Shown piece after piece: positions 1-64,000 of a stretch of DNA of 64,000 bases. The notes under the pieces were generated by a model. The model was not told where the DNA came from, ran no database searches, and was given only the letters and a program-made list of their open reading frames with translations. Position 1 is the first letter of the stretch. Every line of letters starts with the position of its first letter. Origin of the DNA: Methylobacterium organophilum (lineage in GTDB: Bacteria; Pseudomonadota; Alphaproteobacteria; Rhizobiales; Beijerinckiaceae). The stretch is from the NCBI RefSeq assembly GCF_022179465.1, contig NZ_BPQV01000015.1, forward strand, positions 62,001-126,000, written 5' to 3'. A program made the position numbers and the translations under genes.

Positions 1-526
1 CGTCACGGGACATCACCATGATGTCGGCCTGGGCGTAGACCGGATGCCGCACCTCCATGAGCTGCCGCATCGTCTCCTCCGGATCCTCGGTCTGGAGCAG
101 GGGGCGGGTGCCGCGCTTGCGCACCCGGCGCATCAGCACGTCGAGCTCCGCCTTGAGCCAGACCGAGACCCCGTCCGCGGCGATGCGGGTGCGGGTGGTC
201 TCGCGCATGAAGGCGCCCCCGCCCGTGGCGAGCACCATCGGGCCCTCGCGCAGCAGCCGCGCGATCACCCGCTCCTCGCCCTCGCGGAAGCTCGCCTCGC
301 CGTAGATCGCGAAGATGTCGGCGATGGTGAGGTTGGCCGCGGCCTCGATCTCGTGGTCGGCATCCTTGAACATCAGCCCGAGCCGGCTCGCGAGCCGGCG
401 CCCGACCGTGCTCTTCCCGGCGCCCATGAGACCGACGAGCACGATCGACCGGGCCCCGAGGCCACGGCGCAATCGCGCTTCGATCGGTTCGCCGGGCGGC
501 TCCGCCGGCGGTTCGGTCAAGGTCAT
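1..526 (-). CDS. aroK: Shikimate kinase (C-terminus beyond window edge)
   Basis: Shikimate kinase phosphorylates shikimate with ATP in the chorismate pathway in the cytoplasm. The reverse-strand frame is open from ATG 526 to the left edge (175 codons visible, stop outside). It shows the Walker A loop GLMGAGKSTVGRRLA near residues 33-47, the shikimate-binding DADHEIE, the ATGGGAF loop, and the RKRGTRPLL lid. The more upstream ATG at 537 hits a stop after four codons, so 526 is the first usable start. In many alphaproteobacteria aroB follows; it would lie outside the window. The gene is divergent from the small membrane protein and xerD. Confidence 0.95.
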   Translation of the reverse strand, partial: MTLTEPPAEPPGEPIEARLRRGLGARSIVLVGLMGAGKSTVGRRLASRLGLMFKDADHEIEAAANLTIADIFAIYGEASFREGEERVIARLLREGPMVLATGGGAFMRETTRTRIAADGVSVWLKAELDVLMRRVRKRGTRPLLQTEDPEETMRQLMEVRHPVYAQADIMVMSRD

Positions 527-684
527 CCGGGGGTCATAGACGGTTTTTCCGGGCGGGCGAAGCACCTGCTTGATCCGGCTTCACGGAGCCTGTGGCCTTC
601 CGGGCCTTGCCTTCGCCGTTGCCCCGTGGGATCGGAAAACCGGCCCCGCAGCGCGACTTGCCGTGCGCCCGGAGAGGTTGCCCT

Positions 685-837
685 TTGCCCACGCTGTTCC
701 GCTTCCTCGCCACGATCGCCATCCTGGCCGGACTGGTTTTCGCGGGCATGTTCGCCCTCGCCACCTTCGTGACGCCGACCCCGCGGGAGATGAGCGTGAC
801 CATCCCCGCCTCGAAGCTGCAGCCGGGGGCGAAGTGA
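685..837 (+). CDS. Small single-pass membrane protein, TTG start
   Basis: A 50-residue protein from TTG 685. A clear Shine-Dalgarno (GGAGAGG, 671-677) lies 7 nt upstream of that TTG and not upstream of the earlier in-frame ATG, so the TTG is preferred. One hydrophobic helix (about residues 8-28, [20 protein letters not shown]) is followed by a short extracytoplasmic tail rich in P, T and K. The stop overlaps the GTG of xerD (GTGA), implying translational coupling. I do not recognise a function. Short proteins of this kind sit between aroK and xerD in related genomes, but that is recollection, not shown here. Confidence 0.6.
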
Positions 838-1811
838 GCCGCGCCCCCTCTCCGGCCACCGGAAAGGGGCAGGGGGCGCACGCGACGCAAGAGGACACGG
901 CGGCCCTCTTCCTCGACATGCTGGCGGCCGAGCGGGGCGCCGCGGGCAACACGCTCGCCGCCTATCGGCGCGACCTCGACGACTACCTCGCCCATCTCGA
1001 GGCGGCGGGCACCTCCCCGGAGGCGGCGGCGCCCGAGCAGGTCCGCGCCTATCTTGCGGGGCTGGAGACGCGCGGCCTGAAGGCCTCCTCCGCCGCCCGC
1101 CGGCTCTCCTGCATCCGCGGCTTCCACAAGTTCCTCTACGCCGAGGGGCATGCCGAGGGCGATCCGACCGCCCCGGTCTCCGGCCCGCGCCGGGCCAAGG
1201 GCCTGCCCAAGGTCCTGTCGGTGGCCGAGGTCGACGCGCTGCTGGCCTGCGCCCGGGAGCGGGCCGAGCAGGCCGGGCCGCCCGGCGAGCGCGCCCGGGC
1301 TCTGCGCCTGCTCTGCCTGCTGGAACTGCTCTACGCCACCGGCCTGCGCGTCTCCGAGCTGATCGCGCTGCCCCGCTCGGCGGCCGCGACCCGGGAGCGG
1401 CATCTCGTGGTCAAGGGCAAGGGCGGCCGCGAGCGCCTGGTGCCGCTCACCGAGATCGCCCGGGCGACGATGCGGAGCCATCTCGCCCATCTGCCGGGGG
1501 ACGGCCCCTGGCTGTTTCCCGCCGACAGCGAGAGCGGCCATCTGACCCGGCAGGCCTTCGCCCGCGACCTGAAGGTCGCCGGCGCCGCGGCCGGCATCCG
1601 CGCCGACCGCATCAGCCCCCACGTCCTGCGCCACGCCTTCGCGAGCCATCTCCTGCAGAACGGCGCCGACCTGCGCATCGTGCAGGAGCTCCTGGGGCAC
1701 GCCGACATCTCGACGACCCAGATCTATACCCACGTCCTCGACGCCCGGCTGAAGGGCATGGTGCGCGACCTGCACCCGCTCAACGACGCGCCGGACGAAC
1801 CAAGTTCCTGA
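834..1811 (+). CDS. xerD: Tyrosine recombinase XerD
   Basis: Site-specific recombinase that, with XerC, resolves chromosome dimers at dif during division. From GTG 834 the protein is 325 residues, slightly longer than the usual about 300. An N-terminal SAM-like core-binding domain (about residues 20-105) precedes the catalytic domain. The catalytic set is complete: R172 (in ATGLRVSEL), K196 (GKGGRER), H263 and R266 (HVLRH), H289 ([10 protein letters not shown]) and nucleophile Y298 (IYTHV). The GTG overlaps the stop of the upstream small gene. The first 20 or so residues look non-conserved, so a later start is possible. Location next to aroK fits the housekeeping XerD rather than a mobile-element integrase. 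Confidence 0.9.
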
Positions 1812-1828
1812 AGAAACGGTTTGGTTTC

Positions 1829-3637
1829 TTGCTAAAACTATCTCTTTTGCCGGCTTTTCTTCTGCTCTGGCCCCTGGCCGCCGGTGCGGCGGGGCAGGGG
1901 GGCGAGAGCGATCTGGCGCGGCGTCTCGCCGATCCCGGGCAGCAGGTGCTGCAGACCCTCGACTATGCCAACACCCGCTATTCCAGGCTCGACCAGATCA
2001 CCGCGGAGAATGTCGGGCGGCTCAGGGTCGCCTGGACCTACTCGACCGGCGTGCTGCGCGGCCACGAGGGCGCGCCCCTCGTCGTGGGCAACGTCATGTA
2101 TGTCCACACCCCCTTTCCCAACACGGTGACGGCGCTCGACCTCGACCATGACGGGCGGATCCTGTGGCGCTACGAGCCACGGCAGGACGCGAACGTCGTC
2201 GCGGTGATGTGCTGCGACACGGTCAACCGCGGGCTCGCCTATGCCGACGGCGCCATCCTGCTGCACCAGGCGGACACCACCCTGGTCTCGCTCGACGCCC
2301 GGACCGGCGCGGTCAACTGGTCGGTCAAGAACGGTGATCCGTCCAAGGGCGAGACCAACACCGCCACCGTGCTCCCGGTGAAGGACAAGGTCATCGTCGG
2401 CATCGCCGGCGGCGAGTACGGCGCCCGCTGCCACGTCACCGCCTACAGCCTGAAGGACGGCAAGCGCCTCTGGCGCGCCTATGCCACCGGGCCGGATGCC
2501 GACCTCCTGGTCGATCCCGAGACGACCACCGCCCTGGGCAAGCCGATCGGCAAGGACTCTTCGCTGAAGAGCTGGGACGGCGACCAGTGGACGATCGGCG
2601 GCGGCTGCAGCTGGGGCTGGTTCTCCTACGACCCGGAGCTGAACCTGGTCTATTACGGCACCGGCAATCCCTCGACCTGGAACCCGGCCCAGCGCCCGGG
2701 CGACAACAAATGGGCGATGACGATCGTCGCCCGCGACCCCGATACCGGCCTAGCCCGCTGGCTCTACCAGATGACGCCCCACGACCAGTGGGACTATGAC
2801 GGCGTCAACGAGATGATCCTCACCGACCAGACTGTCGGGGGGCGCGACCGCAAGCTCCTCACCCATTTCGACCGCAACGGCTTCGGCTACACCCTCGACC
2901 GGGCCACGGGCGAACTGGTCACGGCCGAAAAATTCGATCCGAGCGTGAACTGGGCCGCGCGGATCGAGACGGATCCGAAGGCTCCGGATTACGGCCGCCC
3001 GGTCCTCGACAAGCGCTACGCGACGGAGGCGGCGGGCGAGGACGAGGTGACCAAGGGCATCTGCCCGGCCGCCCTCGGCGCCAAGAACGAGCAGCCGGCC
3101 GCCTTCTCGCCGAAGACCGGCCTGTTCTACGTGCCGACCAACCACATCTGCATGGATTACGAGGCGTTCCACGTCTCCTTCACCCCGGGCCAGCCCTATG
3201 TCGGGGCGACCCTGACGCTGATGCCGCCGCCGGGCACCGAGCGCACGGGCAACCTCGTCGCCTGGGACAATATCGCGGGCCGGATCGTCTGGTCCCTGCC
3301 CGAGCCCTTCTCGGTCTGGTCGGGCACCCTCGCCACCGCCGGCGGCGTCGTCTTCTACGGGACGCTTGAGGGCTGGCTGAAGGCGGTCGATGCCGGCACG
3401 GGCAAGGAACTCTACCGGTTCAAGACGCCGTCGGGCATCGTCGGCAACCCGATGACCTTCCTGCACGGCGGCAAGCAATACGTGGCGGTGCTCTCGGGCG
3501 TGGGCGGCTGGGCCGGCATCGGCCTCGCCGCGGGCCTGACCGATCCCGCGGACGGCTCCGGCGCGGTCGGCGGCTATGCCGCCCTGTCGCGCTACACGGC
3601 GCCGGGCGGCCAGCTCACGGTCTTCGCCCTGCCGTGA
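1829..3637 (+). CDS. xoxF: Lanthanide-type PQQ methanol dehydrogenase XoxF
   Basis: Periplasmic PQQ enzyme oxidising methanol (and often formaldehyde), passing electrons to cytochrome c. It has 602 residues, the XoxF family length, starting at TTG 1829, 17 nt after xerD. The N-terminus is a Sec signal peptide ending near AAGAAG. The adjacent-cysteine disulfide is at C128-C129. In the [10 protein letters not shown] stretch, D322 is the catalytic Asp and D324 is the extra Asp that coordinates the lanthanide; calcium-type MxaF has Ala there. The eight W-motif propeller repeats end in [14 protein letters not shown]. No cytochrome xoxG or xoxJ lies beside it, so this is a solitary copy, as known for some Methylobacterium xoxF paralogues. 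The RBS is weak, so the start is moderately certain. Confidence 0.92.
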
Positions 3638-3726
3638 CGGCCGGGGCCCTCCCGTCCCGGATGCTTGAGGCGCGCGCGCGGCCGGTCTATCCGGTCCTGT
3701 CACGGAGAGCAGGTCCTGTCGTCGGC

Positions 3727-4482
3727 ATGACAGCGTGGAAATCCGCGGTCGCGCGCGCCTTCGACGGGGCGGCGGCCTATGACGGCTCGGCGCGGGTGCA
3801 GGCGCTCGTCGCGCGCGCCCTCGCCGAGGCGGTCGCGGCGCGCAAGCCCGCTGCCGCCAGCGTGCTTGAGATCGGCTGCGGCACCGGCCTGCTCACGGCG
3901 GCGCTCCTGCCCCGCCTCGCCCACGAATCCTGGCTCGCCACCGACATCGCCCCGGCCATGATCGGCCGCTGCCGGGCACGGCTCGGCGCGGTTCCGGGCC
4001 TGCGCCATGCCGTCATGGACGGCGAGCGTCCGGCGCTCGCCCCCGGCTTCGACCTCGTGGTGTCGAGCCTGGCCGCGCAATGGTTCCTCGATCAGCCCGC
4101 CGCCTTCCGGGGGCTCGCCGGCCTGCTGCGGCCGGACGGCCTCCTGGCGGTCGCGACCTTGGTCGAGGGCACCTTCGCCGAGTGGCGGGCGGCGCACGAG
4201 GCCCTCGGCCTGCCCTGTGCCACCCCCCGCTTCCCGCCCGCCGAAGCCCTGGCCGGGCTTGCGATCGAGGGCTGCACCACCGACCTCACCCTCGAGCGCG
4301 TGGGCGAGCGCCACGCGGACGGCACCGCCTTCCTGCAGGCCTTGCGGGCGATCGGCGCCCAGACCGGGCGGTCGGCGCCCCTCTCGCCCGGAGCGCTCCG
4401 GCGGGTCCTGCGCCGGTTCGAGGCGCAGGGCGCGTCCGTCACCTACGCGGTCGCCACCCTGCTGGTGCGCCGCGCCGGCTGA
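3727..4482 (+). CDS. bioC: BioC-like SAM-dependent methyltransferase
   Basis: A 251-residue class I methyltransferase resembling malonyl-ACP O-methyltransferase, which primes biotin pimeloyl synthesis in the cytoplasm. The N-terminus has the BioC pattern (K..VARAFDGAAAYD...A.VQ) directly after ATG 3727, so the upstream extension from GTG 3634 is not favoured. SAM-binding motif I is LEIGCGTGLLT near residues 47-57, followed by an acidic motif II region (ATDIAPAM) and DLVVSSLAAQWFLD. No other bio genes are adjacent, so the role in biotin synthesis is inferred from similarity. A different small-molecule methyltransferase remains possible. Confidence 0.7.
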   Translation: MTAWKSAVARAFDGAAAYDGSARVQALVARALAEAVAARKPAAASVLEIGCGTGLLTAALLPRLAHESWLATDIAPAMIGRCRARLGAVPGLRHAVMDGERPALAPGFDLVVSSLAAQWFLDQPAAFRGLAGLLRPDGLLAVATLVEGTFAEWRAAHEALGLPCATPRFPPAEALAGLAIEGCTTDLTLERVGERHADGTAFLQALRAIGAQTGRSAPLSPGALRRVLRRFEAQGASVTYAVATLLVRRAG

Positions 4483-4614
4483 GGGAGGCTCTGTGCGCGT
4501 TCGGCGACGATCGGAGAATCCGGCCGTTTTCCGGCCACATCGCCGCCCATCTCTCTTGCGAGGGGGCCGGCTTCCGTCCTTGATGCCCTTACCCGTGGTC
4601 CGGAGCGATCCTCG

Positions 4615-5754
4615 ATGACCGCCCTCTCCCCGTCGGCGCTGGAGATGCGCCTGCGGCAGCAGGCCCTGTTGTCCGATTTCGGCCTGGAGGCCCTGCGCGC
4701 GACCGAGCTCCTGCCCCTGCTCCAGAAGGCGACCGAGCTCTGCGCCGAGGGCATGAACGCGCAGTTCTGCAAGGCGCTCGAATATCAGGCGGCCCAGGAT
4801 CTCCTGCTCGTCTGCGCCGGCATCGGCTGGAGCCCGGACGTGATCGGCAAGGCGACGATCGGGGCCGATCTGGCCTCGCCCGCCGGCTTCGCCCTCAAGA
4901 CCGGCCGCCCGGTCATCTCGAATCACCTGCAGGGCGAGACCCGCTTCCGGACCCCGTCGCTGATGGCCGCCCACGGCATCCGGCGGGCGATCAACGTGCT
5001 CATCACCAATGCCGACGGCCATTACGGCGTGCTGGAGGTGGACGACACCCGCGAGGGCATGTTCGAGGAGGCCGACGTCGCCTTCATGCAGGGCTTCGCC
5101 AACCTGCTCGGCGGCGCGATTGAGCGCCTGCGGGCCGAGGCGCGCCTCAAGGCGGCGCTGGAGCGCCAGGACCTGCTCGGCCGCGAGATGAGCCACCGGG
5201 TCAAGAACAGCCTCGCCGTGGTCGCCGGGCTGCTCGCGCTGCAGGCGCGGGGCTCGGACAACAAGGACGTCCAGAACGCCCTGGCCGATGCCCGCACCCG
5301 GGTCGAGGCGGTGGCGCAGGTCCATGACCAGCTCTGGCGTCAGCCGGACGTGACGCGCTTCGACCTCTGCGACTTCCTGGAATCGCTCTGCGCCAAGCTG
5401 CAGGAGAGCGCCGGCCTGCACCGGCTCGTCTGCCGGGCGCAGGCCCTCTCTCTTCCCGCGGACCTCGCGATCCCCCTCGGCCTGTTCGTGAACGAGCTCG
5501 TCACCAACGCGATCAAGTACGCCTATGGCGAGGGCGCGGGCGAGATCCGCATCGAGGCGAGCGCGCCGGCGGAGGGCGGCCTGACCATCGCCGTCTCCGA
5601 CGACGGGATCGGCCTGCCGGAGGGGTTCGAGCCCGCCAAGGCGAGGGCGAGCCTCGGCATGCGGGTCATCGTCAACCTCGCCCGGCAGCTCAACGGCACC
5701 CTCGCGGTCGTTCCGGGGAAGGGCGCCCGCTTCGAGCTGCGCATGGCCCCTTAG
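4615..5754 (+). CDS. GAF-domain sensor histidine kinase (HisKA_2/HWE type)
   Basis: A 379-residue soluble kinase with no membrane segment. An N-terminal GAF domain (about residues 20-165) is followed by the dimerisation/phosphoacceptor segment REMSHRVKNSLAVV, with H194 as the likely phosphorylated residue. The HATPase region has the N-box ELVTNAIKYA (N298), the G1 box DDGIGLP and the G2-like ASLGMRV. The HxxKNxL arrangement places it in the HisKA_2 family common in alphaproteobacteria, several of which feed the PhyR general stress pathway. That link is inference; no cognate receiver is adjacent. It is convergent with the oxalate module across a strong hairpin at 5781-5813. Confidence 0.88.
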   Translation: MTALSPSALEMRLRQQALLSDFGLEALRATELLPLLQKATELCAEGMNAQFCKALEYQAAQDLLLVCAGIGWSPDVIGKATIGADLASPAGFALKTGRPVISNHLQGETRFRTPSLMAAHGIRRAINVLITNADGHYGVLEVDDTREGMFEEADVAFMQGFANLLGGAIERLRAEARLKAALERQDLLGREMSHRVKNSLAVVAGLLALQARGSDNKDVQNALADARTRVEAVAQVHDQLWRQPDVTRFDLCDFLESLCAKLQESAGLHRLVCRAQALSLPADLAIPLGLFVNELVTNAIKYAYGEGAGEIRIEASAPAEGGLTIAVSDDGIGLPEGFEPAKARASLGMRVIVNLARQLNGTLAVVPGKGARFELRMAP

Positions 5755-5780
5755 GGGCGGGGCGGAGGGTTCGTTTCGGC

Positions 5781-5813
5781 CGCTCCCTCGAACCGCGCGG
5801 GTTCGAGGGAGCG
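5781..5813. terminator. Strong hairpin between convergent genes
   Basis: A perfect 14-bp inverted repeat (5781-5794 with 5800-5813) with a 5-nt GCGCG loop lies between the stops of the histidine kinase (5754) and the oxalyl-CoA synthetase (5825). There is no U-tract on either side. Its position suggests a bidirectional terminator or mRNA 3'-end stabiliser. Confidence 0.7.
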
Positions 5814-5824
5814 AAGGGGCCGGA

Positions 5825-7351
5825 TCAGGCGAGCCCGAGCTTCTGGGCGAGGCCGATGCGCTGGAGCTTGCCGGTGGCGCCCTTCGGGATCTCGTCGAGG
5901 ATCAGGATCTTGGCGGGCACCTTGAAGGCGGCGAGCCGCTCCGAGGCGAAGCCGCGGATGTCCTTCTCCAGCGCCTCGACGCCCTCGCGCAGCACGATCG
6001 CGGCGGCGACGTCCTCGCCGAGCTTGTCGTGCGGCATGGCGAAGGTCACGCATTGCGACACGGCCGGATGGTCCATCAGGATCTCGTCCACCTCCCGCGG
6101 CGAGATCTTCTCGCCGCCGCGGTTGATGATCTCCTTCAGGCGGCCGGTGATGGTGAGATAGCCCTCCGGGCTGAGCACGCCCTGATCGCCGGTGCGGAAC
6201 CAGCCCTGCTTGGTGAAGGCGTCCGCATTGGCCTTCTCGTTGTTCTCGTAGCCCGCCATCACGTTGTCGCCGCGGATCACGATCTCGCCGGGCTCGCCGG
6301 CGGGCAGGGGCTCGCCGTCGAGGTCGACCACCGCGATCTCCGGGCCGGCCGCGAGACCGACGCAGCCGGCATAGTGGGGCTTCGGCGGCAGCGGGTTCGA
6401 GGCCATCTGGTGCGAGGCCTCGGTCATGCCGTAGGCCTCGATCACCGGGGCGCCGAAGGCCTCCTCCAGCTCCTTGAGCACCTGCGGCGGCAGGGAGGAG
6501 GAGGAGGAGCGGATGAAGCGCAGCTTCGTCGCCTCGATCACCTCGCGGTTGCGCGAGGCGCGGCCCAGGATCGCCTGGTGCATGGTCGGCACGGCCGTGT
6601 ACCAGGTCGGCTTCACCTCCGACATCCAGGCGAAGAACTTGAGGGCGTTGAAGCCCGGGGTGCAGGAGACCTGGCCCCCCGCCGAGAGCGGCGCGAGGAT
6701 GCCGGCGATCAGGCCGTGGATGTGGAACAGCGGCATGATGTTCAGGCCGCGATCCTCGGCGGTGAAGGCCAGGGTCTGCCGGATGTTGCGGGCCGAGGCG
6801 CAGACGTTCGACTGCTTGAGCGGCACGATCTTCGGGCGGGAGGTCGTGCCCGAGGTGTGCAGCACGAGGGCGAGGTCGTCGGCCGCGGCCGGGCCGCCCT
6901 GCGCCGGGGCGCCGACGCCCGCGCCGGCAAACGACAGGGTGAAGCTGCCCGCGCCCTGGTCCGGCGTCGGGGTCAGGCGGGCCACCGGCACGCCGAGCTT
7001 CTGCGCCACGCCGACGGCCGGGGATTCCTCGCCGTCGAGGGCGACCAGGAGCTTCGCCCGGAGGTCGCTCATGTAGAACTCGAACTCGTCCGCCTTGTAG
7101 GACGGGTTCAGGGGCGCCGAGGTGGTGCCGGCGGCGATCGCGATGAAGGCCGCGGCCATTTCCGGCCCGTTGGGGAGCACGATGGCGACGCGGTCGCCGC
7201 GCCCGATGCCCTGGGCGTTCAGGTCGGCGATGGTGCGGTCCGTCAGGGCGCGCAGCTGGCCGAAGGTGAGCGGCACGCCGCCGGGGCTCGACAGGGCCGT
7301 GGCGTCGTCGGCGCCGGTCTTGATCAGGTCGAGAAGGGTGGTTGCGGCCAC
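5825..7351 (-). CDS. Oxalate-CoA ligase (oxalyl-CoA synthetase, AAE3-like)
   Basis: An acyl-adenylate-forming ligase of 508 residues, probably activating oxalate to oxalyl-CoA with ATP. The start is GTG 7351: an AAGGAGG sequence ends 5 nt upstream, whereas the frame simply runs open further up. Motifs in order are TSGTTSRPK (A3), PLFHIHGLI, a run of five serines before LPP, YGMTEASHQ (A5), RTGDQG (A7) and PKGATGKLQR (A10). The Ser-rich segment and PLFHIHG resemble plant/yeast AAE3-Pcs60 oxalyl-CoA synthetases. Context supports this: it is the last gene after antiporter, hydrolase and PanE2-like reductase, 32 nt behind the reductase. A generic fatty-acid or malonate ligase is less likely. Confidence 0.85.
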   Translation of the reverse strand: MAATTLLDLIKTGADDATALSSPGGVPLTFGQLRALTDRTIADLNAQGIGRGDRVAIVLPNGPEMAAAFIAIAAGTTSAPLNPSYKADEFEFYMSDLRAKLLVALDGEESPAVGVAQKLGVPVARLTPTPDQGAGSFTLSFAGAGVGAPAQGGPAAADDLALVLHTSGTTSRPKIVPLKQSNVCASARNIRQTLAFTAEDRGLNIMPLFHIHGLIAGILAPLSAGGQVSCTPGFNALKFFAWMSEVKPTWYTAVPTMHQAILGRASRNREVIEATKLRFIRSSSSSLPPQVLKELEEAFGAPVIEAYGMTEASHQMASNPLPPKPHYAGCVGLAAGPEIAVVDLDGEPLPAGEPGEIVIRGDNVMAGYENNEKANADAFTKQGWFRTGDQGVLSPEGYLTITGRLKEIINRGGEKISPREVDEILMDHPAVSQCVTFAMPHDKLGEDVAAAIVLREGVEALEKDIRGFASERLAAFKVPAKILILDEIPKGATGKLQRIGLAQKLGLA

Positions 7352-7383
7352 GACGGCCTCCTTGAGCAAGGGATGAGAAGGGG

Positions 7384-8391
7384 TCAGGCGGGCTGGATCG
7401 CGAGGCGGCCCTGGGCCTTGTCGAGGCTCTGGGCGAGAAGCCGCATCAGCGAGAAGACGCTGTCGATATGCGGGGTCGGCGTGTTGGTGAGGCGGCCGAG
7501 CTCGATCACCGAGCCGACCAGCGCCTCCAGCTCGATCGGCCGTCCGGCCTCGACGTCCTGCAGCATCGAGGTCTTGTGCGCGCCGACCTTCTCGGCACCG
7601 GCGATGCGCTTCTCGATGCCGAGGCGGAAGGTGACGCCCAGGGTGTTCGCGATGGTCTCGGCCTCGCGCATCATCTCCGCGGCGAGGGCGCGGCTGTCGG
7701 GGAAGCGGCAGATCTCCTCCAGCGTCGCGTGGGTCAGGGCGGAGATCGGGTTGAAGCTGAGATTGCCCCAGAGCTTGAGCCAGATCTCGGCGCGGATATC
7801 CGTGGTCACCGGCGCGCGGAAGCCGGCCTTGCCGAGGCGCTGCGACAGCGCCAGCACCCGCTCGGACTTCGAGCCGTCGAGCTCGCCCAGCCCGAAGCGG
7901 TTGCCCTCGATCACCTTCACGGTGCCGGGATCCGTCAGCACGGTCGCGGGATAGACCACGCTGCCGATGACGTGCTTCGGGTCGAGATTGTCGGCGATCA
8001 GGCCGCCGGGATCGGCGCTCTCCAGGCGGGTGCCGGCATAGCTGCCGCCATGGCCGCCGAGGAAGTACCACCACGGGATCCCGTTCTGCATCGTCACGAC
8101 CACGGTGTCGGGGCCGATCAGGTGCTTGAGGTCGGCGGCGATGGGGCCGACTTGATGCGCCTTGACGGTGAGCAGCACCACCTCGTGCGGGCCCGCCTCC
8201 TCCATGGAGCGCGTCGCCTTCACGTTGCGGGCGTGGATTTCCCGCCCGTCCTCCTCGATCAGCCGCATGCCGTTCTCGGCGATGGCGGCCGCGTTGGAGC
8301 GGGCGATGAAGGTGACGTCCTCGCCGGCTTCCGCCAGCCTCACGCCGAGATAGCCGCCGATGGCGCCTGCGCCGACGATCGCGATGCTCAT
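7384..8391 (-). CDS. panE2: PanE2-like oxalyl-CoA reductase (ketopantoate reductase family)
   Basis: A 335-residue NADPH-dependent reductase of the ketopantoate reductase fold. It begins at ATG 8391 with the nucleotide-binding GAGAIGGYLGVRLAEAG (residues 7-23). The family Lys is seen in TVKAHQ and the C-terminal domain holds KLWGNLSFNPISALT. In Methylobacterium extorquens a protein annotated as 2-dehydropantoate 2-reductase (PanE2) was shown to reduce oxalyl-CoA to glyoxylate in oxalate assimilation. The adjacent oxalyl-CoA synthetase and oxalate antiporter make that role more likely here than pantothenate synthesis. The assignment rests on context; sequence alone says only ketopantoate-reductase family. 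Confidence 0.82.
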   Translation of the reverse strand: MSIAIVGAGAIGGYLGVRLAEAGEDVTFIARSNAAAIAENGMRLIEEDGREIHARNVKATRSMEEAGPHEVVLLTVKAHQVGPIAADLKHLIGPDTVVVTMQNGIPWWYFLGGHGGSYAGTRLESADPGGLIADNLDPKHVIGSVVYPATVLTDPGTVKVIEGNRFGLGELDGSKSERVLALSQRLGKAGFRAPVTTDIRAEIWLKLWGNLSFNPISALTHATLEEICRFPDSRALAAEMMREAETIANTLGVTFRLGIEKRIAGAEKVGAHKTSMLQDVEAGRPIELEALVGSVIELGRLTNTPTPHIDSVFSLMRLLAQSLDKAQGRLAIQPA

Positions 8392-8437
8392 GATCCGTGT
8401 CCGCTTCTCAAACCGTGTCAGCTCTTGAACTGCGGAT

Positions 8438-8457
8438 CCCGGGCAGAGGTGCCCGGG
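8438..8457. other. Hairpin between FAH-family gene and panE2
   Basis: A perfect 8-bp inverted repeat (CCCGGGCA / TGCCCGGG) with a 4-nt loop lies in the 164-nt gap between two genes of the oxalate operon. It could partially terminate transcription or set differential mRNA stability; no U-tract follows. Confidence 0.45.
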
Positions 8458-8555
8458 CTCCCTGTCGTCGCCCGGCGGGTCGGCAGGGCGCATTCTTCAT
8501 TCAATCCCGCGGCGCACAGTTCCGCCCCGCGGGCCGTCCCGTTCAACCCCGACTT

Positions 8556-9320
8556 TCAGACGAAGGTGTTGGTGAGGATGCCGATCCCGTCGATCGCGAC
8601 CTCGACGGTCGCGCCCTTCGGGATCGGGCCGGAGCCGATCGAGGTGCCGCAGGCGATCACGTCCCCGGGCTCGAGGGTCATGCCCTGGGAGAGCATCGAG
8701 ACGAGCCGGGCCGCGGGGAAGATCATGTCCGACACCGGGTAGTTCTGCCGTTCGCGCCCGTTGACCAGGGTGCGCACGGTCAGCGTGGCGGGGTCGAGAC
8801 CGGTGGCGATCACCGGGCCGAAGGGGCCGAAGCCGTCGAGTCCCTTGGAACGGCACCACTGGGCGAAGCTCGGATCCGCCTTGAGGATGGGCAGGGCGGT
8901 GACGTCGTTCACGCAGGTATAGCCGAAGATATGCGCGACGGCCTCCGCCTCCGTCACGTCGCGGGCGGCCTTGCCGATCACGATGCCGAGCTCGCCCTCG
9001 TAGAGCGCCCGGCCCGCGGCCTCCGGCACGGGGATGGCGGCGCCGGACGCGGCGTAGCTGTTGGCGGGCTTGAGCAGGAACAGGGGCGCCTCGGGGATCG
9101 CCAGTTCCTGCTTCTCCGCCATCGCCCGGAAGTTGTTCCAGAGCGCGATGAACTTGGAGGGCCGGCAGGGCAGGCCGACGGTCACCTCGGCGAGATCGAG
9201 GACGGCGCCGGTCGGCACGGGCGTGCCGAACAGGTCGCCCTCGTGCACCGCGATCCGCGTGCCGTCGAGGCGGCCGAACCCGGCCGCCCCGTCCCGTGTG
9301 AAGCCGATCCAGTGGGCCAT
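8556..9320 (-). CDS. Fumarylacetoacetate hydrolase (FAH) family protein
   Basis: A 254-residue soluble enzyme of the FAH fold, whose members hydrolyse or decarboxylate beta-dicarbonyl and 2-oxo acids at a divalent metal. Metal-ligand acids are seen in LYEGELGIVIGK and in FGYTCVNDVTA; the C-terminal GDVIACGTSIGSG loop is typical. It starts at ATG 9320, 4 nt after the antiporter stop, so it is co-transcribed with the oxalate genes. Its substrate is unknown. An oxaloacetate decarboxylase or acylpyruvase activity would make sense beside oxalate metabolism, but nothing in the sequence proves it. Confidence 0.85.
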   Translation of the reverse strand: MAHWIGFTRDGAAGFGRLDGTRIAVHEGDLFGTPVPTGAVLDLAEVTVGLPCRPSKFIALWNNFRAMAEKQELAIPEAPLFLLKPANSYAASGAAIPVPEAAGRALYEGELGIVIGKAARDVTEAEAVAHIFGYTCVNDVTALPILKADPSFAQWCRSKGLDGFGPFGPVIATGLDPATLTVRTLVNGRERQNYPVSDMIFPAARLVSMLSQGMTLEPGDVIACGTSIGSGPIPKGATVEVAIDGIGILTNTFV

Positions 9321-9324
9321 GGCG

Positions 9325-10635
9325 TCAGCGGCTCCGCGCGATGAAGCGGGCGCGCATCGGCTTGAGCACGAACATCGCCAGGAAGCCCGCCACGAACGCC
9401 ATGGCCGAGGCGAGGTAGAACACGTTCTGCCAGGAGCTGGTGACGGTCTGGATGTAGAGGAACAGCGGCAGCATCAGCGAGGCCGTGCCCTTGGCGGTGT
9501 AGAGCAGGCCCGCATTGGCGGTGGCGTTCTTGTCGCCGTAGGTGTCGGCGCAGGTCGAGGGGAACAGCGAGTAGATCTCGCCCCAGGCGAAGAACACGAG
9601 GCCGGTGAGCAGCACGAAGGCCATCGGCGAATGGGCGAACATGCCCAGCGCCAGGATGCCCGCGCCCTCGATCATGAAGGCGAGGAACATGGTGTTCTCG
9701 CGCCCGATCCGGTCCGAGATCCAGCCGAAGACGGGCCGCGTGACGCCGTTGAGCACCCGGTCGATGGTCAGCGCGAAGGTGAGCGCCGGCAGGGTCAGGC
9801 CGAGGAGCGAGACGGGGATCGTGTCAACGTGGAAGTCCTTGGCGATGGGCGCGAGCGAGGCGGTCGCCATCAGGCCGCCGGCGGCCATCATCACGAACAT
9901 CGCGTACATCAGCCAGAAGACCGGCGTGCGCACCATCTCGGCGGAGGAGTACTGGCGGCGCGTGGTGGCGTTGGGGGTCGCGCGGCCGGCCAGCATCCGG
10001 TCCTTGTAGGCGGCGCTCGGCGAGGAGAGCAGCAGGGCGGCGACCATCACGACGATGCCCTGGCCGAGGCCGAACATCAGGAAGGTGTGCTCGTAGCCGC
10101 TGTCGCGGATCATCGCGGCGATCGGGATGACGGTGAGCGCCGAGCCCGCGCCGAAGCCCGCGGCCGTGAGGCCGGCGGCCAGGCCGCGGCGGTCCGGGAA
10201 CCACTTGAGCGCGTTGCCGACGCAGGTGCCGTAGACCGCGCCCGCGCCGATGCCGCTGACGGCGGCGGCCAGGTACAGGAACCACAGCGAATCCGCGACC
10301 GAGTTCATCGCCCAGCCGATGGCGCAGAGCGCGCCGCCGAACAGCGTCACGATCTTCGGGCCGTAGCGGTCGACGAACCAGCCCTCGATCGGCACGAGCC
10401 AGGTCTCGGTGAGGACGAAGATCGTGAAGGCGACCTGGATCGCCGGCTTGCCCCACTGGTACTTGTCGTTGATCGGGTTGACGAACAGCGTCCAGCCGTA
10501 CTGCAGGTTCGCGATCATCGACATGCAGAGCACGCCGAGGACGAGCTGGCCCCAGCGGCCGAAGATCGGCGCATCCGCCTTCGCGCCGGCGAGGGCGGTC
10601 GTACCGGGAAGGGGATCGGCGGCGTGCACGGCCAT
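9325..10635 (-). CDS. oxlT: Oxalate/formate antiporter, MFS
   Basis: A 436-residue, 12-helix major facilitator. OxlT exchanges external oxalate for internal formate across the inner membrane. The family signature between helices 2 and 3 (EGWFVDRYGPK) and the conserved positive residues R293 (TIDRVLNG) and K382 (YTAKGTAS) are present. These correspond to the two charged residues that bind oxalate in Oxalobacter OxlT (R272 and K355 in that protein, from memory). A short non-conserved N-terminus precedes helix 1. It is first in the minus-strand oxalate operon, so its promoter should lie in 10636-10750. Substrate assignment is strengthened by the downstream oxalyl-CoA genes. Confidence 0.9.
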   Translation of the reverse strand: MAVHAADPLPGTTALAGAKADAPIFGRWGQLVLGVLCMSMIANLQYGWTLFVNPINDKYQWGKPAIQVAFTIFVLTETWLVPIEGWFVDRYGPKIVTLFGGALCAIGWAMNSVADSLWFLYLAAAVSGIGAGAVYGTCVGNALKWFPDRRGLAAGLTAAGFGAGSALTVIPIAAMIRDSGYEHTFLMFGLGQGIVVMVAALLLSSPSAAYKDRMLAGRATPNATTRRQYSSAEMVRTPVFWLMYAMFVMMAAGGLMATASLAPIAKDFHVDTIPVSLLGLTLPALTFALTIDRVLNGVTRPVFGWISDRIGRENTMFLAFMIEGAGILALGMFAHSPMAFVLLTGLVFFAWGEIYSLFPSTCADTYGDKNATANAGLLYTAKGTASLMLPLFLYIQTVTSSWQNVFYLASAMAFVAGFLAMFVLKPMRARFIARSR

Positions 10636-10941
10636 GGGCGCGTCCTCGGTCTTTAAATCTTTTTGGGATTATCGGTTCTAGACATACGAATTTTGAATTC
10701 AACAACCTTCGCCGCCATTTGGCTGAAAGGCTTCCGCAAAATATTTGGCCGGATGCCGCAAAAAATTTGAACGGCGCTGCCGCAGCGGCGGGAGAACCCA
10801 GCGTCCCGGGGCAGCCTCGCCAAGCGTTCACGAAACCATCATCGCATCGTCGACGATGGAACAATCCGATGAACCACACCGTTCAGCTTCGCCGATCGCG
10901 TCCAAGACCGGATGCGACATCGAAATGAACGGAGTGATCCG
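10636..10941. other. Divergent intergenic region oxlT / csbD
   Basis: A 306-nt gap with no gene. The left half (10650-10770) is AT-rich for this genome and should hold the oxlT promoter on the minus strand; a GAATT-N3-AATTC repeat sits at 10687-10699. The right half holds the EcfG-type promoter of csbD listed separately. Confidence 0.6.
10858..10883 (+). promoter_or_regulatory. EcfG (general stress sigma) promoter for csbD
   Basis: GGAAC (10858-10862), 17 nt, then CGTT (10880-10883). This matches the alphaproteobacterial EcfG consensus (GGAAC, 16-18 nt, CGTT). It lies about 60 nt upstream of the csbD ATG on the same strand. CsbD-type genes are typical members of the PhyR-NepR-EcfG regulon, and nepR-ecfG lie 8 kb away in this window. 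Confidence 0.75.
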
Positions 10942-11145
10942 ATGAGCAGCACCACTGACAAGATCAAGGGCGTCGCCAACGAGGCCGCCGGTTCCGTGAA
11001 GCAGAGCGTCGGCAAGGTGACCGGCAACGAGAAGCTGCAGGCCGAGGGCAAGGCCCAGGAGCTGAAGGGCAAGACCCAGAAGACCGTCGGCGATGCCAAG
11101 CAGGGCGTGAAGAACGCCGCCGACGCGGTCAAGAAGAGCCTCTGA
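10942..11145 (+). CDS. CsbD family stress protein
   Basis: A 67-residue, highly charged protein rich in K, A, G and Q with the CsbD pattern [21 protein letters not shown] followed by a second repeat-like half ([20 protein letters not shown]). A GGAG lies about 8 nt upstream of the ATG. CsbD proteins are abundant under general stress but have no defined biochemical role. The EcfG promoter at 10858 points to control by the general stress sigma factor. Confidence 0.92.
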
Positions 11146-11205
11146 GCCGCACCGGTTCGGGCCGCGCGGACGCGGCGCCCGAGCAGCCGATGCGAACTCA
11201 GGATT

Positions 11206-11240
11206 CCGGAGCGGCGGGCCTGCCCGGCCCGCCGCTCCGG
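11206..11240 (+). terminator. Strong hairpin between the two CsbD-like genes
   Basis: A perfect 14-bp GC-rich inverted repeat (11206-11219 with 11227-11240) with a 7-nt loop lies 60 nt after csbD and 26 nt before the next start. It has no U-tract. It may terminate most csbD transcripts or protect the csbD 3' end while allowing some read-through. Confidence 0.55.
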
Positions 11241-11265
11241 CCCCCAGACGACGAACGAGGACGGC

Positions 11266-11682
11266 ATGAACAGGGACCGTATCGAAGGCGGGATCCGTCA
11301 CATTCGCGGCCGCGGCAAGACGGCGCTCGGCGCGGTCGCCGGCAATGCGGGCCGCCAGCTCGAAGGCGCCTACGATCAGGTGGCGGGCGCGGCGCAGCAC
11401 GCCTATGGCGACGCCCGCGAACGCGTCGAGGAATGGCAGCGGGAAGGCCGTCACTTCGTCGACGAGGCGGTCGAGCGGGGCCGCGACCTGCGCGAGGAGG
11501 CCTATGACCGGGGCCGTGCCCTGCGGGACGACGCCTATGAGCGCGGCCGCCATTACCGCAAGGAAGCCAGCCGCCGCGGCCGGGCGCTCGCCCACCGCGC
11601 CGAGGAGAACAAGGCGGCGACGGTCCTTCTCGTCGCGGCCGGCGCCTTCAGCCTGGGCTGGCTGCTGAGCCGCCGCCGCTGA
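11266..11682 (+). CDS. CsbD-like protein with C-terminal membrane anchor
   Basis: A 138-residue protein. Residues 1-50 resemble CsbD (RIEGGIRHIRGRGKTALG, NAGRQLEGAYDQVAGAAQHAYG). Residues about 50-115 are strongly charged, with near-repeats of RGRDLREEAYD / RGRALRDDAYE type, probably one long helix or coiled coil. A single hydrophobic helix (KAATVLLVAAGAFSLGWLL) near 118-136 ends in RRR, so the protein is probably inner-membrane-tethered with a cytoplasmic helical domain. This layout is similar to the ElaB/YqjD ribosome-binding membrane proteins. Likely stress-induced together with the upstream csbD; function otherwise unknown. Confidence 0.75.
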   Translation: MNRDRIEGGIRHIRGRGKTALGAVAGNAGRQLEGAYDQVAGAAQHAYGDARERVEEWQREGRHFVDEAVERGRDLREEAYDRGRALRDDAYERGRHYRKEASRRGRALAHRAEENKAATVLLVAAGAFSLGWLLSRRR

Positions 11683-11791
11683 ACGCGAAAAGACGGGCCC
11701 CGCCGAGCCGCCATGGCGGCAGGGGGGCTTGACGCGTGGGGCGTGCGGCCGGTCTGCGTAGCGGGGCTGTCACGCCACCACGGAGACGACG

Positions 11792-12565
11792 ATGCCGGCA
11801 CGGGCCTGGGCCGACCTGACGACGCGGGATGTGTCCACCCGCGACATGAGCCGGGCGATCGCGGTGCTGCCCGTCGCCGCCGTCGAGCAGCACGGGCCGC
11901 ATCTGCCCCTCGGCACGGACACCCTCATCGCCGAGGGCTATCTCGCCCGCGTGACCGCCCTCGTGCCGGCCGAGCAGGACGTGCTGATCCTGCCGGTCCA
12001 GGCGGTCGGCAAGTCGGACGAGCACGATTCCTTCCCCGGCACCCTCACCCTGACCGCCGAGACCGCCCTCGCGGCCTGGACGGGATTGGGGGAGGGGGTG
12101 CTCAGGGCCGGCTGCCGCAAGCTGGTGATCGTCTCCTCGCACGGGGGCAACAGCGCGCTGATCGACCTCGTGGCCGGAAACCTGCGGGCGCGCGGCATGG
12201 TCGCGGTCACCACCTCCTGGAGCCGGCTCGGCGTGCCGGAGGGGCTGTTCCCGCCGCAGGAGGTGCGCCACGGCATCCATGCCGGCGGTATCGAGACGGC
12301 GCTGATGCTGGCGCTCCGGCCCGATCTGGTGCGTCAGGACGCGATCGCGGATTTCGTGCCGCGCACCCGGGCGATGGAGCAGGACTTCGCCCTGCTGCGG
12401 GCCGGGCGGCCGGCGGCCTTCGCCTGGAAGGCGGAGGATCTGCATCCTTCGGGCGCCATCGGGGACGCGACCCTGGGCAGCGCGGAAGCCGGCGAACGGC
12501 TCCTCGACCACGGCGCGCGGCTCTTCGTGGATCTCCTGGCCGAGGTCGACCGCTTCCGCCTTTGA
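11792..12565 (+). CDS. Creatininase-family amidohydrolase
   Basis: A 257-residue metal-dependent amidohydrolase of the creatininase superfamily. Motifs are EQHGPHLPLGTD (residues 31-42), KSDEHDSFPGT, SSHGGN and HAGGIETALML, which carry the two-metal ligands (E, H, D, H, E). The family includes creatininase, formamide hydrolases of riboflavin-type pathways and the mycofactocin peptidase MftE. The neighbours give no pathway, so the substrate is unassigned. ATG 11792 agrees with the start of homology. It is convergent with the efflux pump, with only 4 nt between stops. Confidence 0.88.
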   Translation: MPARAWADLTTRDVSTRDMSRAIAVLPVAAVEQHGPHLPLGTDTLIAEGYLARVTALVPAEQDVLILPVQAVGKSDEHDSFPGTLTLTAETALAAWTGLGEGVLRAGCRKLVIVSSHGGNSALIDLVAGNLRARGMVAVTTSWSRLGVPEGLFPPQEVRHGIHAGGIETALMLALRPDLVRQDAIADFVPRTRAMEQDFALLRAGRPAAFAWKAEDLHPSGAIGDATLGSAEAGERLLDHGARLFVDLLAEVDRFRL

Positions 12566-12569
12566 GGCC

Positions 12570-14165
12570 TCAGTGGCCGCCGCCCCCGGCGCCCGCCCGC
12601 GGCCGGCGGATCAGCGGCGTGGCGCAGGCCATGGCCAGGAACAGGCCGGTGAGGACGAGGAACACGTCCTCGAAGCTCATCACGAGGCCCTGGACGCGCA
12701 CGGTGTTCGTCATGGCCTTGAGCGCCATGCCGCCGGCATCGCCGCCGAGCACCTCGAACTGCTTGCGCATGGTCTCGAGCCGCTCGAGCGCTGCGGTGTT
12801 GGACCAGCTGAAGCGCTCGTGCAGCCTGGCGAGATGCAGGTCCCAGCGGTCGTTCAGGAGCGTGTTGATCAGCGCGAGGCCGACCGCGCCGCCGAGATTG
12901 CGGGTGAGGTTGTAGAGGCCCGACGCGTTCTTCATCCGCTCCGGGGGCAGGGTGCCCAGCGCGATGTTGTTGATCGGGATCATGCACAGCATCAGCGAGC
13001 AGCCGCGCAGGACCTGCGGCCAGAGCAGCTCCCAGAAATCCCAGTCCTTGGTGAGCCCCGTGACGATCCAGGTGCCGAAGGCGAAGCCCGAAAAACCCAT
13101 CGCCATCAGCAGGCGCGGATCGGCCTTGCTCAGGAAGCGGCCGGCGATCGGGGCGGTCGCGAACATGCAAAGCCCCGAGACGAACATCGTCTCGCCGATC
13201 TGCAGGGCCGAGTAGCCGCGCACCCGGGCGAGATAGACCGGGTAGAGATAGGTGAGCCCGTAGAGGCCGATGCCGAGCACGAAGCTCGCGACGCAGCCGG
13301 CGGCGAAGTTGCGGTCGGAGAAGGCGCGCAGATCCACGATCGGCTGGCGCGCGGTGAAGGCGCGGGCGAAGAACAGCAGGCCCGAGACCGCGCAGACGAG
13401 GGCGCAGGCGAACACCGCCTCGTCCTGCAGCCAGTCGTGGTTCGGCCCTTCCTCCAGCACGTATTCGAGGCAGCCGAGGAAGCCCGCCATGAAGGCGAGG
13501 CCCGCCCAGTCGAAATGGTCGAGGAGCTTCAGGTTCGGCTTGTCGAAATCGACGAGCAGGATGGTCGCGACCGTGACGAAGAGGCCGGGCACCACGTTGA
13601 TGAGGAACAGCCAGTGCCAGGAGAACAGGTCGGTGAGGTAGCCGCCGACCGTGGGGCCGATGGTGGGGGCGAGCGTCGCCACGAGGCCGATCATCGGCGA
13701 GACGATGGGGCGCTTGGAGGGCGGGAAGATCGTGAAGGCGGAGGCGAACACGGTCGGGATCATGCCGCCGCCGATGAAGCCCTGGAGCGCCCGCCACACG
13801 ATCATCTGGTCGATGGTCGAGGAGGTGGCGCACATCAGGCTCATCAGGGTGAACCCGCCCGCCGAGATCGCGAACATCCAGCGGGTCGAGAGCACCCGGG
13901 AGAGCGTGCCCGAGAGCGGGATCGAGATGACCTCGGCGATGAGGTAGCTCGTCTGCACCCAGGGGATCTCGTCGCCGGAGGCCGAGAGGCCGGCCTGGAT
14001 CTCGTTGAGCGAGGCCGAGACGATCTGGATGTCCAGGATCGCCATGAACATCCCGAAGACCATGCACAGGAACGCCACCATGCGGCGGCGGTCGAGGGGC
14101 GGCTCGGCCGGGCGCGCGGCCGGAGGGGCTCCGGCGCTCGGGGCGAGGGCGGCCGTGGCGGCCAT
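12570..14165 (-). CDS. emrB: EmrB-type multidrug efflux MFS (DHA2, 14 helices)
   Basis: A 531-residue inner-membrane proton/drug antiporter of the DHA2 family. Motif C-like and family segments are visible: FMAILDIQIVSASLNEI in helix 1, WVQTSYLIAEVISIPLSG in helix 2, and IGPTVGGYLTD at the end of helix 5. A roughly 30-residue Ala/Pro N-tail precedes helix 1. It lies 5 nt after the EmrA-like gene, so the two should form a tripartite pump with a TolC-type outer channel encoded elsewhere. It is probably repressed by the divergent TetR protein. Confidence 0.9.
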   Translation of the reverse strand: MAATAALAPSAGAPPAARPAEPPLDRRRMVAFLCMVFGMFMAILDIQIVSASLNEIQAGLSASGDEIPWVQTSYLIAEVISIPLSGTLSRVLSTRWMFAISAGGFTLMSLMCATSSTIDQMIVWRALQGFIGGGMIPTVFASAFTIFPPSKRPIVSPMIGLVATLAPTIGPTVGGYLTDLFSWHWLFLINVVPGLFVTVATILLVDFDKPNLKLLDHFDWAGLAFMAGFLGCLEYVLEEGPNHDWLQDEAVFACALVCAVSGLLFFARAFTARQPIVDLRAFSDRNFAAGCVASFVLGIGLYGLTYLYPVYLARVRGYSALQIGETMFVSGLCMFATAPIAGRFLSKADPRLLMAMGFSGFAFGTWIVTGLTKDWDFWELLWPQVLRGCSLMLCMIPINNIALGTLPPERMKNASGLYNLTRNLGGAVGLALINTLLNDRWDLHLARLHERFSWSNTAALERLETMRKQFEVLGGDAGGMALKAMTNTVRVQGLVMSFEDVFLVLTGLFLAMACATPLIRRPRAGAGGGGH

Positions 14166-14170
14166 GGCGG

Positions 14171-15394
14171 TCAGTCCCGCGGACCCGCGTGGGCGGTGCG
14201 CAGCAGCGGGGCCTGCGCGCCCTCGCGGGTATCGACGCGCACCACCACCGAGAGGCCCGGGCGCAGCAGGCCCTCGCGGGCGACGTCGTCGGGCACATGC
14301 ACCCGCACGGGCAGGCGCTGCACGATCTTGGTGAAGTTGCCGGTCGCGTTGTCCGGCGGCAGCAGGGAGAAGACCGAGCCCGAGGCCGGCGACAGGAATT
14401 CCACGGTGCCGACGATGTCCCGGTCGGGATAGGCGTCGACATGGATGTGCACGGGCTGGCCCGGGCGCACCCGCTCAACCTGCGTCTCCTTGAAGTTCGC
14501 GTCCACCCGCACGCTCTGGAGCGGCACCAGGGCGGCGATGCGCGAGCCCGGGGCGACATAGGCCCCGGCCTCCACCGCCTTGTTGCCGACGACCCCGTCG
14601 AACGGCGCGCGGATCACGGTGAAGTCGAGGTCGCGCCGGGCCCGGTCGGCCGCGGTGCGCAGCTCCGCGGCGAGGTTCTCCGCCTCCCGCTTCTGGGCCT
14701 GCAGCACGTCGACATTGGCCTTCGCCGCGACGAGGGCGGCCTCCGCCCCCTTCAGCGCGGCCTCCGTGCGGTCGCGGTCGGCCTTGGCCTGGTCGATGCG
14801 GGACTTGGCGACGTAGTCGGCCTGGATCTGCGTGGCGCGGACATAGTCGGCGGCGGCGCGCACGGCATCGGCCCTGGCCGCCTCGACCTGGGCCGCGCTC
14901 TGGCCGACCTGGGCCTGCGCCGCCTCGGCCTGGCGGCCGATGCGCGCGATCGTGCTCTCCTGCGTGGCGAGCTTGTCCTGCGCCGCCTGCAGGGCCAGGC
15001 GGTAATCGCCGTCGTCGAGCCGGGCGATCACGTCGCCCTGCTTCACGGATTGCCCGTTCACGACGGGCACCGCCTGGAGGTAGCCGGAGATCTTGGCGGC
15101 CAGGACCGAGATGTCGGCCTGGACATAGGCGTCGTCCGTCGCGACGAAGAAGCGCCCGACCGTCCACCACTGCCAACCCTCGTAGCCGCCGCCGGCGAGC
15201 GCCGCCGCGAGCAGGGCCGTCAGGACCAGCTTCCGGCGGGAGCGCTTCGCGGGCGCCGGCCGCGGCGGGGTGCGTGCGGTCTCCGGGGCGGCGTTGGGGA
15301 CCGGCGCGGGCAGAGGCGCCCTGCCCGGCTCGGCCTCGCCGCGGCTCTCGATGACCGGCTCGTCGCGCCGCGTCTCGTCCTCGCGAAGGGACAT
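14171..15394 (-). CDS. emrA: EmrA/HlyD-type membrane fusion protein
   Basis: A 407-residue periplasmic adaptor. A basic, Pro-rich cytoplasmic N-tail (about 1-50) leads to one membrane helix (KLVLTALLAAALAGGGYEGW), then the lipoyl-type half-motif, a long alpha-helical hairpin (about residues 120-230, Ala/Gln/Arg-rich) and the second half with APFDGVVGNKAVEAGAYV. It is first in the operon; its start lies 22 nt from a perfect 19-bp palindrome that is the likely TetR operator. Its partner is the downstream EmrB-like transporter. Confidence 0.9.
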   Translation of the reverse strand: MSLREDETRRDEPVIESRGEAEPGRAPLPAPVPNAAPETARTPPRPAPAKRSRRKLVLTALLAAALAGGGYEGWQWWTVGRFFVATDDAYVQADISVLAAKISGYLQAVPVVNGQSVKQGDVIARLDDGDYRLALQAAQDKLATQESTIARIGRQAEAAQAQVGQSAAQVEAARADAVRAAADYVRATQIQADYVAKSRIDQAKADRDRTEAALKGAEAALVAAKANVDVLQAQKREAENLAAELRTAADRARRDLDFTVIRAPFDGVVGNKAVEAGAYVAPGSRIAALVPLQSVRVDANFKETQVERVRPGQPVHIHVDAYPDRDIVGTVEFLSPASGSVFSLLPPDNATGNFTKIVQRLPVRVHVPDDVAREGLLRPGLSVVVRVDTREGAQAPLLRTAHAGPRD

Positions 15395-15415
15395 GTCTGG
15401 CTCCGGAACCCTCTC

Positions 15416-15434
15416 TGACCGAACCGTTCGGTCA
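15416..15434. promoter_or_regulatory. TetR operator 1 (emrA side)
   Basis: A perfect inverted repeat of TGACCGAAC and GTTCGGTCA around one central base, in the divergent promoter region 22 nt upstream of emrA. The size and the near-identical second copy at 15482 indicate binding sites for the adjacent TetR-family protein. Confidence 0.8.
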
Positions 15435-15481
15435 ATGAGCGATGCGGCTTGACCCGCAGGTGGCTGACGGCCTATCTAATC

Positions 15482-15500
15482 TGACTGAACGGTTCGGTCA
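15482..15500. promoter_or_regulatory. TetR operator 2 (regulator side)
   Basis: The second copy of the 19-bp palindrome, with one mismatch in the left half (TGACTGAAC). It ends one base before the first possible ATG of the TetR gene, so bound repressor would cover that gene's own start region (autorepression). Confidence 0.8.
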
Positions 15501-16163
15501 ATGGAACTTCGCGTCATGTCCGTACAAGCGGCGATCCAGGGAGACGGCGCGGCCCGCGCCGCCGCCGAGAGCGACAAGCGCCGCCAGATCCTGGAAGGCG
15601 CCCGCCAGGTCTTCATGGCCTTCGGCTTCGACGGGGCCAGCATGGGCGAGATCGCCCGGGCCGCCGGCGTCTCCAAGGGCACCCTCTACGTCTATTTCGC
15701 GAGCAAGGAGGACCTGTTCGAGGCCCTGACCCTCGAGCAGAAGCGCGGCCTCGCCGAGGCCCTGTTCAAGCTCGACCCGGAGGATCCCGACGTGCGCGGG
15801 GCCCTGACCCAGCTCGCCGAGACCTATCTCTCCGAGCTCGCCAAGCCGCAGCACATCTCCCTCGTGCGCATGGTGATCGGGGCGACGGAAAAATTTCCCC
15901 GCTTCGGGCAGGCCTTCTACGAGGCGGGACCCGCCTGCGGCATCGGCCGGCTCACCGACTATCTCGACCGTCAGGTCGCCGCGGGGCGCCTGCGCAAGGC
16001 CGACACCGAGCTCGCCGCCAAGCATTTCCTGCATCTCTGCCAGGCCGGCCTGCTGACGCGCCTGCTCTTCGCGGCCGGCGGGCCGCCGACCCGGGCGGAG
16101 ATGGAGCAGCGGGTGGGGGAGGCGGTCCGGGTCTTCCTGGCCGGTTACGGGCCGGAGCTCTGA
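15501..16163 (+). CDS. TetR/AcrR family repressor of the EmrAB-like pump
   Basis: A 220-residue repressor. The N-terminal helix-turn-helix (RRQILEGARQVFMAFGFDGA, then MGEIARAAGVSKGTLYVYF) is canonical; the C-terminal domain binds the inducer and dimerises. It is divergent from emrAB, with two matching operators between. Two in-frame ATGs exist, 15501 and 15516. Neither has a clear Shine-Dalgarno, and since 15501 directly abuts operator 2, the 15516 start (215 residues) may be the real one. The ligand is unknown. Confidence 0.9.
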   Translation: MELRVMSVQAAIQGDGAARAAAESDKRRQILEGARQVFMAFGFDGASMGEIARAAGVSKGTLYVYFASKEDLFEALTLEQKRGLAEALFKLDPEDPDVRGALTQLAETYLSELAKPQHISLVRMVIGATEKFPRFGQAFYEAGPACGIGRLTDYLDRQVAAGRLRKADTELAAKHFLHLCQAGLLTRLLFAAGGPPTRAEMEQRVGEAVRVFLAGYGPEL

Positions 16164-16279
16164 CCGCGTCGCGCGCATTCCGGAAACGCATGCTCTTGAC
16201 GCGGCGATATGCCGACTAAGTGTGCGATGTTGCGCCGGCTCCGCTTCCTGCGGCGGCGGCTTTTCTTCCGCGAGGTCCG

Positions 16280-16924
16280 ATGCTCGGCTGGTTTCGTGCG
16301 CTGATGCCGCGGGAGGACCGCTTCTTCGTGCTGTTCGAGCGTCATTCGCGCACCCTGGTCTCGGGCGCCGAGGCGTTGGAAGCCCTGCTCGCCGGCGGCG
16401 AGGGGGTGGCCGAGCATTGCGGCACCATCGTCGCCCGGGAGGAGGAGGCGGACACCATCACGGCGGAGGTGCTGCTCGCCGTGCGCCGCAGCTTCATCAC
16501 CCCCTTCGACCGCGGCGACATCAAGGACCTGATCCAGTCGATGGACGATGCCATCGACCAGATGCACAAGACCGTGAAGACCATCACCCTCTACGAGCAG
16601 CACGCCTTCGAGCCGCTGATGCGGGAGATGGGCGGCACGGTGGTGGAGGCGGCCAAGCTGACGGCCCAGGCCGTGCCGCTGCTCAGCGCGATCGGCAGCA
16701 ATGCCGGCCGTCTCCAGGAGATCACGGAGGCGATCACCCGGGTCGAGGGCCGCTCGGACGAATTGCACGAGGAGGGCCTGCGCGCCCTCTACAGGGCCAA
16801 GGGGGGCGCCGACCCGATGGCCTACATGATCGGCCGCGAGATCTACGACCACCTGGAGAAGACGGTGGACCGCTTCGAGGACGTCGCCAACGAGATCAGC
16901 GGCATCGTCATCGAGAACGTGTGA
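16280..16924 (+). CDS. DUF47 (PhoU-like) phosphate transport accessory protein
   Basis: A 214-residue all-helical, acidic cytoplasmic protein of the DUF47/PhoU-like family, which regulates or assists Pit-type low-affinity phosphate uptake. Features are the EREADxI-like EEEADTITAEVL, FITPFDRGDIKDLIQSMDDAID and IYDHLEKTVDRFEDVANEI near the C-terminus, the usual metal-binding acidic clusters. ATG 16280 is where homology begins, so the upstream in-frame extension is not used. It ends 9 nt before the Pit gene, the standard DUF47-pit operon. Confidence 0.92.
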   Translation: MLGWFRALMPREDRFFVLFERHSRTLVSGAEALEALLAGGEGVAEHCGTIVAREEEADTITAEVLLAVRRSFITPFDRGDIKDLIQSMDDAIDQMHKTVKTITLYEQHAFEPLMREMGGTVVEAAKLTAQAVPLLSAIGSNAGRLQEITEAITRVEGRSDELHEEGLRALYRAKGGADPMAYMIGREIYDHLEKTVDRFEDVANEISGIVIENV

Positions 16925-16933
16925 GGGCGGCCC

Positions 16934-17941
16934 GTGCAAAGCGTCCAGCTCGCCCTGCCCTGGCTGATCGGGCTGATCGGCATCGCCCTCCTGTTCGACT
17001 TCCTGAACGGGCTGCACGACGCGGCCAATTCCATCGCCACCATCGTCTCGACGCGGGTGCTGCGGCCGCAATACGCCGTGCTCTGGGCGGCCTTCTTCAA
17101 CTTCATCGCGTTCCTGTTCTTCGGGCTGCACGTGGCCCAGACGCTCGGCACCGGCATCGTCGATGCCGCGATCGTCGATCCGCGGCTGATCTTCAGCGCG
17201 CTGATGGGGGCGATCGCCTGGAACGTGATCACCTGGGTGCTCGGCATCCCCTCGAGCTCCTCCCACGCCCTGATCGGCGGCCTCGTCGGCGCGGGCATCG
17301 CCAAGGGCGGCCTCGGGGCGGTGGTCTGGGGCGGCCTGACCAAGACGGCCGCCGCGATCGTGCTCTCCCCCCTCGTCGGCTTCGTCCTGGCCCTGCTCCT
17401 GGTTCTCGCGGTCTCCTGGATCTTCGTCCGGCAGACGCCGTTCGCGGTCGATTCGACCTTCCGCGTCCTGCAATTCGCCTCGGCCTCGCTCTATTCCCTC
17501 GGCCATGGCGGCAACGACGCCCAGAAGACCATGGGCATCATCGCGGTGCTGCTCTACTCGCAGGGCCATCTCGGCGAGGGCTTCCACGTGCCGCTCTGGG
17601 TCGTGCTCGCCTGCCAGGCGGCCATGGCCCTCGGCACCCTGATGGGGGGCTGGCGCATCGTCCACACCATGGGCTCGAAGATCACCCGGTTGAACCCGAT
17701 GCAGGGCTTCTGCGCCGAGACCGGGGGCGCCCTGACCCTGTTCATGGCCACGGGGCTCGGCATCCCGGTCTCCACCACCCACACCATCACCGGCGCCATC
17801 GTCGGGGTCGGCGCCGCCCGGCGCACCTCCGCCGTGCGCTGGGGCGTGGCCAGCAACATCGTCGTCGCCTGGGTGCTGACCCTGCCGGCCGCGGCGCTGA
17901 TCGCGGCGGGCACCTACCTCCTCACGGCCCTCTTCGGCTGA
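16934..17941 (+). CDS. pit: Inorganic phosphate transporter, PiT family
   Basis: A 335-residue inner-membrane transporter for metal-phosphate with protons. It starts with GTG 16934 after GGGCGGCCC. The duplicated PiT signature is present: DFLNGLHDAANSIATIVSTR in the first half and SLGHGGNDAQKTMG plus GIPVSTTHTITGAIVG in the second. About ten hydrophobic helices can be counted. With the DUF47 gene upstream it forms a two-gene operon, convergent with ecfG. Confidence 0.94.
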   Translation: MQSVQLALPWLIGLIGIALLFDFLNGLHDAANSIATIVSTRVLRPQYAVLWAAFFNFIAFLFFGLHVAQTLGTGIVDAAIVDPRLIFSALMGAIAWNVITWVLGIPSSSSHALIGGLVGAGIAKGGLGAVVWGGLTKTAAAIVLSPLVGFVLALLLVLAVSWIFVRQTPFAVDSTFRVLQFASASLYSLGHGGNDAQKTMGIIAVLLYSQGHLGEGFHVPLWVVLACQAAMALGTLMGGWRIVHTMGSKITRLNPMQGFCAETGGALTLFMATGLGIPVSTTHTITGAIVGVGAARRTSAVRWGVASNIVVAWVLTLPAAALIAAGTYLLTALFG

Positions 17942-17948
17942 GCCCGGC

Positions 17949-18524
17949 TCAGGGCGCGCCGCCGAGGGCGGCCCGGGTCAGGCCATCGGCGCCGATATCG
18001 TCCGTGCCCTGCATGCCGAGCGCCTCGATCAGGCGCCCCCGCGCCCGGCTGACCCGGCTCTTCACCGTGCCCACGGCCACGCCGCAGATCGCGGCGGCCT
18101 CCTCGTAGGTGAAGTTCTGGGCGCCCACCAGGATCAGCGCCTCGCGCTGGCTGTAGGGCAGGCGATCGAGGGCCGCGCGGAACTCGCCCATCTCCACCCG
18201 GATCTCCTGCTCTGGCAGGCTCGACAGCCGCGCGGCATGGGCGCCGTCGGCATCCTCGATCTCGCGCTTGCGCTTGCGCTGCTCGGAATAGAACAGGTTG
18301 CGCAGGATCGTGAACAGCCAGGCGGTGAGGTTCGTGCCCCGGCGGAAGCTGTCCGCCTTGGTCCAGGCCCGCACCAGCGTGTCCTGCACGAGGTCGTCGC
18401 TGCGGTCGAGGTCGTAGGTCAGGGAGAAGGCGAAGGCGCGCAGCGCGGGAATCGCGGCGAGCAGGAGCTCGCGCATCTCCGCATCGACGAGGCCGGCGGC
18501 GGGGGTGAGCGGCTGGGTCATCAT
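17949..18524 (-). CDS. ecfG: EcfG-family general stress sigma factor
   Basis: A 191-residue ECF sigma factor (ECF15/EcfG type) directing RNA polymerase to stress genes. Region 2 spans LPALRAFAFSLTYDLDRSDDLVQDTLVRAW, split around residues 25-55. Region 4 has the helix-turn-helix YEEAAAICGVAVGTVKSRVSRAR. The start is ATG 18524, which overlaps the nepR stop as ATGA, with AGGAGGG just upstream. The direct pairing with NepR, its anti-sigma factor, identifies the system. PhyR, the anti-anti-sigma response regulator often encoded nearby, is not in this window. The C-terminal tail after LIEALGMQG is extended by about 20 residues. Confidence 0.93.
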   Translation of the reverse strand: MMTQPLTPAAGLVDAEMRELLLAAIPALRAFAFSLTYDLDRSDDLVQDTLVRAWTKADSFRRGTNLTAWLFTILRNLFYSEQRKRKREIEDADGAHAARLSSLPEQEIRVEMGEFRAALDRLPYSQREALILVGAQNFTYEEAAAICGVAVGTVKSRVSRARGRLIEALGMQGTDDIGADGLTRAALGGAP

Positions 18525-18742
18525 GAGCCCTCCTTGCTCGTCGGGGCGGCGGGCAAGGCCGCGATCAGCGCGGTGAAGCGCTCGGGCAGGGGCTCGTCGA
18601 GGAGGCCGCCATAGAGCGCGCGCAACGCGCGGCCGATGCGTCGGCGCGCGGCCGCTTCGAGGCCGCGGCCGTCCGGTCGCCGGGGCCGCCCGGCCGGGGG
18701 TGGGCACGGTGCGTCCGTGCGTCCGTCGCGATCCCTCGTCAT
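18521..18742 (-). CDS. nepR: NepR anti-sigma factor
   Basis: A 73-residue protein whose central segment (RRRIGRALRALYGGLLDEPL then PERFTALIAAL) is the NepR core: two helices that bind EcfG or phosphorylated PhyR. The N-terminal 28 residues are basic and Pro-rich, probably disordered. The stop overlaps the ecfG start, giving translational coupling and balanced stoichiometry. Confidence 0.88.
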   Translation of the reverse strand: MTRDRDGRTDAPCPPPAGRPRRPDGRGLEAAARRRIGRALRALYGGLLDEPLPERFTALIAALPAAPTSKEGS

Positions 18743-19103
18743 CTCTCCTCACCACCGGGCCGCGGCCGTTTCCGGCGGCGATGGGACGGCTCGGCCTGCC
18801 GGCCGGCCCGTCGGGCCCGTGCGTCGGCTGTTCTTCGAGGGGAGGCTGCTATCGGGGTGCGATTTAACCCCGTCTGAAACCGCTATTCAGACTTTCTTCA
18901 TCGGCCCGGTCATGATGAAGCCGTGAAGACGGGGAATGTTTCCGGATGTTTCTCGCGGCGCAAGCACATCTTGCCGGAAGGACTTGCGCGCAACTGATCT
19001 AAGCTTGACCATGATACGCGGGGCCGCGCGGCGGCTCCGGACCCTTCGCCCCGAGCGACGGCTTGCGCGGGGCTGCGCCGGCTGTTAGCGGATTCGCGGT
19101 TTC
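18743..19103. other. Intergenic region with tandem hairpins, upstream of nepR and tRNA-Thr
   Basis: A 361-nt gap with no gene I can support. It should hold the nepR promoter on the minus strand, but I could not find a convincing GGAAC-CGTT pair. At 18872-18892 lies a perfect 7-bp hairpin (GTCTGAA / TTCAGAC) and at 18896-18920 a second (CTTCATC / GATGAAG). An outer pair CCCCGTCT (18868-18875) with AGACGGGG (18927-18934) can form instead of the first hairpin. This looks like a small structured RNA or attenuator. Confidence 0.4.
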
Positions 19104-19179
19104 GCCGGTTTAGCTCAGTTGGTAGAGCAACCGCCTTGTAAGCGGTAGGTCGCGAGTTCAAGTCCCGCAACCGGCACCA
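19104..19179 (+). tRNA. tRNA-Thr (anticodon TGT)
   Basis: A complete cloverleaf with encoded CCA: acceptor GCCGGTT/AACCGGC, D-arm GCTC...GAGC, anticodon stem ACCGC/GCGGT around CTTGTAA (anticodon TGT), 5-nt variable loop and T-arm GCGAG TTCAAGT CCCGC. The T-stem has one A-C mismatch (position 52-62), also present in the partial copy at 32061. The 3' part of this gene is the left repeat of the putative island. Confidence 0.93.
19133..19179 (+). repeat. Left attachment-site repeat (within tRNA-Thr)
   Basis: A 47-nt segment from GCCTTGTAAGCGGT through the tRNA CCA end. It matches 32061-32107 except at 19147 (A vs C) and 19160 (A vs G). The flanks differ immediately on both sides of the repeat. 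Confidence 0.75.
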
Positions 19180-19439
19180 TCCTAATCTTCTGTAATTGCT
19201 GCCCGATATCGCCCGGGGGCGCCTCGAAAGAGCGCCTCCCGGCGATGCCGCGCGAGTACAAAGACAGAACATCCGGGACCCTCCGGAACGGCTGTGCCAC
19301 CGTAAGCGCCAACGAGGGGCGGGCCATGCTCACCGACATCTCCGACCAGGACCTAAGGCGAGCTGGACGCCATGAGCGTGGCCCAGGCGACGGACTTCAA
19401 GATTGCCGCGGTGTCCGTGATGCCCGCAACCGCCTGCCG

Positions 19440-19736
19440 GCGTCGCTCGGGGGCTCCAAGTTTCCCGCGGCGACGTCTGCCAGCATCTGCTTCTCTAGGG
19501 ACAGATCGGCCACGAGCCGCCGCAGCCGCGCGTTCTCGCGCTCAAGATCCTTCATCTTCCTGGCTTGGTCGACCTGGAGGCCGCCGTATTCCTTGCGCCA
19601 GCGGTCATAGCTCTGCTCGGAGAACTCCGCCTCCTTAGCTGAGCCAGCGCCAAGCTCTTGCCCTGGGCTGTCTGCACCTCGATCTGGCGCAGCTGAGCAC
19701 AACCTGCTCCGCGCTCGTCTTCTGACCTCGCCGCAT
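19440..19736 (-). pseudogene. IS3-family transposase OrfA remnant (frameshifted)
   Basis: Reading the minus strand from ATG 19736 gives MRRGQKTSAEQVV, the usual start of an IS3-type OrfA. A frame change then leads to LRQIEVQTAQGKS, and another to SEQSYDRWRKEYGGLQVDQA with the leucine-zipper segment LERENARLRRLVADLSLEKQ. The reading ends near PERRRQAV, where OrfB would begin, and no further transposase follows. The rest of 19180-19844 shows no gene, terminal repeat or integrase that I can support. Confidence 0.75.
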
Positions 19737-19844
19737 GCCCGACTCCTTCGGTCCGGGCTGATCCTCTCAATCAGACCGGTCCAAAGCCAGCCGGTCAGGT
19801 CAGGCGTCTAGCGGTGCTAAGTATGCTTGTTACGTACCGACGCG

Positions 19845-21056
19845 CTACGACATCCAGCTTGGAAGCCGAAATGCTCCGGTTCGATAAGGGTCAGGAGCGA
19901 TCAAGACCTGATCAGCGGTGTGGTCCTGAATTTGGAAGAAGAGATGCGGCATTCCAAGTGATGGATCGCTGACGACGTTCGGATACGGAATGGCGGATTG
20001 GGTCGCGACATCGTATCGGATCGTGCCGACGACGCTCCGATAGATCGTGCGCCGGAGGCGCGCGGCCACGCGCCGGTTCTGCTCGAAATGACCGGGAGGA
20101 GCCGTCCCTCCTTCGAGCGCCGCGGCGATCGCGTAATGGTGCAGAGCGACATAGGTCTGCGCGCCGACGCTCGGCGTCGAGCTGGCACCGAAGCGCGCCC
20201 GATAGCGTTGCGCGAAGGCGTTGCCCATCGCGTCGGGCAGCAGGCCGACGACCGTGCCGACGATGATCCCTTCGGCCGAGCGGCCGGTCGCGGCCGTGAA
20301 CGCCTCGTGCATGGCGCCATACTGAAGATAGACGAGGGCCGGGATCGGGGCACGCATGAACTGCTGGTGGAAGGCCGCGAGATCGCCGGCGAAGAAATGG
20401 GTGTTGGCGATCACGTCGGGACGGCTGTCCCGGAGCAGGGAGAGGGCCTGCGACCAGTCGGTGCGCGGCGTGCGCACGACTTTCGGACCACAGCAGATCT
20501 CCCAGCCGAACTGGGGGGCCGCGGCCGCCATCGCGTTGGCGATGACGATGCTGTAGGGCGCCGAGCCCGAGATGATGGCGATGCGGTTGCTTGCAGGACG
20601 CCACTGGCCGGTCTCTCTCAGCCAGGAGATAAATTTGATGAAGCCTTGTCCGTACCAGTACTCGGCTGGATCGCTCATGAAGCAACCGAAATACCGTTCC
20701 GGGTTCGAGGTGACGGTGTCGTGGTGCTGCAGCAGAGTGTTGTGGTGAATGTAAAGGATGCCGGCATCGGCGATCGGTTCGTATTCCGAGTTCTGTGGGC
20801 CGATGTTGTATCCGCAGATGATCGCGTGGACGCGGTGAAGGTGGATCAGCACTTGCGCGCCGGCCATAACCGCCTCGGCGTTCTGGCGACCCGTGTCGAC
20901 GAAGACCGGGGCGACCGGGCGGCCAAGGATGCCGCCGGCGGCGTTGATCTCCTCGCTGGCCAGGATCAGCCCGTTGCGAAACTCGATACCGTCGGCGGAT
21001 GAGGCGCCGGTGAGCGGCACCAGGCTGCCGATGGGGATCGGAGCGGACGCGCTCAT
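19845..21056 (-). CDS. Signal-less substrate-binding-like sensor protein (AmiC/UrtA type)
   Basis: A 403-residue type I periplasmic-binding fold of the amide/urea branch (Peripla_BP family). It has no signal peptide: the fold starts at once (PIPIGSLVPLTG). It shares EINAAGGILGRP, VYLQYG and AEG(I/F)-type segments with the exported binding protein at 23790, so the two look paralogous. It is last in an operon after a hybrid kinase and a response regulator, with a 4-nt overlap with the kinase. Cytoplasmic relatives such as AmiC act as ligand sensors. I infer that it senses an amide and modulates the kinase or regulator. It could alternatively be a binding protein that lost its export signal. Confidence 0.8.
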   Translation of the reverse strand: MSASAPIPIGSLVPLTGASSADGIEFRNGLILASEEINAAGGILGRPVAPVFVDTGRQNAEAVMAGAQVLIHLHRVHAIICGYNIGPQNSEYEPIADAGILYIHHNTLLQHHDTVTSNPERYFGCFMSDPAEYWYGQGFIKFISWLRETGQWRPASNRIAIISGSAPYSIVIANAMAAAAPQFGWEICCGPKVVRTPRTDWSQALSLLRDSRPDVIANTHFFAGDLAAFHQQFMRAPIPALVYLQYGAMHEAFTAATGRSAEGIIVGTVVGLLPDAMGNAFAQRYRARFGASSTPSVGAQTYVALHHYAIAAALEGGTAPPGHFEQNRRVAARLRRTIYRSVVGTIRYDVATQSAIPYPNVVSDPSLGMPHLFFQIQDHTADQVLIAPDPYRTGAFRLPSWMS

Positions 21057-22642
21057 CGCTCGCCTCCTTGGTTGGATAGCGGCTCCGCCGAGAGCGAATC
21101 GGTGGTCTCGTACAGGAGACGGTGCATGAGGACCCGCAGGCGCGGCGGGCTGATCGGCTTCGTCAGGACCGGGAAGCCGAGGTCTCGGATTCGGGCGTGG
21201 CTCTCCGCGTCGGCGTCGGCCGTCACGATCACGCAGGGCAGGTCCGCCCCGAGATGGGCGCGCAGCCGGGTGCAGACCTCGGTGCCGCGCTCATGTCCCG
21301 ACAGCCGGTAGTCCGAGAGGACAAGGAGCGGCTCCAGCGCCCCGCTTACGATCGCCGCCTCGACCTCGGCAAGGCGGGCGCAGGCGGTCACCTCCATGCC
21401 CCAGCGCTGGAGCAGCCCGGTCAGTACGCGGCGCAGATCCGCGTCGTCCTCGATGACGAGCACGGGCAGGCCGGCGAACTGCCCGGCCAGCATCTCGCTG
21501 ATCTCGGTCTCCGCTACCTCGCTCTGCCAGACGTCGCCGAGCGGCACCTGGATCGAGAAGGTCGAGCCTTCCCCGAGCCGGCTCTCCAGCAGGATGGGGT
21601 GGCCGGCCAGCTCACTGATGCGCTTGGCGATGCTGAGCCCAAGGCCGAGCCGCTTGCGCTGACCGTCTTCCGCCCGCCCGATCCGGTAGAACTCCTCGAA
21701 GATGCGCTCCTGTTCGTCCGGCGCGATGCCTGGGCCGGTGTCGCGGACTTCGATCCGGCAATGGGTCCCCTCGCTCACACAAGCGACGGTTACGCGGCCG
21801 ACAGGCGTGTAGGTGATCGCGTTCGCGACGAGGTTGGCAAGCACACGCTCAAGGAGGGCCTTGTCGGTGACGATGGGGAGCGCACAGGGCAGCACGTCGA
21901 GGATCAGGCCCTTCTCCCGGGCGAGCGGCTCGAACTGGATGCGCAGGCGGTCCAGCAGGGCGGAGGCGGGGAAGGTGGCCTTGCGCGGCACGATGTTGCC
22001 GGCATCGAGCTGACCGATATGCAGGAGCGCGCGGATGAGATCCTCCATGACCTCCACCGACACGTCCATGGCGTGCAGCGCTTCGCGGCGCGCCGCCTCG
22101 TCGCTCAGCGACAGACACGTGTAGATCAGGATCTTGAGGGTCGCGAGCGGCTGACGCAGATCGTGGTTGGCGGCGCGCAGGAAGCGCGACTTCGTCAGGT
22201 TGGCGGTCTCCGCAAGGTCCCTGGCGGCCTGCAAGGCGCGCTCGCCGCGCTTCAGGCGGGTAATGTCCTGCACCGACAGGACGAGCCGCCCGACCTCATC
22301 CCGGCTTGGCAGGAACTCCAGGACGCGTCCGTCGGCCATCGGCACCTCTCGAGCCTCCTCGCGCCAGACTGCGGCAGCGAGGTCCGCGGCCCAATCCCGA
22401 GGCTTGGTCTCGACTACAGCCTCGTGGGTTCGAGCGAGCGCCGACAGAAATGCGCCGAGTGTCTCTCCCGGTGAGAGGGTTTTCGACACCCGATCGAACA
22501 TGGCCTTGAGCCGTCCATTGGCGGCAATCAGCCGCCCGTCACGCGCGAACACCGCAAGGCCGAAATGAGCGCCCTGCAGCGCCCCCCAAATCGTATTGAG
22601 GTCGATCGGCGACAATGGAGCCGGGGCAGGGGCATCGCTCAC
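21053..22642 (-). CDS. Soluble PAS hybrid histidine kinase with receiver
   Basis: A 529-residue cytoplasmic kinase without membrane helices. A PAS-like domain (about 17-130) ends in a short coiled linker. The HisKA box is RAANHDLRQPLATL with H160. The HATPase has ANLVANAITYTP, DTGPGIAP and GLGLSIAKRI. The C-terminal receiver (about 390-515) has DD near 398, phosphoacceptor D444 in LSDYRLSG and K in LTKPIS. It overlaps the response regulator (22639) and the sensor protein (21056) by 4 nt each, so all three are translationally coupled. The signal probably comes from the soluble binding-like protein or from the PAS domain. Confidence 0.92.
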   Translation of the reverse strand: MSDAPAPAPLSPIDLNTIWGALQGAHFGLAVFARDGRLIAANGRLKAMFDRVSKTLSPGETLGAFLSALARTHEAVVETKPRDWAADLAAAVWREEAREVPMADGRVLEFLPSRDEVGRLVLSVQDITRLKRGERALQAARDLAETANLTKSRFLRAANHDLRQPLATLKILIYTCLSLSDEAARREALHAMDVSVEVMEDLIRALLHIGQLDAGNIVPRKATFPASALLDRLRIQFEPLAREKGLILDVLPCALPIVTDKALLERVLANLVANAITYTPVGRVTVACVSEGTHCRIEVRDTGPGIAPDEQERIFEEFYRIGRAEDGQRKRLGLGLSIAKRISELAGHPILLESRLGEGSTFSIQVPLGDVWQSEVAETEISEMLAGQFAGLPVLVIEDDADLRRVLTGLLQRWGMEVTACARLAEVEAAIVSGALEPLLVLSDYRLSGHERGTEVCTRLRAHLGADLPCVIVTADADAESHARIRDLGFPVLTKPISPPRLRVLMHRLLYETTDSLSAEPLSNQGGER

Positions 22643-23304
22643 GGGACCCCGCCATCCGGTGAGCGGATTCCACCGTTTCGCAGCTGCGTCACCGCATAAT
22701 GCATCAGCGCCGAGCGATCCTCGACACCCAGCTTCTTCATGATGCGCGTGACGTGGACGCGGACCGTGTGCGGGCTGAGCCCGAGGTCGCCGGCGATGCG
22801 CGCGATCGAGCGTCCGCGGCCGAGGAGCGCGACGACCTCGACCTCGCGCCGGGTGAGGGCGGCTTTCTCCATTGCCGGAGCCTCTCCGGAGGCGGGCTGC
22901 ATCGGTCCGCCCTCCAGGATGCGGCGCGGAAACGAAACCTGTCCCGACAGGACGAGAGAGAGCGCCGTCACGATCTCCTCCGGCTTGGCGGATTTCGGAA
23001 TGTAGCCGACGGCGCCGAGCTGGATCGCCCGCATGATCCGCTCACGGTCCTCATGCACCGAGATGACGACGATCGGCACGTCGGGATGGCGCCGCCGCAG
23101 GTGCTCGATCTCGCCGTCCCCGCGTATGCCTGGCATGACGAGGTCGATCAGGAGGAGGCCGATGTCGTCGCGGGCGCGCAAATGTGTCTCGACCTCGGTG
23201 AACGTGGCCGCCTCGATCACCTCGATGTCGCCCTGCACGCTGCGCAGGACCTGCTTCAGGGTCTCCCGCACGATCCAATGATCGTCGGCCACCACCACGC
23301 GCAT
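22639..23304 (-). CDS. NarL/FixJ-type response regulator
   Basis: A 221-residue regulator with an N-terminal receiver (VVVADDHWIVRE, phosphoacceptor D54 in LLIDLVMPG, K in YIPKSAKP) and a C-terminal LuxR-type HTH (LTRREVEVVALLGRGRSIAR, LGLSPHTVRVHVTRIMKKLG). The start is taken as ATG 23304, with AGGGAGG about 8 nt upstream; the frame is open 12 codons further but without better signals. It is first in the sensing operon and divergent from the transporter genes, so the 485-nt region between is its likely target. Confidence 0.92.
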   Translation of the reverse strand: MRVVVADDHWIVRETLKQVLRSVQGDIEVIEAATFTEVETHLRARDDIGLLLIDLVMPGIRGDGEIEHLRRRHPDVPIVVISVHEDRERIMRAIQLGAVGYIPKSAKPEEIVTALSLVLSGQVSFPRRILEGGPMQPASGEAPAMEKAALTRREVEVVALLGRGRSIARIAGDLGLSPHTVRVHVTRIMKKLGVEDRSALMHYAVTQLRNGGIRSPDGGVP

Positions 23305-23789
23305 CGTCCCGCACCTCCCTTGCTGCGAAGCTTCGTCCAACCGCGCCTCTCGGAACTTGCATAGTCCGGATGCGGCGATCGGGCGACCGTTGATCCGGAA
23401 TCGGTTCCCGAGTCCGGCCTACGCCTCGTTAGAAGGCGATTCGCCAGCGAGTAATCAATTTGATTATATCACATGGCGGCGAACGTCCAGCTTAACTACG
23501 AAGCACGCGTTCAACCGCTGCAGGAGATTGGCATCGTCGCCTCTCAGAAATCACCTTTTATAACAGCATATTAGTGCCGAGACTGGCGTCCGTGCGCCGG
23601 ACCTGAAGGCGGCGCCGATTTGGGCAATTTGCCTAATTATTCTCGCCAAAAAATTTTTCCTGACAGGAATTGACACGTAGCCATAAAGATTATCCCATGT
23701 GTAAATCAGGAGCGGGTTTTCGCGGCGAACAACGCCCGAAGACAGCACCCTTTTTCCGGCGACGCGCTGGATATTTCCGGAGGTTTTCG
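23305..23789. other. Divergent control region of the amide/DMF locus
   Basis: A 485-nt gap with no convincing gene, clearly more AT-rich than its surroundings. It separates the sensor operon (-) from the transporter-DMFase operon (+). Inverted repeats include GGCAA-T-TTGCC near 23622-23632 and TTCCTG-A-CAGGAA at 23657-23669. A TTGACA follows at 23670-23675. Confidence 0.6.
23657..23675 (+). promoter_or_regulatory. Palindrome overlapping a candidate -35 box
   Basis: The 13-bp palindrome TTCCTGACAGGAA (23657-23669) is followed directly by TTGACA (23670-23675), a consensus -35. The best -10 is only a weak TATCCC about 15 nt downstream. This would place an operator immediately upstream of a weak, activator-dependent promoter for the transporter operon. 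Confidence 0.4.
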
Positions 23790-25091
23790 ATGAAGGATCG
23801 TACCGTCGACCGCAGACAGGTGGTGCAGGGCTTGGCGGCAGGCGCCGCGCTTGCCGCGGGCGGGGCGGGTCTCGCCTCCGCCGTCATCCCGGCTCCCGCC
23901 ATCGCCAAGCCGTCCGGTGAGCCGATCGTCCTCGGGCTGACGATCTCGCAGACCGCGGCCGCGGGCGTCGCCGACCATCAGGATCACTTCAACGGCTCGA
24001 CGCTGGCGATGGAGGAGATCAACGCGGCCGGCGGCATCCTCGGCCGGCCGCTCCAGTTCAAGGTCGTCGATGTCGATCTTCTCAACGCCGAGAGCTGCCA
24101 AGCGGCGATCCGCAGCCTCGTGGACCAGAAGGTCCACGCCATCTCCTCGCCGTTCCTGTTCGTCCCCATCCCGGCCATGGACGCCTCGGTGGCGTATGGC
24201 TGTCCCTACGTGAACGGCAACACCCAGCGCGCCGCCACCGATCTCACGGCGGCGCACCCTGACAAGTACGGCCATATCTTCCAGATGGACCCGTCTGAGG
24301 TCTATTACGGCGAAACCTTCCCGATCTTTCTCCAGGATCTCGAGAAGAGCGGCGCCTGGAAGCCGAAGAACAACAAGGTCCACATCGTCCAAGAGCAGAT
24401 CGCCTACAATCAAACGATCTCGCGCTCGTGTCAGGAGGCACTCAAGAAGAGCCGCTTCGAACTCGCCGCGGTCACCGACATCCAGTACCCCGTCCAGGAT
24501 TGGGGGCCGGTCATCCAGAAGATCAAGGAGGTCGGCGCCGGTACCGTGATGATCGACCACTGGGTCGCCGCCGAGTACGCCGCCTTCGTCAAGCAGTTCC
24601 GCTCCAATCCTCTGAAGGACAGCCTCGTCTATCTCCAGTACGGCCCCTCGCAACCGGAGTTCCTCGAACTCGCCGGGCGTGCCGCGGAAGGTTTCGTCTG
24701 GAGCACCGTGCTCGGCGTCTATGCCGACGAGAAGGGCAAGGCGTTCCGCGAGAAGTACAAGAAGCGCTTCCCCGGCAAGGTCATGGGCCTGTGCTACACC
24801 GGCGCCGGCTACGACATTGTCCACATGATGAAGGACGTCTGGGAGAAGACCGGCAAGCCGGAAGACTTCAAGGCGAACTGCACGGCACTGCGCGAAGGCG
24901 CGTTTCGGGGCGTCTGCGGCTGGTCGCTTATGGGCAACAAGCGCCAGGAGGCGGTGCAGTACCCGGTCGGGACGCAGGACATCGAGAAGGGCATGAGCCA
25001 GCTCTATTTCCAGGTCCAGAGCCGGGAGAGCAAGATCATCTATCCCTTCGCGCTCAAGGAGACCGAATACAAGACAGTGCCTTGGGCTTGA
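23790..25091 (+). CDS. ABC transporter substrate-binding protein, amide/urea type
   Basis: A 433-residue exported binding protein. The start is ATG 23790, with GGAGG 7 nt upstream. The N-terminus has a twin-arginine-like signal (DRRQVVQGLAAG, hydrophobic stretch, then PAPAIAK). The mature part is a two-lobed type I fold of the UrtA/FmdD/AmiC group, with EEINAAGGILGRPLQFKV and VYLQYGPSQPEF. It should deliver ligand to the LivH/LivM-like permeases encoded downstream. With dimethylformamidase in the same operon the ligand is plausibly a formamide or short amide, but this is not shown by the sequence. Confidence 0.9.
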   Translation: MKDRTVDRRQVVQGLAAGAALAAGGAGLASAVIPAPAIAKPSGEPIVLGLTISQTAAAGVADHQDHFNGSTLAMEEINAAGGILGRPLQFKVVDVDLLNAESCQAAIRSLVDQKVHAISSPFLFVPIPAMDASVAYGCPYVNGNTQRAATDLTAAHPDKYGHIFQMDPSEVYYGETFPIFLQDLEKSGAWKPKNNKVHIVQEQIAYNQTISRSCQEALKKSRFELAAVTDIQYPVQDWGPVIQKIKEVGAGTVMIDHWVAAEYAAFVKQFRSNPLKDSLVYLQYGPSQPEFLELAGRAAEGFVWSTVLGVYADEKGKAFREKYKKRFPGKVMGLCYTGAGYDIVHMMKDVWEKTGKPEDFKANCTALREGAFRGVCGWSLMGNKRQEAVQYPVGTQDIEKGMSQLYFQVQSRESKIIYPFALKETEYKTVPWA

Positions 25092-25100
25092 GACCCGGAC

Positions 25101-25886
25101 ATGAGGGCTGAAGTCATGGATATCGCAGGCAGCGGCTCCGCAGGGATCGATGTCGGCGCAGCGCTCTTCGCCTGCACGGACATCGCTCTCGACCTTGGCG
25201 GGCGGGAGATCCTGAAAGGCATCTCGCTCTCCGTCGCACCGGGCGAGGTGCTCGGCATCATCGGCCCGAACGGGGCGGGCAAGACCAGCCTGTTCGAGGT
25301 GCTAAGCGGGCGCACCGCACCCAAGCGCGGGCGCGTCACCTTCGAGGGGCGCGACATCACCGGGCTGAAACTCTACGAGCGGGCGCGGATCGGCATCGGC
25401 CGCACCTACCAGACCCCCGTCGTGCCCGAGGATCTCACGGTCGGCGAAGTCCTGAAGGGCGCCCGGCAAGCCTATACGCCCTACCTGACCCGCCACCACG
25501 CCGAATGGGGCCTGGAACTCGTCCATCTCGGCGTGGACGAAGCCATGCCGGCGAGCCGGCTGGAGACATTGAACCGGCGCAAGCTGCTTCTCGCCTGCCT
25601 GCTTATGCGCCGGCCCAAGCTGCTGCTGCTCGACGAGCCGGCGGCGGGACTCATCAACGCCGAAGTCGACGAGCTCGACCACCTGATCCGCCTCCTCTCG
25701 AAGGAGATGGGCATGTCGATCGTAATCGTGGAGCACCGGATCGAGCTCCTCGAGACCATCGCCGATCGCGTCATGGTGATGGATGCGGGCGAAAAGGTCG
25801 TCGAGGGGAGTCTGTCGACGGTGTTGGCCGATCCCCGCGTCCACGCCGCATATTTCGAGCAGGTTGAGGAGGGCGAGCTGACATGA
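25101..25886 (+). CDS. ABC transporter ATPase, LivG-like
   Basis: A 261-residue ATPase of the branched-chain/urea/amide ABC family. Walker A is GPNGAGKTS (about residues 54-62), Walker B LLLLDEPAAGL, and the H-loop is in IVIVEHRIELL. The signature region is odd: where LSxGQ is expected the protein reads LETLNRRKLLLACLL, so the canonical serine and glycines are absent. ATG 25116 is an alternative start. The stop overlaps the next ATPase gene by 4 nt. Confidence 0.88.
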   Translation: MRAEVMDIAGSGSAGIDVGAALFACTDIALDLGGREILKGISLSVAPGEVLGIIGPNGAGKTSLFEVLSGRTAPKRGRVTFEGRDITGLKLYERARIGIGRTYQTPVVPEDLTVGEVLKGARQAYTPYLTRHHAEWGLELVHLGVDEAMPASRLETLNRRKLLLACLLMRRPKLLLLDEPAAGLINAEVDELDHLIRLLSKEMGMSIVIVEHRIELLETIADRVMVMDAGEKVVEGSLSTVLADPRVHAAYFEQVEEGELT

Positions 25887-26644
25887 TCGGCTTCCTGGCA
25901 CGACGACGTCCCCCCGAACCCGAAACCGACGGATCCATCCTCGCGATCCGCGGCCTCTCGGCCGGCTACGGCCCGATGCGAGTGATCCACGATCTCGACC
26001 TGATCGTGCGGCCCGGCGAGCGCCTCGGCATCGTCGGCCTCAACGGCCACGGCAAGTCGACGTTGTTCCTGGCCATCGCCGGCTTGACCGGCTGGCAGCG
26101 GGGGTCGATCCGCCTCAACGGCCGCGAGGTCGGCGGTTCGCGCAGCCAGGGACCGGGCCGCTACACCCATCACGTCGTACGTCAGGGCCTCGCCCTGATG
26201 CCGCAGGGCGATGAGATCTTCCACGGTCTCACCGTCGAGGAACATCTCGACAGCGGTGCCTTCACGCCGCGCTCCTGGCGGGAGCGGGGCCCGCGCAAGG
26301 AGCGGGTGCTGGCGATCTTCCCGCCGCTGCGCAAGCTGATGGGCACGCCGGTCGGACGCCTCTCGGGCGGCGAGCGGCGCATGGTCTCCCTCGGGCGCGG
26401 GCTGATGGCCGACGCCTCGCTGTTCCTCGTCGACGAGCCCTCCCTCGGCCTCGCCCCGAAGATCGGCAAGGGCGTGATGGATGCGCTGATGGGGCTGGAG
26501 CTCGGCCGCTCGGCCATGGTCATCGCCGAGCAGAACGTGGCGCTCCTCGAAGGTCGGGTCGACCGCATCCTCGGCATGCATGTCGGCCAACTCAAGGGCG
26601 AGGCCTCGACCTCGCTCGCATCGCAGACCAAGCGCGAGCTGTGA
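25883..26644 (+). CDS. ABC transporter ATPase, LivF-like
   Basis: A 253-residue ATPase with Walker A GLNGHGKST, Q-loop LMPQGDEIF, intact signature LSGGERRMV and Walker B LFLVDEPSLGLAP. It would pair with the LivG-like ATPase; because the latter lacks a normal signature motif, only one of the two composite ATP sites may be fully active. It starts inside the end of the preceding gene and is followed 7 nt later by the first permease gene. Confidence 0.9.
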   Translation: MIGFLARRRPPEPETDGSILAIRGLSAGYGPMRVIHDLDLIVRPGERLGIVGLNGHGKSTLFLAIAGLTGWQRGSIRLNGREVGGSRSQGPGRYTHHVVRQGLALMPQGDEIFHGLTVEEHLDSGAFTPRSWRERGPRKERVLAIFPPLRKLMGTPVGRLSGGERRMVSLGRGLMADASLFLVDEPSLGLAPKIGKGVMDALMGLELGRSAMVIAEQNVALLEGRVDRILGMHVGQLKGEASTSLASQTKREL

Positions 26645-26651
26645 GGTCACC

Positions 26652-27563
26652 GTGGATATCGGGTTCGTCATCGTCTCGGCCGTCACGCTGGCTTGCGTCT
26701 ACGGCACGCTGGCCATCGGCCTCTCCATCACGTGGTCGAGTCTCGGCCTCGTCAACATGGCCTACGGCGTCACTTTCGCGGCGGCCGGCTACGGCGCGTG
26801 GCTCGTCGCCGAACAGTTGCAGGCGCTCGATGCTCTCGCCGACATGACGCTCGTCGTCGGCCCCGTGGTCATCCTCGCCGGCATCCTTACCGGCGCCGTT
26901 TGCGGCCTGATCGTCTGTGCGATCGCCTTCATCCCGATCCACGACAAGCCGAACTTCACCGTTCGCGGGCTGATCGCGAGCCTGGCGCTGAGCCTGATCG
27001 GCACGCAGCTCCTGCTCCAGGTCTTCGGCCCGCGCGCCAAGAACTTGCCGCCCCTGTTCGGGGATTGGGAGCTGCCGCTCGGCAACGTCGTCGTCACAGC
27101 CGACAAGGGCGGCGCCATGGTGACCTCGGTCGTGATGCTGGCGCTGGCGCTCCGCTGGATGCGATCGAGCCGGCGCGGCCTCGAAATTCGCGCCATGATG
27201 ATGAACCCGCACGCCGCCTCCCTCGTCGGCATCGGCGTCCGGCGCACCGGCTTCTACGTGATGGCGCTGACGGGAGGGCTGGCCGGACTGGCCTCGGTGC
27301 TCCTGTCGCAGACCTACTTCATCAGCCCATTCAGCGGCCTCACGCCGCTCATCAAGGGCTTGAGCGTGGCGCTGCTGGGCGGCCTCGGTAGCGTTGGCGG
27401 GGCAATCGCCGCCGCGATCCTTCTCGGTGTCAACGAGGCGCTGACCTCGGCCCTGCTCGGCGGACAATACGTCCTGATCACACAGTTCCTCCTCATCATC
27501 CTCGTTCTGCTGGTCCGCCCCCGCGGAATCGCGGGCATCCTCGACAAGGCGCGGGAGGCATGA
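26652..27563 (+). CDS. ABC transporter permease, LivH-like
   Basis: A 303-residue inner-membrane permease with about eight helices. The start is GTG 26652, preceded by GTGAGGTCACC; the upstream in-frame extension overlaps the ATPase gene and lacks homology. Family features are GLSITWSSLGLVNMAYG at the first helices, and SGLTPLIKGLSVALLGGLGS near residue 240, the EAA-like coupling segment. The stop overlaps the LivM-like gene (ATGA). Confidence 0.9.
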   Translation: MDIGFVIVSAVTLACVYGTLAIGLSITWSSLGLVNMAYGVTFAAAGYGAWLVAEQLQALDALADMTLVVGPVVILAGILTGAVCGLIVCAIAFIPIHDKPNFTVRGLIASLALSLIGTQLLLQVFGPRAKNLPPLFGDWELPLGNVVVTADKGGAMVTSVVMLALALRWMRSSRRGLEIRAMMMNPHAASLVGIGVRRTGFYVMALTGGLAGLASVLLSQTYFISPFSGLTPLIKGLSVALLGGLGSVGGAIAAAILLGVNEALTSALLGGQYVLITQFLLIILVLLVRPRGIAGILDKAREA

Positions 27564-29203
27564 CCATGGGCGAAGTCTGGAAGAACCCGCTCACTCCCTG
27601 GCGGGGCGACGCGGAGCCTGCGGAAGCGGCGAGCGATCCCTGGCGGGATCCGGGTGAGGTCTGGCGCGCCAAGCGTGCCTCCCATGTAAAGATGCACAAG
27701 GTCGGGCGCCTGCGCTACTTTTGGAAAGCGCAGGGCCATGGCGAGCGGACCTGGAACCGCCTTCGCTACTGGCCGACCAGGCGACGCGTGCTCGACATCC
27801 GCGGCGAGTACAACCCGAAGATCCTCCGGCGCGAGAAGACGATCCTCGACCGCCGCCCGATCTACTGGGCGCTCAGCTTCCTCGCCATCCTGCTCGCGCC
27901 GTTGGTCGTTCCCGGCGACCTGCAATCGACGCTGATCAGTGCCGGCACGGTGTTCCTGATCTACGCGGCGATCAACCTCTGCTGGACGCTGATTATCGGC
28001 ACCGCCGGCATCTTCTCGCTGGCGACGATGGCGGTCGTCGGCGCGGCGGCCTACGGCGCGGCGGCGATGTCGGTCTTCTATGGCTGGCCCTGGTGGACGC
28101 TGCCCTTTGTCGGCGCCGGCATCGGCCTCGTCTTCGGGGTGGTGATCGCCCTGCCCGCGACCCGCCTCGACGGCTTCTACTACGCGCTGCTGACGCTCGG
28201 CCTGAACGAGCTGTGCCGGGTCTACGTGGTGCAGTCGCGCACCTTCGGCTCGGCGACCGGCGGCCTTTACGGGGCGGATTCCTTCATCCCGACGGGGCTC
28301 TCCCCCTTCGGAGAACTCGCCACCGGTTACTACGGGGCCTTCGCCCTGATGCTCGCGGCTCTCGCGCTGTTCCGGTTCGTCCACGGCAAGCGCCTCGGCC
28401 GCATCCTGCGGATGGCGCCGGAGAAGCGGGAGGCCTTCGCCCAGGCCGTCGGGATCGACTACCGGGCCGCGCGCATCCAGGTCTTCATCCTGTCCTCGGT
28501 GGCACTCGGGCTGATTGGCGGCTTCTACGCCTCCTACTTTCGAGGCGCCTCGCCCTCGCTGTTCTCCTTCGACGCGGTGCTGCTTGGCCTCGCCATGCTG
28601 GTGATCGGCGGCATCGGCCGCTCGGAAGGGGCGGTCGCGGGCACCTTCATCGTCATCCTGATCGACAAGGTCTTCCTGTCCCTCGGGCCGATCCGCCTGA
28701 TCGTCATCGGCCTGATCATGCTGGGTGTGGTGCTGTTCCTCAAGAATGGACTCTTCGGGATCAAGCAGCAGTTCCGCGCCTGGCGGAACAAGAAGAAGAG
28801 TGAAAACCGCTCTTCGCGAGCGGAGAAAGGCGGAGAGATGCTTCCGGAAGAGGCCACCGAGACCGAGGACAAGGATCTCATCTACGCACGTCGCTTCGAC
28901 AAGATGCAGCGTGATTACTTGAAGACAATCGTCTCCGAGCGGCTGATCGAAGAGCACCAGCGCAATCCGCTCGGACAGCACAGTGAGCCGCTCGAGCGCC
29001 TGCTCATGTACTTCCGGCGCCAGCCGCAGGTCGACAAGTACGCGATCACCGTGATCGAGCCGTTCAAGGCCTATCGGATCGTGGCCCTGTCCGGCCACCG
29101 CGGCGTCGCTCCCCGCCTCGTCGAAGAGAAAACCTACGCCACCGAGACCGAGGCTTACCACGCCGTGTTCCTGCGCCGCGTGCAAGATCTGCTCGAGTCC
29201 TAG
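27560..29203 (+). CDS. LivM-like permease fused in frame to dimethylformamidase small subunit
   Basis: 547 residues, far longer than a normal LivM (about 330). Residues 1-95 are a hydrophilic, Arg/Trp-rich N-terminal extension of unknown role. Residues about 100-415 form the permease, with GIFSLATMAVVGAAAYGAA, ATRLDGFYYALLTLGLNE and LVIGGIGRSEGAVAGT. Residues 427-547 match the DMFase small subunit DmfA1 as I recall it: NPLGQHS, YFRRQPQVDKYAI, AYRIVALSGH and TEAYHAVFLRRVQD. dmfA2 follows 36 nt later. No stop separates the two modules, although a TGA lies one frame away at the junction (AAGAAGAAGAGTGA). The fusion would tether the amidase to the importer. A sequencing indel is the main alternative. 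Confidence 0.85.
   Translation: MTMGEVWKNPLTPWRGDAEPAEAASDPWRDPGEVWRAKRASHVKMHKVGRLRYFWKAQGHGERTWNRLRYWPTRRRVLDIRGEYNPKILRREKTILDRRPIYWALSFLAILLAPLVVPGDLQSTLISAGTVFLIYAAINLCWTLIIGTAGIFSLATMAVVGAAAYGAAAMSVFYGWPWWTLPFVGAGIGLVFGVVIALPATRLDGFYYALLTLGLNELCRVYVVQSRTFGSATGGLYGADSFIPTGLSPFGELATGYYGAFALMLAALALFRFVHGKRLGRILRMAPEKREAFAQAVGIDYRAARIQVFILSSVALGLIGGFYASYFRGASPSLFSFDAVLLGLAMLVIGGIGRSEGAVAGTFIVILIDKVFLSLGPIRLIVIGLIMLGVVLFLKNGLFGIKQQFRAWRNKKKSENRSSRAEKGGEMLPEEATETEDKDLIYARRFDKMQRDYLKTIVSERLIEEHQRNPLGQHSEPLERLLMYFRRQPQVDKYAITVIEPFKAYRIVALSGHRGVAPRLVEEKTYATETEAYHAVFLRRVQDLLES
28838..29203 (+). other. dmfA1: DmfA1 module with possible internal start
   Basis: In-frame ATG 28838 with AAAGG at 28826-28830 (7 nt spacing) could start a free 121-residue small subunit. 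That is close to the roughly 130 residues of known DmfA1. The locus could thus make both fused and free forms. Part of the 547-residue reading frame described above. Confidence 0.55.
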
Positions 29204-29239
29204 GACTGGGTTCCCCATAATCCGCGACAGGAAAGCCCG

Positions 29240-31558
29240 ATGTCTCAAGTCAAGCTGTTCGGCTACACGGATCGCATTTCTGCCAAGCCCGGCGAGCGCA
29301 TCGATGTTCACGTCAACGCCGACGGTACGGATACGGCGGAAGCCCAGCTCGTGCGCCTCGTTCACGGCGACGCCCATCCCTCGGGGCCGGGCTATATCGA
29401 GGAGGAAATCGCCTGCGAAGCGAACGGGCTCTGGAAGGTCTGGAAGCAGTACACGCAGGTCGGCTCCTTCCTGCGCGTCGCCGATCCGGACCAACGCCTC
29501 GCGCCGGAGGGCAGCTTCACGGTCTTTACGTATCTCTGGTCGACGCTGCCGACGGTGGGTCTGCGCCAGTCCCTTGTCGGACGGTGGGACATCCGCTCGA
29601 ACAAGGGCTTCGGCTTCGGCATCAACCGCAAGGGCTTCCTCGAGTTCTGGGTCGGTGATGGTAGCGAGGTCGACTACGTCGCCGCCGAGGCGCCCCTCGT
29701 CGCACGCATTTGGTACTTCGTCGCCGTCTCCTACGATGCCCGCACGGGCCGTGCCGAGATCTTCCAGGAGCCCGTCGTCAACCGCTACAACTCCCTCCTC
29801 GGCAAGGTCGTGCCGATGGACTACCGCTCCCACGTCGCCGAGACCCTCCGGTTCCGCCCCCGGCACGATCCGCAGACCCCCTTCCTGATCGCCGGCGCGC
29901 AGGACTGGCACGAGGCGCGCGGCCATTTCGTCGGTCAGTGCTTCTGCGGCAAGCTCGACCGCCCCGGACTGTACGGACGGGCTTTGAGCCGTGGCGAGAT
30001 GGCCGCCCTCCAGGCCGGGCAGCGCCCCGCCGATGGTCTCCTCGCCTTCTGGGACACGACCGCCGGCTACACCGAGCGCGGCATCGGCGACACGGTGATC
30101 GACACCGGCCCGCACGGCCTCGACGCGGTCGGCTACAACCGACCGGTCCGCGCCCAGACCGGCTACAATTGGAACGGCCGCAACGACTGCTTCCGCCTCG
30201 CTCCAGAGGAGTATGGCGGCGTCGAGTTCCACGTCGACACCATGATCGACAGCAACTGGGGCGTGACGCGGACACTGACGCTGCCCGACAACTTGAAGAG
30301 CGGCGCCTACGCGATCCGCCTGCGGGCGGGTCCTGGCCGGGGACTCGCCGAGGAATACGTCGTGTTCTTCGTGCGCGCCAAGGTACCGAAGGCGCCGGTT
30401 GCCTTCCTGATCCCGACGGGCAGCTATCTCGCCTACGCCAACGAGCATCTGAGCTTCGACGCGCAGATCATCCAGCCGATGACCGGCCAACCACCGATCG
30501 TCGACGAGATCGACATCGAGATGTACAAGAACCCGGATTTCGGGCTCTCGACCTACGACAGCTACGAGGACGGGGCTGGCGTCTGCTTCAGCTCCTTCCG
30601 CCGGCCGATCCTGAACATGCGGCCCAAATACCGCATGTCGAGCATGGGCACGACGTGGCAGTTTCCGGCGGACCTCTCCGTCATCGCCTGGCTCGACCAG
30701 TCCGGCTTCGACTACGAGGTTCTGACCGAACAGGACGTGCACCTGGAGGGGCTCGCGGCCCTGAAGCCGTACCGCTGCGTCCTCTCGGGCACGCATCCCG
30801 AATATGTCTCCGAGCGCATCCTCGACGCCACCGAGGACTTCATCGCCGAGGGCGGCCGGTTCATCTACATGGGCGGCAACGGCTACTACTGGAACGTCGC
30901 CTACCGTGACGATGAGCCGTGGATCATGGAGGTTCGCAAGCTCGACTCCGGCATGCGTGCCTGGGCGGCGCGCCCCGGCGAGCACTACCTCCAGACGACC
31001 GGCGACAAGAGCGGCCTGTGGCGCAATCGCGGCCGCCCGCCCCAGAAGACACTCGGCGTTGGCTTCATCGGCGAGGGGTTCGAGAGCGGCAAGCCGTTCC
31101 GCCGCATGCCGGACAGCTATCATCGCACCGTGTCTTGGATCACGGAGGGGATCGAGGGCGAGATCATCGGCGATTTCGGCCTCGCGCAGGGCGGTGCGGC
31201 GGGACTGGAACTCGATCGGTACGACCTCAAGCTCGGCACCCCGCCGCACGCCAAGATCATCGCGTCTTCGGGCGGCCACACCGACAATTACGTGCTGTCG
31301 GTCGAAGAGGTGCTCTACGCCTATCCGGGCATGACCGGGACGCAGGATTACCGCATCCGGGCGGACATGGTGTTCTTCACCGCGCCGAACGGCGGCGCCG
31401 TGTTCTCGGCAAGCTCGATCGCCTTCGGCCAAGCCCTCCCCGTCGACGGCTTCAAGAACTCGGTTGCCAAGCTCCTCACGAACGTGGTCGGCGCCTTCGC
31501 GAAGAACGGTCCGATTCCGGGTGAAGCCTGGATCTCCGACGAGAAGCAATGGCGATAG
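29240..31558 (+). CDS. dmfA2: N,N-dimethylformamidase large subunit
   Basis: A 772-residue cytoplasmic enzyme hydrolysing N,N-dimethylformamide to dimethylamine and formate with the small subunit. AGGA lies 7 nt before ATG 29240. The N-terminal part (about 90-280) is a concanavalin/LamG-like beta domain. The C-terminal half is the DMFase catalytic domain with a mononuclear iron held by two Tyr and one Glu in the Paracoccus enzyme. Matching candidates here are Y399 (SYLAYAN), Y439 (STYDSYEDG) and E521 (GTHPEYVS). Length and motifs fit known DmfA2. The true substrate may be another N-substituted formamide. It ends the transporter operon, beside the right end of the island. Confidence 0.92.
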   Translation: MSQVKLFGYTDRISAKPGERIDVHVNADGTDTAEAQLVRLVHGDAHPSGPGYIEEEIACEANGLWKVWKQYTQVGSFLRVADPDQRLAPEGSFTVFTYLWSTLPTVGLRQSLVGRWDIRSNKGFGFGINRKGFLEFWVGDGSEVDYVAAEAPLVARIWYFVAVSYDARTGRAEIFQEPVVNRYNSLLGKVVPMDYRSHVAETLRFRPRHDPQTPFLIAGAQDWHEARGHFVGQCFCGKLDRPGLYGRALSRGEMAALQAGQRPADGLLAFWDTTAGYTERGIGDTVIDTGPHGLDAVGYNRPVRAQTGYNWNGRNDCFRLAPEEYGGVEFHVDTMIDSNWGVTRTLTLPDNLKSGAYAIRLRAGPGRGLAEEYVVFFVRAKVPKAPVAFLIPTGSYLAYANEHLSFDAQIIQPMTGQPPIVDEIDIEMYKNPDFGLSTYDSYEDGAGVCFSSFRRPILNMRPKYRMSSMGTTWQFPADLSVIAWLDQSGFDYEVLTEQDVHLEGLAALKPYRCVLSGTHPEYVSERILDATEDFIAEGGRFIYMGGNGYYWNVAYRDDEPWIMEVRKLDSGMRAWAARPGEHYLQTTGDKSGLWRNRGRPPQKTLGVGFIGEGFESGKPFRRMPDSYHRTVSWITEGIEGEIIGDFGLAQGGAAGLELDRYDLKLGTPPHAKIIASSGGHTDNYVLSVEEVLYAYPGMTGTQDYRIRADMVFFTAPNGGAVFSASSIAFGQALPVDGFKNSVAKLLTNVVGAFAKNGPIPGEAWISDEKQWR

Positions 31559-31607
31559 ACCGGAACAGGGATCAGGGTCATTCCGCTTCCTGCAGGAACA
31601 GGATCGA

Positions 31608-31990
31608 ACATTGCGTCATCGATCCTGAGATGAGACGCAGTGGCTATCCGTGTGAGCAGGAGGCGGGGGTGGCGACCGCGGAGGTTTGCCGGAAGCACGG
31701 CGTCAGCTCGGCCACGTTTTACAAATGGAAGGCCAGGTTCGGCGGGCTCGAGGTCTCGGATGCGCGGCGTCTCAAGGAGCTCGAGGACGAGAACGGCCGG
31801 CTGAAGGAGGCTGGCCGACGCCATGCTCGACAACGCCGCGCTGAAGGATCTTTTAGGGAAAAAAGTGGTGACGCCCGCCGCCAGACGGGAGGCCGTGGCG
31901 TATCTCGCCGCGACCTTCGACATGAGCGAGCGGCGGGCGTGCCGGGGAGGCGGCGTGGATCGGCCAAATGCGTCGCATGAAGTCCCGAAA
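31608..31990 (+). pseudogene. IS3-family (IS407-like) OrfA remnant, frameshifted
   Basis: One frame reads EQEAGVATAEVCRKHGVSSA, FYKWKARFGGLEVSDARRLK and ELEDENGRLKE. After an apparent 2-nt loss near 31810 the homology continues in another frame with MLDNAALKDLLGKKVVTP and ATFDMSERRACR, into the start of OrfB, then breaks off about 80 nt before the right tRNA repeat. It differs from the remnant at the left end, so these are not two ends of one composite transposon. Confidence 0.8.
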
Positions 31991-32060
31991 AACACCCGAA
32001 CAGTATCGGTGCCGCAGGAAAAATAGATATTTGTCAGGTGGTTGAGCGGTTTCTGCAAAA

Positions 32061-32107
32061 GCCTTGTAAGCGGTCGGTCGCGAGTTCGAGTCCCGCAACC
32101 GGCACCA
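32061..32107 (+). repeat. Right attachment-site repeat (partial tRNA-Thr)
   Basis: A 47-nt copy of the tRNA-Thr 3' part (anticodon loop to CCA), 45 of 47 identical to 19133-19179. Upstream sequence (AAAA) cannot complete the anticodon stem and there is no acceptor or D-arm, so it is not a functional tRNA. The 70 nt to the tex stop hold nothing else I can identify. Confidence 0.78.
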
Positions 32108-32177
32108 CTTTTTCCGATGGGCGTCGACGTTTCGCGGCCGGGTTTCGACCTTCGGCCGCGATTCCGTTCCGGGCGGG

Positions 32178-34472
32178 TCAGCGGCCAGGGCGGGGCGTGG
32201 CGCGGCGGAACGCGTCGGCGAGGGCGCCGCCTTGGCTCGGCTCCGGGGAGGGCTTCGGGGCCGCCGGCCGGGCGCCGGGGGCCGGTGCTGCGCGGTCGAT
32301 CGGATCGTCGAGGCGCATGGACAGCGAGATCCGCTTGCGCGGCACGTCGACGGCGAGGACGAGGACGCGCACCACGTCGCCCGCCTTCACCACCCCCGCG
32401 GGCGAGGCGATCCGCCGGCGCGCCATCGCCGAGATATGGACCAGGCCGTCCTGGTGCACGCCGATATCGACGAAGGCGCCGAAGGCGGCCACGTTCGTCA
32501 CCACGCCCTCGAGCTGCTGGCCGGGCTTCAGGTCGGTGATCGTCTCGACCCCCTCCTGGAAGGTCGCGGTCCTGAAGGCCGGGCGCGGGTCGCGGCCCGG
32601 CTTCTCCAGCTCGGCGATGATGTCGCGCACCGTGGGCACGCCGAAGCGCTCGTCGGCGAAGGCGGCGGGCGCGAGCGTCGCCAGCACGGCGCCGTTGCCG
32701 ATCAGCACGCGGATGTCGCTCTTCGTCGCCTCCAGGATGCGGCGCACGACCGGATAGGCCTCCGGATGGACGCCGGAGCGGTCGAGGGGGTTCTCGCCGC
32801 CCTGGATGCGCAGGAAGCCGGCCGCCAGCTCGAAGGTCTTCGGTCCGAGCCCGGCCACCTTCTTGAGGGCGGCCCGGCTGCGGAACGGGCCGTTCGCGTC
32901 GCGATGGGACACGATGTTGGCGGCGACCATGGCGCTGAGTCCGGAGACCTGGGCCAGCAGCGCGGGCGAGGCCGTGTTCACGTCGACGCCGACGGCGTTC
33001 ACCGCATCCTCGACGACGGCCGAGAGCGACTTCGACAGCTTGGTCTCGCCGACATCGTGCTGGTACTGGCCGACGCCGATCGACTTCGGGTCGATCTTCA
33101 CGAGCTCGGCCAGCGGGTCCTGCAGGCGGCGGGCGATCGAGACCGCGCCGCGATGCGAGACGTCGAGGCCGGGCAGCTCGCGGCTGGCGATCTCGGAGGC
33201 CGAGTAGACCGAGGCGCCCGCTTCCGAGACCATGACCTTGGTCATCTTGAGATCCGGGTTGGCGGCCAGGATCTCGGCGGCGAGCCTGTCGGTCTCGCGG
33301 GAGGCGGTGCCGTTGCCGATCGCGATCAGCTCGACCCCGTGCTGGCGGCAGAGCCGGCCGAGGCTCTGCACGCTCTCCTGCCAGCGGCGCTGCGGCTCGT
33401 GCGGATAGGTGGTCTCGACGGCGACGACCTTGCCGGTGGCATCGACCACCGCGACCTTCACGCCGTTGCGGTAGCCGGGATCGAGCCCCAACGTGGTCCG
33501 CCCGCCGGCGGGGGCGGCGAGCAGCAGATCCTTGAGGTTGCCGGCGAAGACCTTCACGGCCTCGGTCTCGGCCTTCTCGAACAGGCGGGCGCGCAGGTCG
33601 GCCTTGATCCCGGTCCGGATCTTCGTGCGCCAGGCGGCGCGCACGGTGTCGAGGAGCCAGCGGTCGCCGGGGCGGCCCTGGGCCGCGATGCGGTAGCGGC
33701 GGCCGATGGTGAGCTCGAACGAGCCCGGCTGGCCCGCCGGCATGTCCTCGCCCTCGGCGGCGAGATCGAGGTCGAGGACCTCCTCCTTCTCGCCCCGGAA
33801 CAGGGCGAGGATCCGGTGCGAGGGCATGCGCTCCAGGCGCTCGCTCCAGTCGAAGTAATCCGCGAACTTGGCGCCGGCCGCGTCCTTGCCCTTGCGGACC
33901 TTGGAGACCGCGCTGCCGCCGCGCCAGAAATCCTCGCGCAGGCGCCCGACGAGGTCGGCATCCTCCGAGAAGCGCTCGACGAGGATGTGCCGGGCGCCCT
34001 CCAGGGCCTCGTCCACCCCCGGCACGCCCTTGGCCGCCGAGACGTAGCCTCCCGCGGCCGTGCGGGGATCGAGCGCCGGGTTGGCGAGGAGCGCCTCCGC
34101 GAGGGGCCCGAGGCCGGCCTCGCGGGCGATCTGCGCCTTGGTGCGGCGCTTCGGCTTGTAAGGAAGGTAGATGTCCTCCAGCCGCGCCTTGGTGTCGGCC
34201 ACGGCGATGGCGGCGGCGAGCTCCAGCGTGAGCTTGCCCTGGGCGCGGATGCTCTCGGTCACGGTCGCGCGCCGGTCCTGGAGCTCGCGCAGGTAGCCGA
34301 GGCGCTCCTCCAGGGTGCGCAGCTGCGCATCGTCGAGGGAGCCGGTCGCTTCCTTGCGGTAGCGGGCGATGAACGGGACGGTCGCGCCGCCGTCGAGCAG
34401 CTCGACGGCGGCCGCGACCTGCGCCTCGCGCACCCCGAGTTCCTGGGCGATCAGCCGGTTCACGGATGTCAT
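32178..34472 (-). CDS. tex: Tex-family RNA-binding transcription accessory protein
   Basis: A 764-residue cytoplasmic nucleic-acid-binding protein with the full Tex layout. The N-terminal helical domain has ATVPFIARYRKEATGSLDD; the central YqgF-like RNase H fold has TTLGLDPGYRNGVKVAVVD; helix-hairpin-helix motifs are in NTASPALLAQVSGLS; and a C-terminal S1 domain starts at GVVTNVAAFGAFVDIGVHQD, followed by a Pro-rich tail. It starts at ATG 34472 with GGGAGAG upstream. This is a conserved host gene marking the chromosome to the right of the island. Confidence 0.96.
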   Translation of the reverse strand: MTSVNRLIAQELGVREAQVAAAVELLDGGATVPFIARYRKEATGSLDDAQLRTLEERLGYLRELQDRRATVTESIRAQGKLTLELAAAIAVADTKARLEDIYLPYKPKRRTKAQIAREAGLGPLAEALLANPALDPRTAAGGYVSAAKGVPGVDEALEGARHILVERFSEDADLVGRLREDFWRGGSAVSKVRKGKDAAGAKFADYFDWSERLERMPSHRILALFRGEKEEVLDLDLAAEGEDMPAGQPGSFELTIGRRYRIAAQGRPGDRWLLDTVRAAWRTKIRTGIKADLRARLFEKAETEAVKVFAGNLKDLLLAAPAGGRTTLGLDPGYRNGVKVAVVDATGKVVAVETTYPHEPQRRWQESVQSLGRLCRQHGVELIAIGNGTASRETDRLAAEILAANPDLKMTKVMVSEAGASVYSASEIASRELPGLDVSHRGAVSIARRLQDPLAELVKIDPKSIGVGQYQHDVGETKLSKSLSAVVEDAVNAVGVDVNTASPALLAQVSGLSAMVAANIVSHRDANGPFRSRAALKKVAGLGPKTFELAAGFLRIQGGENPLDRSGVHPEAYPVVRRILEATKSDIRVLIGNGAVLATLAPAAFADERFGVPTVRDIIAELEKPGRDPRPAFRTATFQEGVETITDLKPGQQLEGVVTNVAAFGAFVDIGVHQDGLVHISAMARRRIASPAGVVKAGDVVRVLVLAVDVPRKRISLSMRLDDPIDRAAPAPGARPAAPKPSPEPSQGGALADAFRRATPRPGR

Positions 34473-34666
34473 GGTCTCTCCCGTAGGCCGAGGGGCGTGG
34501 CCCGCATGGCCCGGCTCGTAGCACAAGGCCGCCCCGTCGCGCGTGCCGGCAAAGGGATCGCGGCGTCGGTCCTGAGGCCGCAAAATGCATTCGTTTTTTT
34601 GAGAGTGAGCGGCATTTCGCACACAGTTTCGTCGACGCGCGCCCGTTCGGCTGGTACAGGCGGGCC

Positions 34667-35416
34667 ATGATGCTCGAACCGCCCGTAGGCGCTGCTGCCG
34701 ACGAGGGCTTGGCCCTGCCCTCCGCCCCGGCGGGCGAGTTCTGCGGAGTCCCCTCGCTGCACGATGCCCTGCTCGCCCGGCTGCGCGACTTCGTCGTCGA
34801 GGGAAATCTGGCGCCCGGTGCCCGGGTGCCGGAGCGCCTGCTGTGCGAGCGCTTCGGCGTCTCGCGCACGCCCCTGCGGGAGGCGCTGAAGGTGCTGGCC
34901 GCCGAGGGGCTGATCGAGCTCCTGCCGAACCGCGGCGCCCGGGTGCGCCAGCTCGGGCCGGAGGAGCTGGTCGCGCTCTTCGACATGATGGGCGGGCTCG
35001 AGGCGCTGGCGGGCCGCCTCGCCTGCGAAAAAATCGCCGAGCCGGCTTTCGCCGATATCGAGCGCCTGCATCACGAGATGTACGGCTTCTACCTGCGCCG
35101 GGACCTGCGCGGCTATTTCGCCTGCAACCAGGCGATCCACGACCGCATCGTCGAGGCCGCCGACAACGAGCCCCTGCGGGCGGCCTACGCCAATGTCGCC
35201 GGGCGCCTGCGCCGGGCCCGCTACGCGGCCAATCTCGACGCGAACCGGGACCGCTGGGGCGAGGCCATGCGCGAGCACGAGGCGATCCTCGACGCCCTGC
35301 GCCGGCGGGCGGGCGACGAGCTCGGCGACATCCTGTTCCGGCACCTGCGCAACAAGCGCCGCGCCGCGGCGCCGCGGGAGAACGCGCCGCCCCCGCCGGA
35401 TCGCTCCGACGGTTGA
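34667..35416 (+). CDS. GntR/FadR-family transcriptional regulator (FCD domain)
   Basis: A 249-residue regulator. The winged-helix domain has LRDFVVEGNLAPGARVPERL and FGVSRTPLREALKVLAAEGL; an FCD ligand-binding domain follows (about 100-235), with metal/ligand histidines and Asp in FACNQAIHDRIVEAADN and REHEAILDALRRR. It is divergent from tex and directly upstream of a threonine aldolase and a D-2-hydroxyacid dehydrogenase, which it may control. FCD members usually bind organic acids. Confidence 0.9.
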   Translation: MMLEPPVGAAADEGLALPSAPAGEFCGVPSLHDALLARLRDFVVEGNLAPGARVPERLLCERFGVSRTPLREALKVLAAEGLIELLPNRGARVRQLGPEELVALFDMMGGLEALAGRLACEKIAEPAFADIERLHHEMYGFYLRRDLRGYFACNQAIHDRIVEAADNEPLRAAYANVAGRLRRARYAANLDANRDRWGEAMREHEAILDALRRRAGDELGDILFRHLRNKRRAAAPRENAPPPPDRSDG

Positions 35417-35461
35417 GCGGGCTCCGCTTCCTCGATATTGCATGCAAATTGGCCCGCCGCC

Positions 35462-36508
35462 ATGATCGATTTGTACAGCGATACGCAGACCCGGCCCACC
35501 GCGGGCATGCGCGCGGCGATGGCGCAGGCCGAGGTCGGGGACGAGCAATCGGATTCCGACCCGACCACCCTGGCCCTGTGCGCCCGCGTCGCTGCGCTGC
35601 TCGGCCAGGAGGCGGGCGTCTTCATGCCCTCCGGCACGATGTGCAACCTCGTCGCGATCCTGGTGCAGACGCGGCCCGGCGACGAGATCATCGTCGACGA
35701 CCAGTCCCACATCTACAACACGGAGGCGGCGGGCGCCGCCGCGATCGGCGGCGTCTCGGTCGCGGCCCTGAAGACGCCGGCGGGGCTCTTCACCCCGGAG
35801 GCCTTCGCCGCCGCGATCCGGGCCCCCGGCCGGACGGCGCCCCGCTCCGCCCTGGTGTCGGTCGAGCAGACCACGAGCTTCTCCGGCGGGTCCGTCTGGC
35901 CGCTCGAGACCATGCGGCGCATCCGGGACATCGCCCATGACCGGGGATTGAAGGCCCATATCGACGGCGCCCGCCTGCTCAACGCCGTCGCCGCCACCGG
36001 CATCGCCGCCAGGGACTATGCCGAGGGCTTCGACAGCGCCTGGATCGATCTCAGCAAGGGGCTGGGCTGCCCGGTCGGCGCCGTGCTGTGCGGCAGCCGC
36101 GCCTTCGTGACGGAGGCCTGGCGCTGGAAGTACCGGCTCGGCGGGGCGATGCGGCAATCCGGGATCCTGGCGGCGGCGGGCCTCTACGCCCTCGACCATC
36201 ACCTGGGCCAGCTCGCCCGCGACAACGCCCATGCGGCGCGCCTGCGCGACCGGATCGCGGACGTGCCGGGCCTCGCCCTCGAGGCCGGGGCGGCCCAGTC
36301 GAACATCCTCTGCTTCTCGGTGGAGCCCCTGGGGGTGACGGCGGCGGCCTTCGCCGAGGCTTGTCTCGCCGAGGCGGTCCGCCTGCGGGCCATCGGCGCG
36401 CATCAGATCCGCGCCACCACCAGCCTGCACGTGGACGCGGACGGCATCGACCGGGCCGCGGCGGTCATCCGCGCGCAGGCCGGACGCCTCCATGTCCCGC
36501 GGGGATAG
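35462..36508 (+). CDS. ltaE: Low-specificity L-threonine aldolase (PLP)
   Basis: A 348-residue fold-type I PLP enzyme cleaving L-threonine or allo-threonine to glycine and acetaldehyde (also 3-hydroxy amino acids). It starts at MIDLYSDTQTRPT, the family N-terminus (ATG 35462; an ATG at 35438 adds eight unconserved residues). Seen are EAGVFMPSGTMCNLVA, HIYNTEAAG, the AHIDGARLLNA stretch and the PLP lysine in DLSKGLGCPVGAV. Glycine production fits serine-cycle methylotrophy. It lies 45 nt after the GntR gene and 73 nt before the dehydrogenase. Confidence 0.92.
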   Translation: MIDLYSDTQTRPTAGMRAAMAQAEVGDEQSDSDPTTLALCARVAALLGQEAGVFMPSGTMCNLVAILVQTRPGDEIIVDDQSHIYNTEAAGAAAIGGVSVAALKTPAGLFTPEAFAAAIRAPGRTAPRSALVSVEQTTSFSGGSVWPLETMRRIRDIAHDRGLKAHIDGARLLNAVAATGIAARDYAEGFDSAWIDLSKGLGCPVGAVLCGSRAFVTEAWRWKYRLGGAMRQSGILAAAGLYALDHHLGQLARDNAHAARLRDRIADVPGLALEAGAAQSNILCFSVEPLGVTAAAFAEACLAEAVRLRAIGAHQIRATTSLHVDADGIDRAAAVIRAQAGRLHVPRG

Positions 36509-36581
36509 CCCGCCCGACACCCCCCCGATCCCGATTGCGCCGGGCCGATGCCCGCCCGGCCGCCGCGCGAGGATGCCGATC

Positions 36582-39539
36582 ATGACCGCCACGGCCGAGC
36601 CGTCCCTCTCGCCCCGCGCGGCGGCACGCCGGAACGCGGGGCTGCCGCGGCGCCTGGCCGAGGCGCTGCGGGGCGAGGCGCGCTTCGACGCCTTCACCCG
36701 GGGCCGCTACGCCACCGATGCCTCGATCTACCAGATCATGCCGGCGGGCGTCGTGCTCCCGAAGAGCGCCGACGACATCGCCGCGACCCTGCGAATCGCG
36801 GCCGAGCACGGCGTGCCGGTGATCCTGCGCGGCGGCGGCACCTCGCAGAACGGCCAGCCGATCGGCTCCGGCCTGGTGGTCGATTGCTCCCGCCACTTCA
36901 ACGGGATCACCGCCTACGACCCGGACCAGGGCACCGTAACGGTAGAGCCCGGCCTGGTGCTGGAGCGGCTCAACGCCTGGGTGAAGGCCGATGGCTGGTT
37001 CTTCCCCGTCGAACCCTCCACCGCGAGCCGCTGCACCATCGGCGGCATGGCCGGCAACAATTCCTCCGGCGCCCGTTCCCTGCGCTTCGGCAAGATGAGC
37101 GACAACGTGCTCGCCCTGGAGGCGCTGCTGCCGGACGGGGAGGCCTTCGGTTTCGGCCTCACCGGCAACGCGGCCAGCGGCGTGACGGGCTCGGACCGGG
37201 CCGCCGATCTCGCCCGGCGCCTGCTGAGCCTGGCGGAGGCCCACCGCGACGAGATCGAGCGGGTCTATCCGAAGGTGCAGCGCCGGGTCGGGGGCTACAA
37301 TCTCGACGCCCTGATCGCCCCGCGCCCGAACCTCGCGCATCTGCTGGTCGGCTCGGAGGGCACGCTCGCGGCCACCACCGCCGTGACCCTGAAGCTGTCG
37401 CGGCTGCCGGCCCACCGGGTCATGGGGGTCTGCCACTTCCCCTCCTTCCGCGCCGCCATGGAGACGACCCGGGCGCTGGTCGATCTCGGGCCCGTCGCCG
37501 TCGAACTCGTCGACAACAACGTCCTCGTGCTCGGCGCCGACATCCCGCTCTTCCGCGCGACGCTCTCGGACATCACCCGCGGGCGGCCGAACTGCCTGCT
37601 GCTGGTGGAATTCGCCGGCGACGACCGCGCCGCGCTGCTCCGCGACCTGAAGCGTCTCGACGCCTGCATGGCCGATCACGGCTTCGCCGAGGCGGTGGTG
37701 GCTGTGCCCGAGCCCACCCGGCAGAAATCCGTCTGGGAGGTGCGCGAGGCCTGCCTCAACATCATGATGTCGATGAAGGGCGACGCCAAGCCGGTCTCCT
37801 TCATCGAGGATTGCGCGGTGCCCCTGGAGCACCTCGCCGACTACACCGATGCGGTCACCGAGGTGTTCCACCGCCACGGCACCCGCGGCACCTGGTACGC
37901 CCACGCCTCGGTCGGCTGCCTGCACGTGCGCCCGATCCTCGACATGAAGCAGGGGGGCGACGTGGCGCGGATGCGGGCCATCGCCGAGGAGGCCTGCGCG
38001 CAGGTGCGCCGCTTCAAGGGCTCCTATTCCGGCGAGCACGGCGACGGCATCTCGCGCTCGGAATTCGTCGCCCCGATGTTCGGGGAGCGCCTGACCCGCG
38101 CCTTCGAGGCGCTGAAGGACGGGTTCGACCCGGAGAACCGGCTCAATCCCGGCAAGATCGTCCGGCCCCTGCGCATGGACGATCGCAGCCTGATGCGCTT
38201 CCGGCCCGGCTACGCCGTGACCGAGCCGCAGACGCCCGCCCTCGACTGGTCGGACTGGGGCGGCTTCGGCGGCGCGGTCGAGATGTGCAACAACAACGGC
38301 ACCTGCCGGAAGCGCGCCGGCGGCGCGATGTGCCCGTCCTACCGCGTCACGAAGGAGGAGCAGCACCTCACCCGGGGCCGGGCCAACACCCTGCGCCTCG
38401 CCATGTCCGGGCAGCTCGGGCCGGACGCCTTCACCGGCCCGGAGATGAAGCGCACCCTCGATCTCTGCGTCTCCTGCAAGGCCTGCCGGCGCGAATGCCC
38501 CACCGGGGTCGACATGGCCAAGATGAAGGTCGAGTTCCTGCATCACTACCATGCCCGGCACGGCCTGCCGCTGAAGGAGCGGCTGGTGGCGGCCCTGCCG
38601 CTCTATGCCGGCGCGGCGGCGCGGCTGGCGCCGCTCCTCAACCTGCGCGACCGGGTCCCGGCCCTGGCCCGGCTCTCGGAGCGGGTGGCCGGCCTCTCCG
38701 CCCGGCGCTCCCTGCCGCGCTGGGGGCGGCCCTGGCGGGAGACCGGCGCGTTCGCGCGGCCGCGGGACGTCCTCGGAGACGGCTTCGACGTCGTGCTGTT
38801 CGGCGACACCTTCAACCGCGCCTTCGAGCGCGAGAACCTCGAAGCGGCCGAGCGGGTGCTGCGCGCCACAGGCTACCGCCCGCACCGCCTCCGACCGCCG
38901 GGCGGGCGCCGACCGCTCTGCTGCGGCCGGACCTGGCTCGCCGCGGGGCAGACCGACCGCGCCCGGGCCGAGGCGCGGCGCACCCGCGACGCGCTCCTGC
39001 CCTACGCGCAGGCCGGGGCGCGCATCGTGGGGCTGGAGCCCTCCTGCCTCCTCACCTTCCGGGACGAATTCGCCGCCCTGCTGCCGGGGCCGGAGACGGA
39101 GGCGCTCGGCCGGGCGAGCTTCCTGTTCGAGGAAGTGCTGGCCGCCGACCTGAAGGCCGGCCGGATCGTACTGCCGCTGGCCGACCAGGGCGGCCGGGTC
39201 GCGCATCTGCACGGCCATTGCCACCAGAAGGCCTTCGGGGCGATGGGCGCGGTGGAGAGCGTGCTGCAGGCGGTGCCCGGCCTCGACCTGCGCGTCATCG
39301 AATCGAGCTGCTGCGGCATGGCCGGCGCCTTCGGCTACGGCGCCGACATGATCGACGTCTCCCTCGCCATGGCCGAACTGTCCCTGTTCCCGGCCCTGCG
39401 GGCCGCCGGCCCGGACGATCTCGTGGTCGCCGACGGCACCAGCTGCCGCCACCAGATCGGCGACGGCCTGGGGCGCGAGGCCCTGCATGTCGCGCGGGTG
39501 CTCGACGCGGCGCTCCTCGTCCGAGCGCCGGGCGCCTGA
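36582..39539 (+). CDS. FAD-linked/Fe-S D-2-hydroxyacid dehydrogenase (YdiJ type)
   Basis: A 985-residue fusion of an FAD oxidase and an iron-sulfur protein. The start is ATG 36582, with GAGG 9 nt upstream. The N-terminal half has the PCMH/VAO FAD fold (GGGTSQNGQPIGSG, NNSSGARSLRFGK, GSEGTLAATT) and a FAD-oxidase C-domain ending in GEHGDGISRSEF and NPGKIV. The second half has CNNNGTC...AMCPSY, the 4Fe-4S motif CVSCKACRRECPTG and two CCG-type elements (LCCGRTW and SSCCGMAGAFG). Family members oxidise D-2-hydroxyglutarate, D-lactate or related acids at the membrane quinone pool. The substrate is not deducible here. Confidence 0.9.
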   Translation: MTATAEPSLSPRAAARRNAGLPRRLAEALRGEARFDAFTRGRYATDASIYQIMPAGVVLPKSADDIAATLRIAAEHGVPVILRGGGTSQNGQPIGSGLVVDCSRHFNGITAYDPDQGTVTVEPGLVLERLNAWVKADGWFFPVEPSTASRCTIGGMAGNNSSGARSLRFGKMSDNVLALEALLPDGEAFGFGLTGNAASGVTGSDRAADLARRLLSLAEAHRDEIERVYPKVQRRVGGYNLDALIAPRPNLAHLLVGSEGTLAATTAVTLKLSRLPAHRVMGVCHFPSFRAAMETTRALVDLGPVAVELVDNNVLVLGADIPLFRATLSDITRGRPNCLLLVEFAGDDRAALLRDLKRLDACMADHGFAEAVVAVPEPTRQKSVWEVREACLNIMMSMKGDAKPVSFIEDCAVPLEHLADYTDAVTEVFHRHGTRGTWYAHASVGCLHVRPILDMKQGGDVARMRAIAEEACAQVRRFKGSYSGEHGDGISRSEFVAPMFGERLTRAFEALKDGFDPENRLNPGKIVRPLRMDDRSLMRFRPGYAVTEPQTPALDWSDWGGFGGAVEMCNNNGTCRKRAGGAMCPSYRVTKEEQHLTRGRANTLRLAMSGQLGPDAFTGPEMKRTLDLCVSCKACRRECPTGVDMAKMKVEFLHHYHARHGLPLKERLVAALPLYAGAAARLAPLLNLRDRVPALARLSERVAGLSARRSLPRWGRPWRETGAFARPRDVLGDGFDVVLFGDTFNRAFERENLEAAERVLRATGYRPHRLRPPGGRRPLCCGRTWLAAGQTDRARAEARRTRDALLPYAQAGARIVGLEPSCLLTFRDEFAALLPGPETEALGRASFLFEEVLAADLKAGRIVLPLADQGGRVAHLHGHCHQKAFGAMGAVESVLQAVPGLDLRVIESSCCGMAGAFGYGADMIDVSLAMAELSLFPALRAAGPDDLVVADGTSCRHQIGDGLGREALHVARVLDAALLVRAPGA

Positions 39540-39544
39540 GGCGT

Positions 39545-39581
39545 CCCGCCCTCGCGTGTCCCCGGCCGCGGGGAGGGCGGG
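39545..39581. terminator. Hairpin between convergent dehydrogenase and RND genes
   Basis: A 9-bp outer stem (CCCGCCCTC / GAGGGCGGG) encloses a 5-bp inner stem (CCCCG / CGGGG). It occupies the whole 44-nt gap between two convergent genes, so it likely terminates transcription from both sides. Confidence 0.6.
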
Positions 39582-39583
39582 CC

Positions 39584-42500
39584 TCAGGCCGGGCCGGCTG
39601 CGGCCTGGGTTCTGTCGCCCGGCTCGTCCCGTGGTCCGACGAAGCGGCCGAGGAGGCGCCCGAGGAGGCGGGACAGGCTGTCCATCAGCAGGAACACCGC
39701 CGGCACGAAGACGAGAGAGAGCAGCGTCGAGACGATGAGGCCGGCGATCACCGCGACCGCCATGGGGGCGCGGAACTCGCCGCCGATGCCGAGGGCCATC
39801 GCCGAGGGCACCATGCCGGCGGCCATGGCGATGGTGGTCATGACAATCGGCCGCGCGCGCTTGCGGCCGGCATCGACGATGGCCGTCACCCGATCGACGC
39901 CCGACCGCATCTCCTCGACGGCGAAGTCCACGAGCATGATCGCGTTCTTCGTCACCAGCCCCATCAGCATCAGGATGCCGATCACCACCGGCATCGAGAT
40001 CGGCATGTGGCAGATCAGGAGGCCGAGGATGGCGCCGCCGATGGAGAGCGGCAGCGAGAACAGGATGGTCAGCGGCTGCAGGAACGAGCCGAACAGCAGC
40101 ACCAGCACGGCGTAGACCATCATGATGCCGGCGCCCATCGCCATGAGGAAGCCGGAGAACACCTCCTGCATGATCTCGGCGTCGCCCGTCTGGCGGATGG
40201 TGACGCCCGGCGGCAGGTTCTTCGCCGTCGGCGTAGCGAGCGCCTGCTCGATCAGCGAGCCCAGCGCGTCGGAGCCTTCCATATTGGCCTCCACCGCCAC
40301 GCGGACGGCGCGGTCGTAGTGCTCGATGGCGCCGGGGCCCTGGTCGAGTTCGATATCGGCCACCGCCGCGAGCGGCACGGCGGTGCCGTTCTTGGCCGGA
40401 ACCTTCAGGTTCTCGAGCCGTGAGACCGCGCCGCGGGAACTCTCGGGCAACTGCACCCGGATCGGCACCTGCCGGTCCTTGGCGTTGAACTTGGCGAGAT
40501 TGATGCCGATGTCGCCGATGGTGCCGACCCGGACGGTTTCGGCGATCACGTCGGTGGAGACGCCGAGATCGGCCGCCGCGCCCTCCTTCGGGCGGATGCG
40601 CAGCTCGGTGCGGTTCAGAGGCGCCGTGGACATCACCGAGACGAGGTGCGGAATCGCGGCCATGTCGCGCTGAAGCCGGGCGGCGATCTCGGTCACCACA
40701 TCGACGTCGGGACCGCTGACGACGAGGGCGAGGTCGCGCTGGCCGCTGTCGCGCAGGGTCCAGGAGCGGATGTCCGGCTCCTCCGCCAGCAGGCCGGCGA
40801 TCTCGGACTCGAGGGTCCATTGCCGCTTCGCCCGCTCGCTCTTCGGGCGGAGATTGACGATCAGGGTGGCGAGCCGCGTCTCCTTCTTGCCACCGGCCTG
40901 CCGGCCGCCATCGACGAAGACCGAGGTGACCTCGGGTAGGGCGCGGATCCGCGCGACCACCCGGTCGGCGACGGCGATGGTGTCGGGAAGCCGCGCGCCC
41001 GGCGCCAGCTCGATCATGAACAGGGTGCGGGCATTGTCCTGCTTCGGGATGAAGCCCGAGGGCAGAAGCTTGGTGGACATGATCGAGCCCGCGAACAGCG
41101 CCAGCCCGACCATCAGGGTGATCCACTTGTGGCGCACCGACCAGCCCACCAGCCGGGTATAGGCCCGCATCACCGGCCCTTCCTTCTCCTCGGCGTGGCC
41201 GTGATCGCGCAGGAAATAGGCGGCGAGCAGCGGGGTGATCAGCCGCGCCACCAGCAGCGACATGAACACCGACACCGCGATGGTCAGCCCGAACTGCATG
41301 AAGTAGCGCCCGGCGATGCCCCCCATGAAGGAAACCGGCGCGAAGACCGCGATCAGGGTCGCGGTGATGGCGATGACGGCGAGCCCGATCTCGTCGGCGC
41401 CCTCGATCGCGGCGCGATAGGGGGATTTGCCGAGCCGCATGTGGCGCACGACGTTCTCGATCTCGACGATGGCGTCGTCGACGAGGATGCCGGTCACCAG
41501 GGTGATCGCCAGCAGGCTGATGCCGTTGAGGGTGAAGCCCAGCGCGTCCATCGCCCAGAAGGTCGGGAACACCGAGAGCGGCAGCGCCACCGCCGCGATC
41601 AGGGTCGCGCGCCAGTCCCGTAGGAACAGGAAGACCACGATGACGGCGAGCGCCGCCCCCTCCATCAGGGTGTGCATGGCCGAGGCGTAGCTGCCGCGCG
41701 TCGCCAGAACCGAGGAATCGATCTCCTCGAAGCGGATATCGGGATAGCTCTCGCTGAACTCGGCGATCTTCTTCTCGACGCCGGCCGCGACCTCGGCATC
41801 GCTCGCGCCCGAGCCGCGGGAGACCGCGAAGGCTACCACCGGCGCGCCGTTGAAGCGGGCGAAGGTGCGCGGCTCCTCGATGGAATCCTCCACCGTGGCG
41901 AGGTCGTCCAGGCGCACCTTGCGGCCGCCGGGCAGGACGATGGAGGTCGCCTTCAGGTCGCGGAGGGTGCGCGAGGCGGCCAGCGTCCGGATCGACTGCT
42001 CACGCCCGCCGACTTCGCCGCGCCCGCCCGCCAGATCGGCGGAGGTGGCGCGCACCTGCTTGTTCACCTCGGCCGCCGTGATGCCGAGGGCGAGCAGGCG
42101 GTCCGGCAGCGGCGTAATGCGGATCTCGCGGGCGACACCGCCGACGCGCTCGACGCCGCCGACCCCCTTCACGCCCTGAAGCGTACGGGCGACCTTGTCC
42201 TCGACGAACCAGGACAGGTCGGCCGGGGTCATTGCCGGAGAGGTGACGCCGTAGATCAGGATCGGCAGGCCGGTGATCTCGACCCGCTGGATGATCGGCT
42301 CGTCGATGGTGCGGGGCAGGTTGATGCGGATCTTCGAGATCGCGTCCTTCACGTCGTTGACCGCCCGGTCGGTGTTCACCTCCAGGCGGAACTCGACCGT
42401 CGTGACCGACGAGCCCTCGGTGATCGCCGAGGTGATGTGCTTGACGCCGCGCACGCCGGCGATCGAATCCTCGACCCATTTCGTGACCTGGGTCTGCAAC

Positions 42501-42679
42501 TCGGACGGGGCGGCACCGCCCTGCGTGATCGTCACCGAGACGATCGGCACGTCGATGTTCGGCATGCGGGTGACCGCGAGCCCCCGGAAGCTGACGAGGC
42601 CGAGCACGACCAGCACGAGGAACAGGACGAGGGGCGCGATCGGATTCCGGATCGCCCAGGCGGAGATGTTCAGGCGCAT
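39584..42679 (-). CDS. RND multidrug/solvent efflux transporter
   Basis: A 1031-residue inner-membrane RND pump with 12 helices and two large periplasmic loops. The N-terminus is NISAWAIRNPIAPLVLFLVL. Proton-relay acids lie in helix 4 (TLVTGILVDDAIVEIENVV). The second half repeats the pattern with LVTKNAIMLVDFAVEEM. The family looks closer to MdtB/CzcA-like HAE pumps than to AcrB by its short terminal regions. It is last in a small protein-TetR-MFP-RND operon. Confidence 0.92.
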   Translation of the reverse strand: MRLNISAWAIRNPIAPLVLFLVLVVLGLVSFRGLAVTRMPNIDVPIVSVTITQGGAAPSELQTQVTKWVEDSIAGVRGVKHITSAITEGSSVTTVEFRLEVNTDRAVNDVKDAISKIRINLPRTIDEPIIQRVEITGLPILIYGVTSPAMTPADLSWFVEDKVARTLQGVKGVGGVERVGGVAREIRITPLPDRLLALGITAAEVNKQVRATSADLAGGRGEVGGREQSIRTLAASRTLRDLKATSIVLPGGRKVRLDDLATVEDSIEEPRTFARFNGAPVVAFAVSRGSGASDAEVAAGVEKKIAEFSESYPDIRFEEIDSSVLATRGSYASAMHTLMEGAALAVIVVFLFLRDWRATLIAAVALPLSVFPTFWAMDALGFTLNGISLLAITLVTGILVDDAIVEIENVVRHMRLGKSPYRAAIEGADEIGLAVIAITATLIAVFAPVSFMGGIAGRYFMQFGLTIAVSVFMSLLVARLITPLLAAYFLRDHGHAEEKEGPVMRAYTRLVGWSVRHKWITLMVGLALFAGSIMSTKLLPSGFIPKQDNARTLFMIELAPGARLPDTIAVADRVVARIRALPEVTSVFVDGGRQAGGKKETRLATLIVNLRPKSERAKRQWTLESEIAGLLAEEPDIRSWTLRDSGQRDLALVVSGPDVDVVTEIAARLQRDMAAIPHLVSVMSTAPLNRTELRIRPKEGAAADLGVSTDVIAETVRVGTIGDIGINLAKFNAKDRQVPIRVQLPESSRGAVSRLENLKVPAKNGTAVPLAAVADIELDQGPGAIEHYDRAVRVAVEANMEGSDALGSLIEQALATPTAKNLPPGVTIRQTGDAEIMQEVFSGFLMAMGAGIMMVYAVLVLLFGSFLQPLTILFSLPLSIGGAILGLLICHMPISMPVVIGILMLMGLVTKNAIMLVDFAVEEMRSGVDRVTAIVDAGRKRARPIVMTTIAMAAGMVPSAMALGIGGEFRAPMAVAVIAGLIVSTLLSLVFVPAVFLLMDSLSRLLGRLLGRFVGPRDEPGDRTQAAAGPA

Positions 42680-42709
42680 CGGGGCAACCCGTCGATGAGG
42701 TCCGGCGAG

Positions 42710-42731
42710 CCCGCGCGGATCTCCGCGCGGG
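42710..42731. other. Hairpin between MFP and RND genes
   Basis: A perfect 9-bp stem (CCCGCGCGG / CCGCGCGGG) with a 4-nt loop lies in the 60-nt gap inside the efflux operon. It may stabilise or attenuate the upstream part relative to the RND gene. Confidence 0.45.
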
Positions 42732-42739
42732 GGAGGGGG

Positions 42740-43960
42740 TCAGCGGGCGTCGGCCGTGGCCTGCGGCGAAGGCGCGGCGGCGACGGCCGCCGGGAGCGAG
42801 CCCTGCAGCGGCACGGGGCGGACCCGGTCGCCGTCCCGCAGGAAGCTGCCGGCGCGGGCCACGACCCGCTCGCCCTCGGTCAGGCCGGTGCGGATCTCGA
42901 TATCGTCCTCGTCGGACAGGCCGGTGCGGACATCGCGGGCCTCCACCTTGTCGTCGGCGACGACGAGCACGGAGCTGCGCTTGCCGCCGCCATAGAGGAC
43001 GGAGGCCTGGGGCACGGTGACCCCGTGGGTGCGGGCGAGCTCGACGGCGCCGCGGGCGAAGGTGCCGATGCGCAGGCGCGGATCGGGATCGAGGCGCACG
43101 CGGACCTTGCCGAGGCGGCTCGCCTTGTCGACCTCCGGATAGACCGCACGGACGCTGCCGGCGACGCGCTCGCCCGCGCCGATCTCGATGAAGGCCGGGT
43201 TGCCCTCGCGCAGGAGCGGCAACTTGGTCTCGATGATCTCGGCCTCCAGCTCGATCTCGCCGCGGGCGATCAGCCGGAACAGGGGCTCGGCGGCACTCGA
43301 TGCGGTCATGCCGACGCGGGCGGTGCGGCGGCTGACGATGCCGGCCTCCGGCGCGCGGATCTCCGTGCGGGCGAGGCGCAGCTCCAGTTCGTCGCGCACC
43401 GCCCGGGCCTGGGCCAGATCGGCCTTGGCGATGGCGAGCCCGTTGCGGGCGAAGGCGAGCTTGCCCTCGGCCTGGCGGAGGGCGGCGGTGCGGCTCTCCA
43501 TCGACGCGGCGGTCGTGTTGCCCGTCTGCATGAGCTGCCGGGCGCGCTCGTAGGCCAGGCGCGCCTCGGTCTCGGCGGCCTCCGCCTGCTCGATGCTGTT
43601 CTGGGCCTGGGGCACGGCGGCCGCCGCCTTCTCGATCAGCGCGTTCTGCTGGGCGAGTTGGCGGTCGATCAGGTCGCGGGAGAGCCGCGCGAGCACCTGC
43701 CCGCGCTCGACGCGCATGCCTTCCTCGGCGAGCAGGTCGACGATGCGGTAGCCGTCGATCTCGGGCGAGACCAGGATCTCGTCCCGCGGCACCAGCGTAC
43801 CGGTCACGACCACGCTCTCCACGATCTCGCGCCGGATCGCCTCGACCACGCTGACCACGGGCGCCGGAGCGACCTTCGCGGGGGCCGTCTCGGCCCCGGC
43901 GGGTGCGAGGCCCAGGGCCAGGAGCAGGAGGGCGGGGGCAAGCGCCCGAACGGACGTCAT
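42740..43960 (-). CDS. RND efflux periplasmic adaptor (MFP)
   Basis: A 406-residue adaptor with a signal peptide (ALAPALLLLALGLAPAGAETA). It has lipoyl halves at VTGTLVPRDEILVSPEIDGY and the mirrored IRAPEAGIVSRRTARVG, a helical hairpin between them (about 110-200), and a C-terminal membrane-proximal domain. It overlaps the TetR gene by 4 nt and precedes the RND pump, forming the standard pair. Confidence 0.92.
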   Translation of the reverse strand: MTSVRALAPALLLLALGLAPAGAETAPAKVAPAPVVSVVEAIRREIVESVVVTGTLVPRDEILVSPEIDGYRIVDLLAEEGMRVERGQVLARLSRDLIDRQLAQQNALIEKAAAAVPQAQNSIEQAEAAETEARLAYERARQLMQTGNTTAASMESRTAALRQAEGKLAFARNGLAIAKADLAQARAVRDELELRLARTEIRAPEAGIVSRRTARVGMTASSAAEPLFRLIARGEIELEAEIIETKLPLLREGNPAFIEIGAGERVAGSVRAVYPEVDKASRLGKVRVRLDPDPRLRIGTFARGAVELARTHGVTVPQASVLYGGGKRSSVLVVADDKVEARDVRTGLSDEDDIEIRTGLTEGERVVARAGSFLRDGDRVRPVPLQGSLPAAVAAAPSPQATADAR

Positions 43961-44586
43961 CGGCCGGTCTCCGTAGCGGCGCGGGGGAGCGAGCCGGACA
44001 GGCCCGCATCGATCAGGGCGTGAAGCTGCGCCACCGCCGGGCCGGCATCGTAGTCGGGTGTCAGGGCCCGGCTGACGATGATGCCCTTCATCAGCGGCGC
44101 GACGGCGTCGAACAGGGCCGCCGGGTCGCAGGCCGGGGAGGTCTTGATCGACTCGAACATCTCGATGAGCCAGGTCCGTCCCTCCTCGTCGCCCCGCTCG
44201 ACCAGAGCGCGGATGGCCGGGTTGCGGGTCGCCTCCGCCCAGAGGTCGAGGCGCAGCACCGCCGCTTCGCGGGTGAGGTCGTGGAAGAAGCGGGCGAGAA
44301 CGGTCATCAGGACGGCGCGCTTGTCGCCGGCCCGCTCCATCGCCTCGACCAGGACTGCGCCGCGCTCCCGATCGCGCTCGGCGAGGCCGAGGACGATCGC
44401 CTCCTTGGATTCGAAGTAGCGATAGAAGTTGCCCGGGCTCATCGAAGCCTCCCGGGCGAGGTCGAGCATGGTGGTGCGGTGGAAGCCGTTGCGCACGAAG
44501 CAGGCTTCCGCCGCGTCGAGGATCTGCGCGCGCCGGGCGGACGAGCCGTTCCGGGTGTCGGCGATCGCCTGGGCCTGCAGGCTCAC
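43957..44586 (-). CDS. TetR/AcrR regulator of the RND operon
   Basis: A 209-residue repressor with a typical HTH (RRAQILDAAEACFVRNGFHR, LAREASMSPGNFYRYFESKE). It overlaps the upstream small membrane-protein gene and the downstream adaptor gene by 4 nt each, so the regulator is co-translated with the pump it probably controls. Palindromes at 44930-44969 are likely operators. Confidence 0.9.
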   Translation of the reverse strand: MSLQAQAIADTRNGSSARRAQILDAAEACFVRNGFHRTTMLDLAREASMSPGNFYRYFESKEAIVLGLAERDRERGAVLVEAMERAGDKRAVLMTVLARFFHDLTREAAVLRLDLWAEATRNPAIRALVERGDEEGRTWLIEMFESIKTSPACDPAALFDAVAPLMKGIIVSRALTPDYDAGPAVAQLHALIDAGLSGSLPRAATETGR

Positions 44587-44900
44587 GAAGCGGCGTCCTT
44601 CGCCGCGGCCACGGGCTGCAGGCGGCTCTGGTCCTTGCCCGGATCCCGGCCGAACTCCGCGCCGAGAGGGACCGTGCCGCAGGCCTGCGGCCGGTCGACG
44701 AGATCGGCGCAGATTCGCGCCTGCCAGCCCTTGGGGCCTGTGCCGCTCCAGACGACGAGCGCCGCCCAGGCGACGGCCATCACCGCCAGCACCGCAAGAT
44801 TGCCGCCGCGGCAGAGGTCGCGGAGCTGCCGCAGGGCGCCGCCCGGCCCATCGCCGGCCACGGGTGCAGGGGAGCGGAGGGTTGTGTGAGGGGCGCGCAT
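44583..44900 (-). CDS. Small membrane protein leading the RND operon
   Basis: A 105-residue protein from ATG 44900, with GGGAGG 5 nt upstream. The longer frame to ATG 44942 would start inside the operator palindrome and is not favoured. One hydrophobic helix lies near residues 33-52 (LAVLAVMAVAWAALVVW), followed by a periplasmic tail with two Cys (ARICADLVDRPQACG) that may form a disulfide. Function unknown. Co-translation with TetR suggests a role linked to efflux or its regulation. Confidence 0.6.
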   Translation of the reverse strand: MRAPHTTLRSPAPVAGDGPGGALRQLRDLCRGGNLAVLAVMAVAWAALVVWSGTGPKGWQARICADLVDRPQACGTVPLGAEFGRDPGKDQSRLQPVAAAKDAAS

Positions 44901-44929
44901 CCAGGCCTCCCGGGACTGCGAGGCATCAT

Positions 44930-44969
44930 AATGAACGTTCATTCTCGCCGCAAGAATGAATGTACATTC
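44930..44969. promoter_or_regulatory. Tandem palindromes upstream of the RND operon
   Basis: AATGAACGTTCATT (44930-44943) is a perfect 14-bp palindrome. GAATGTACATTC (44958-44969) is a related 12-bp palindrome, 28 bp away centre to centre. They lie 29-69 nt upstream of the first gene of the TetR-containing operon and upstream of the oppositely oriented oxidoreductase genes, so the TetR protein may control both sides. Confidence 0.7.
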
Positions 44970-45100
44970 TCAGATTGCCGGATCCGAGGCGGGCATCGTC
45001 GCCGCACCTTGGAGCCGATCGAGGAGATGTGAGGTTTGCCCCGGGTGAGCCCTCGGGCCGGCTTGGCGCTGGCCGTCCCCCATCAGGTTCGGAGAGCGCG

Positions 45101-45736
45101 ATGCCACGTCTGGGAGATCTCGACTTCAACCGGAGGGACCTGATGGTCGGCGCCTCCGCGGTGGCGACCCTGGCCGCGATGCCCGCGCGCGCGGGCGCCA
45201 CGGCCGCTGACGCGGACGTGCCGGTCCTGGCGAAGGTCGCCTTCACGGTGAACGGACAGCGGCGGGAGTTGGAGCTCGACACCCGCACCAGCCTGCTCGA
45301 TGCGGCGCGGGAGCACCTGCACCTGACCGGCTCCAAGAAGGGCTGCGACCACGGCCAGTGCGGCGCCTGCACCATGATCGTCGACGGGCGGCGCATCAAT
45401 GCCTGCCTGACCCTCGCGGTCATGCATCAGGGCAGCACGATCACCACGATCGAGGGGCTCGGGCGCCCCGACGACCTGCATCCGATGCAGGCCGCCTTCA
45501 TCAAGCATGACGGCTACCAGTGCGGGTACTGCACGCCCGGCCAGATCTGTTCCGGCGTGGCGGTGCTCGACGAGATCAAGGCCGGCATTCCGAGCCACGT
45601 CACCGCCGACCTGAACGCCGCCGCGGCGGTGACCGAGGACGAGATCCGCGAGCGCATGAGCGGCAATATCTGCCGCTGCGGCGCCTATTCCAACATCGTC
45701 TCGGCGATGACCGAGGTCGCCGGGAGGCGCGCATGA
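45101..45736 (+). CDS. paoA: Aldehyde oxidoreductase 2Fe-2S subunit (PaoA-like, Tat-exported)
   Basis: A 211-residue small subunit of a xanthine-oxidase-family enzyme. The start is ATG 45101 after GGAGAG. A Tat-type signal is present ([22 protein letters not shown]). The two [2Fe-2S] clusters are bound by [15 protein letters not shown]...C and CGYCTPGQI...GNICRCGAY. It overlaps the FAD subunit by 4 nt. Periplasmic PaoABC of E. coli oxidises aromatic aldehydes; this complex probably detoxifies aldehydes likewise. Confidence 0.92.
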
Positions 45737-46683
45737 AATCCTTCACTTACGAGCGCCCCGACACCCCGGCGGCGGCCGCGGCTGCCGTGGCCCGCAGGCC
45801 GGAGGCCAAGTTCATCGCCGGCGGCACGAACCTGCTCGACCTGATGAAGCTGCAGATCGAGACACCGGCGCATCTCGTCGACGTGAACGGGCTCGGCCTG
45901 GACCGGATCGAGCCGACGTCCGAGGGGGGCCTGCGCATCGGCGCCCTGGTGCGCAACACCGATCTCGCCGCCGATCCGCGCGTGCGCCGGGACTACGCGG
46001 TGCTCTCCCGCGCCCTGCTCGCCGGCGCCTCCGGGCAGCTGCGCAACAAGGCGACGACCGCCGGAAATCTGCTCCAGCGCACCCGCTGCCCGTATTTCTA
46101 CGACACCGCGCAGCCCTGCAACAAACGCCAGCCCGGCTCCGGCTGCGGGGCGCTCGACGGTGTCAGCCGGCAGCTCGCGGTCATCGGCGGCAGCGAGGCC
46201 TGCATCGCGACGAATCCGGGGGACATGGCGGTGGCCCTGCGCGTCCTCGACGCGACCGTCGAGACCGTCGAAGCCGCGGGGACCGAACGGACGATCGGCA
46301 TCGCCGACTTCCACCGTCTGCCCGGCGACAGGCCGGAGGTCGACACCACCCTCAGGCCCGGCGAACTCGTCACCGCGGTGACCCTGCCGAAGCCAGTCGG
46401 CGGAACGCAAGTCTACCGCAAGGTCCGCGATCGGGCCTCCTACGCCTTCGCCCTCGTCTCGGTGGCGGCGATCGTCCAGCGGGACGGCACGGGCCGCGTG
46501 GCCTTCGGCGGATTGGCGCACAAGCCCTGGCGGGTCGAGGCCGCCGAGGCCGACCTGCCCCGCGGGGCGAAGGCGGTCGCCGAGGGCGTTCTGTCGGGCG
46601 CCAGGCCCACCCGCGACAATGCCTACAAGCTGAAGCTCGCCGAGCGGACCCTCGGTGCCGCGCTCAACCAGGCGAGGATCTGA
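45733..46683 (+). CDS. paoB: Aldehyde oxidoreductase FAD subunit (PaoB-like)
   Basis: A 316-residue FAD-binding subunit of the molybdenum hydroxylase complex. FAD contacts are seen in [16 protein letters not shown] and [13 protein letters not shown]. The insertion [20 protein letters not shown] with several cysteines matches the extra 4Fe-4S cluster found in PaoB-type subunits. No own signal peptide is seen; it would be exported with PaoA. ATG 45733 overlaps the upstream stop. Confidence 0.92.
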
Positions 46684-46686
46684 GCC

Positions 46687-48906
46687 ATGAAGTTCGACAC
46701 CCCCGCCGGCCAGAACCCGATCGACCAGCTCAAGGTCGTCGGCAAGCCCACCGACCGGATCGACGGCCGGTTCAAGACCACCGGCACCGCGCCCTACGCC
46801 TATGAGCGCCACGACGTCGTGCCCGGGCAGGCCTATGGCTACGTGCTCGGCGCCGGCATCGCGAAGGGGCGGGTGCGCCGCATCGACGTCGCCGCGGCGG
46901 AGCGGGCGCCGGGTGTCCTCGCGGTCGTGACGACGCTGGACATGCCGAAGCTCGGCCTCGGCCGGATGAACACCGCCAGCCTGTTCGGCGGCGACGCGAT
47001 CCAGCACTATCACCAGGCCATCGCGGTCGTGGTGGCCGAGAGTTTCGAGCAGGCCCGCGCCGCCGCCTTCCTGATCCGGGCCGACTACGCGCCGGAACCC
47101 GGCACGTTCGACCTGGCGCGGGAGGCCGCGGCCGCCAAGCCCGTGACGGCCGGGAGCGGCGAAGGCAGCGGCAGCGGCGGCGAGGACCGGACCGGCGATT
47201 TCGAGGGCGCCTTCGCCCGGGCCCCCGTTCAGCTCGACGAGACCTACACGACCCCCGACGAGAGCCACGCCATGATGGAGCCGCATGCGACCATCGCGGC
47301 CTGGGAGGGCGACAAGCTCACCCTCTGGACCTCGAACCAGATGATCGCCTGGGGCAAGGAGAGCGTCGCCAAGATCCTGGGGCTCCCGAAGGAGAACGTC
47401 CGGCTCGACTCGCCCTATATCGGCGGCGGCTTCGGCGGAAAGCTGTTCGTGCGCTCCGACGCGGTGCTCGCCGCGCTCGCGGCCAAGGCCGCGAAGCGCC
47501 CGGTCAAGGTGGCGCTGACCCGTCCCCTCATCGCCAACAACACCACGCATCGGCCCGCCACGATCCAGCGCGTCCGCATCGGCGCGACGGCGGAGGGGAC
47601 AATCACGGCCATCGCGCACGAGAGCACCTCCGGGAACCTGCCGGACGGCCGGCCGGAGACCGCGGTCGACCAGACCAAGCTGCTCTATGCGGGGGCGAAC
47701 CGCCTGACCGCCCTGCGGCTCGCCCATCTCGACCTGCCCGAAGGCAACGCCATGCGCGCGCCGGGGGAGGCGCCGGGCCTCATGGCGCTGGAGATCGCCA
47801 TGGACGAGATGGCCGAGAAGCTCGGCCTCGACCCGGTCGCGTTCCGGCTGCGGAACGACACGCAGGTCGATCCGGGCAAGCCGGAGCGTCCCTTCTCCCA
47901 CCGCGATCTCGCCGGCTGCCTCACGCTCGGGGCCGAGCGCTTCGGCTGGGCCCGGCGCAACCCGAAGCCCGGCCAGGTCCGGGACGGCCACTGGCGCGTC
48001 GGCATCGGCATGGCCGCCGGCTTCCGCAACAACCTGCTGACCAAGTCGGGCGCCCGCGTCCGGCTCGGCCGCGACGGCCGCGTGACGGTCGAGACCGACA
48101 TGACCGATATCGGCACCGGCACCTACACCATCATCGGCCAGACCGCGGCGGAGATGATGGGCGTGCCGCTCGACCGCGTCGTGGTCCGCCTCGGCGATTC
48201 CGCGTTCCCGGCCTCGGCCGGCTCCGGGGGCCAGTGGGGCGCCAACAATTCCACCGCCGGCGTCTACGCGGCCTGCGTGAAGCTCCGGGAGGCGGTGGCC
48301 CAGCGGCTCGGCATCAACTCCACCGACGCCGTTTTCGCCGACGGCGCGGTTCGCGCCGGCAACCGCGCCACGCCCCTGGCCGAGGCGGCCTCCGCGGGCG
48401 AGCTCGTCGGGGAGGACGTCATCGAGTACGGCGACCTCTCCAAGAAGCAGCAGCAATCGACCTTCGCCGGCCATTTCGTCGAGGTCGCGGTCGATGCCGA
48501 CACTGCCGAGATCCGGGTGCGGCGGATGCTGGCGGTCTGCTCGGCGGGGCGGATCCTCAACCCGAAATCGGCCCGCAGCCAGGTCATCGGCGGGATGACC
48601 ATGGGCGTCGGCGGCGCCCTGATGGAGGAGCTCACCGTCGACAAGCGGCGCGGCTTCTTCGTCAATCACGACCTGGCCGGCTACGAGGTGCCGGTCCATG
48701 CCGACATCCCGCATCAGGAGGTGATCTTCCTCGACGAGGTCGACCCGCAATCCTCGCCGATGAAGGCCAAGGGGGTGGGCGAGCTCGGCATCTGCGGCGT
48801 CGGCGCGGCGGTCGCGAACGCTGTCTACAACGCCACCGGCGTGCGGGTGCGGGATTACCCGATCACCCTCGACAAGCTCCTCGACCACATGCCCGACGCG
48901 GCCTGA
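46687..48906 (+). CDS. paoC: Aldehyde oxidoreductase molybdopterin subunit (PaoC-like)
   Basis: A 739-residue catalytic subunit. The molybdenum-cofactor domains carry SPYIGGGFGGKLFVRSDAVL, MRAPGEAPG, GSGGQWGANNSTAGV and the catalytic glutamate in AKGVGELGICG near the C-terminus. It starts 3 nt after paoB. A Gly/Ser/Glu-rich loop (about 155-170) interrupts the N-terminal domain. Known relatives need molybdopterin cytosine dinucleotide and a dedicated chaperone (PaoD); no paoD follows here. Confidence 0.93.
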   Translation: MKFDTPAGQNPIDQLKVVGKPTDRIDGRFKTTGTAPYAYERHDVVPGQAYGYVLGAGIAKGRVRRIDVAAAERAPGVLAVVTTLDMPKLGLGRMNTASLFGGDAIQHYHQAIAVVVAESFEQARAAAFLIRADYAPEPGTFDLAREAAAAKPVTAGSGEGSGSGGEDRTGDFEGAFARAPVQLDETYTTPDESHAMMEPHATIAAWEGDKLTLWTSNQMIAWGKESVAKILGLPKENVRLDSPYIGGGFGGKLFVRSDAVLAALAAKAAKRPVKVALTRPLIANNTTHRPATIQRVRIGATAEGTITAIAHESTSGNLPDGRPETAVDQTKLLYAGANRLTALRLAHLDLPEGNAMRAPGEAPGLMALEIAMDEMAEKLGLDPVAFRLRNDTQVDPGKPERPFSHRDLAGCLTLGAERFGWARRNPKPGQVRDGHWRVGIGMAAGFRNNLLTKSGARVRLGRDGRVTVETDMTDIGTGTYTIIGQTAAEMMGVPLDRVVVRLGDSAFPASAGSGGQWGANNSTAGVYAACVKLREAVAQRLGINSTDAVFADGAVRAGNRATPLAEAASAGELVGEDVIEYGDLSKKQQQSTFAGHFVEVAVDADTAEIRVRRMLAVCSAGRILNPKSARSQVIGGMTMGVGGALMEELTVDKRRGFFVNHDLAGYEVPVHADIPHQEVIFLDEVDPQSSPMKAKGVGELGICGVGAAVANAVYNATGVRVRDYPITLDKLLDHMPDAA

Positions 48907-48913
48907 CCGGGCG

Positions 48914-48942
48914 GGCGGACGCGCGCCGGAGCGCCGTCCGCC
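48914..48942 (+). terminator. Hairpin after paoC
   Basis: Stem GGCGGACG / CGTCCGCC (8 bp) with an inner GCGC/GCGC pair begins 8 nt after the paoC stop and is followed by TCTGT. Likely operon terminator. Confidence 0.6.
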
Positions 48943-49134
48943 TCTGTCATCGGGAAGACGAACGCGACCGCGGTCATGAATTCAAAATCATGTGAAGCCT
49001 CGAAACCTCCGCATTCTACCCATTTCGAGCCGCTAGACAGACTTGACGGCAGGGCGTAATCGCCGGCCCGCAATCGATTGACACGCAATCAACAGCGAGT
49101 CGTCGCGTCCTGCGACATCCCTTGGCGGCCGCCC

Positions 49135-49359
49135 GTGTACAAAGACTCGAAGCTCGATACGGAAATCCTGTTCGCGACGGCCGACGCAACCTGGTGGTCC
49201 GAGGCGGCGCGGGTTCTCGATCTGAATCCGGACGATCCGGACCTGACCCGGGTTCCCGCCGCGCGCGGGGAGCCCGATACCGTGCTGCGCCTGGCCTTCG
49301 ATGTCCGGGAGCGGGCCTACGGCATGTTGCTAGGCGCGATCCGGCGCAGCCTGCATTGA
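49135..49359 (+). CDS. Small hypothetical protein
   Basis: About 74 residues from GTG 49135 (VYKDSKLDTEILFA); the frame stays open back to TTG 49078 (93 residues). It is acidic, with ATWWSEAARVLDLNPDDPDL and ends in LLGAIRRSLH. No membrane segment and no recognised domain. A hairpin at 49371-49388 directly after the stop supports a real transcript. Start uncertain. Confidence 0.45.
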   Translation: MYKDSKLDTEILFATADATWWSEAARVLDLNPDDPDLTRVPAARGEPDTVLRLAFDVRERAYGMLLGAIRRSLH

Positions 49360-49370
49360 TGAACTGAATG

Positions 49371-49388
49371 GATCCGGTTTCCCGGATC
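49371..49388 (+). terminator. Hairpin after the small hypothetical gene
   Basis: A 7-bp stem GATCCGG / CCGGATC with a 4-nt loop, followed by TTCCCTCT, 12 nt after the stop at 49359. A second hairpin (CGATAAA / TTTATCG, 49438-49458) follows 50 nt later. Confidence 0.5.
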
Positions 49389-49502
49389 TTCCCTCTGCGT
49401 GATCCGATGATCTCGCGGAATTTTTCTACGCCGGCGCCGATAAATGTTCAGTTTATCGGATCTTAACCACAAGTAATGCTTCCCTCATGGTCCGCGTGAC
49501 TG

Positions 49503-49520
49503 AGCGCGTTCCGCGCTTTT
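49503..49520 (+). terminator. Intrinsic-type terminator hairpin
   Basis: AGCGCG-TTC-CGCGCT followed by TTT: one of the few hairpins in the window with a short U-run. It lies between the hypothetical gene and the small membrane peptide at 49570. Confidence 0.5.
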
Positions 49521-49569
49521 CCGGCGGGGGGAAGCTCCTGTATGAAGCTTGAGAAGGAGCTTTCCACAA

Positions 49570-49716
49570 ATGAGCGCCAGGGAATATTCGACAGCCTACA
49601 TGGCGCTCGTCGCTCCGCAGACACCGATTCCCGGCATCGTGATGACCTCCCTCTCGATCGCGCTGTGGCTGGTGGTGTCCTATGCCGAAGGCCGGCCCGT
49701 CTGGTTCCTGAACTAG
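49570..49716 (+). CDS. Very small single-pass membrane peptide
   Basis: 48 residues, from ATG 49570 with AAGGAG about 9 nt upstream. A helix of about 17 residues (IVMTSLSIALWLVVSYA) is flanked by MSAREYSTAYM and EGRPVWFLN. The good RBS and membrane-like composition argue for a real gene; nothing indicates function. Confidence 0.45.
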   Translation: MSAREYSTAYMALVAPQTPIPGIVMTSLSIALWLVVSYAEGRPVWFLN

Positions 49717-49796
49717 CGCGCCTTCCCTGAGGCGGCCCCGGTTCCCGGAACGGCGACGGGTCGAAACAGGACCCCCGGAACGCCCGCCGGCACTCT

Positions 49797-50024
49797 CTAC
49801 GAGTCGGTCTTGTGCATCATATAGGCGCCCAGCAGATATCCGCCCTGAAGGGATGTCAGGAGCGCGAAGGCGATGACTACATTGATGAGAGATGTCTTCC
49901 CTAGAATGATGCATGTCGCGGCATAAGTGATCGCTACAATTGCGCTGCAGAAGAGCAGGCTTGTCACACGCAGATAATAGCCAATAACAAGGCCAATAAA
50001 AAACAATAACAGTGATATCAGCAT
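49797..50024 (-). CDS. Small two- or three-helix membrane protein
   Basis: 75 residues from ATG 50024 (MLISLLLFFIGLVIGYYL); GAGGCAGG lies about 8 nt upstream, so the nine-residue longer form is not needed. Two to three hydrophobic helices fill nearly the whole protein; the end is MMHKTDS. Codon use is much more AT-rich (ATA, TTA, AAT) than in neighbouring genes, suggesting acquired DNA. Function unknown. Confidence 0.5.
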   Translation of the reverse strand: MLISLLLFFIGLVIGYYLRVTSLLFCSAIVAITYAATCIILGKTSLINVVIAFALLTSLQGGYLLGAYMMHKTDS

Positions 50025-50661
50025 GTGAGCCTGCCTCGCTCGCTGCCCCACGTCATGATAATGTATCGGGACAGGATCTGTGCTCCGTCTTTGTGACGCT
50101 GCGTCGTCATGGTTGATCGATCGTGAATCGCGGCGTGCCGCTCTGAGGTTTGGTTAACCTTTTGATCCTTGCGTTCGAGGGTTGCGGGCGGTGATAGCCC
50201 GCAGCAGGTGATCGATGTCCGATGTCGGTCGTCGATGAACAGGGCGCAAGGCGACGTTACCTATCGTGCGGCAGGTTTCGCTCAAGGTCGCGAAGAAAAT
50301 CGAGCGTAGCGTAGATCCGTTATATGATGACATCAATTTATATAAAAATAGCGCAAGATTCGGCGCTTTCCCCGGTGGCGCGATAGGTCCGCAAAGGTGC
50401 TTTTCATCCAGAGCACATATTGAAAGATATTTTCCATACTATGCGATCAGGGTTGATTTAGGATAAGCCCCGTTCGAGCAAGCCTGTGTTACGCCAGTTC
50501 GTCCGCTTCATCGGCGCGGAGTTTCTTCGGAGGCTAAATCGCTTCTTGAGACGGCTTCGTCCGAGAGGAGCGAGCGTCCGCTCGGTCCGTTTTCGTGACG
50601 GCTCTGCGAGGCAATCGAAGTCTTCAACCCACCTCCCGGTGGAAGGGGTGAATGGCGCGCA
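50025..50661. other. AT-rich intergenic stretch without a confident gene
   Basis: 637 nt. A perfect hairpin (TGCGGGC / GCCCGCA, loop 7) is at 50183-50203. The part around 50310-50460 is strikingly AT-rich for this genome. A 66-codon frame (50266-50466) exists but shows no domain, RBS or genome-like codon use, so I do not call it. The last 150 nt should hold the promoter of the LysR gene. Confidence 0.5.
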
Positions 50662-51636
50662 ATGTCACATCCTCAGGTGTTGAGAGACATGGCGCTGTTC
50701 GTTGAGGTCGCCAAAAGAAAAAGCTTCAGCCAGGCCGCCCTTGCCCTGGAGATGCCGGTCTCGTCCCTTTCGCGGCGGATCACCGTCTTCGAATCCACGA
50801 TCGGCGTCCGCCTGCTCGATCGCACCACCCGCAAGATCAGCCTGACCTCCTACGGGGAAGCCTATTTCAAGCAGGCCCTTCGCCTGGTCGAGGAGGCGCA
50901 GCGCGCCTACGACGACATCACGGCGGAGGCGAAGGGCCCCAGCGGGCTCCTCAAGATCGCCGCGCCGCCGGACACCTGGATGCTGCAGCATCTCTCGACC
51001 CTCCTGACGGAGTTCAAGGCCAACCACGCCTATGTCCAGCTCCAGATCGATCTCGGCTACGGTTCGGTCGATCTCGTGGGCGGCCGCTACGATCTCGCCC
51101 TCACCCTGGATCCGCCCCAGGAAGGCTCGGTCATCGCCCGCAAGATCATGGAGGTGGAGAACGGGATCTTCGCCGCCCCCGCCTATCTCGAGGATTGGGG
51201 CTGCCCGAATGTCCCGCAGGATCTCGTCGACCATCATGTGATCGTGCCCGGGCCGAGCGCGGAATGGGTGCTCAGCCGGGGCGGAGAGACCGCCACCGTC
51301 GCCGTCTCCGGACCGGTGTCGTCCAATTCCCCGACCCTGACCCGCCGCTTCGCGATCGAAGGCCAGGGGTTGTTCGCCGACAGCCTGTCCCATGTCCGGG
51401 CGGATGTGGAGAGCGGGGCGCTGGTTCAGGTCATGCCCACGTGGCGGCTCCAGCCCACCTCGATCCACATCGTGACGACCTCCCGGCTGCTGCCGGCCAA
51501 GGTCCGCAGCTTCATCGATTTCGCCGCCGAACGGTTTCCGGCGGTGACGAAGGCGTCGAACCGCGAGAACGCGCCCGCCGTCGTGTCCGCCGCGCACGAG
51601 ATGCCGTATCTGCGCCGGGTGATCCTTCCCCATTAG
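50662..51636 (+). CDS. LysR-family transcriptional regulator
   Basis: A 324-residue regulator. The N-terminal winged HTH is MALFVEVAKRKSFSQAALAL with PVSSLSRRITVFE and RLLDRTTRKISLT; the C-terminal half is the two-lobed co-inducer domain (LLKIAAPPDTW, GRYDLALTLD). It belongs to the CrgA/DmlR-like subgroup by its RLLDRTTRK and overall length. It is not divergent from an obvious target; the bcs operon is convergent on it. Target unknown. Confidence 0.9.
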   Translation: MSHPQVLRDMALFVEVAKRKSFSQAALALEMPVSSLSRRITVFESTIGVRLLDRTTRKISLTSYGEAYFKQALRLVEEAQRAYDDITAEAKGPSGLLKIAAPPDTWMLQHLSTLLTEFKANHAYVQLQIDLGYGSVDLVGGRYDLALTLDPPQEGSVIARKIMEVENGIFAAPAYLEDWGCPNVPQDLVDHHVIVPGPSAEWVLSRGGETATVAVSGPVSSNSPTLTRRFAIEGQGLFADSLSHVRADVESGALVQVMPTWRLQPTSIHIVTTSRLLPAKVRSFIDFAAERFPAVTKASNRENAPAVVSAAHEMPYLRRVILPH

Positions 51637-51638
51637 GG

Positions 51639-51680
51639 CGCTCTCCGCCGAAGCGGACACCGGTTCGGCGTGAGAGAGCG
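51639..51680. terminator. Hairpin after the LysR gene
   Basis: Two stacked 7-bp stems (CGCTCTC/GAGAGCG and CGCCGAA/TTCGGCG) with a 3-nt bulge start just after the stop at 51636. The bcs operon is convergent here, so the hairpin may serve both directions. Confidence 0.6.
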
Positions 51681-51806
51681 CGTCCCGACAGAGGCTTGGA
51701 GGAGCCGCTCCCGACGGATCGGGATCGCCCTCGGGCCTCGTTCCGGCGGCGCGCCGCGGCGGCCCTTGTTCCTTCCCGTCGACCGCGGCAGGCCGCCTGG
51801 GCGCCG

Positions 51807-52868
51807 TCACGGTCCCCCGGGCGGCCCCTTCGGCTTGTAGGCTTCGGGGGGCAGATCCTGCGACAGGCTCTCGTTGGTGGTGCGGCCCGGTGCCGGGCTC
51901 GGCGCCGGGGTGCGGCCGCCGGCCTCCGCCGGGTTCGGCACGTCGGTGATGTAGCGTTGCGGGCCGCCTGCGGCCGGTCCGGCCGGCTCGGGCGCCGATG
52001 CGGCGGGTGCCTGTTGGGTCGGCGCGATGTAGCGGCGCCCGCTCTGGTCGGCCGGGGCCGGTTCGGACCGGGGGGGCGCCGGGATCTCCGGCCGCGGCGG
52101 CGGAGAGGGCGGCGGCGCCTTGGGCGGCGGGGCCGGCCGGTCGTTCAACACGTTCGGCTCGTTCGGCGCGGGCTCGACCGCCGGCTTCGCGACCGGGGCC
52201 GGTCGCCGGGCCGCCTTCGGCCGGGGGCGGGTGACCGCGGGCCGCTCGACGGACGGGGCCGCCCCGGGCAGGGTGATCCGCAGCTTCTCGACCGCGGCGA
52301 CGAGATCGCCGAGGCTCGCCTGCGCCGTGCGGCAGAGCCGGATCCGCAGGGACAGGACCTTCCGGGGGGCGCCCGCCGCGGGCGCGGCATCGATCAGGCC
52401 CGGCCGCCGGCCGCTGCGCTGGAGCGCGCTCGGCCGCTCCAGCCATTGCCAAGCGTAGAGGCAATCCGCGCCCAGGGCCATGCCGACCGGGCCGTAGATG
52501 GTCTGCCGCGGGACGGGGAGCGCACGCAGGACTTGGCCGGGGAAGCGGACCGCGATCTCGCTCTCGATGCCGAACTGGCTCGGCTTGGCGAGGCGCGGCG
52601 GGAAGGCGAGGAGCAGATCCCCCGTCTCGTTGCGCAGGGCGATCTCGGCATGGTTGCGGCCGTCGCCGCCCTCGTAGCGGATGCGCTGGTCGAACCCGTC
52701 GCGCTGGCGCGTCTCGACGACGCCCGCGACCGGCCCGGCCCCCGGCAGGGTCAGGACCGGCACGGGCTGGGCCCGGGCCGGACCGGCCGGGACGAGCCCG
52801 CTCAGGAGGGCCAGGATCGCAGGAACCAGGAGGGTGAGAGGAGGGCGGCCGCGACGTCCGGATCTCAC
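51807..52868 (-). CDS. bcsN: Exported Pro-rich protein, BcsN-like
   Basis: 353 residues: signal peptide (LLVPAILALLSGLVPAGPARA), a globular beta-rich domain to about residue 215 (VVETRQRDGFDQRIRYEG, NHAEIALRN, PGQVLRALPVPR), then a long disordered Pro/Ala tail with an imperfect repeat (RRYIAPTQQAP and QRYITDVPNP). It is last in the bcs operon and overlaps the TPR gene by 4 nt. Position and the N-terminal domain suggest the alphaproteobacterial cellulose protein BcsN, but I cannot confirm this by alignment. Probably periplasmic. Confidence 0.55.
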   Translation of the reverse strand: MRSGRRGRPPLTLLVPAILALLSGLVPAGPARAQPVPVLTLPGAGPVAGVVETRQRDGFDQRIRYEGGDGRNHAEIALRNETGDLLLAFPPRLAKPSQFGIESEIAVRFPGQVLRALPVPRQTIYGPVGMALGADCLYAWQWLERPSALQRSGRRPGLIDAAPAAGAPRKVLSLRIRLCRTAQASLGDLVAAVEKLRITLPGAAPSVERPAVTRPRPKAARRPAPVAKPAVEPAPNEPNVLNDRPAPPPKAPPPSPPPRPEIPAPPRSEPAPADQSGRRYIAPTQQAPAASAPEPAGPAAGGPQRYITDVPNPAEAGGRTPAPSPAPGRTTNESLSQDLPPEAYKPKGPPGGP

Positions 52869-54898
52869 GGAAACCCCTTCTCGTTCGCTGTCGTGCCGGA
52901 GGATTGACGGCCGGGCACCGAGAAGCGGTCGCCTTCGGTGGAGCCGGCGCGGGCGCGGTCGGCCTGCTGGTCCTGCCAGAGCGTGCCCCGGGCCGGGGGG
53001 CTCAGCCCCTGCGGCTTGTCGAGGCCGTTGTAGCCGGGCAGCAGCGCGAAGCCATACCGTTCGTAAGGCATCGCGCCCGCACCGGCCACGCGGCGCGCGA
53101 CCAGCGGGGGATGGGCGGTCGCGGGTTCCGCGGCGTAGGTGCCCGGAGGGACCGGGTCGGTCAGGACGCGCTGCAGGGCGCCCGGCGGGTAGCGCAGGGC
53201 GTTGTCCAGGGAGACGGCAAGCGGGAACTCGTTGCGCTGGACGGCGGGCGGCGTGCCATCGCTCCGGGCACCGACCGTCGGCGCGTCCGGCCGGGGCACG
53301 CGGCCATAGGCGGCCGCGTCCGTCCGGGCGGGAGAGGCGGCCCGGGGGGCCGCGGGTGCGGGCGCGGCGACCGGGCCGGCGCAGGGCAGGGGAGGGCCGC
53401 CCGGATCCTCCCGGAACAGCATGTCCACGACCTTCGGGAACAGCCCGTCATAGCGGTTGACGACGGCCAGATACGGCCGTTGCCGCTTCAGGCGCTGCAG
53501 GGTGAGGGCGTAGCCGAACACCGTCGTCTCGCTCGGCAGCCAGGCGACCGCCCGCTGGAACCATTCGAGCGCCGTGTCGAACTGGCAGGAATTGTAGGCA
53601 TACCAGGCGAGCCCCTGCGCCCCCTCGCCGGACCCGCTGCCGATGACGACCTTGGCGTAGCGCTCGATGCGGGTCGGCTCGATGAAGGGCGGATTGGGCA
53701 GCGTCAGCTTGCGCTCGAGGATGTCGATGAAGAGCAGCTCGTTGCCGACGAAGCGGTCGCGCCAGGCATAGGCCACCTCCTCCGCCTCGCGCAGCATGTT
53801 GAGCTCGCGCAGGGTATGGGCCAGGCCGTGGGCGATCATGGCGTCGCCCCCGCGGGCGATCGCCATCTTGAACCACTCGAGCGCCTCCCGGAACTGGTGG
53901 CGCTTGTAGGCGTACCAGCCGAGCAGGCCGGTCTGGCCCGGGTCGCCGCTCTTGCGCGCATAGACCTGGAAGGCGGTGAGGTCGGCCACCTTGGGCGTCT
54001 GCGCCGGCTCGTCATGCAGGAAGGCGGCGATGCGCGCCCGCGTGATGTCGAGGCGGATGACGTCGAATTCCGAGCTTCCGTCCTGCGCCTGCCGCCCCAG
54101 GGCGATCAGGCGCTCGGCCTGATCCATGGTGAGGTGGCTCATCGCCTTCTGGATGGTGGCCAGGCGCGCGCCCGCATCCGCATTCCCGTCGAGCACGGAC
54201 TTGTACATCGCGAAGGCGTCCTCGGCGGCGCCGGTCGCGGCGAGGGCGTCGGCGATCGTCCAGATGCTCTCCACGTCGGCGGGATCGAGGGCGCCGGGAT
54301 CGGACCGGTAGAGGGCGACCACCTCCTCCGCGCTCTTGCCTGCGCTCTTGCCCGCGATCTCCCGGATGCGGTTGCGGAATTCCGCCCGGCGCAGCTTGCG
54401 CGCCAGCTCCTCGGAGGGCTGCCAGCCCGGCTCGACCGAGCGATGCGTGGCGATGGCGGCGCGCAGGTCCTCGAAGCGCCCCGCCGTGAACAGGTCCCAG
54501 AGCGGCGCCTCCTCGGGCGGGCTCGGCTGCAGGCTGTCGAGGTCGGTGGGCTCGGTCCAGCCCGGATAGAGCCGCTTGAGGCGCGCGATCTCCGCCTTCA
54601 TCCGGGCGGTCTGCTTCTGGGAGGCGTAGTAGCGCAGCGCGCTCTCGTCGACCATGCCGGCCGCCCCGCCCCCGGTCTCGGGATCGACCAGGATCGCGGG
54701 CGCCCGCACCCCGTCGCCGTAGACGACGCGCGGCCCGGGCGCCGGGGCGGGCGCGGCGTTCTGCGCCAGGGCGCCGGATCCGGTTCCCGGCAGGCCCGGG
54801 GCGGCGCAGGCGAGAAGGAGCGTGCCGAGGCCCCCCGCCAAGCGCGCGGGGAGGCGGGATGGGAGACGGCTCCGGCGAACAATCATTGGGCGAGACAT
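52865..54898 (-). CDS. Periplasmic TPR protein of the cellulose operon (BcsC-like, no porin domain)
   Basis: 677 residues from ATG 54898, overlapping the bcsZ stop by 16 nt. A signal sequence (LAGGLGTLLLACAAPGLPG) is followed by repeated helical pairs resembling TPRs, such as LLGWYAYKRHQFREALEWFK and GLAWYAYNSCQFDTALEWFQ. A Pro/Ala-rich C-terminal part follows. Classical BcsC is over 1000 residues and ends in an outer-membrane beta-barrel; no barrel-like alternating strands are visible here. It would scaffold the synthase in the periplasm; the outer-membrane exit may be BcsS or another protein. Confidence 0.75.
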   Translation of the reverse strand: MSRPMIVRRSRLPSRLPARLAGGLGTLLLACAAPGLPGTGSGALAQNAAPAPAPGPRVVYGDGVRAPAILVDPETGGGAAGMVDESALRYYASQKQTARMKAEIARLKRLYPGWTEPTDLDSLQPSPPEEAPLWDLFTAGRFEDLRAAIATHRSVEPGWQPSEELARKLRRAEFRNRIREIAGKSAGKSAEEVVALYRSDPGALDPADVESIWTIADALAATGAAEDAFAMYKSVLDGNADAGARLATIQKAMSHLTMDQAERLIALGRQAQDGSSEFDVIRLDITRARIAAFLHDEPAQTPKVADLTAFQVYARKSGDPGQTGLLGWYAYKRHQFREALEWFKMAIARGGDAMIAHGLAHTLRELNMLREAEEVAYAWRDRFVGNELLFIDILERKLTLPNPPFIEPTRIERYAKVVIGSGSGEGAQGLAWYAYNSCQFDTALEWFQRAVAWLPSETTVFGYALTLQRLKRQRPYLAVVNRYDGLFPKVVDMLFREDPGGPPLPCAGPVAAPAPAAPRAASPARTDAAAYGRVPRPDAPTVGARSDGTPPAVQRNEFPLAVSLDNALRYPPGALQRVLTDPVPPGTYAAEPATAHPPLVARRVAGAGAMPYERYGFALLPGYNGLDKPQGLSPPARGTLWQDQQADRARAGSTEGDRFSVPGRQSSGTTANEKGFP

Positions 54899-56082
54899 GA
54901 CGGGGCGCGCATCCGCGCCGCGATCAGCGCGAGGAGGTGGAGGGTGGTCGGATAGTAGTTCTGGTTGTCCTGGACCGTCCGCAGGGTTTCGGGAAAGGGG
55001 GTGCCGTCCGAGACGCAGGCCACGAGGGCGGGGATGGCGGTGTAGCCCGGCTCGCTCAGCCACTCGACGGTGTGGCCGTCCCCCGTGTCGACGATGGGCA
55101 GGCGCTCGCGGTCGAGGCCGCCCCAGAGCGTCCGGAACGGCGCGAAATCCTCCGGCCGGCCGAGGCCCGCCCAGGCCAGGTAGAGCGGGATCCGGATCGC
55201 GTTGTAGGAGAACAGCGCCGGGAAGCCGTCCGCCGGCCGCAGGGCCTCCTTGGCGGAGATCCACTCCGTCGGCAATTGGCTCGGCCCGAACCGGGATTGG
55301 CGCAGGAAGGACAGGCCGCTGCGGACGAGGGAGGCCCAGTCGTATTCCGGGGCGACGATGGCGAGGCGCGGGAAGGCCGGGAAGATCCAGTAGGACAGGT
55401 TGAGGAGCGGGCCGTCGGCGCGCTCCTGGCCGGAGAAGCCGGAGGCGGCGGGCAGCAGGAGCGCCCCGTGCGGGTCCTTGAACAGGATCGCCTTGCGGCC
55501 GAACTCGACGGCGATGCGCCGCGCGGCGGTCCGGTAGGAGGGCTCGTCCCAGGCGACCGAGGCCTCGGTCAGCGCCCAGGCCACGAGGATGTCGCCGTCG
55601 GTGGCGTTGTTCATGTCGGCGACGGCCGGGCGCTTGTCGGGCTCCCAGCGCCAGGCCAGGAGCTCGTCGGAGCGCACCATCAGGTTGGCCCGGGTCCAGC
55701 CCCAGATCCGCTCGAAGGCGGCCCGGTCGTTGGCGGCGAGCGCCAGCAGCATGCCGTAGCCCTGGCCCTCGCTGTGGCTGATCTGGCCGTTGGCCGTGTC
55801 GACGATCCGCCCCTGTTCCGTGACGAAGCGCGCCCGGTAGGCCCGCCAGGCGGCGTCGTTGCCGAGGGCGCCGGCGAGGTTCGGCCCGGAAGCGTTCTGC
55901 ACGGGGCGCTCCGCACGGGGCGGGTTCGGGATGGCGATGGCCGGTGGCACCGCGCCGGGCTCCGGCGGCGGGGCCTGGGCGAGGGCCGGCGCGGCGCCGG
56001 CACTCAGCCCGAGCCAGAGAGCGGCCGCGGCCGCGCGCCGCCGGCCGGGGCGGGGGCTGCGGCGTGGCGCGGGCGGGCTCAT
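54883..56082 (-). CDS. bcsZ: Endo-beta-1,4-glucanase BcsZ (GH8)
   Basis: 399 residues from ATG 56082 (4-nt overlap with bcsB). A signal peptide (ALWLGLSAGAAPALA) and a Pro-rich linker lead to a glycoside hydrolase family 8 domain. The catalytic Glu lies in SEGQGYGMLLAL and the Asp in NNATDGDILVAWAL. Substrate-site aromatics appear in GLLNLSYW-like LLNLSYWIFPAF and NAIRIPLYLAWAG. BcsZ trims or untangles nascent cellulose in the periplasm and is standard in bcs operons. Confidence 0.93.
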   Translation of the reverse strand: MSPPAPRRSPRPGRRRAAAAALWLGLSAGAAPALAQAPPPEPGAVPPAIAIPNPPRAERPVQNASGPNLAGALGNDAAWRAYRARFVTEQGRIVDTANGQISHSEGQGYGMLLALAANDRAAFERIWGWTRANLMVRSDELLAWRWEPDKRPAVADMNNATDGDILVAWALTEASVAWDEPSYRTAARRIAVEFGRKAILFKDPHGALLLPAASGFSGQERADGPLLNLSYWIFPAFPRLAIVAPEYDWASLVRSGLSFLRQSRFGPSQLPTEWISAKEALRPADGFPALFSYNAIRIPLYLAWAGLGRPEDFAPFRTLWGGLDRERLPIVDTGDGHTVEWLSEPGYTAIPALVACVSDGTPFPETLRTVQDNQNYYPTTLHLLALIAARMRAPSCLAQ

Positions 56083-58772
56083 GAATTCCTCCGGCCGAGC
56101 TGGCGCACGAGGCTCGTCGTGGCGAGCCCGAGGCAGAGCGCCATCACCAGCGTCATGCCGACATAGGAGAGCGGGTTCAGGGAGAGCCACGCCGCGGAGA
56201 CGAGCCGGAAATTGGCGAGCGTCCAGGGACGCGTCCCGATCAGCGCGACATGCTCCGGCTGGACGACGGAGAGCGTGCCGTTCGAGGCGTCGAGGAAGGC
56301 GGCGCGGCCGTGCAGGCGCGTCCAGACCACGGGGTCGACGAGGCAGGAGACCGAGGCCTTCAGCATCGAGGGATTGGGGGCGGTGACCACCACCGTGCTG
56401 TCCGCGAGGCCCGGGCCGCCGATCCCCTCCGCGATGATCAGCGAGGCGCGGGCGTTCTCCGAGACGGCGCCGGCCGCCGGGGCCTGGCTCGGGGTGGTGA
56501 GCGTCCGGTGCAGCCGCCGGGTCCGGTCCACCAGTTGCCGCCAGCCCTCCCGCAGCACGGCGGGGATGGAGGCCCCCGACAGCGTCTCGTCCCAGCGGGC
56601 GACGAGCGCCGCCTCGCTGGCGGCATCGTCGGGGGCCATCTCGGCCGCGTCGGCTTCCCCGGGCGGGGGCGCCGGGGCGGGCGCCGCGGAGGGGGCGGCG
56701 GGAGGCGCCGTGACGAGGGGAACGGCGGAGGCCGGCAGGGCGCAGCGCATCGGCAGGTTCCGCCGCAGCCGGTCGAGGGTCAGCACGCCCTCCGCGCCGA
56801 ACTGGCCCGGCGTGGCGAGCGTCTCGGCCCGTCCCTCCCAGATCCGGCGGATCTCCCCGGGATCGAGGCCGACCGCCTCGACCGTCACCGGGTTGAGGGC
56901 GCGGGCGGGCGCCACGACGAGCCGGGCGCCGCCCCCCGTCGCCGGGATCTCCGGGACCACCTCGAAATCGACGATGCGCCCGGCCGCGATGGCGAGCCGC
57001 GCCGCGAGGGTGGCGGCGGCATCCACCGTGTCCCGGTCCGCCGTCGGTAGCACCAGCTGCGGCCGGGCGCCGGCGGCGACGAAGGGCACGGCCCCGGCCT
57101 TGACCGCGGCGAGGTCGAGGCTTCGGGCGGCCTGGGCGAGATGCGGGATGGTCAGGCGGGTGCGGTCGAGGAACAGGAAGCGGGCCTGCCGGGCGGTGGG
57201 GGACAGGGTATCGCAGGTCTTGTCCGAGGCGTTGGGCAGGAGCGCGCTGATGTCGATCCGGTTCAGCCCCGGCCGCCACAGGCTCAGGGGCAGCGGGATC
57301 GCGGTGTCCTCGAACACCTCGCCCCGGGCATAGGGCAGCGGCACGCTCGCGGCGTTGCGGCCGTTGATGTCGACGATGATCTTGGCGCTCGGATCGAGGC
57401 CGGCCGCGTAGCCGCCGGCGAGATGCAGCATCACCTTGCCGTAGTCGGCGGGGACGAAATCGGCGGGGAAGCGCAGCTCCAGGCGGGTGCGCAGGAGGTG
57501 CCCGTTGAACTCCCGGGAGGTGATGCCGAGGCGCTCCAGGTCGATCGACTCGTTGCCGAAGACCTCGTAGCCGCGGGTGAGCGTGGCGAGGGTCGCGCCG
57601 GGGCCGCCCGCCTGGTTGTCCCGGGAGGCGGCGAGCTGCGCGGCGGCCTGCCGGACCTCGGCATCGCCGGGGCCGGTCACCACGAGGGTCGGCGCCCGGT
57701 TCCCCCGGGGGGGCAGCAGGGCGAGCCGGGGCCCGGTGATCGGCCCGAGGGCCTCGATCCCCTCGGTGTTGCGGATCTCGGCCGCGGTGCCGACCACGAG
57801 GTTGACGCCGCTGCGGCCGGCCATGGGGCCTCCGAAGGTGACGGCGGGGCGGGCGAGCCGCCCGACCAGGGCCACGCCCTGCACGGCGGCGATCATCCGC
57901 TCCAGCCGCGGCAGGCTCGGCTTCTCGCTCAGCAGCACCGCGATGGGCAGCGCCCCGCTCTCGTCGGGCTCCAGGGCGGCGAGGGCGTTCGCGTCGAGGT
58001 CGGTCGCCGGTGCCACCACGAGGCCCGAGCGGGAGGGATCGACCTGCGTCCAGAGCTCGAAGGTCGCGTCCGTGGAGCAATCGACCCGGTGGCGCTGGCT
58101 CGCCGTCAGCGTCACGGCGTTGTAGCCGCTCCGGAGCACGCCCTCCGGCACGGAGAACTCGACCACCTTGACCGCGCCGGGGGCCTGGATCCGGGTCGAG
58201 CCGACCCGCGTGCCGTTGACGAGGCCGGTCAGCACGGAGAATTCCGGCGCCACCGAGATTGCCGAGAGATACGAGACGCGCAGGCGCGCCGGCCCGCGCA
58301 CCTGACTCTCGGTCAGGTAGACCGGGTATTGCAGGATGTCCTCCTCGCCGGCGAGGCGGAAGCCGCGGGTGCCCGCGGGGAAGCGCCGGGCCGGGGCGAT
58401 CGCCGCCTGCGCCGCGGTGCGGCGGGCGGCCTCCGTGGCCGCGTCCGATCCGGCCGGGCGGCCCTGCGGGGCGGGCGCCTGGACGGGGGGCGGGGCGGCG
58501 GCGGGGGCAGCGGTCGGGACCGCAGTCGCGGCGGGCGCCTGTGCCGGCGGTGGGGGCGGCGCGGCCGGGGCCGCGCCCTGCGGCGGGCCGGCGGTCGGGC
58601 GCAGGGGGTCGCCCGTGGGCGGCACCGTCAGCCTTTCCGCCGGCCCCGTGCCGAGGAAGCTCTGGGCGCGGCAGGCCGGGGTCGGGAGGCCGGCCAGCGC
58701 CAGGAGCAGCCCGGCGAGGCCGAGGCGGCGCAGGCGCCCTTGGCAGGTCCGGACTCGCATGCGCGCCCTCAT
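56079..58772 (-). CDS. bcsB: Cellulose synthase periplasmic subunit BcsB
   Basis: 897 residues from ATG 58772 (overlaps the bcsA stop; ATG 58760 is an alternative). A signal peptide (LGLAGLLLALAGLPTPACRA) and a long Pro/Ala linker (about 45-120) precede the jellyroll and flavodoxin-like domains (SVPEGVLRSGYNAVTLTASQ, PLPLSLWRPGLNRIDISALL). A C-terminal membrane anchor (LNPLSYVGMTLVMALCLGLA) ends the protein. The motif HRVDCSTDATFELWTQ is typical for BcsB. It guides the glucan from BcsA across the periplasm. A second Pro/Ala insertion near 690-715 is unusual. Confidence 0.93.
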   Translation of the reverse strand: MRARMRVRTCQGRLRRLGLAGLLLALAGLPTPACRAQSFLGTGPAERLTVPPTGDPLRPTAGPPQGAAPAAPPPPPAQAPAATAVPTAAPAAAPPPVQAPAPQGRPAGSDAATEAARRTAAQAAIAPARRFPAGTRGFRLAGEEDILQYPVYLTESQVRGPARLRVSYLSAISVAPEFSVLTGLVNGTRVGSTRIQAPGAVKVVEFSVPEGVLRSGYNAVTLTASQRHRVDCSTDATFELWTQVDPSRSGLVVAPATDLDANALAALEPDESGALPIAVLLSEKPSLPRLERMIAAVQGVALVGRLARPAVTFGGPMAGRSGVNLVVGTAAEIRNTEGIEALGPITGPRLALLPPRGNRAPTLVVTGPGDAEVRQAAAQLAASRDNQAGGPGATLATLTRGYEVFGNESIDLERLGITSREFNGHLLRTRLELRFPADFVPADYGKVMLHLAGGYAAGLDPSAKIIVDINGRNAASVPLPYARGEVFEDTAIPLPLSLWRPGLNRIDISALLPNASDKTCDTLSPTARQARFLFLDRTRLTIPHLAQAARSLDLAAVKAGAVPFVAAGARPQLVLPTADRDTVDAAATLAARLAIAAGRIVDFEVVPEIPATGGGARLVVAPARALNPVTVEAVGLDPGEIRRIWEGRAETLATPGQFGAEGVLTLDRLRRNLPMRCALPASAVPLVTAPPAAPSAAPAPAPPPGEADAAEMAPDDAASEAALVARWDETLSGASIPAVLREGWRQLVDRTRRLHRTLTTPSQAPAAGAVSENARASLIIAEGIGGPGLADSTVVVTAPNPSMLKASVSCLVDPVVWTRLHGRAAFLDASNGTLSVVQPEHVALIGTRPWTLANFRLVSAAWLSLNPLSYVGMTLVMALCLGLATTSLVRQLGRRNS

Positions 58773-61198
58773 CGCGCCGTCGCGCCCCGGCCCGGCCCGG
58801 CCCCGGAATGGTCGGCCAGGGTCCGCTCGTTCTCGTAATCGAGCATCATGCGCACCCACTCGCTCGAGGGGGCCTCGGCCTCTCGCGCCGTCTCCCGCGT
58901 CGCGGCCCGGGCGGGCGGGCCGGGCGGCGGCAGCAGGGGTTCCGGAAAGCCCGCGCCGGTCGGGGCCTGGTCCGGGCCGTCGTAGATCGGCGAGATCCCG
59001 GTGGAGACGGGCGCCACCGCCGGCCGGGCATCCGCCGCGAAGGCGTAGCGCAGGGCGCGCAGGGGCTCCACGAGCCCCCACCAAATGAATTGCAGGGTCC
59101 CGGTCAGGATGTCCTTGTGGCGGCGGCGGCGCAGCTGGAAGCGGCGCATCGCCTCCGCGTCGCCGTACATCAGGCCGGCGAGCGTCATGTAATCCTGCGG
59201 CCGGAGCCGGCCGAAGGTCAGCCGGCAGAAGGCTTCGTCGCCGGAGCGCTCGACCTCGTCGAGGGTGACCGGGAGCAGGCCCGTCGGGCGGGGCGAGCCC
59301 TTGATCGGGACGACGCCGAGGGAGCCCGTCATCGGCTTCTGGCCGGCGCCGGGGGCCAGCAGCGCGGTCGGCAGCCGGATCGAGCAGGCCTGGGCCGAGA
59401 CGCGCTCCACCGCCACGTCCACGGCGCGGCCGCCGAGGGTGAGGGTCCCGCGCCGGTTGATCGCCAGCGAGGGCGTCGCCTCGCTCTGGCGGCGCTCCGC
59501 GCAGACGCCGAGGGCGGCGCCGGCGGTGAGGAGGTTGAAGAAGTTCCACAGGCCCACGACCAGCATCAGGTTGGTCACGCCCGGCTCGAACAGGTAGCGC
59601 CACGTCGCCACGGCGCAGCCGGCGAAGAGCACTCCATAGACGATGACATAGGGCAGCGCGGCCGAGGAGAGATGGTTGTGGTCGAGGGCGATGCCCTTGT
59701 CGGTGACGTTGAAGGTCGGTTTTTTCGGCGACCAGATCACCGAGGCGATCGCCTTGAAGAGGTAGAGCCCCTGGATGTACTCGTAGAGCTCCGAGACGAA
59801 GGGCCAGCGGAACTTCCCGTAGACGTAATTCTGCATCATCAGGTTGATGATGATGTAGGTCGCCGTGTAGGCGATGGATTCGTCGACGCTGGCGACGAAG
59901 ATCTTCAGGTCGAAGAAGATGTGCAGCAGCGGCGCGAACATGAACGCCAGGCGCGGCACCGGGAAGAACCAGAACGTCATGCTCGAGAGATAGGCGATCT
60001 TCTGGATCGGCTTGAGGCCGCGCTTGAACAGCGGGTTCTTCAGAAGCAGGATCTGGAACATGCCCTGGCACCAGCGCGAGCGCTGGCCGATGAAGGCCGA
60101 CAGGGATTCGGGCTGCAGGCCGGCGATCAGGGGCTTGTCGACATAGGCGCTGGTCCAGCCGCGGGAATGCAGCTCCAGCGCCGTCTCGCAATCCTCGGTG
60201 ATGGTGATGCCCGAGAAGCCGTTGGCCTCGTCGAGGGCGGTGCGCCGCAGCAGCGCGGCCGAGCCGCAGAAGAACGAGCCGTTCCACTTGTCGAGCCCGC
60301 ACTGCGTCACCGCGTAGAACATCTCGTTCTCCGAGGGCATCCGCGTGAAGGTGCGCAGGTTGCGCTCGATCGGGTCCGGGTTGAGGAAGGCGTGCGGCGT
60401 CTGGATCAGGAACAGCCGCGGATCCTCCGCGAAATGGCCGACCGTCTCGGTCAGGAGGGAGCGGAACGGCACGTGGTCGGCATCGAGCACCAGCACGATC
60501 TCGCCGCTGGCGGAGGCGAGCCCGTTGTTGAGGTTGCCCGCCTTGGCGTGCTCGTTCCGGGCGCGGGTGAGATAGCGGGCGCCGAGTTCCGCGCAGAGCG
60601 CCTGGAGGTCGCGCCGCCGGTCCCGGGCGGCGGCCGCCTTCTCGGGGTTCGGATCGGCGCATTTCTGGTCGGTGCCGCCGTCGTCGAGGAGCCAGACGGT
60701 CAGCTTCTCGGGCGGGTAGTTCATCTGGCGCGCCGCGGCGAGGGTCATCGCCAGGATCGCGGTGTCCTCGTTGTAGCTCGGCACGAACACGTCGACCGTG
60801 GGGAGCGCGGCCGCATCCGCCACCGGCGGCGGCCGCCGCCGCAGGGGATCGGCGTTGATGATGAGGCTCACGAACAGGATGAAGACGCAGTAGAGCTCGC
60901 CCAGGAGCAGGAGCAGCCCGAAGCCGAAGCTGACGGGATCGCCGGGGGAGGGCAGCGTGTCGGTGAGGCGCCACAGGATGTAGCGGAGCACCACCAGGCT
61001 TCCCAGGGCCAGGAAGACGAAGCGCGTCCGTGGACCGTCGAAGAACAACCACAGGATGGTCATCGCCGCCATGGCGGCGAGGCTCATGAACAGCTGGTTC
61101 TGCGTGCCGACGGGCTGGCTCAGCAGGATGAGGCCGGCGATCGTCGTCCCCATCCATGCAAGCCAACGGATCACACGCATCACACCCGCCGCTCCCAC
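58769..61198 (-). CDS. bcsA: Cellulose synthase catalytic subunit BcsA
   Basis: 809 residues, inner membrane. N-terminal helices lead to a GT2 domain with VFVPSYNEDTAILAMTL, LLDDGGTD, LDADHVPF (DxD), ITEDCETAL (TED base) and GQRSRWCQGM (QxxRW), all intact; more helices follow. The C-terminal PilZ domain should hold RxxxR and D/NxSxxG for c-di-GMP. Here the segment reads ERRQSEATPS (E568-S576) and VERVSAQACS, so the second Arg, the Asp and the Gly of the motifs are missing. A Pro-rich tail ends the protein. UDP-glucose polymerisation is well supported; c-di-GMP activation is doubtful. Confidence 0.93.
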   Translation of the reverse strand: MGAAGVMRVIRWLAWMGTTIAGLILLSQPVGTQNQLFMSLAAMAAMTILWLFFDGPRTRFVFLALGSLVVLRYILWRLTDTLPSPGDPVSFGFGLLLLLGELYCVFILFVSLIINADPLRRRPPPVADAAALPTVDVFVPSYNEDTAILAMTLAAARQMNYPPEKLTVWLLDDGGTDQKCADPNPEKAAAARDRRRDLQALCAELGARYLTRARNEHAKAGNLNNGLASASGEIVLVLDADHVPFRSLLTETVGHFAEDPRLFLIQTPHAFLNPDPIERNLRTFTRMPSENEMFYAVTQCGLDKWNGSFFCGSAALLRRTALDEANGFSGITITEDCETALELHSRGWTSAYVDKPLIAGLQPESLSAFIGQRSRWCQGMFQILLLKNPLFKRGLKPIQKIAYLSSMTFWFFPVPRLAFMFAPLLHIFFDLKIFVASVDESIAYTATYIIINLMMQNYVYGKFRWPFVSELYEYIQGLYLFKAIASVIWSPKKPTFNVTDKGIALDHNHLSSAALPYVIVYGVLFAGCAVATWRYLFEPGVTNLMLVVGLWNFFNLLTAGAALGVCAERRQSEATPSLAINRRGTLTLGGRAVDVAVERVSAQACSIRLPTALLAPGAGQKPMTGSLGVVPIKGSPRPTGLLPVTLDEVERSGDEAFCRLTFGRLRPQDYMTLAGLMYGDAEAMRRFQLRRRRHKDILTGTLQFIWWGLVEPLRALRYAFAADARPAVAPVSTGISPIYDGPDQAPTGAGFPEPLLPPPGPPARAATRETAREAEAPSSEWVRMMLDYENERTLADHSGAGPGRGATAR

Positions 61199-61348
61199 AC
61201 CGCTTCGCCCGGCTCTCGGGCCGTATCGTGCCCTCTAAATACCGCTTTGCGAGCGATGTTCAGCCGTATGCCAGCGATTTCTGCATGCGATCAATATCGA
61301 ATGTGTCTTTATGTCTAGCCTTCGATTAAACCGCAAATTTTTCCAGGA

Positions 61349-62149
61349 TTAAAAATTAGCCCGGGCCTCGATGCTGGAATAGTAGCCGGAGCCCTGAATG
61401 CGGTCACGGACATAGCCGGCGGCGAGGGACATCTGTACGGGGCCGAAGGTCAAGCCCGTCAGGTGGGCGCCGATGCGATATTGCCGGAAGAAGTCGTCTC
61501 CGAGGAACAGGGCCTCCGGCCCAATATAGACCCCGTCCGCGACCATGTAGCCGAGGCGGACGCGGGAATAATAGGCGTTGAATTTCGTGGAGTACGAGCC
61601 GTAGGCCGAGACCATCGTCCGGTCCGTCGGATTCGCGTAGAAGTTGCCTGCGACCTTCAGGCCGACCCCCGTGCCGGCGACCGGGTTGCCCGGGTCGGGG
61701 ATCGAGAGCTGATTGCTGCGGACGTTGAAGCCGATATAGCCGGCGAGCGCCGCGTCCCGCCAGATCCACTCGTAGCCGGCGAGCGCCGAGCCCTCCTGCT
61801 GGTAGCCCGTCACGCGGGAGCCGACGCTCTGGCCGGGATAGGAATAGGTGCCGGCGACGCCCTCGATGCGCACCCGCGCGCCGCTCACGGTGGGCGGGCT
61901 TCCCAGGGCGGTCGTCACCGTGACGGAGCCGAAGGCTGAGCTGTTCGAGGTGACGCTGGTCGAGCCGTCGACGGACACGGCCCAGCTGTCGTCGACCGCC
62001 TGCTGCTGTGCGCCCGTGTACCAGTCGGCGTCGCCCGAGCGGGGCAGGTCGGCGGCCTCCGCGGCGACCGACAGGGGCAGCGGCAGCACGGCGCCGACGA
62101 GGAGGGCATGGAGGATGCTCGGGGTTCGTTGCTGGATGCGTGCAAACAC
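61349..62149 (-). CDS. bcsS: Cellulose biosynthesis protein BcsS
   Basis: 266 residues: signal peptide ending AAEAADLP, then an outer-membrane-like beta-rich body with alternating aromatics (SALAGYEWIWRDAALAGYIG, YYSRVRLGYMVADGVYIGPE, GPVQMSLAAGYVRD) and a C-terminal Phe (ARANF), the usual BAM signature. The pattern fits the BcsS family found beside Rhizobiales bcs genes. It lies 150 nt upstream of bcsA on the same strand and may have its own promoter. It could be the outer-membrane partner replacing the BcsC barrel; that is inference. Confidence 0.85.
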   Translation of the reverse strand: MFARIQQRTPSILHALLVGAVLPLPLSVAAEAADLPRSGDADWYTGAQQQAVDDSWAVSVDGSTSVTSNSSAFGSVTVTTALGSPPTVSGARVRIEGVAGTYSYPGQSVGSRVTGYQQEGSALAGYEWIWRDAALAGYIGFNVRSNQLSIPDPGNPVAGTGVGLKVAGNFYANPTDRTMVSAYGSYSTKFNAYYSRVRLGYMVADGVYIGPEALFLGDDFFRQYRIGAHLTGLTFGPVQMSLAAGYVRDRIQGSGYYSSIEARANF

Positions 62150-62392
62150 AGCCGCTCAATCCTCGGACGCTCGAAAGCTGTTCACCAGATTCTCCACCGT
62201 GAGGGTTAACAGGATGCTGCCTGCAACCAGCAATTTGCTATTTCGCTCACGGAAACGAGAGTGACGAAGATTTAACGGTTCCGCCCGGCAACGGGCGCAT
62301 CTCGGCCCGAAGCGGCGTCCGGTCTCTGTCGCACCGCTGTTTTGCTGCTCTGTGAACCGAGGGCGCCGATTAGCGCCTCGGCGCGGGGCGGA

Positions 62393-64000
62393 TCAGGCCG
62401 CCCAGTCCTGCACCGGGCCGGCGCTGAGCACCGTCGCGAGCTCGTCCGGGCGGAAGGGCTTGTCGAGCTGCAGGAACCGGCGCGCGGTGGCGGGCAGCTG
62501 GCCGTGGGGGCTGGCCAGCACGACCCGGATCCCGGGATAGCGCTCGACCACGGTGGCCACGAGCTGCAGGCCGCTCATCACCGGCATGGCCTGATCCGCG
62601 ATCATCGTGTCGAAGCGGGCATCCTCGCTCAGGAGGTCGAGGGCCTGCGCGCCGGTCGCCGCCTGGACGACCTCGTGCCCGAGATCGGTCAGCGCCTCGG
62701 CCAGGCTCTCCCGCACCAGCCCGTCGCTCTCGACGAGCAGGATCCGCAGGCTGGCCTGCCAGAGCGGCGGCTCGGCCGCCGGGCGCTCCGCGGCCCTCAG
62801 CCAGATCTCGGCCAGGAAGGTCTCCTCGCCCGTCCCGTCCGCGAGGAGGCGCCAGCCCGCGCCGATCTCCGCGAGCAGCGCCGCGACGGTCTCGAGGGAC
62901 GTCCGGGAGGGGGCGGCGGAGGGAAGACGGTCCGGCACGCGCTGCCCGCTCGCCACCAGCAGCCGGACGTAGCGGCCCGCGGGCAGGCCGAAGGCCAGGG
63001 CCTCCTGCGCCTCGTGCTCCGCCCCGCCGATGGCGAAGCCGTGCAGCCCCTGGTCGCGGATATGGAAGGCGATGTTGAGCAGGGTGATCTCGATCAGGCG
63101 CTCGGCGCACAGCACCCGCGGCAGGCCGGCGGGGAGCCGGTCGATCACGGGCATGTCCCGCAGGACGTTGGTCTGCATGAAGGCGAGCGCCGCGCCGATC
63201 GCGGCGCCGGGATCGCTCTCCGCCGAGGCGTCGGCCTCGCCGCGCACGAGGTTCAGCATGCGCCGCGTCAGGGCGGCGCCGCGGAGCGCCCCGGCCAGGG
63301 CCGCCTCCACGAGGCGCGATTGCGCGGCGTCGAGATCCGGCCGCCGCCGCAGGACGCCGAGATTGGCGAGCACGACGGTGAGGGCGTCGTTGAAGTCGTG
63401 GATGATGGCGTCCGTCACCTGGCGCAGGACGAGCGCGTGCCGCCGCTCGTTCCGCCCGTGGCCGGGCTCCGGGCTCTCCGCCTCCCCGAGGGCGCGGCTG
63501 AGCGCGTGGATCCGGTCGCCGGTCCCGCCGCGCAGGAACCGCACCAGCATCCGGCGCTGTCCCTCGGGAGCGTCGGCGCGGGTCCGCAGCACCACGTCGT
63601 GCGGGCCGCCCTCCGCCCGCACCGCCGTGAGGGCGTGGTGGAGGAGCGCGTGATCGGCCGGGTCGAAGCAGGCCGCGACGTCGCTGGCGTGATCGGCGGT
63701 GAAGGCCCCGGCCCCCTCCGCGTCGGACCACAGGATCTGGCGCGTGTCCGGATCGATCTCCCAGCAGCGCCAGCCGGAGACCGCCTCGAAGGTCCTCAGG
63801 CGGCCCTTGATCCGGTCGAGGCTCACATCGGCCTGGGCGACGAGGGCGCCGGAACTCCGGCTGCGCTCGGTGACGGCCTCCGTCAGCGCCGCGATCTCGC
63901 GCACCACCGAGGCCGGCTCCGCCTCGGGCTCGGCGGTCCCCTCGGCGAGCGACCGGAGCGGCTGCGCGGCGCGGCCGCCCAGCCCGTAGCCGATCCCGGC
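62393..64000 (-). CDS. Hybrid histidine kinase-like protein, degenerate ATPase domain (partial)
   Basis: At least 535 codons; the frame is open to the right edge, so the N-terminus lies outside. The visible start has GLGGRAAQPLRSLAEG, HAMP-like after a presumed membrane helix; GTG 63907 is only an internal candidate. A PAS-like region (RTFEAVSGWRCWEIDPDTRQ) precedes an H-box DAIIHDFNDALTVVLANLGV. The ATPase domain lacks recognisable N and G boxes: LLNIAFHIRDQG replaces LLNLxxNARDA, and no DxGxG or GLGLS follows. The C-terminal receiver looks functional (VESDGL, D in IADQAMPVMSG, K in LDKPF). Confidence 0.8.
   Translation of the reverse strand, partial: AGIGYGLGGRAAQPLRSLAEGTAEPEAEPASVVREIAALTEAVTERSRSSGALVAQADVSLDRIKGRLRTFEAVSGWRCWEIDPDTRQILWSDAEGAGAFTADHASDVAACFDPADHALLHHALTAVRAEGGPHDVVLRTRADAPEGQRRMLVRFLRGGTGDRIHALSRALGEAESPEPGHGRNERRHALVLRQVTDAIIHDFNDALTVVLANLGVLRRRPDLDAAQSRLVEAALAGALRGAALTRRMLNLVRGEADASAESDPGAAIGAALAFMQTNVLRDMPVIDRLPAGLPRVLCAERLIEITLLNIAFHIRDQGLHGFAIGGAEHEAQEALAFGLPAGRYVRLLVASGQRVPDRLPSAAPSRTSLETVAALLAEIGAGWRLLADGTGEETFLAEIWLRAAERPAAEPPLWQASLRILLVESDGLVRESLAEALTDLGHEVVQAATGAQALDLLSEDARFDTMIADQAMPVMSGLQLVATVVERYPGIRVVLASPHGQLPATARRFLQLDKPFRPDELATVLSAGPVQDWAA

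Follow-up and report, generated by a model that had tools for sequence, protein, structure and literature searches.

The window, by which we mean the whole stretch of 64,000 nucleotides that was analyzed, carries an operon in the order substrate-binding protein, ATPase, ATPase, permease and permease, with both permeases of the BPD_transp_2 type. The second permease gene continues into a sequence resembling DmfA1, the small subunit of dimethylformamidase (DMFase), and is followed by dmfA2. The features of the locus are as follows:

23670..25091, + strand, substrate-binding protein of the importer (Peripla_BP_6); likely start at about 23790, judged by eye
25101..25886, + strand, importer ATPase 1 (ABC_tran), LivG-like by position
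25883..26644, + strand, importer ATPase 2 (ABC_tran), LivF-like by position
26580..27563, + strand, LivH/UrtB-like permease
27560..29203, + strand, LivM-like permease with DmfA1-like tail as one gene; ATG start, 547 codons
28772..28879, + strand, positively charged, conserved linker (residues 405–440)
28823..28837, + strand, GAGAAAGGCGGAGAG (residues 422–426), Shine-Dalgarno-like, A-rich codons directly before the internal ATG
28838..29203, + strand, predicted free DmfA1 of 121 residues from the internal ATG (residue 427), based on start-site signals and homology
29240..31558, + strand, dmfA2, large (catalytic) subunit of DMFase, 772 residues, based on homology to 6lvb_A and active-site residues

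Neighbor clustering gave few recurrent genes outside the operon, and many long minus-strand frames in the neighbor set resemble shadows cast by genuine genes.

The fused gene and its partner dmfA2

Among the open reading frames of the window, the frame from permease to tail (27560–29203) is free of stop codons throughout. It holds the 547-residue LivM-like permease, the soluble tail (residues 427–547) and the motifs quoted in the preliminary description, which had also placed dmfA2 correctly, 36 nt downstream. A Pfam search assigned residues 130–391 of the fused protein to BPD_transp_2 (PF02653, E 2.2e-24) and matched no domain in the tail. Scores against the curated NCBIfam models were below the cut-offs for both LivM (60.8 of 366 bits) and UrtC (46.2 of 296.2 bits). 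About 98 residues lie ahead of the first hydrophobic segment; segments overlap at the hydropathy cut used, which gives no clean count of membrane helices. The annotation of a related permease gene places an ATPase at the same (C-terminal) end, and on the basis of this relative and the charged linker the tail should be oriented toward the cytoplasm.

The tail aligns over its residues 14–118 with the solved small subunit of DMFase (6lvb_B, E 9.8e-14), an E value that argues against a chance likeness and upholds the earlier identification of the tail as DmfA1. An unrelated domain was rejected on this match. Four fused tails and the solved subunit share the same residue in 23 of 126 alignment columns. 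DmfA2 matches the large subunit 6lvb_A over residues 2–760 (E 2.2e-179) and is also related to 8huy, an N-acetyl-(R)-beta-phenylalanine acylase. The Paracoccus enzyme has a 2-Tyr-1-Glu iron site and His519, with N547 named in a figure legend (PMC7686228); the window protein carries Y399, Y439, H519, E521 and N547 at the known active-site positions. These five letters are identical in 78 of 84 DmfA2-like proteins drawn from the window and from fused and unfused loci. At E ≤ 0.001, the host genome contains one match to the tail and one to DMFA2_C.

Distribution and conservation of the fusion

The architecture noted in the window recurs widely: the fusion is in frame at 68 of the 80 genome loci found by the tail, in Alpha-, Beta- and Gammaproteobacteria, SAR11 and Actinobacteria (two phyla). 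A contig of Methylobacterium jeotgali (L008) carries the gene as well. Of 72 fused loci, 70 are followed by dmfA2; the remaining two run into contig ends. In 26 plasmid records (H1–H26), of which 19 are Agrobacterium tumefaciens with the same identity, 99–100% of the query is covered as a single piece; 24 of these records label the fusion simply as a branched-chain amino acid permease, and two have no annotation at this place. Since the frame is intact in all these relatives, a sequencing fault at the junction, including the stop or frameshift that the preliminary description had allowed for, is excluded. We found nothing that favors an error of assembly or sequencing there, and we regard it as next to impossible. 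In the literature searches made, no printed report of this arrangement was found.

In the 27 junction codons (−18 to +8), pN is the lowest of the three gene parts in 15 of 17 pairs, and the linker peptide EKGGE is also kept in proteobacterial rows in which no start comes after it. Two protein alignments (A3 and A4), built without five contig-cut fusion rows and L015 and L017, fed no count.

Start-site signals at the junction

Residue 427 of the fused protein is encoded by an ATG codon (28838), directly behind GAGAAAGGCGGAGAG. We compared this site in 43 lineages, dereplicated at 85%, a step that removed truncated rows (L054 and L059 among them). ATG or GTG occurs at position 427 or 428 in all 27 lineages in which no free dmfA1 copy was seen, versus three of eight with a free copy and none of eight actinobacterial lineages. 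Where residue 427 is Val or Ile and there is no local free copy, the start codon (ATG or GTG) lies one position further on, at 428, and is preceded by similar codons. The surrounding codons, unusual and A-rich in the lineages without a free copy seen, differ as well, with AAA at the junction in 23 of 27 lineages without a free copy seen versus two of eight with one, and GGCGGC in none of the 27 versus five of the eight.

The mRNA at the junction is likewise open in lineages without a free copy seen. Their junction folding z is +1.62 (above zero in 24 of 27) versus −0.85 in lineages with a free copy (Mann-Whitney p 1.9e-6, with lineages taken as independent). Relative to synonymous recoding, junction openness ranks 1 of 64 sampled gene positions in a scan that covered 23 of these 27 lineages (all except L007, L090, L151 and L152). 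In 10 free-copy rows, its rank is 60 of 64. Pairing with the anti-Shine-Dalgarno sequence was assessed by duplex energies as proof of an internal start; being weak overall and absent in the window row, it does not carry the main argument. For the window, the duplex energy (−7.4 versus a null of −8.9, p 0.885) is no gain over synonymous recoding; across 46 ATG rows the mean is −10.2 versus −9.0 for the null, and p 0.05 is reached in nine. The start signature is thus codon choice and mRNA openness, and not strong pairing in every row.

A separate dmfA1 lies in the locus in eight lineages, with at least two origins, and the start signals are mostly lost there. None of the 46 rows with start and signature has a free dmfA1 in the locus, compared with 11 of the 12 rows without; in the twelfth, the contig ends 55 nt further on. 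The fused tail remains under purifying selection despite the free copy (pN/pS 0.04–0.38 in nine pairs). In four rows the free copies lie about 2.4 kb off and adjoin a second dmfA2, which they may serve. Free DmfA1-like genes also occur elsewhere in some start-bearing genomes, being divergent in G073 and G077 and adjoining a second fusion in G078 and G080, alongside many weak DmfA1-like matches. Actinobacterial rows have neither an internal ATG or GTG at the site nor a local free dmfA1, so that free DmfA1 is not required everywhere; no other DmfA1 match was found in nine of 10 actinobacterial genomes searched.

On the permease tree, SAR11 falls inside the free-copy clade, yet is start-bearing. 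The switch is independent only two times (sign test p 0.5; the count of switch pairs excludes L057, L015, L047 and L030), and p values based on lineages are therefore overstated. The tree covers the rows gathered before later genome searches added lineages, and includes long branches (L066, L059 and L061) and short rows (L054, L059 and L069).

Probable output of both a tethered and a free small subunit

Because the codon choice and openness of the junction are kept where no local dmfA1 was seen and mostly lost where there is one, it is very probable that free DmfA1 of 121 residues is produced besides the fusion. From these patterns we infer the existence of both proteins. We consider it probable, as the whole explanation, that the gene yields tethered and free DmfA1 and that the amidase docks on the importer. 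The operon would encode a LivFGHMK/urea-type ABC importer that takes up a small amide and an iron-dependent amidase of the DMFase type. Behind the cytoplasmic C-terminus of the LivM permease, the conserved linker would lead into the DmfA1 small subunit; as DmfA2 would bind DmfA1, the amidase would be held at the importer and the amide split on arrival. In most proteobacterial lineages examined, and in the window, ribosomes would also initiate at codon 427 (or 428). Since there is one LivM per importer, the free DmfA1 produced could fill the second small-subunit place of an alpha2beta2 enzyme, or else feed a soluble pool. The substrate may be a formamide-like or methylated amide, because many hosts are methylotrophs. 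There is an even chance that the ratio of full-length to internal-start product sets the share of enzyme at the channel versus the cytosol; on this reading, the start would have been exchanged for a free gene at least twice while the tether was kept, as if both pools were needed.

The tethering of the small subunit to the importer, as first proposed, is supported in that the fusion is real, widespread and under purifying selection, but the internal-start signals at the junction speak against the tether as its sole form. Were the 547-residue fusion the only product, the odd junction codons could hold back the ribosome and give the permease time to insert before DmfA1 folds. Rare codons at a domain boundary past the last membrane segment fit such pausing, as do the actinobacterial rows, in which ATG and GTG are absent from the junction. 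However, lineages with a free dmfA1 have the same boundary with ordinary codons and mRNA that is not open, and the start codons at 427/428 recur in every lineage without a free copy seen, making this explanation unlikely. It is less likely still that two genes merged and left the fusion as a relic, in which the long protein is tolerated and only the internal-start DmfA1 is useful. The start-site signature would suit such a relic, but purifying selection acts on the fused tail even beside a separate dmfA1, actinobacteria lack the start and in nearly all genomes searched any other DmfA1 match, and EKGGE is kept where no start follows it.

The tail could also be a regulator that gates the importer on sensing the enzyme or the substrate, holding no active DmfA2. 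Regulatory domains occur at the ends of importer subunits, and binding of DmfA2 by the fused tail is a prediction. The columns kept invariant with the solved small subunit and the near-constant presence of dmfA2 downstream stand against this role, which we regard as doubtful. A tail delivered both tethered and free remains our preferred reading.

To our knowledge, physical coupling of import and catabolism has often been proposed and rarely been found fixed in a gene; here it would be fixed as one chain, in two phyla. The natural variants (fusion without start, fusion with start, fusion with separate gene) offer ready controls for studying tethering and the use of scarce or toxic amides, and the fusion points to uncharacterized amide use in SAR11 and actinobacteria.

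Several known systems share parts of this arrangement. The Paracoccus DMFase is an alpha2beta2 enzyme whose large subunit alone is inactive (PMC7686228). The tail resembles its small and DmfA2 its large subunit (6lvb), with iron ligands and catalytic His kept; in Paracoccus the small subunit stands alone as a 132-residue chain, whereas here it is a permease C-terminus and, very probably, an internal product. LivFGHMK and UrtABCDE likewise have a substrate-binding protein, two ATPases and two BPD_transp_2 permeases per operon, and differ in lacking the long N-terminal extension and the DmfA1 tail; the Liv/Urt NCBIfam models matched below their cut-offs. According to PMC6458275, which cites Felce and Saier 2004, SulP transporters are fused to carbonic anhydrase, so that a transporter and an enzyme acting on its substrate share a single chain. 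In the SulP case the fused part is the catalytic enzyme, in contrast to the non-catalytic partner subunit and the predicted internal start of the present gene. Cas11, as described in PMC11899642, arises by internal initiation within cas8/cas10, and is thus a small subunit that exists in two forms, as the end of a large protein and alone from an in-frame start, as predicted here from the sequence. The proteins and their role are different in that case; the large product of the fused gene is a membrane permease, and some lineages have a separate gene in place of the internal start.

The fused gene and its surroundings

The features of the region are as follows (window positions):

27560-29203 (+), fusion of a LivM-like permease with a DmfA1-like tail (residues 427-547)
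27560-27853 (+), N-terminal stretch of the fusion
29240-31558 (+), dmfA2
31549-31977 (+), transposase HTH fragment (PF01527), directly 3' of dmfA2
19845-23340 (-), divergent to the operon: Peripla_BP_6 protein, hybrid PAS histidine kinase and LuxR-type response regulator

As the preliminary description had claimed, the fusion is a single frame of 547 residues with no stop codon between permease part and tail, and dmfA2 starts 36 nt past its end. The identification of the tail as DmfA1 was also borne out: in a search against solved structures its single match was the small subunit of Paracoccus dimethylformamidase (DMFase; 6lvb_B, E 9.8e-14), and the product of the following gene matched the large subunit (6lvb_A, E 2.2e-179). 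A Pfam scan placed the permease domain BPD_transp_2 at residues 130-391 and found no family in the tail. With a substrate-binding protein, two ATPases and a second permease located 5' of the fusion, the operon has all parts of a LivFGHMK/urea-type importer, together with a DMFase; the NCBIfam Liv and Urt models match it, but under their cut-offs. The host genome contains one match to the tail and one to DMFA2_C (both at E ≤ 0.001).

The permease begins with approximately 98 residues ahead of any hydrophobic segment; they are partly conserved, and no Pfam family was found in them. The PF01527 fragment is a sign of mobility. The Peripla_BP_6 protein lacks a signal peptide by eye, and the divergent set is reminiscent of an AmiC-like cytoplasmic amide sensor that feeds a two-component system.

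Distribution of the fusion

The preliminary description had proposed looking for the same architecture in other genomes, and it was found. A tail-alignment scan of one genome per species confirmed 83 loci, of which 80 were kept; 68 of these encode the tail in one frame with a LivM-type permease, a ratio biased toward fusions because the query alignment held four fused rows and one free. No permease was found beside the tail in the other 12, including L085, a locus cut by a contig end. At locus L091, a DmfA1-like match (E 1.1e-35) lies inside a 483-codon frame that has no match to a permease; the frame may have been called too long or may represent a further fusion. By tblastn the fusion matched 399 plasmid records, and 26 of them, from Rhizobium, Agrobacterium, Aminobacter and Ensifer, span 99-100% of it in one piece at 59.6-66.1% identity (19 are A. 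tumefaciens records with the same identity). The gene is annotated as a branched-chain amino acid permease in 24 of the 26, and nothing is annotated at the site in the other two. Four plasmid records were opened, and all are typed conjugative. Of the 72 fused loci considered (68 genome, four plasmid), 70 encode DmfA2 further downstream and the remaining two are cut by contig ends.

Fused loci occur in methylotrophs (Methylobacterium, Methylopila, Methylocella, Hyphomicrobium, Methylobacillus, Methyloversatilis), in Bradyrhizobium, Rhodopseudomonas and beta- and gammaproteobacterial MAGs, in two Pelagibacteraceae (SAR11) assemblies and on 15 actinobacterial-type contigs, one of them (L068) labelled just "uncultured bacterium". 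The labels Klebsiella (L030) and Oceanobacillus (L060) are at odds with the tree positions of these loci, which may therefore be mislabelled or contaminated. The DMFase-importer system occurs patchily. In the genus of the window the fusion is present in 2 of 37 genomes, and DmfA1-like genes (cut-offs 1e-20 or 1e-18, centre genomes included) were found in 4/385 genomes of its class, 9/399 of the order of genome G083, and 18/391, 11/85, 5/69 and 1/197 of the families of genomes G070, G099, G071 and G092, respectively.

A search for dimethylformamidase together with an ABC transporter found no paper (most subscription papers lay outside its scope), and searches on dimethylformamidase, DMFase or dmfA1 (with passages of PMC4543880 and PMC11381386), on transporter-enzyme fusions and on internal starts with a permease showed no report of this gene. 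A DMFase gene close to rhodopsins of aquatic bacteria has been described, in passages that do not mention the fusion (PMC10308929). Transporter-enzyme fusions are already known as a kind (SulP with carbonic anhydrase; PMC6458275), as are small subunits from internal starts (Cas11; PMC11899642).

A probable internal start and free dmfA1 copies

When pN was compared among the three parts of the gene, the linker (27 codons) came lowest in 15 of 17 pairs, and proteobacterial fusions keep a peptide close to RAEKGGEMLPEEATE in it. Residue 427, the candidate start of a free DmfA1, is ATG in 46 of 73 aligned fusions (68 genome loci, four plasmid loci and the window). Compared with the codon usage of each gene, the 44 ATG rows with a KGG peptide use AAA for Lys423 in 39 (8.2 expected), contain GGAG in 36 (7.0) and never GGCGGC (19.4). 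The 12 KGG rows without ATG have AAA in 4 (2.4 expected), GGAG in 3 (2.1) and GGCGGC in 8 (5.1). In the ATG rows the skew is highest at column 423 of 15 Lys columns and at column 424 of 39 Gly columns. Because the rows are related, the P values (0 in 20,000 draws) exaggerate the strength of this result. For anti-Shine-Dalgarno duplex energy the window is not special (p 0.885), and p 0.05 was reached in 9 of 46 ATG rows.

Fusions lacking this A-rich codon signature proved, in a genome search, to be accompanied by a second, free dmfA1. Within the locus, a free copy accompanies 11 of the 12 fusions that lack the signature and 0 of the 46 that have it, three of which (L015, L030, L047) have less than 2.4 kb downstream, judging by locus lengths; the contig of L057 stops 55 nt past the fusion. 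These 12 rows differ from the 12 in the codon count and include L044 and L045, where the ATG is retained, but with the codons AAG GGC GGG. The free match starts 39-63 nt past the fusion stop in seven loci (L003, L048, L051, L052, L054, L058, L060) and approximately 2.4 kb past it, beyond dmfA2, in L055, L059, L044 and L045. L049 and L050, with GTG at 428 behind AAAGGAGGCGAG, were classed as start-bearing. Further genomes repeat the pattern: fusions from the family of G070 that have a free copy use AAG GGC GGC or AAG GGT GGT, also in L102 and L106-L108, which keep Met427, and L103 and L104 have Ala427 plus a tandem free copy. A Val427 clade (L090, L109, L110, L114, L115) carries ATG at 428 behind AAAGG(A/G)GG or AAGGGGGG; the genomes of L114 and L115 have a free copy at another locus.

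On a permease-only tree, signature loss and free-copy presence need two changes each, and both independent pairs agree, a number too small for significance. SAR11 bears the start yet falls in the free-copy clade. Among the start-bearing genomes, G073 and G077 carry free DmfA1-like genes at other sites (E 2.3e-25 and 2.1e-30), G078 and G080 combine a start-bearing fusion with a second fusion that has its own free copy, and many start-bearing genomes show weak DmfA1-like matches (about 1e-6 to 1e-12).

For the 66-base stretch around the junction, folding energies were compared with those of recodings that follow the codon usage of the gene concerned. The mean z was +1.82 in start-bearing rows (n = 55, including L114 and L115), -1.00 in rows where ATG coexists with a free copy (n = 6), -0.76 in rows with a free copy and no ATG (n = 13) and -0.25 in actinobacterial rows (n = 15); random sites of the same genes gave -0.21 to -0.62. 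Dereplication at 85% reduced 109 rows to 43 lineages. The 27 with no free copy seen (none in the locus, or none at cut-off in the genome for genome-search loci; L015 among them is cut soon after the fusion) had a mean z of +1.62, above 0 in 24, and all bear the start. The eight with a free copy had a mean of -0.85 (above 0 in one, start in three), and the eight actinobacterial lineages +0.16 (start in none). Taking lineages as independent, Mann-Whitney p was 1.9e-6 for folding, and Fisher tests gave 0.0028 for AAA and 1.7e-4 for GGCGGC. When openness was scanned every 8 codons, the junction ranked first among the 64 positions for the 23 lineages of these 27 that the scan covered (value 1.97, versus a mean of -0.32, sd 0.47, over all positions), and 60th for 10 free-copy rows (the eight lineages plus L105 and L106).

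The tether and its possible role

The tether is very unlikely to be a relic, since the fused tail stays under purifying selection where a free copy exists (pN/pS 0.04-0.38 in nine pairs) and actinobacterial rows have no ATG or GTG at 427/428, with the fused DmfA1 as the only match at E ≤ 0.001 in 9 of 10 actinobacterial genomes searched. Unusual initiation may occur in these rows; TTG is found at 428 in L067 and L072.

In the Paracoccus enzyme, the small subunit probably stabilizes the large one, which is inactive alone; DMFase is an α2β2 assembly or a dimer thereof, with the small-subunit N-terminal helix wedged between large subunits (PMC7686228). The tail should face the cytoplasm, as a related LivM-type permease gene that extends past its permease match is annotated as an ATP-binding protein (annotation only). 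DmfA2 has no signal peptide by eye and should be cytoplasmic. DmfA2 would then dock onto the tethered DmfA1, and the dimer would take its second small subunit from the free form.

The 2.4-kb free copies stand 5' of a second dmfA2 (frame starts L044:9191, L045:9234, L055:9120, L059:3487) and so may serve that enzyme. In all four products Cys replaces the second iron-binding Tyr, and in a second dmfA2 of L004 Ala replaces the Glu ligand; these are possibly altered or non-catalytic partners. Bearing on substrate identity, the relatives of DmfA2 include an N-acetyl-(R)-beta-phenylalanine acylase. A histone-deacetylase-family gene, assigned by neighbour cluster and confirmed as PF00850 in L062 alone, lies 3' of dmfA2 in six actinobacterial-type loci (L061, L062, L065, L067, L069, L073), which hints at an acylated amine or amide as the substrate.
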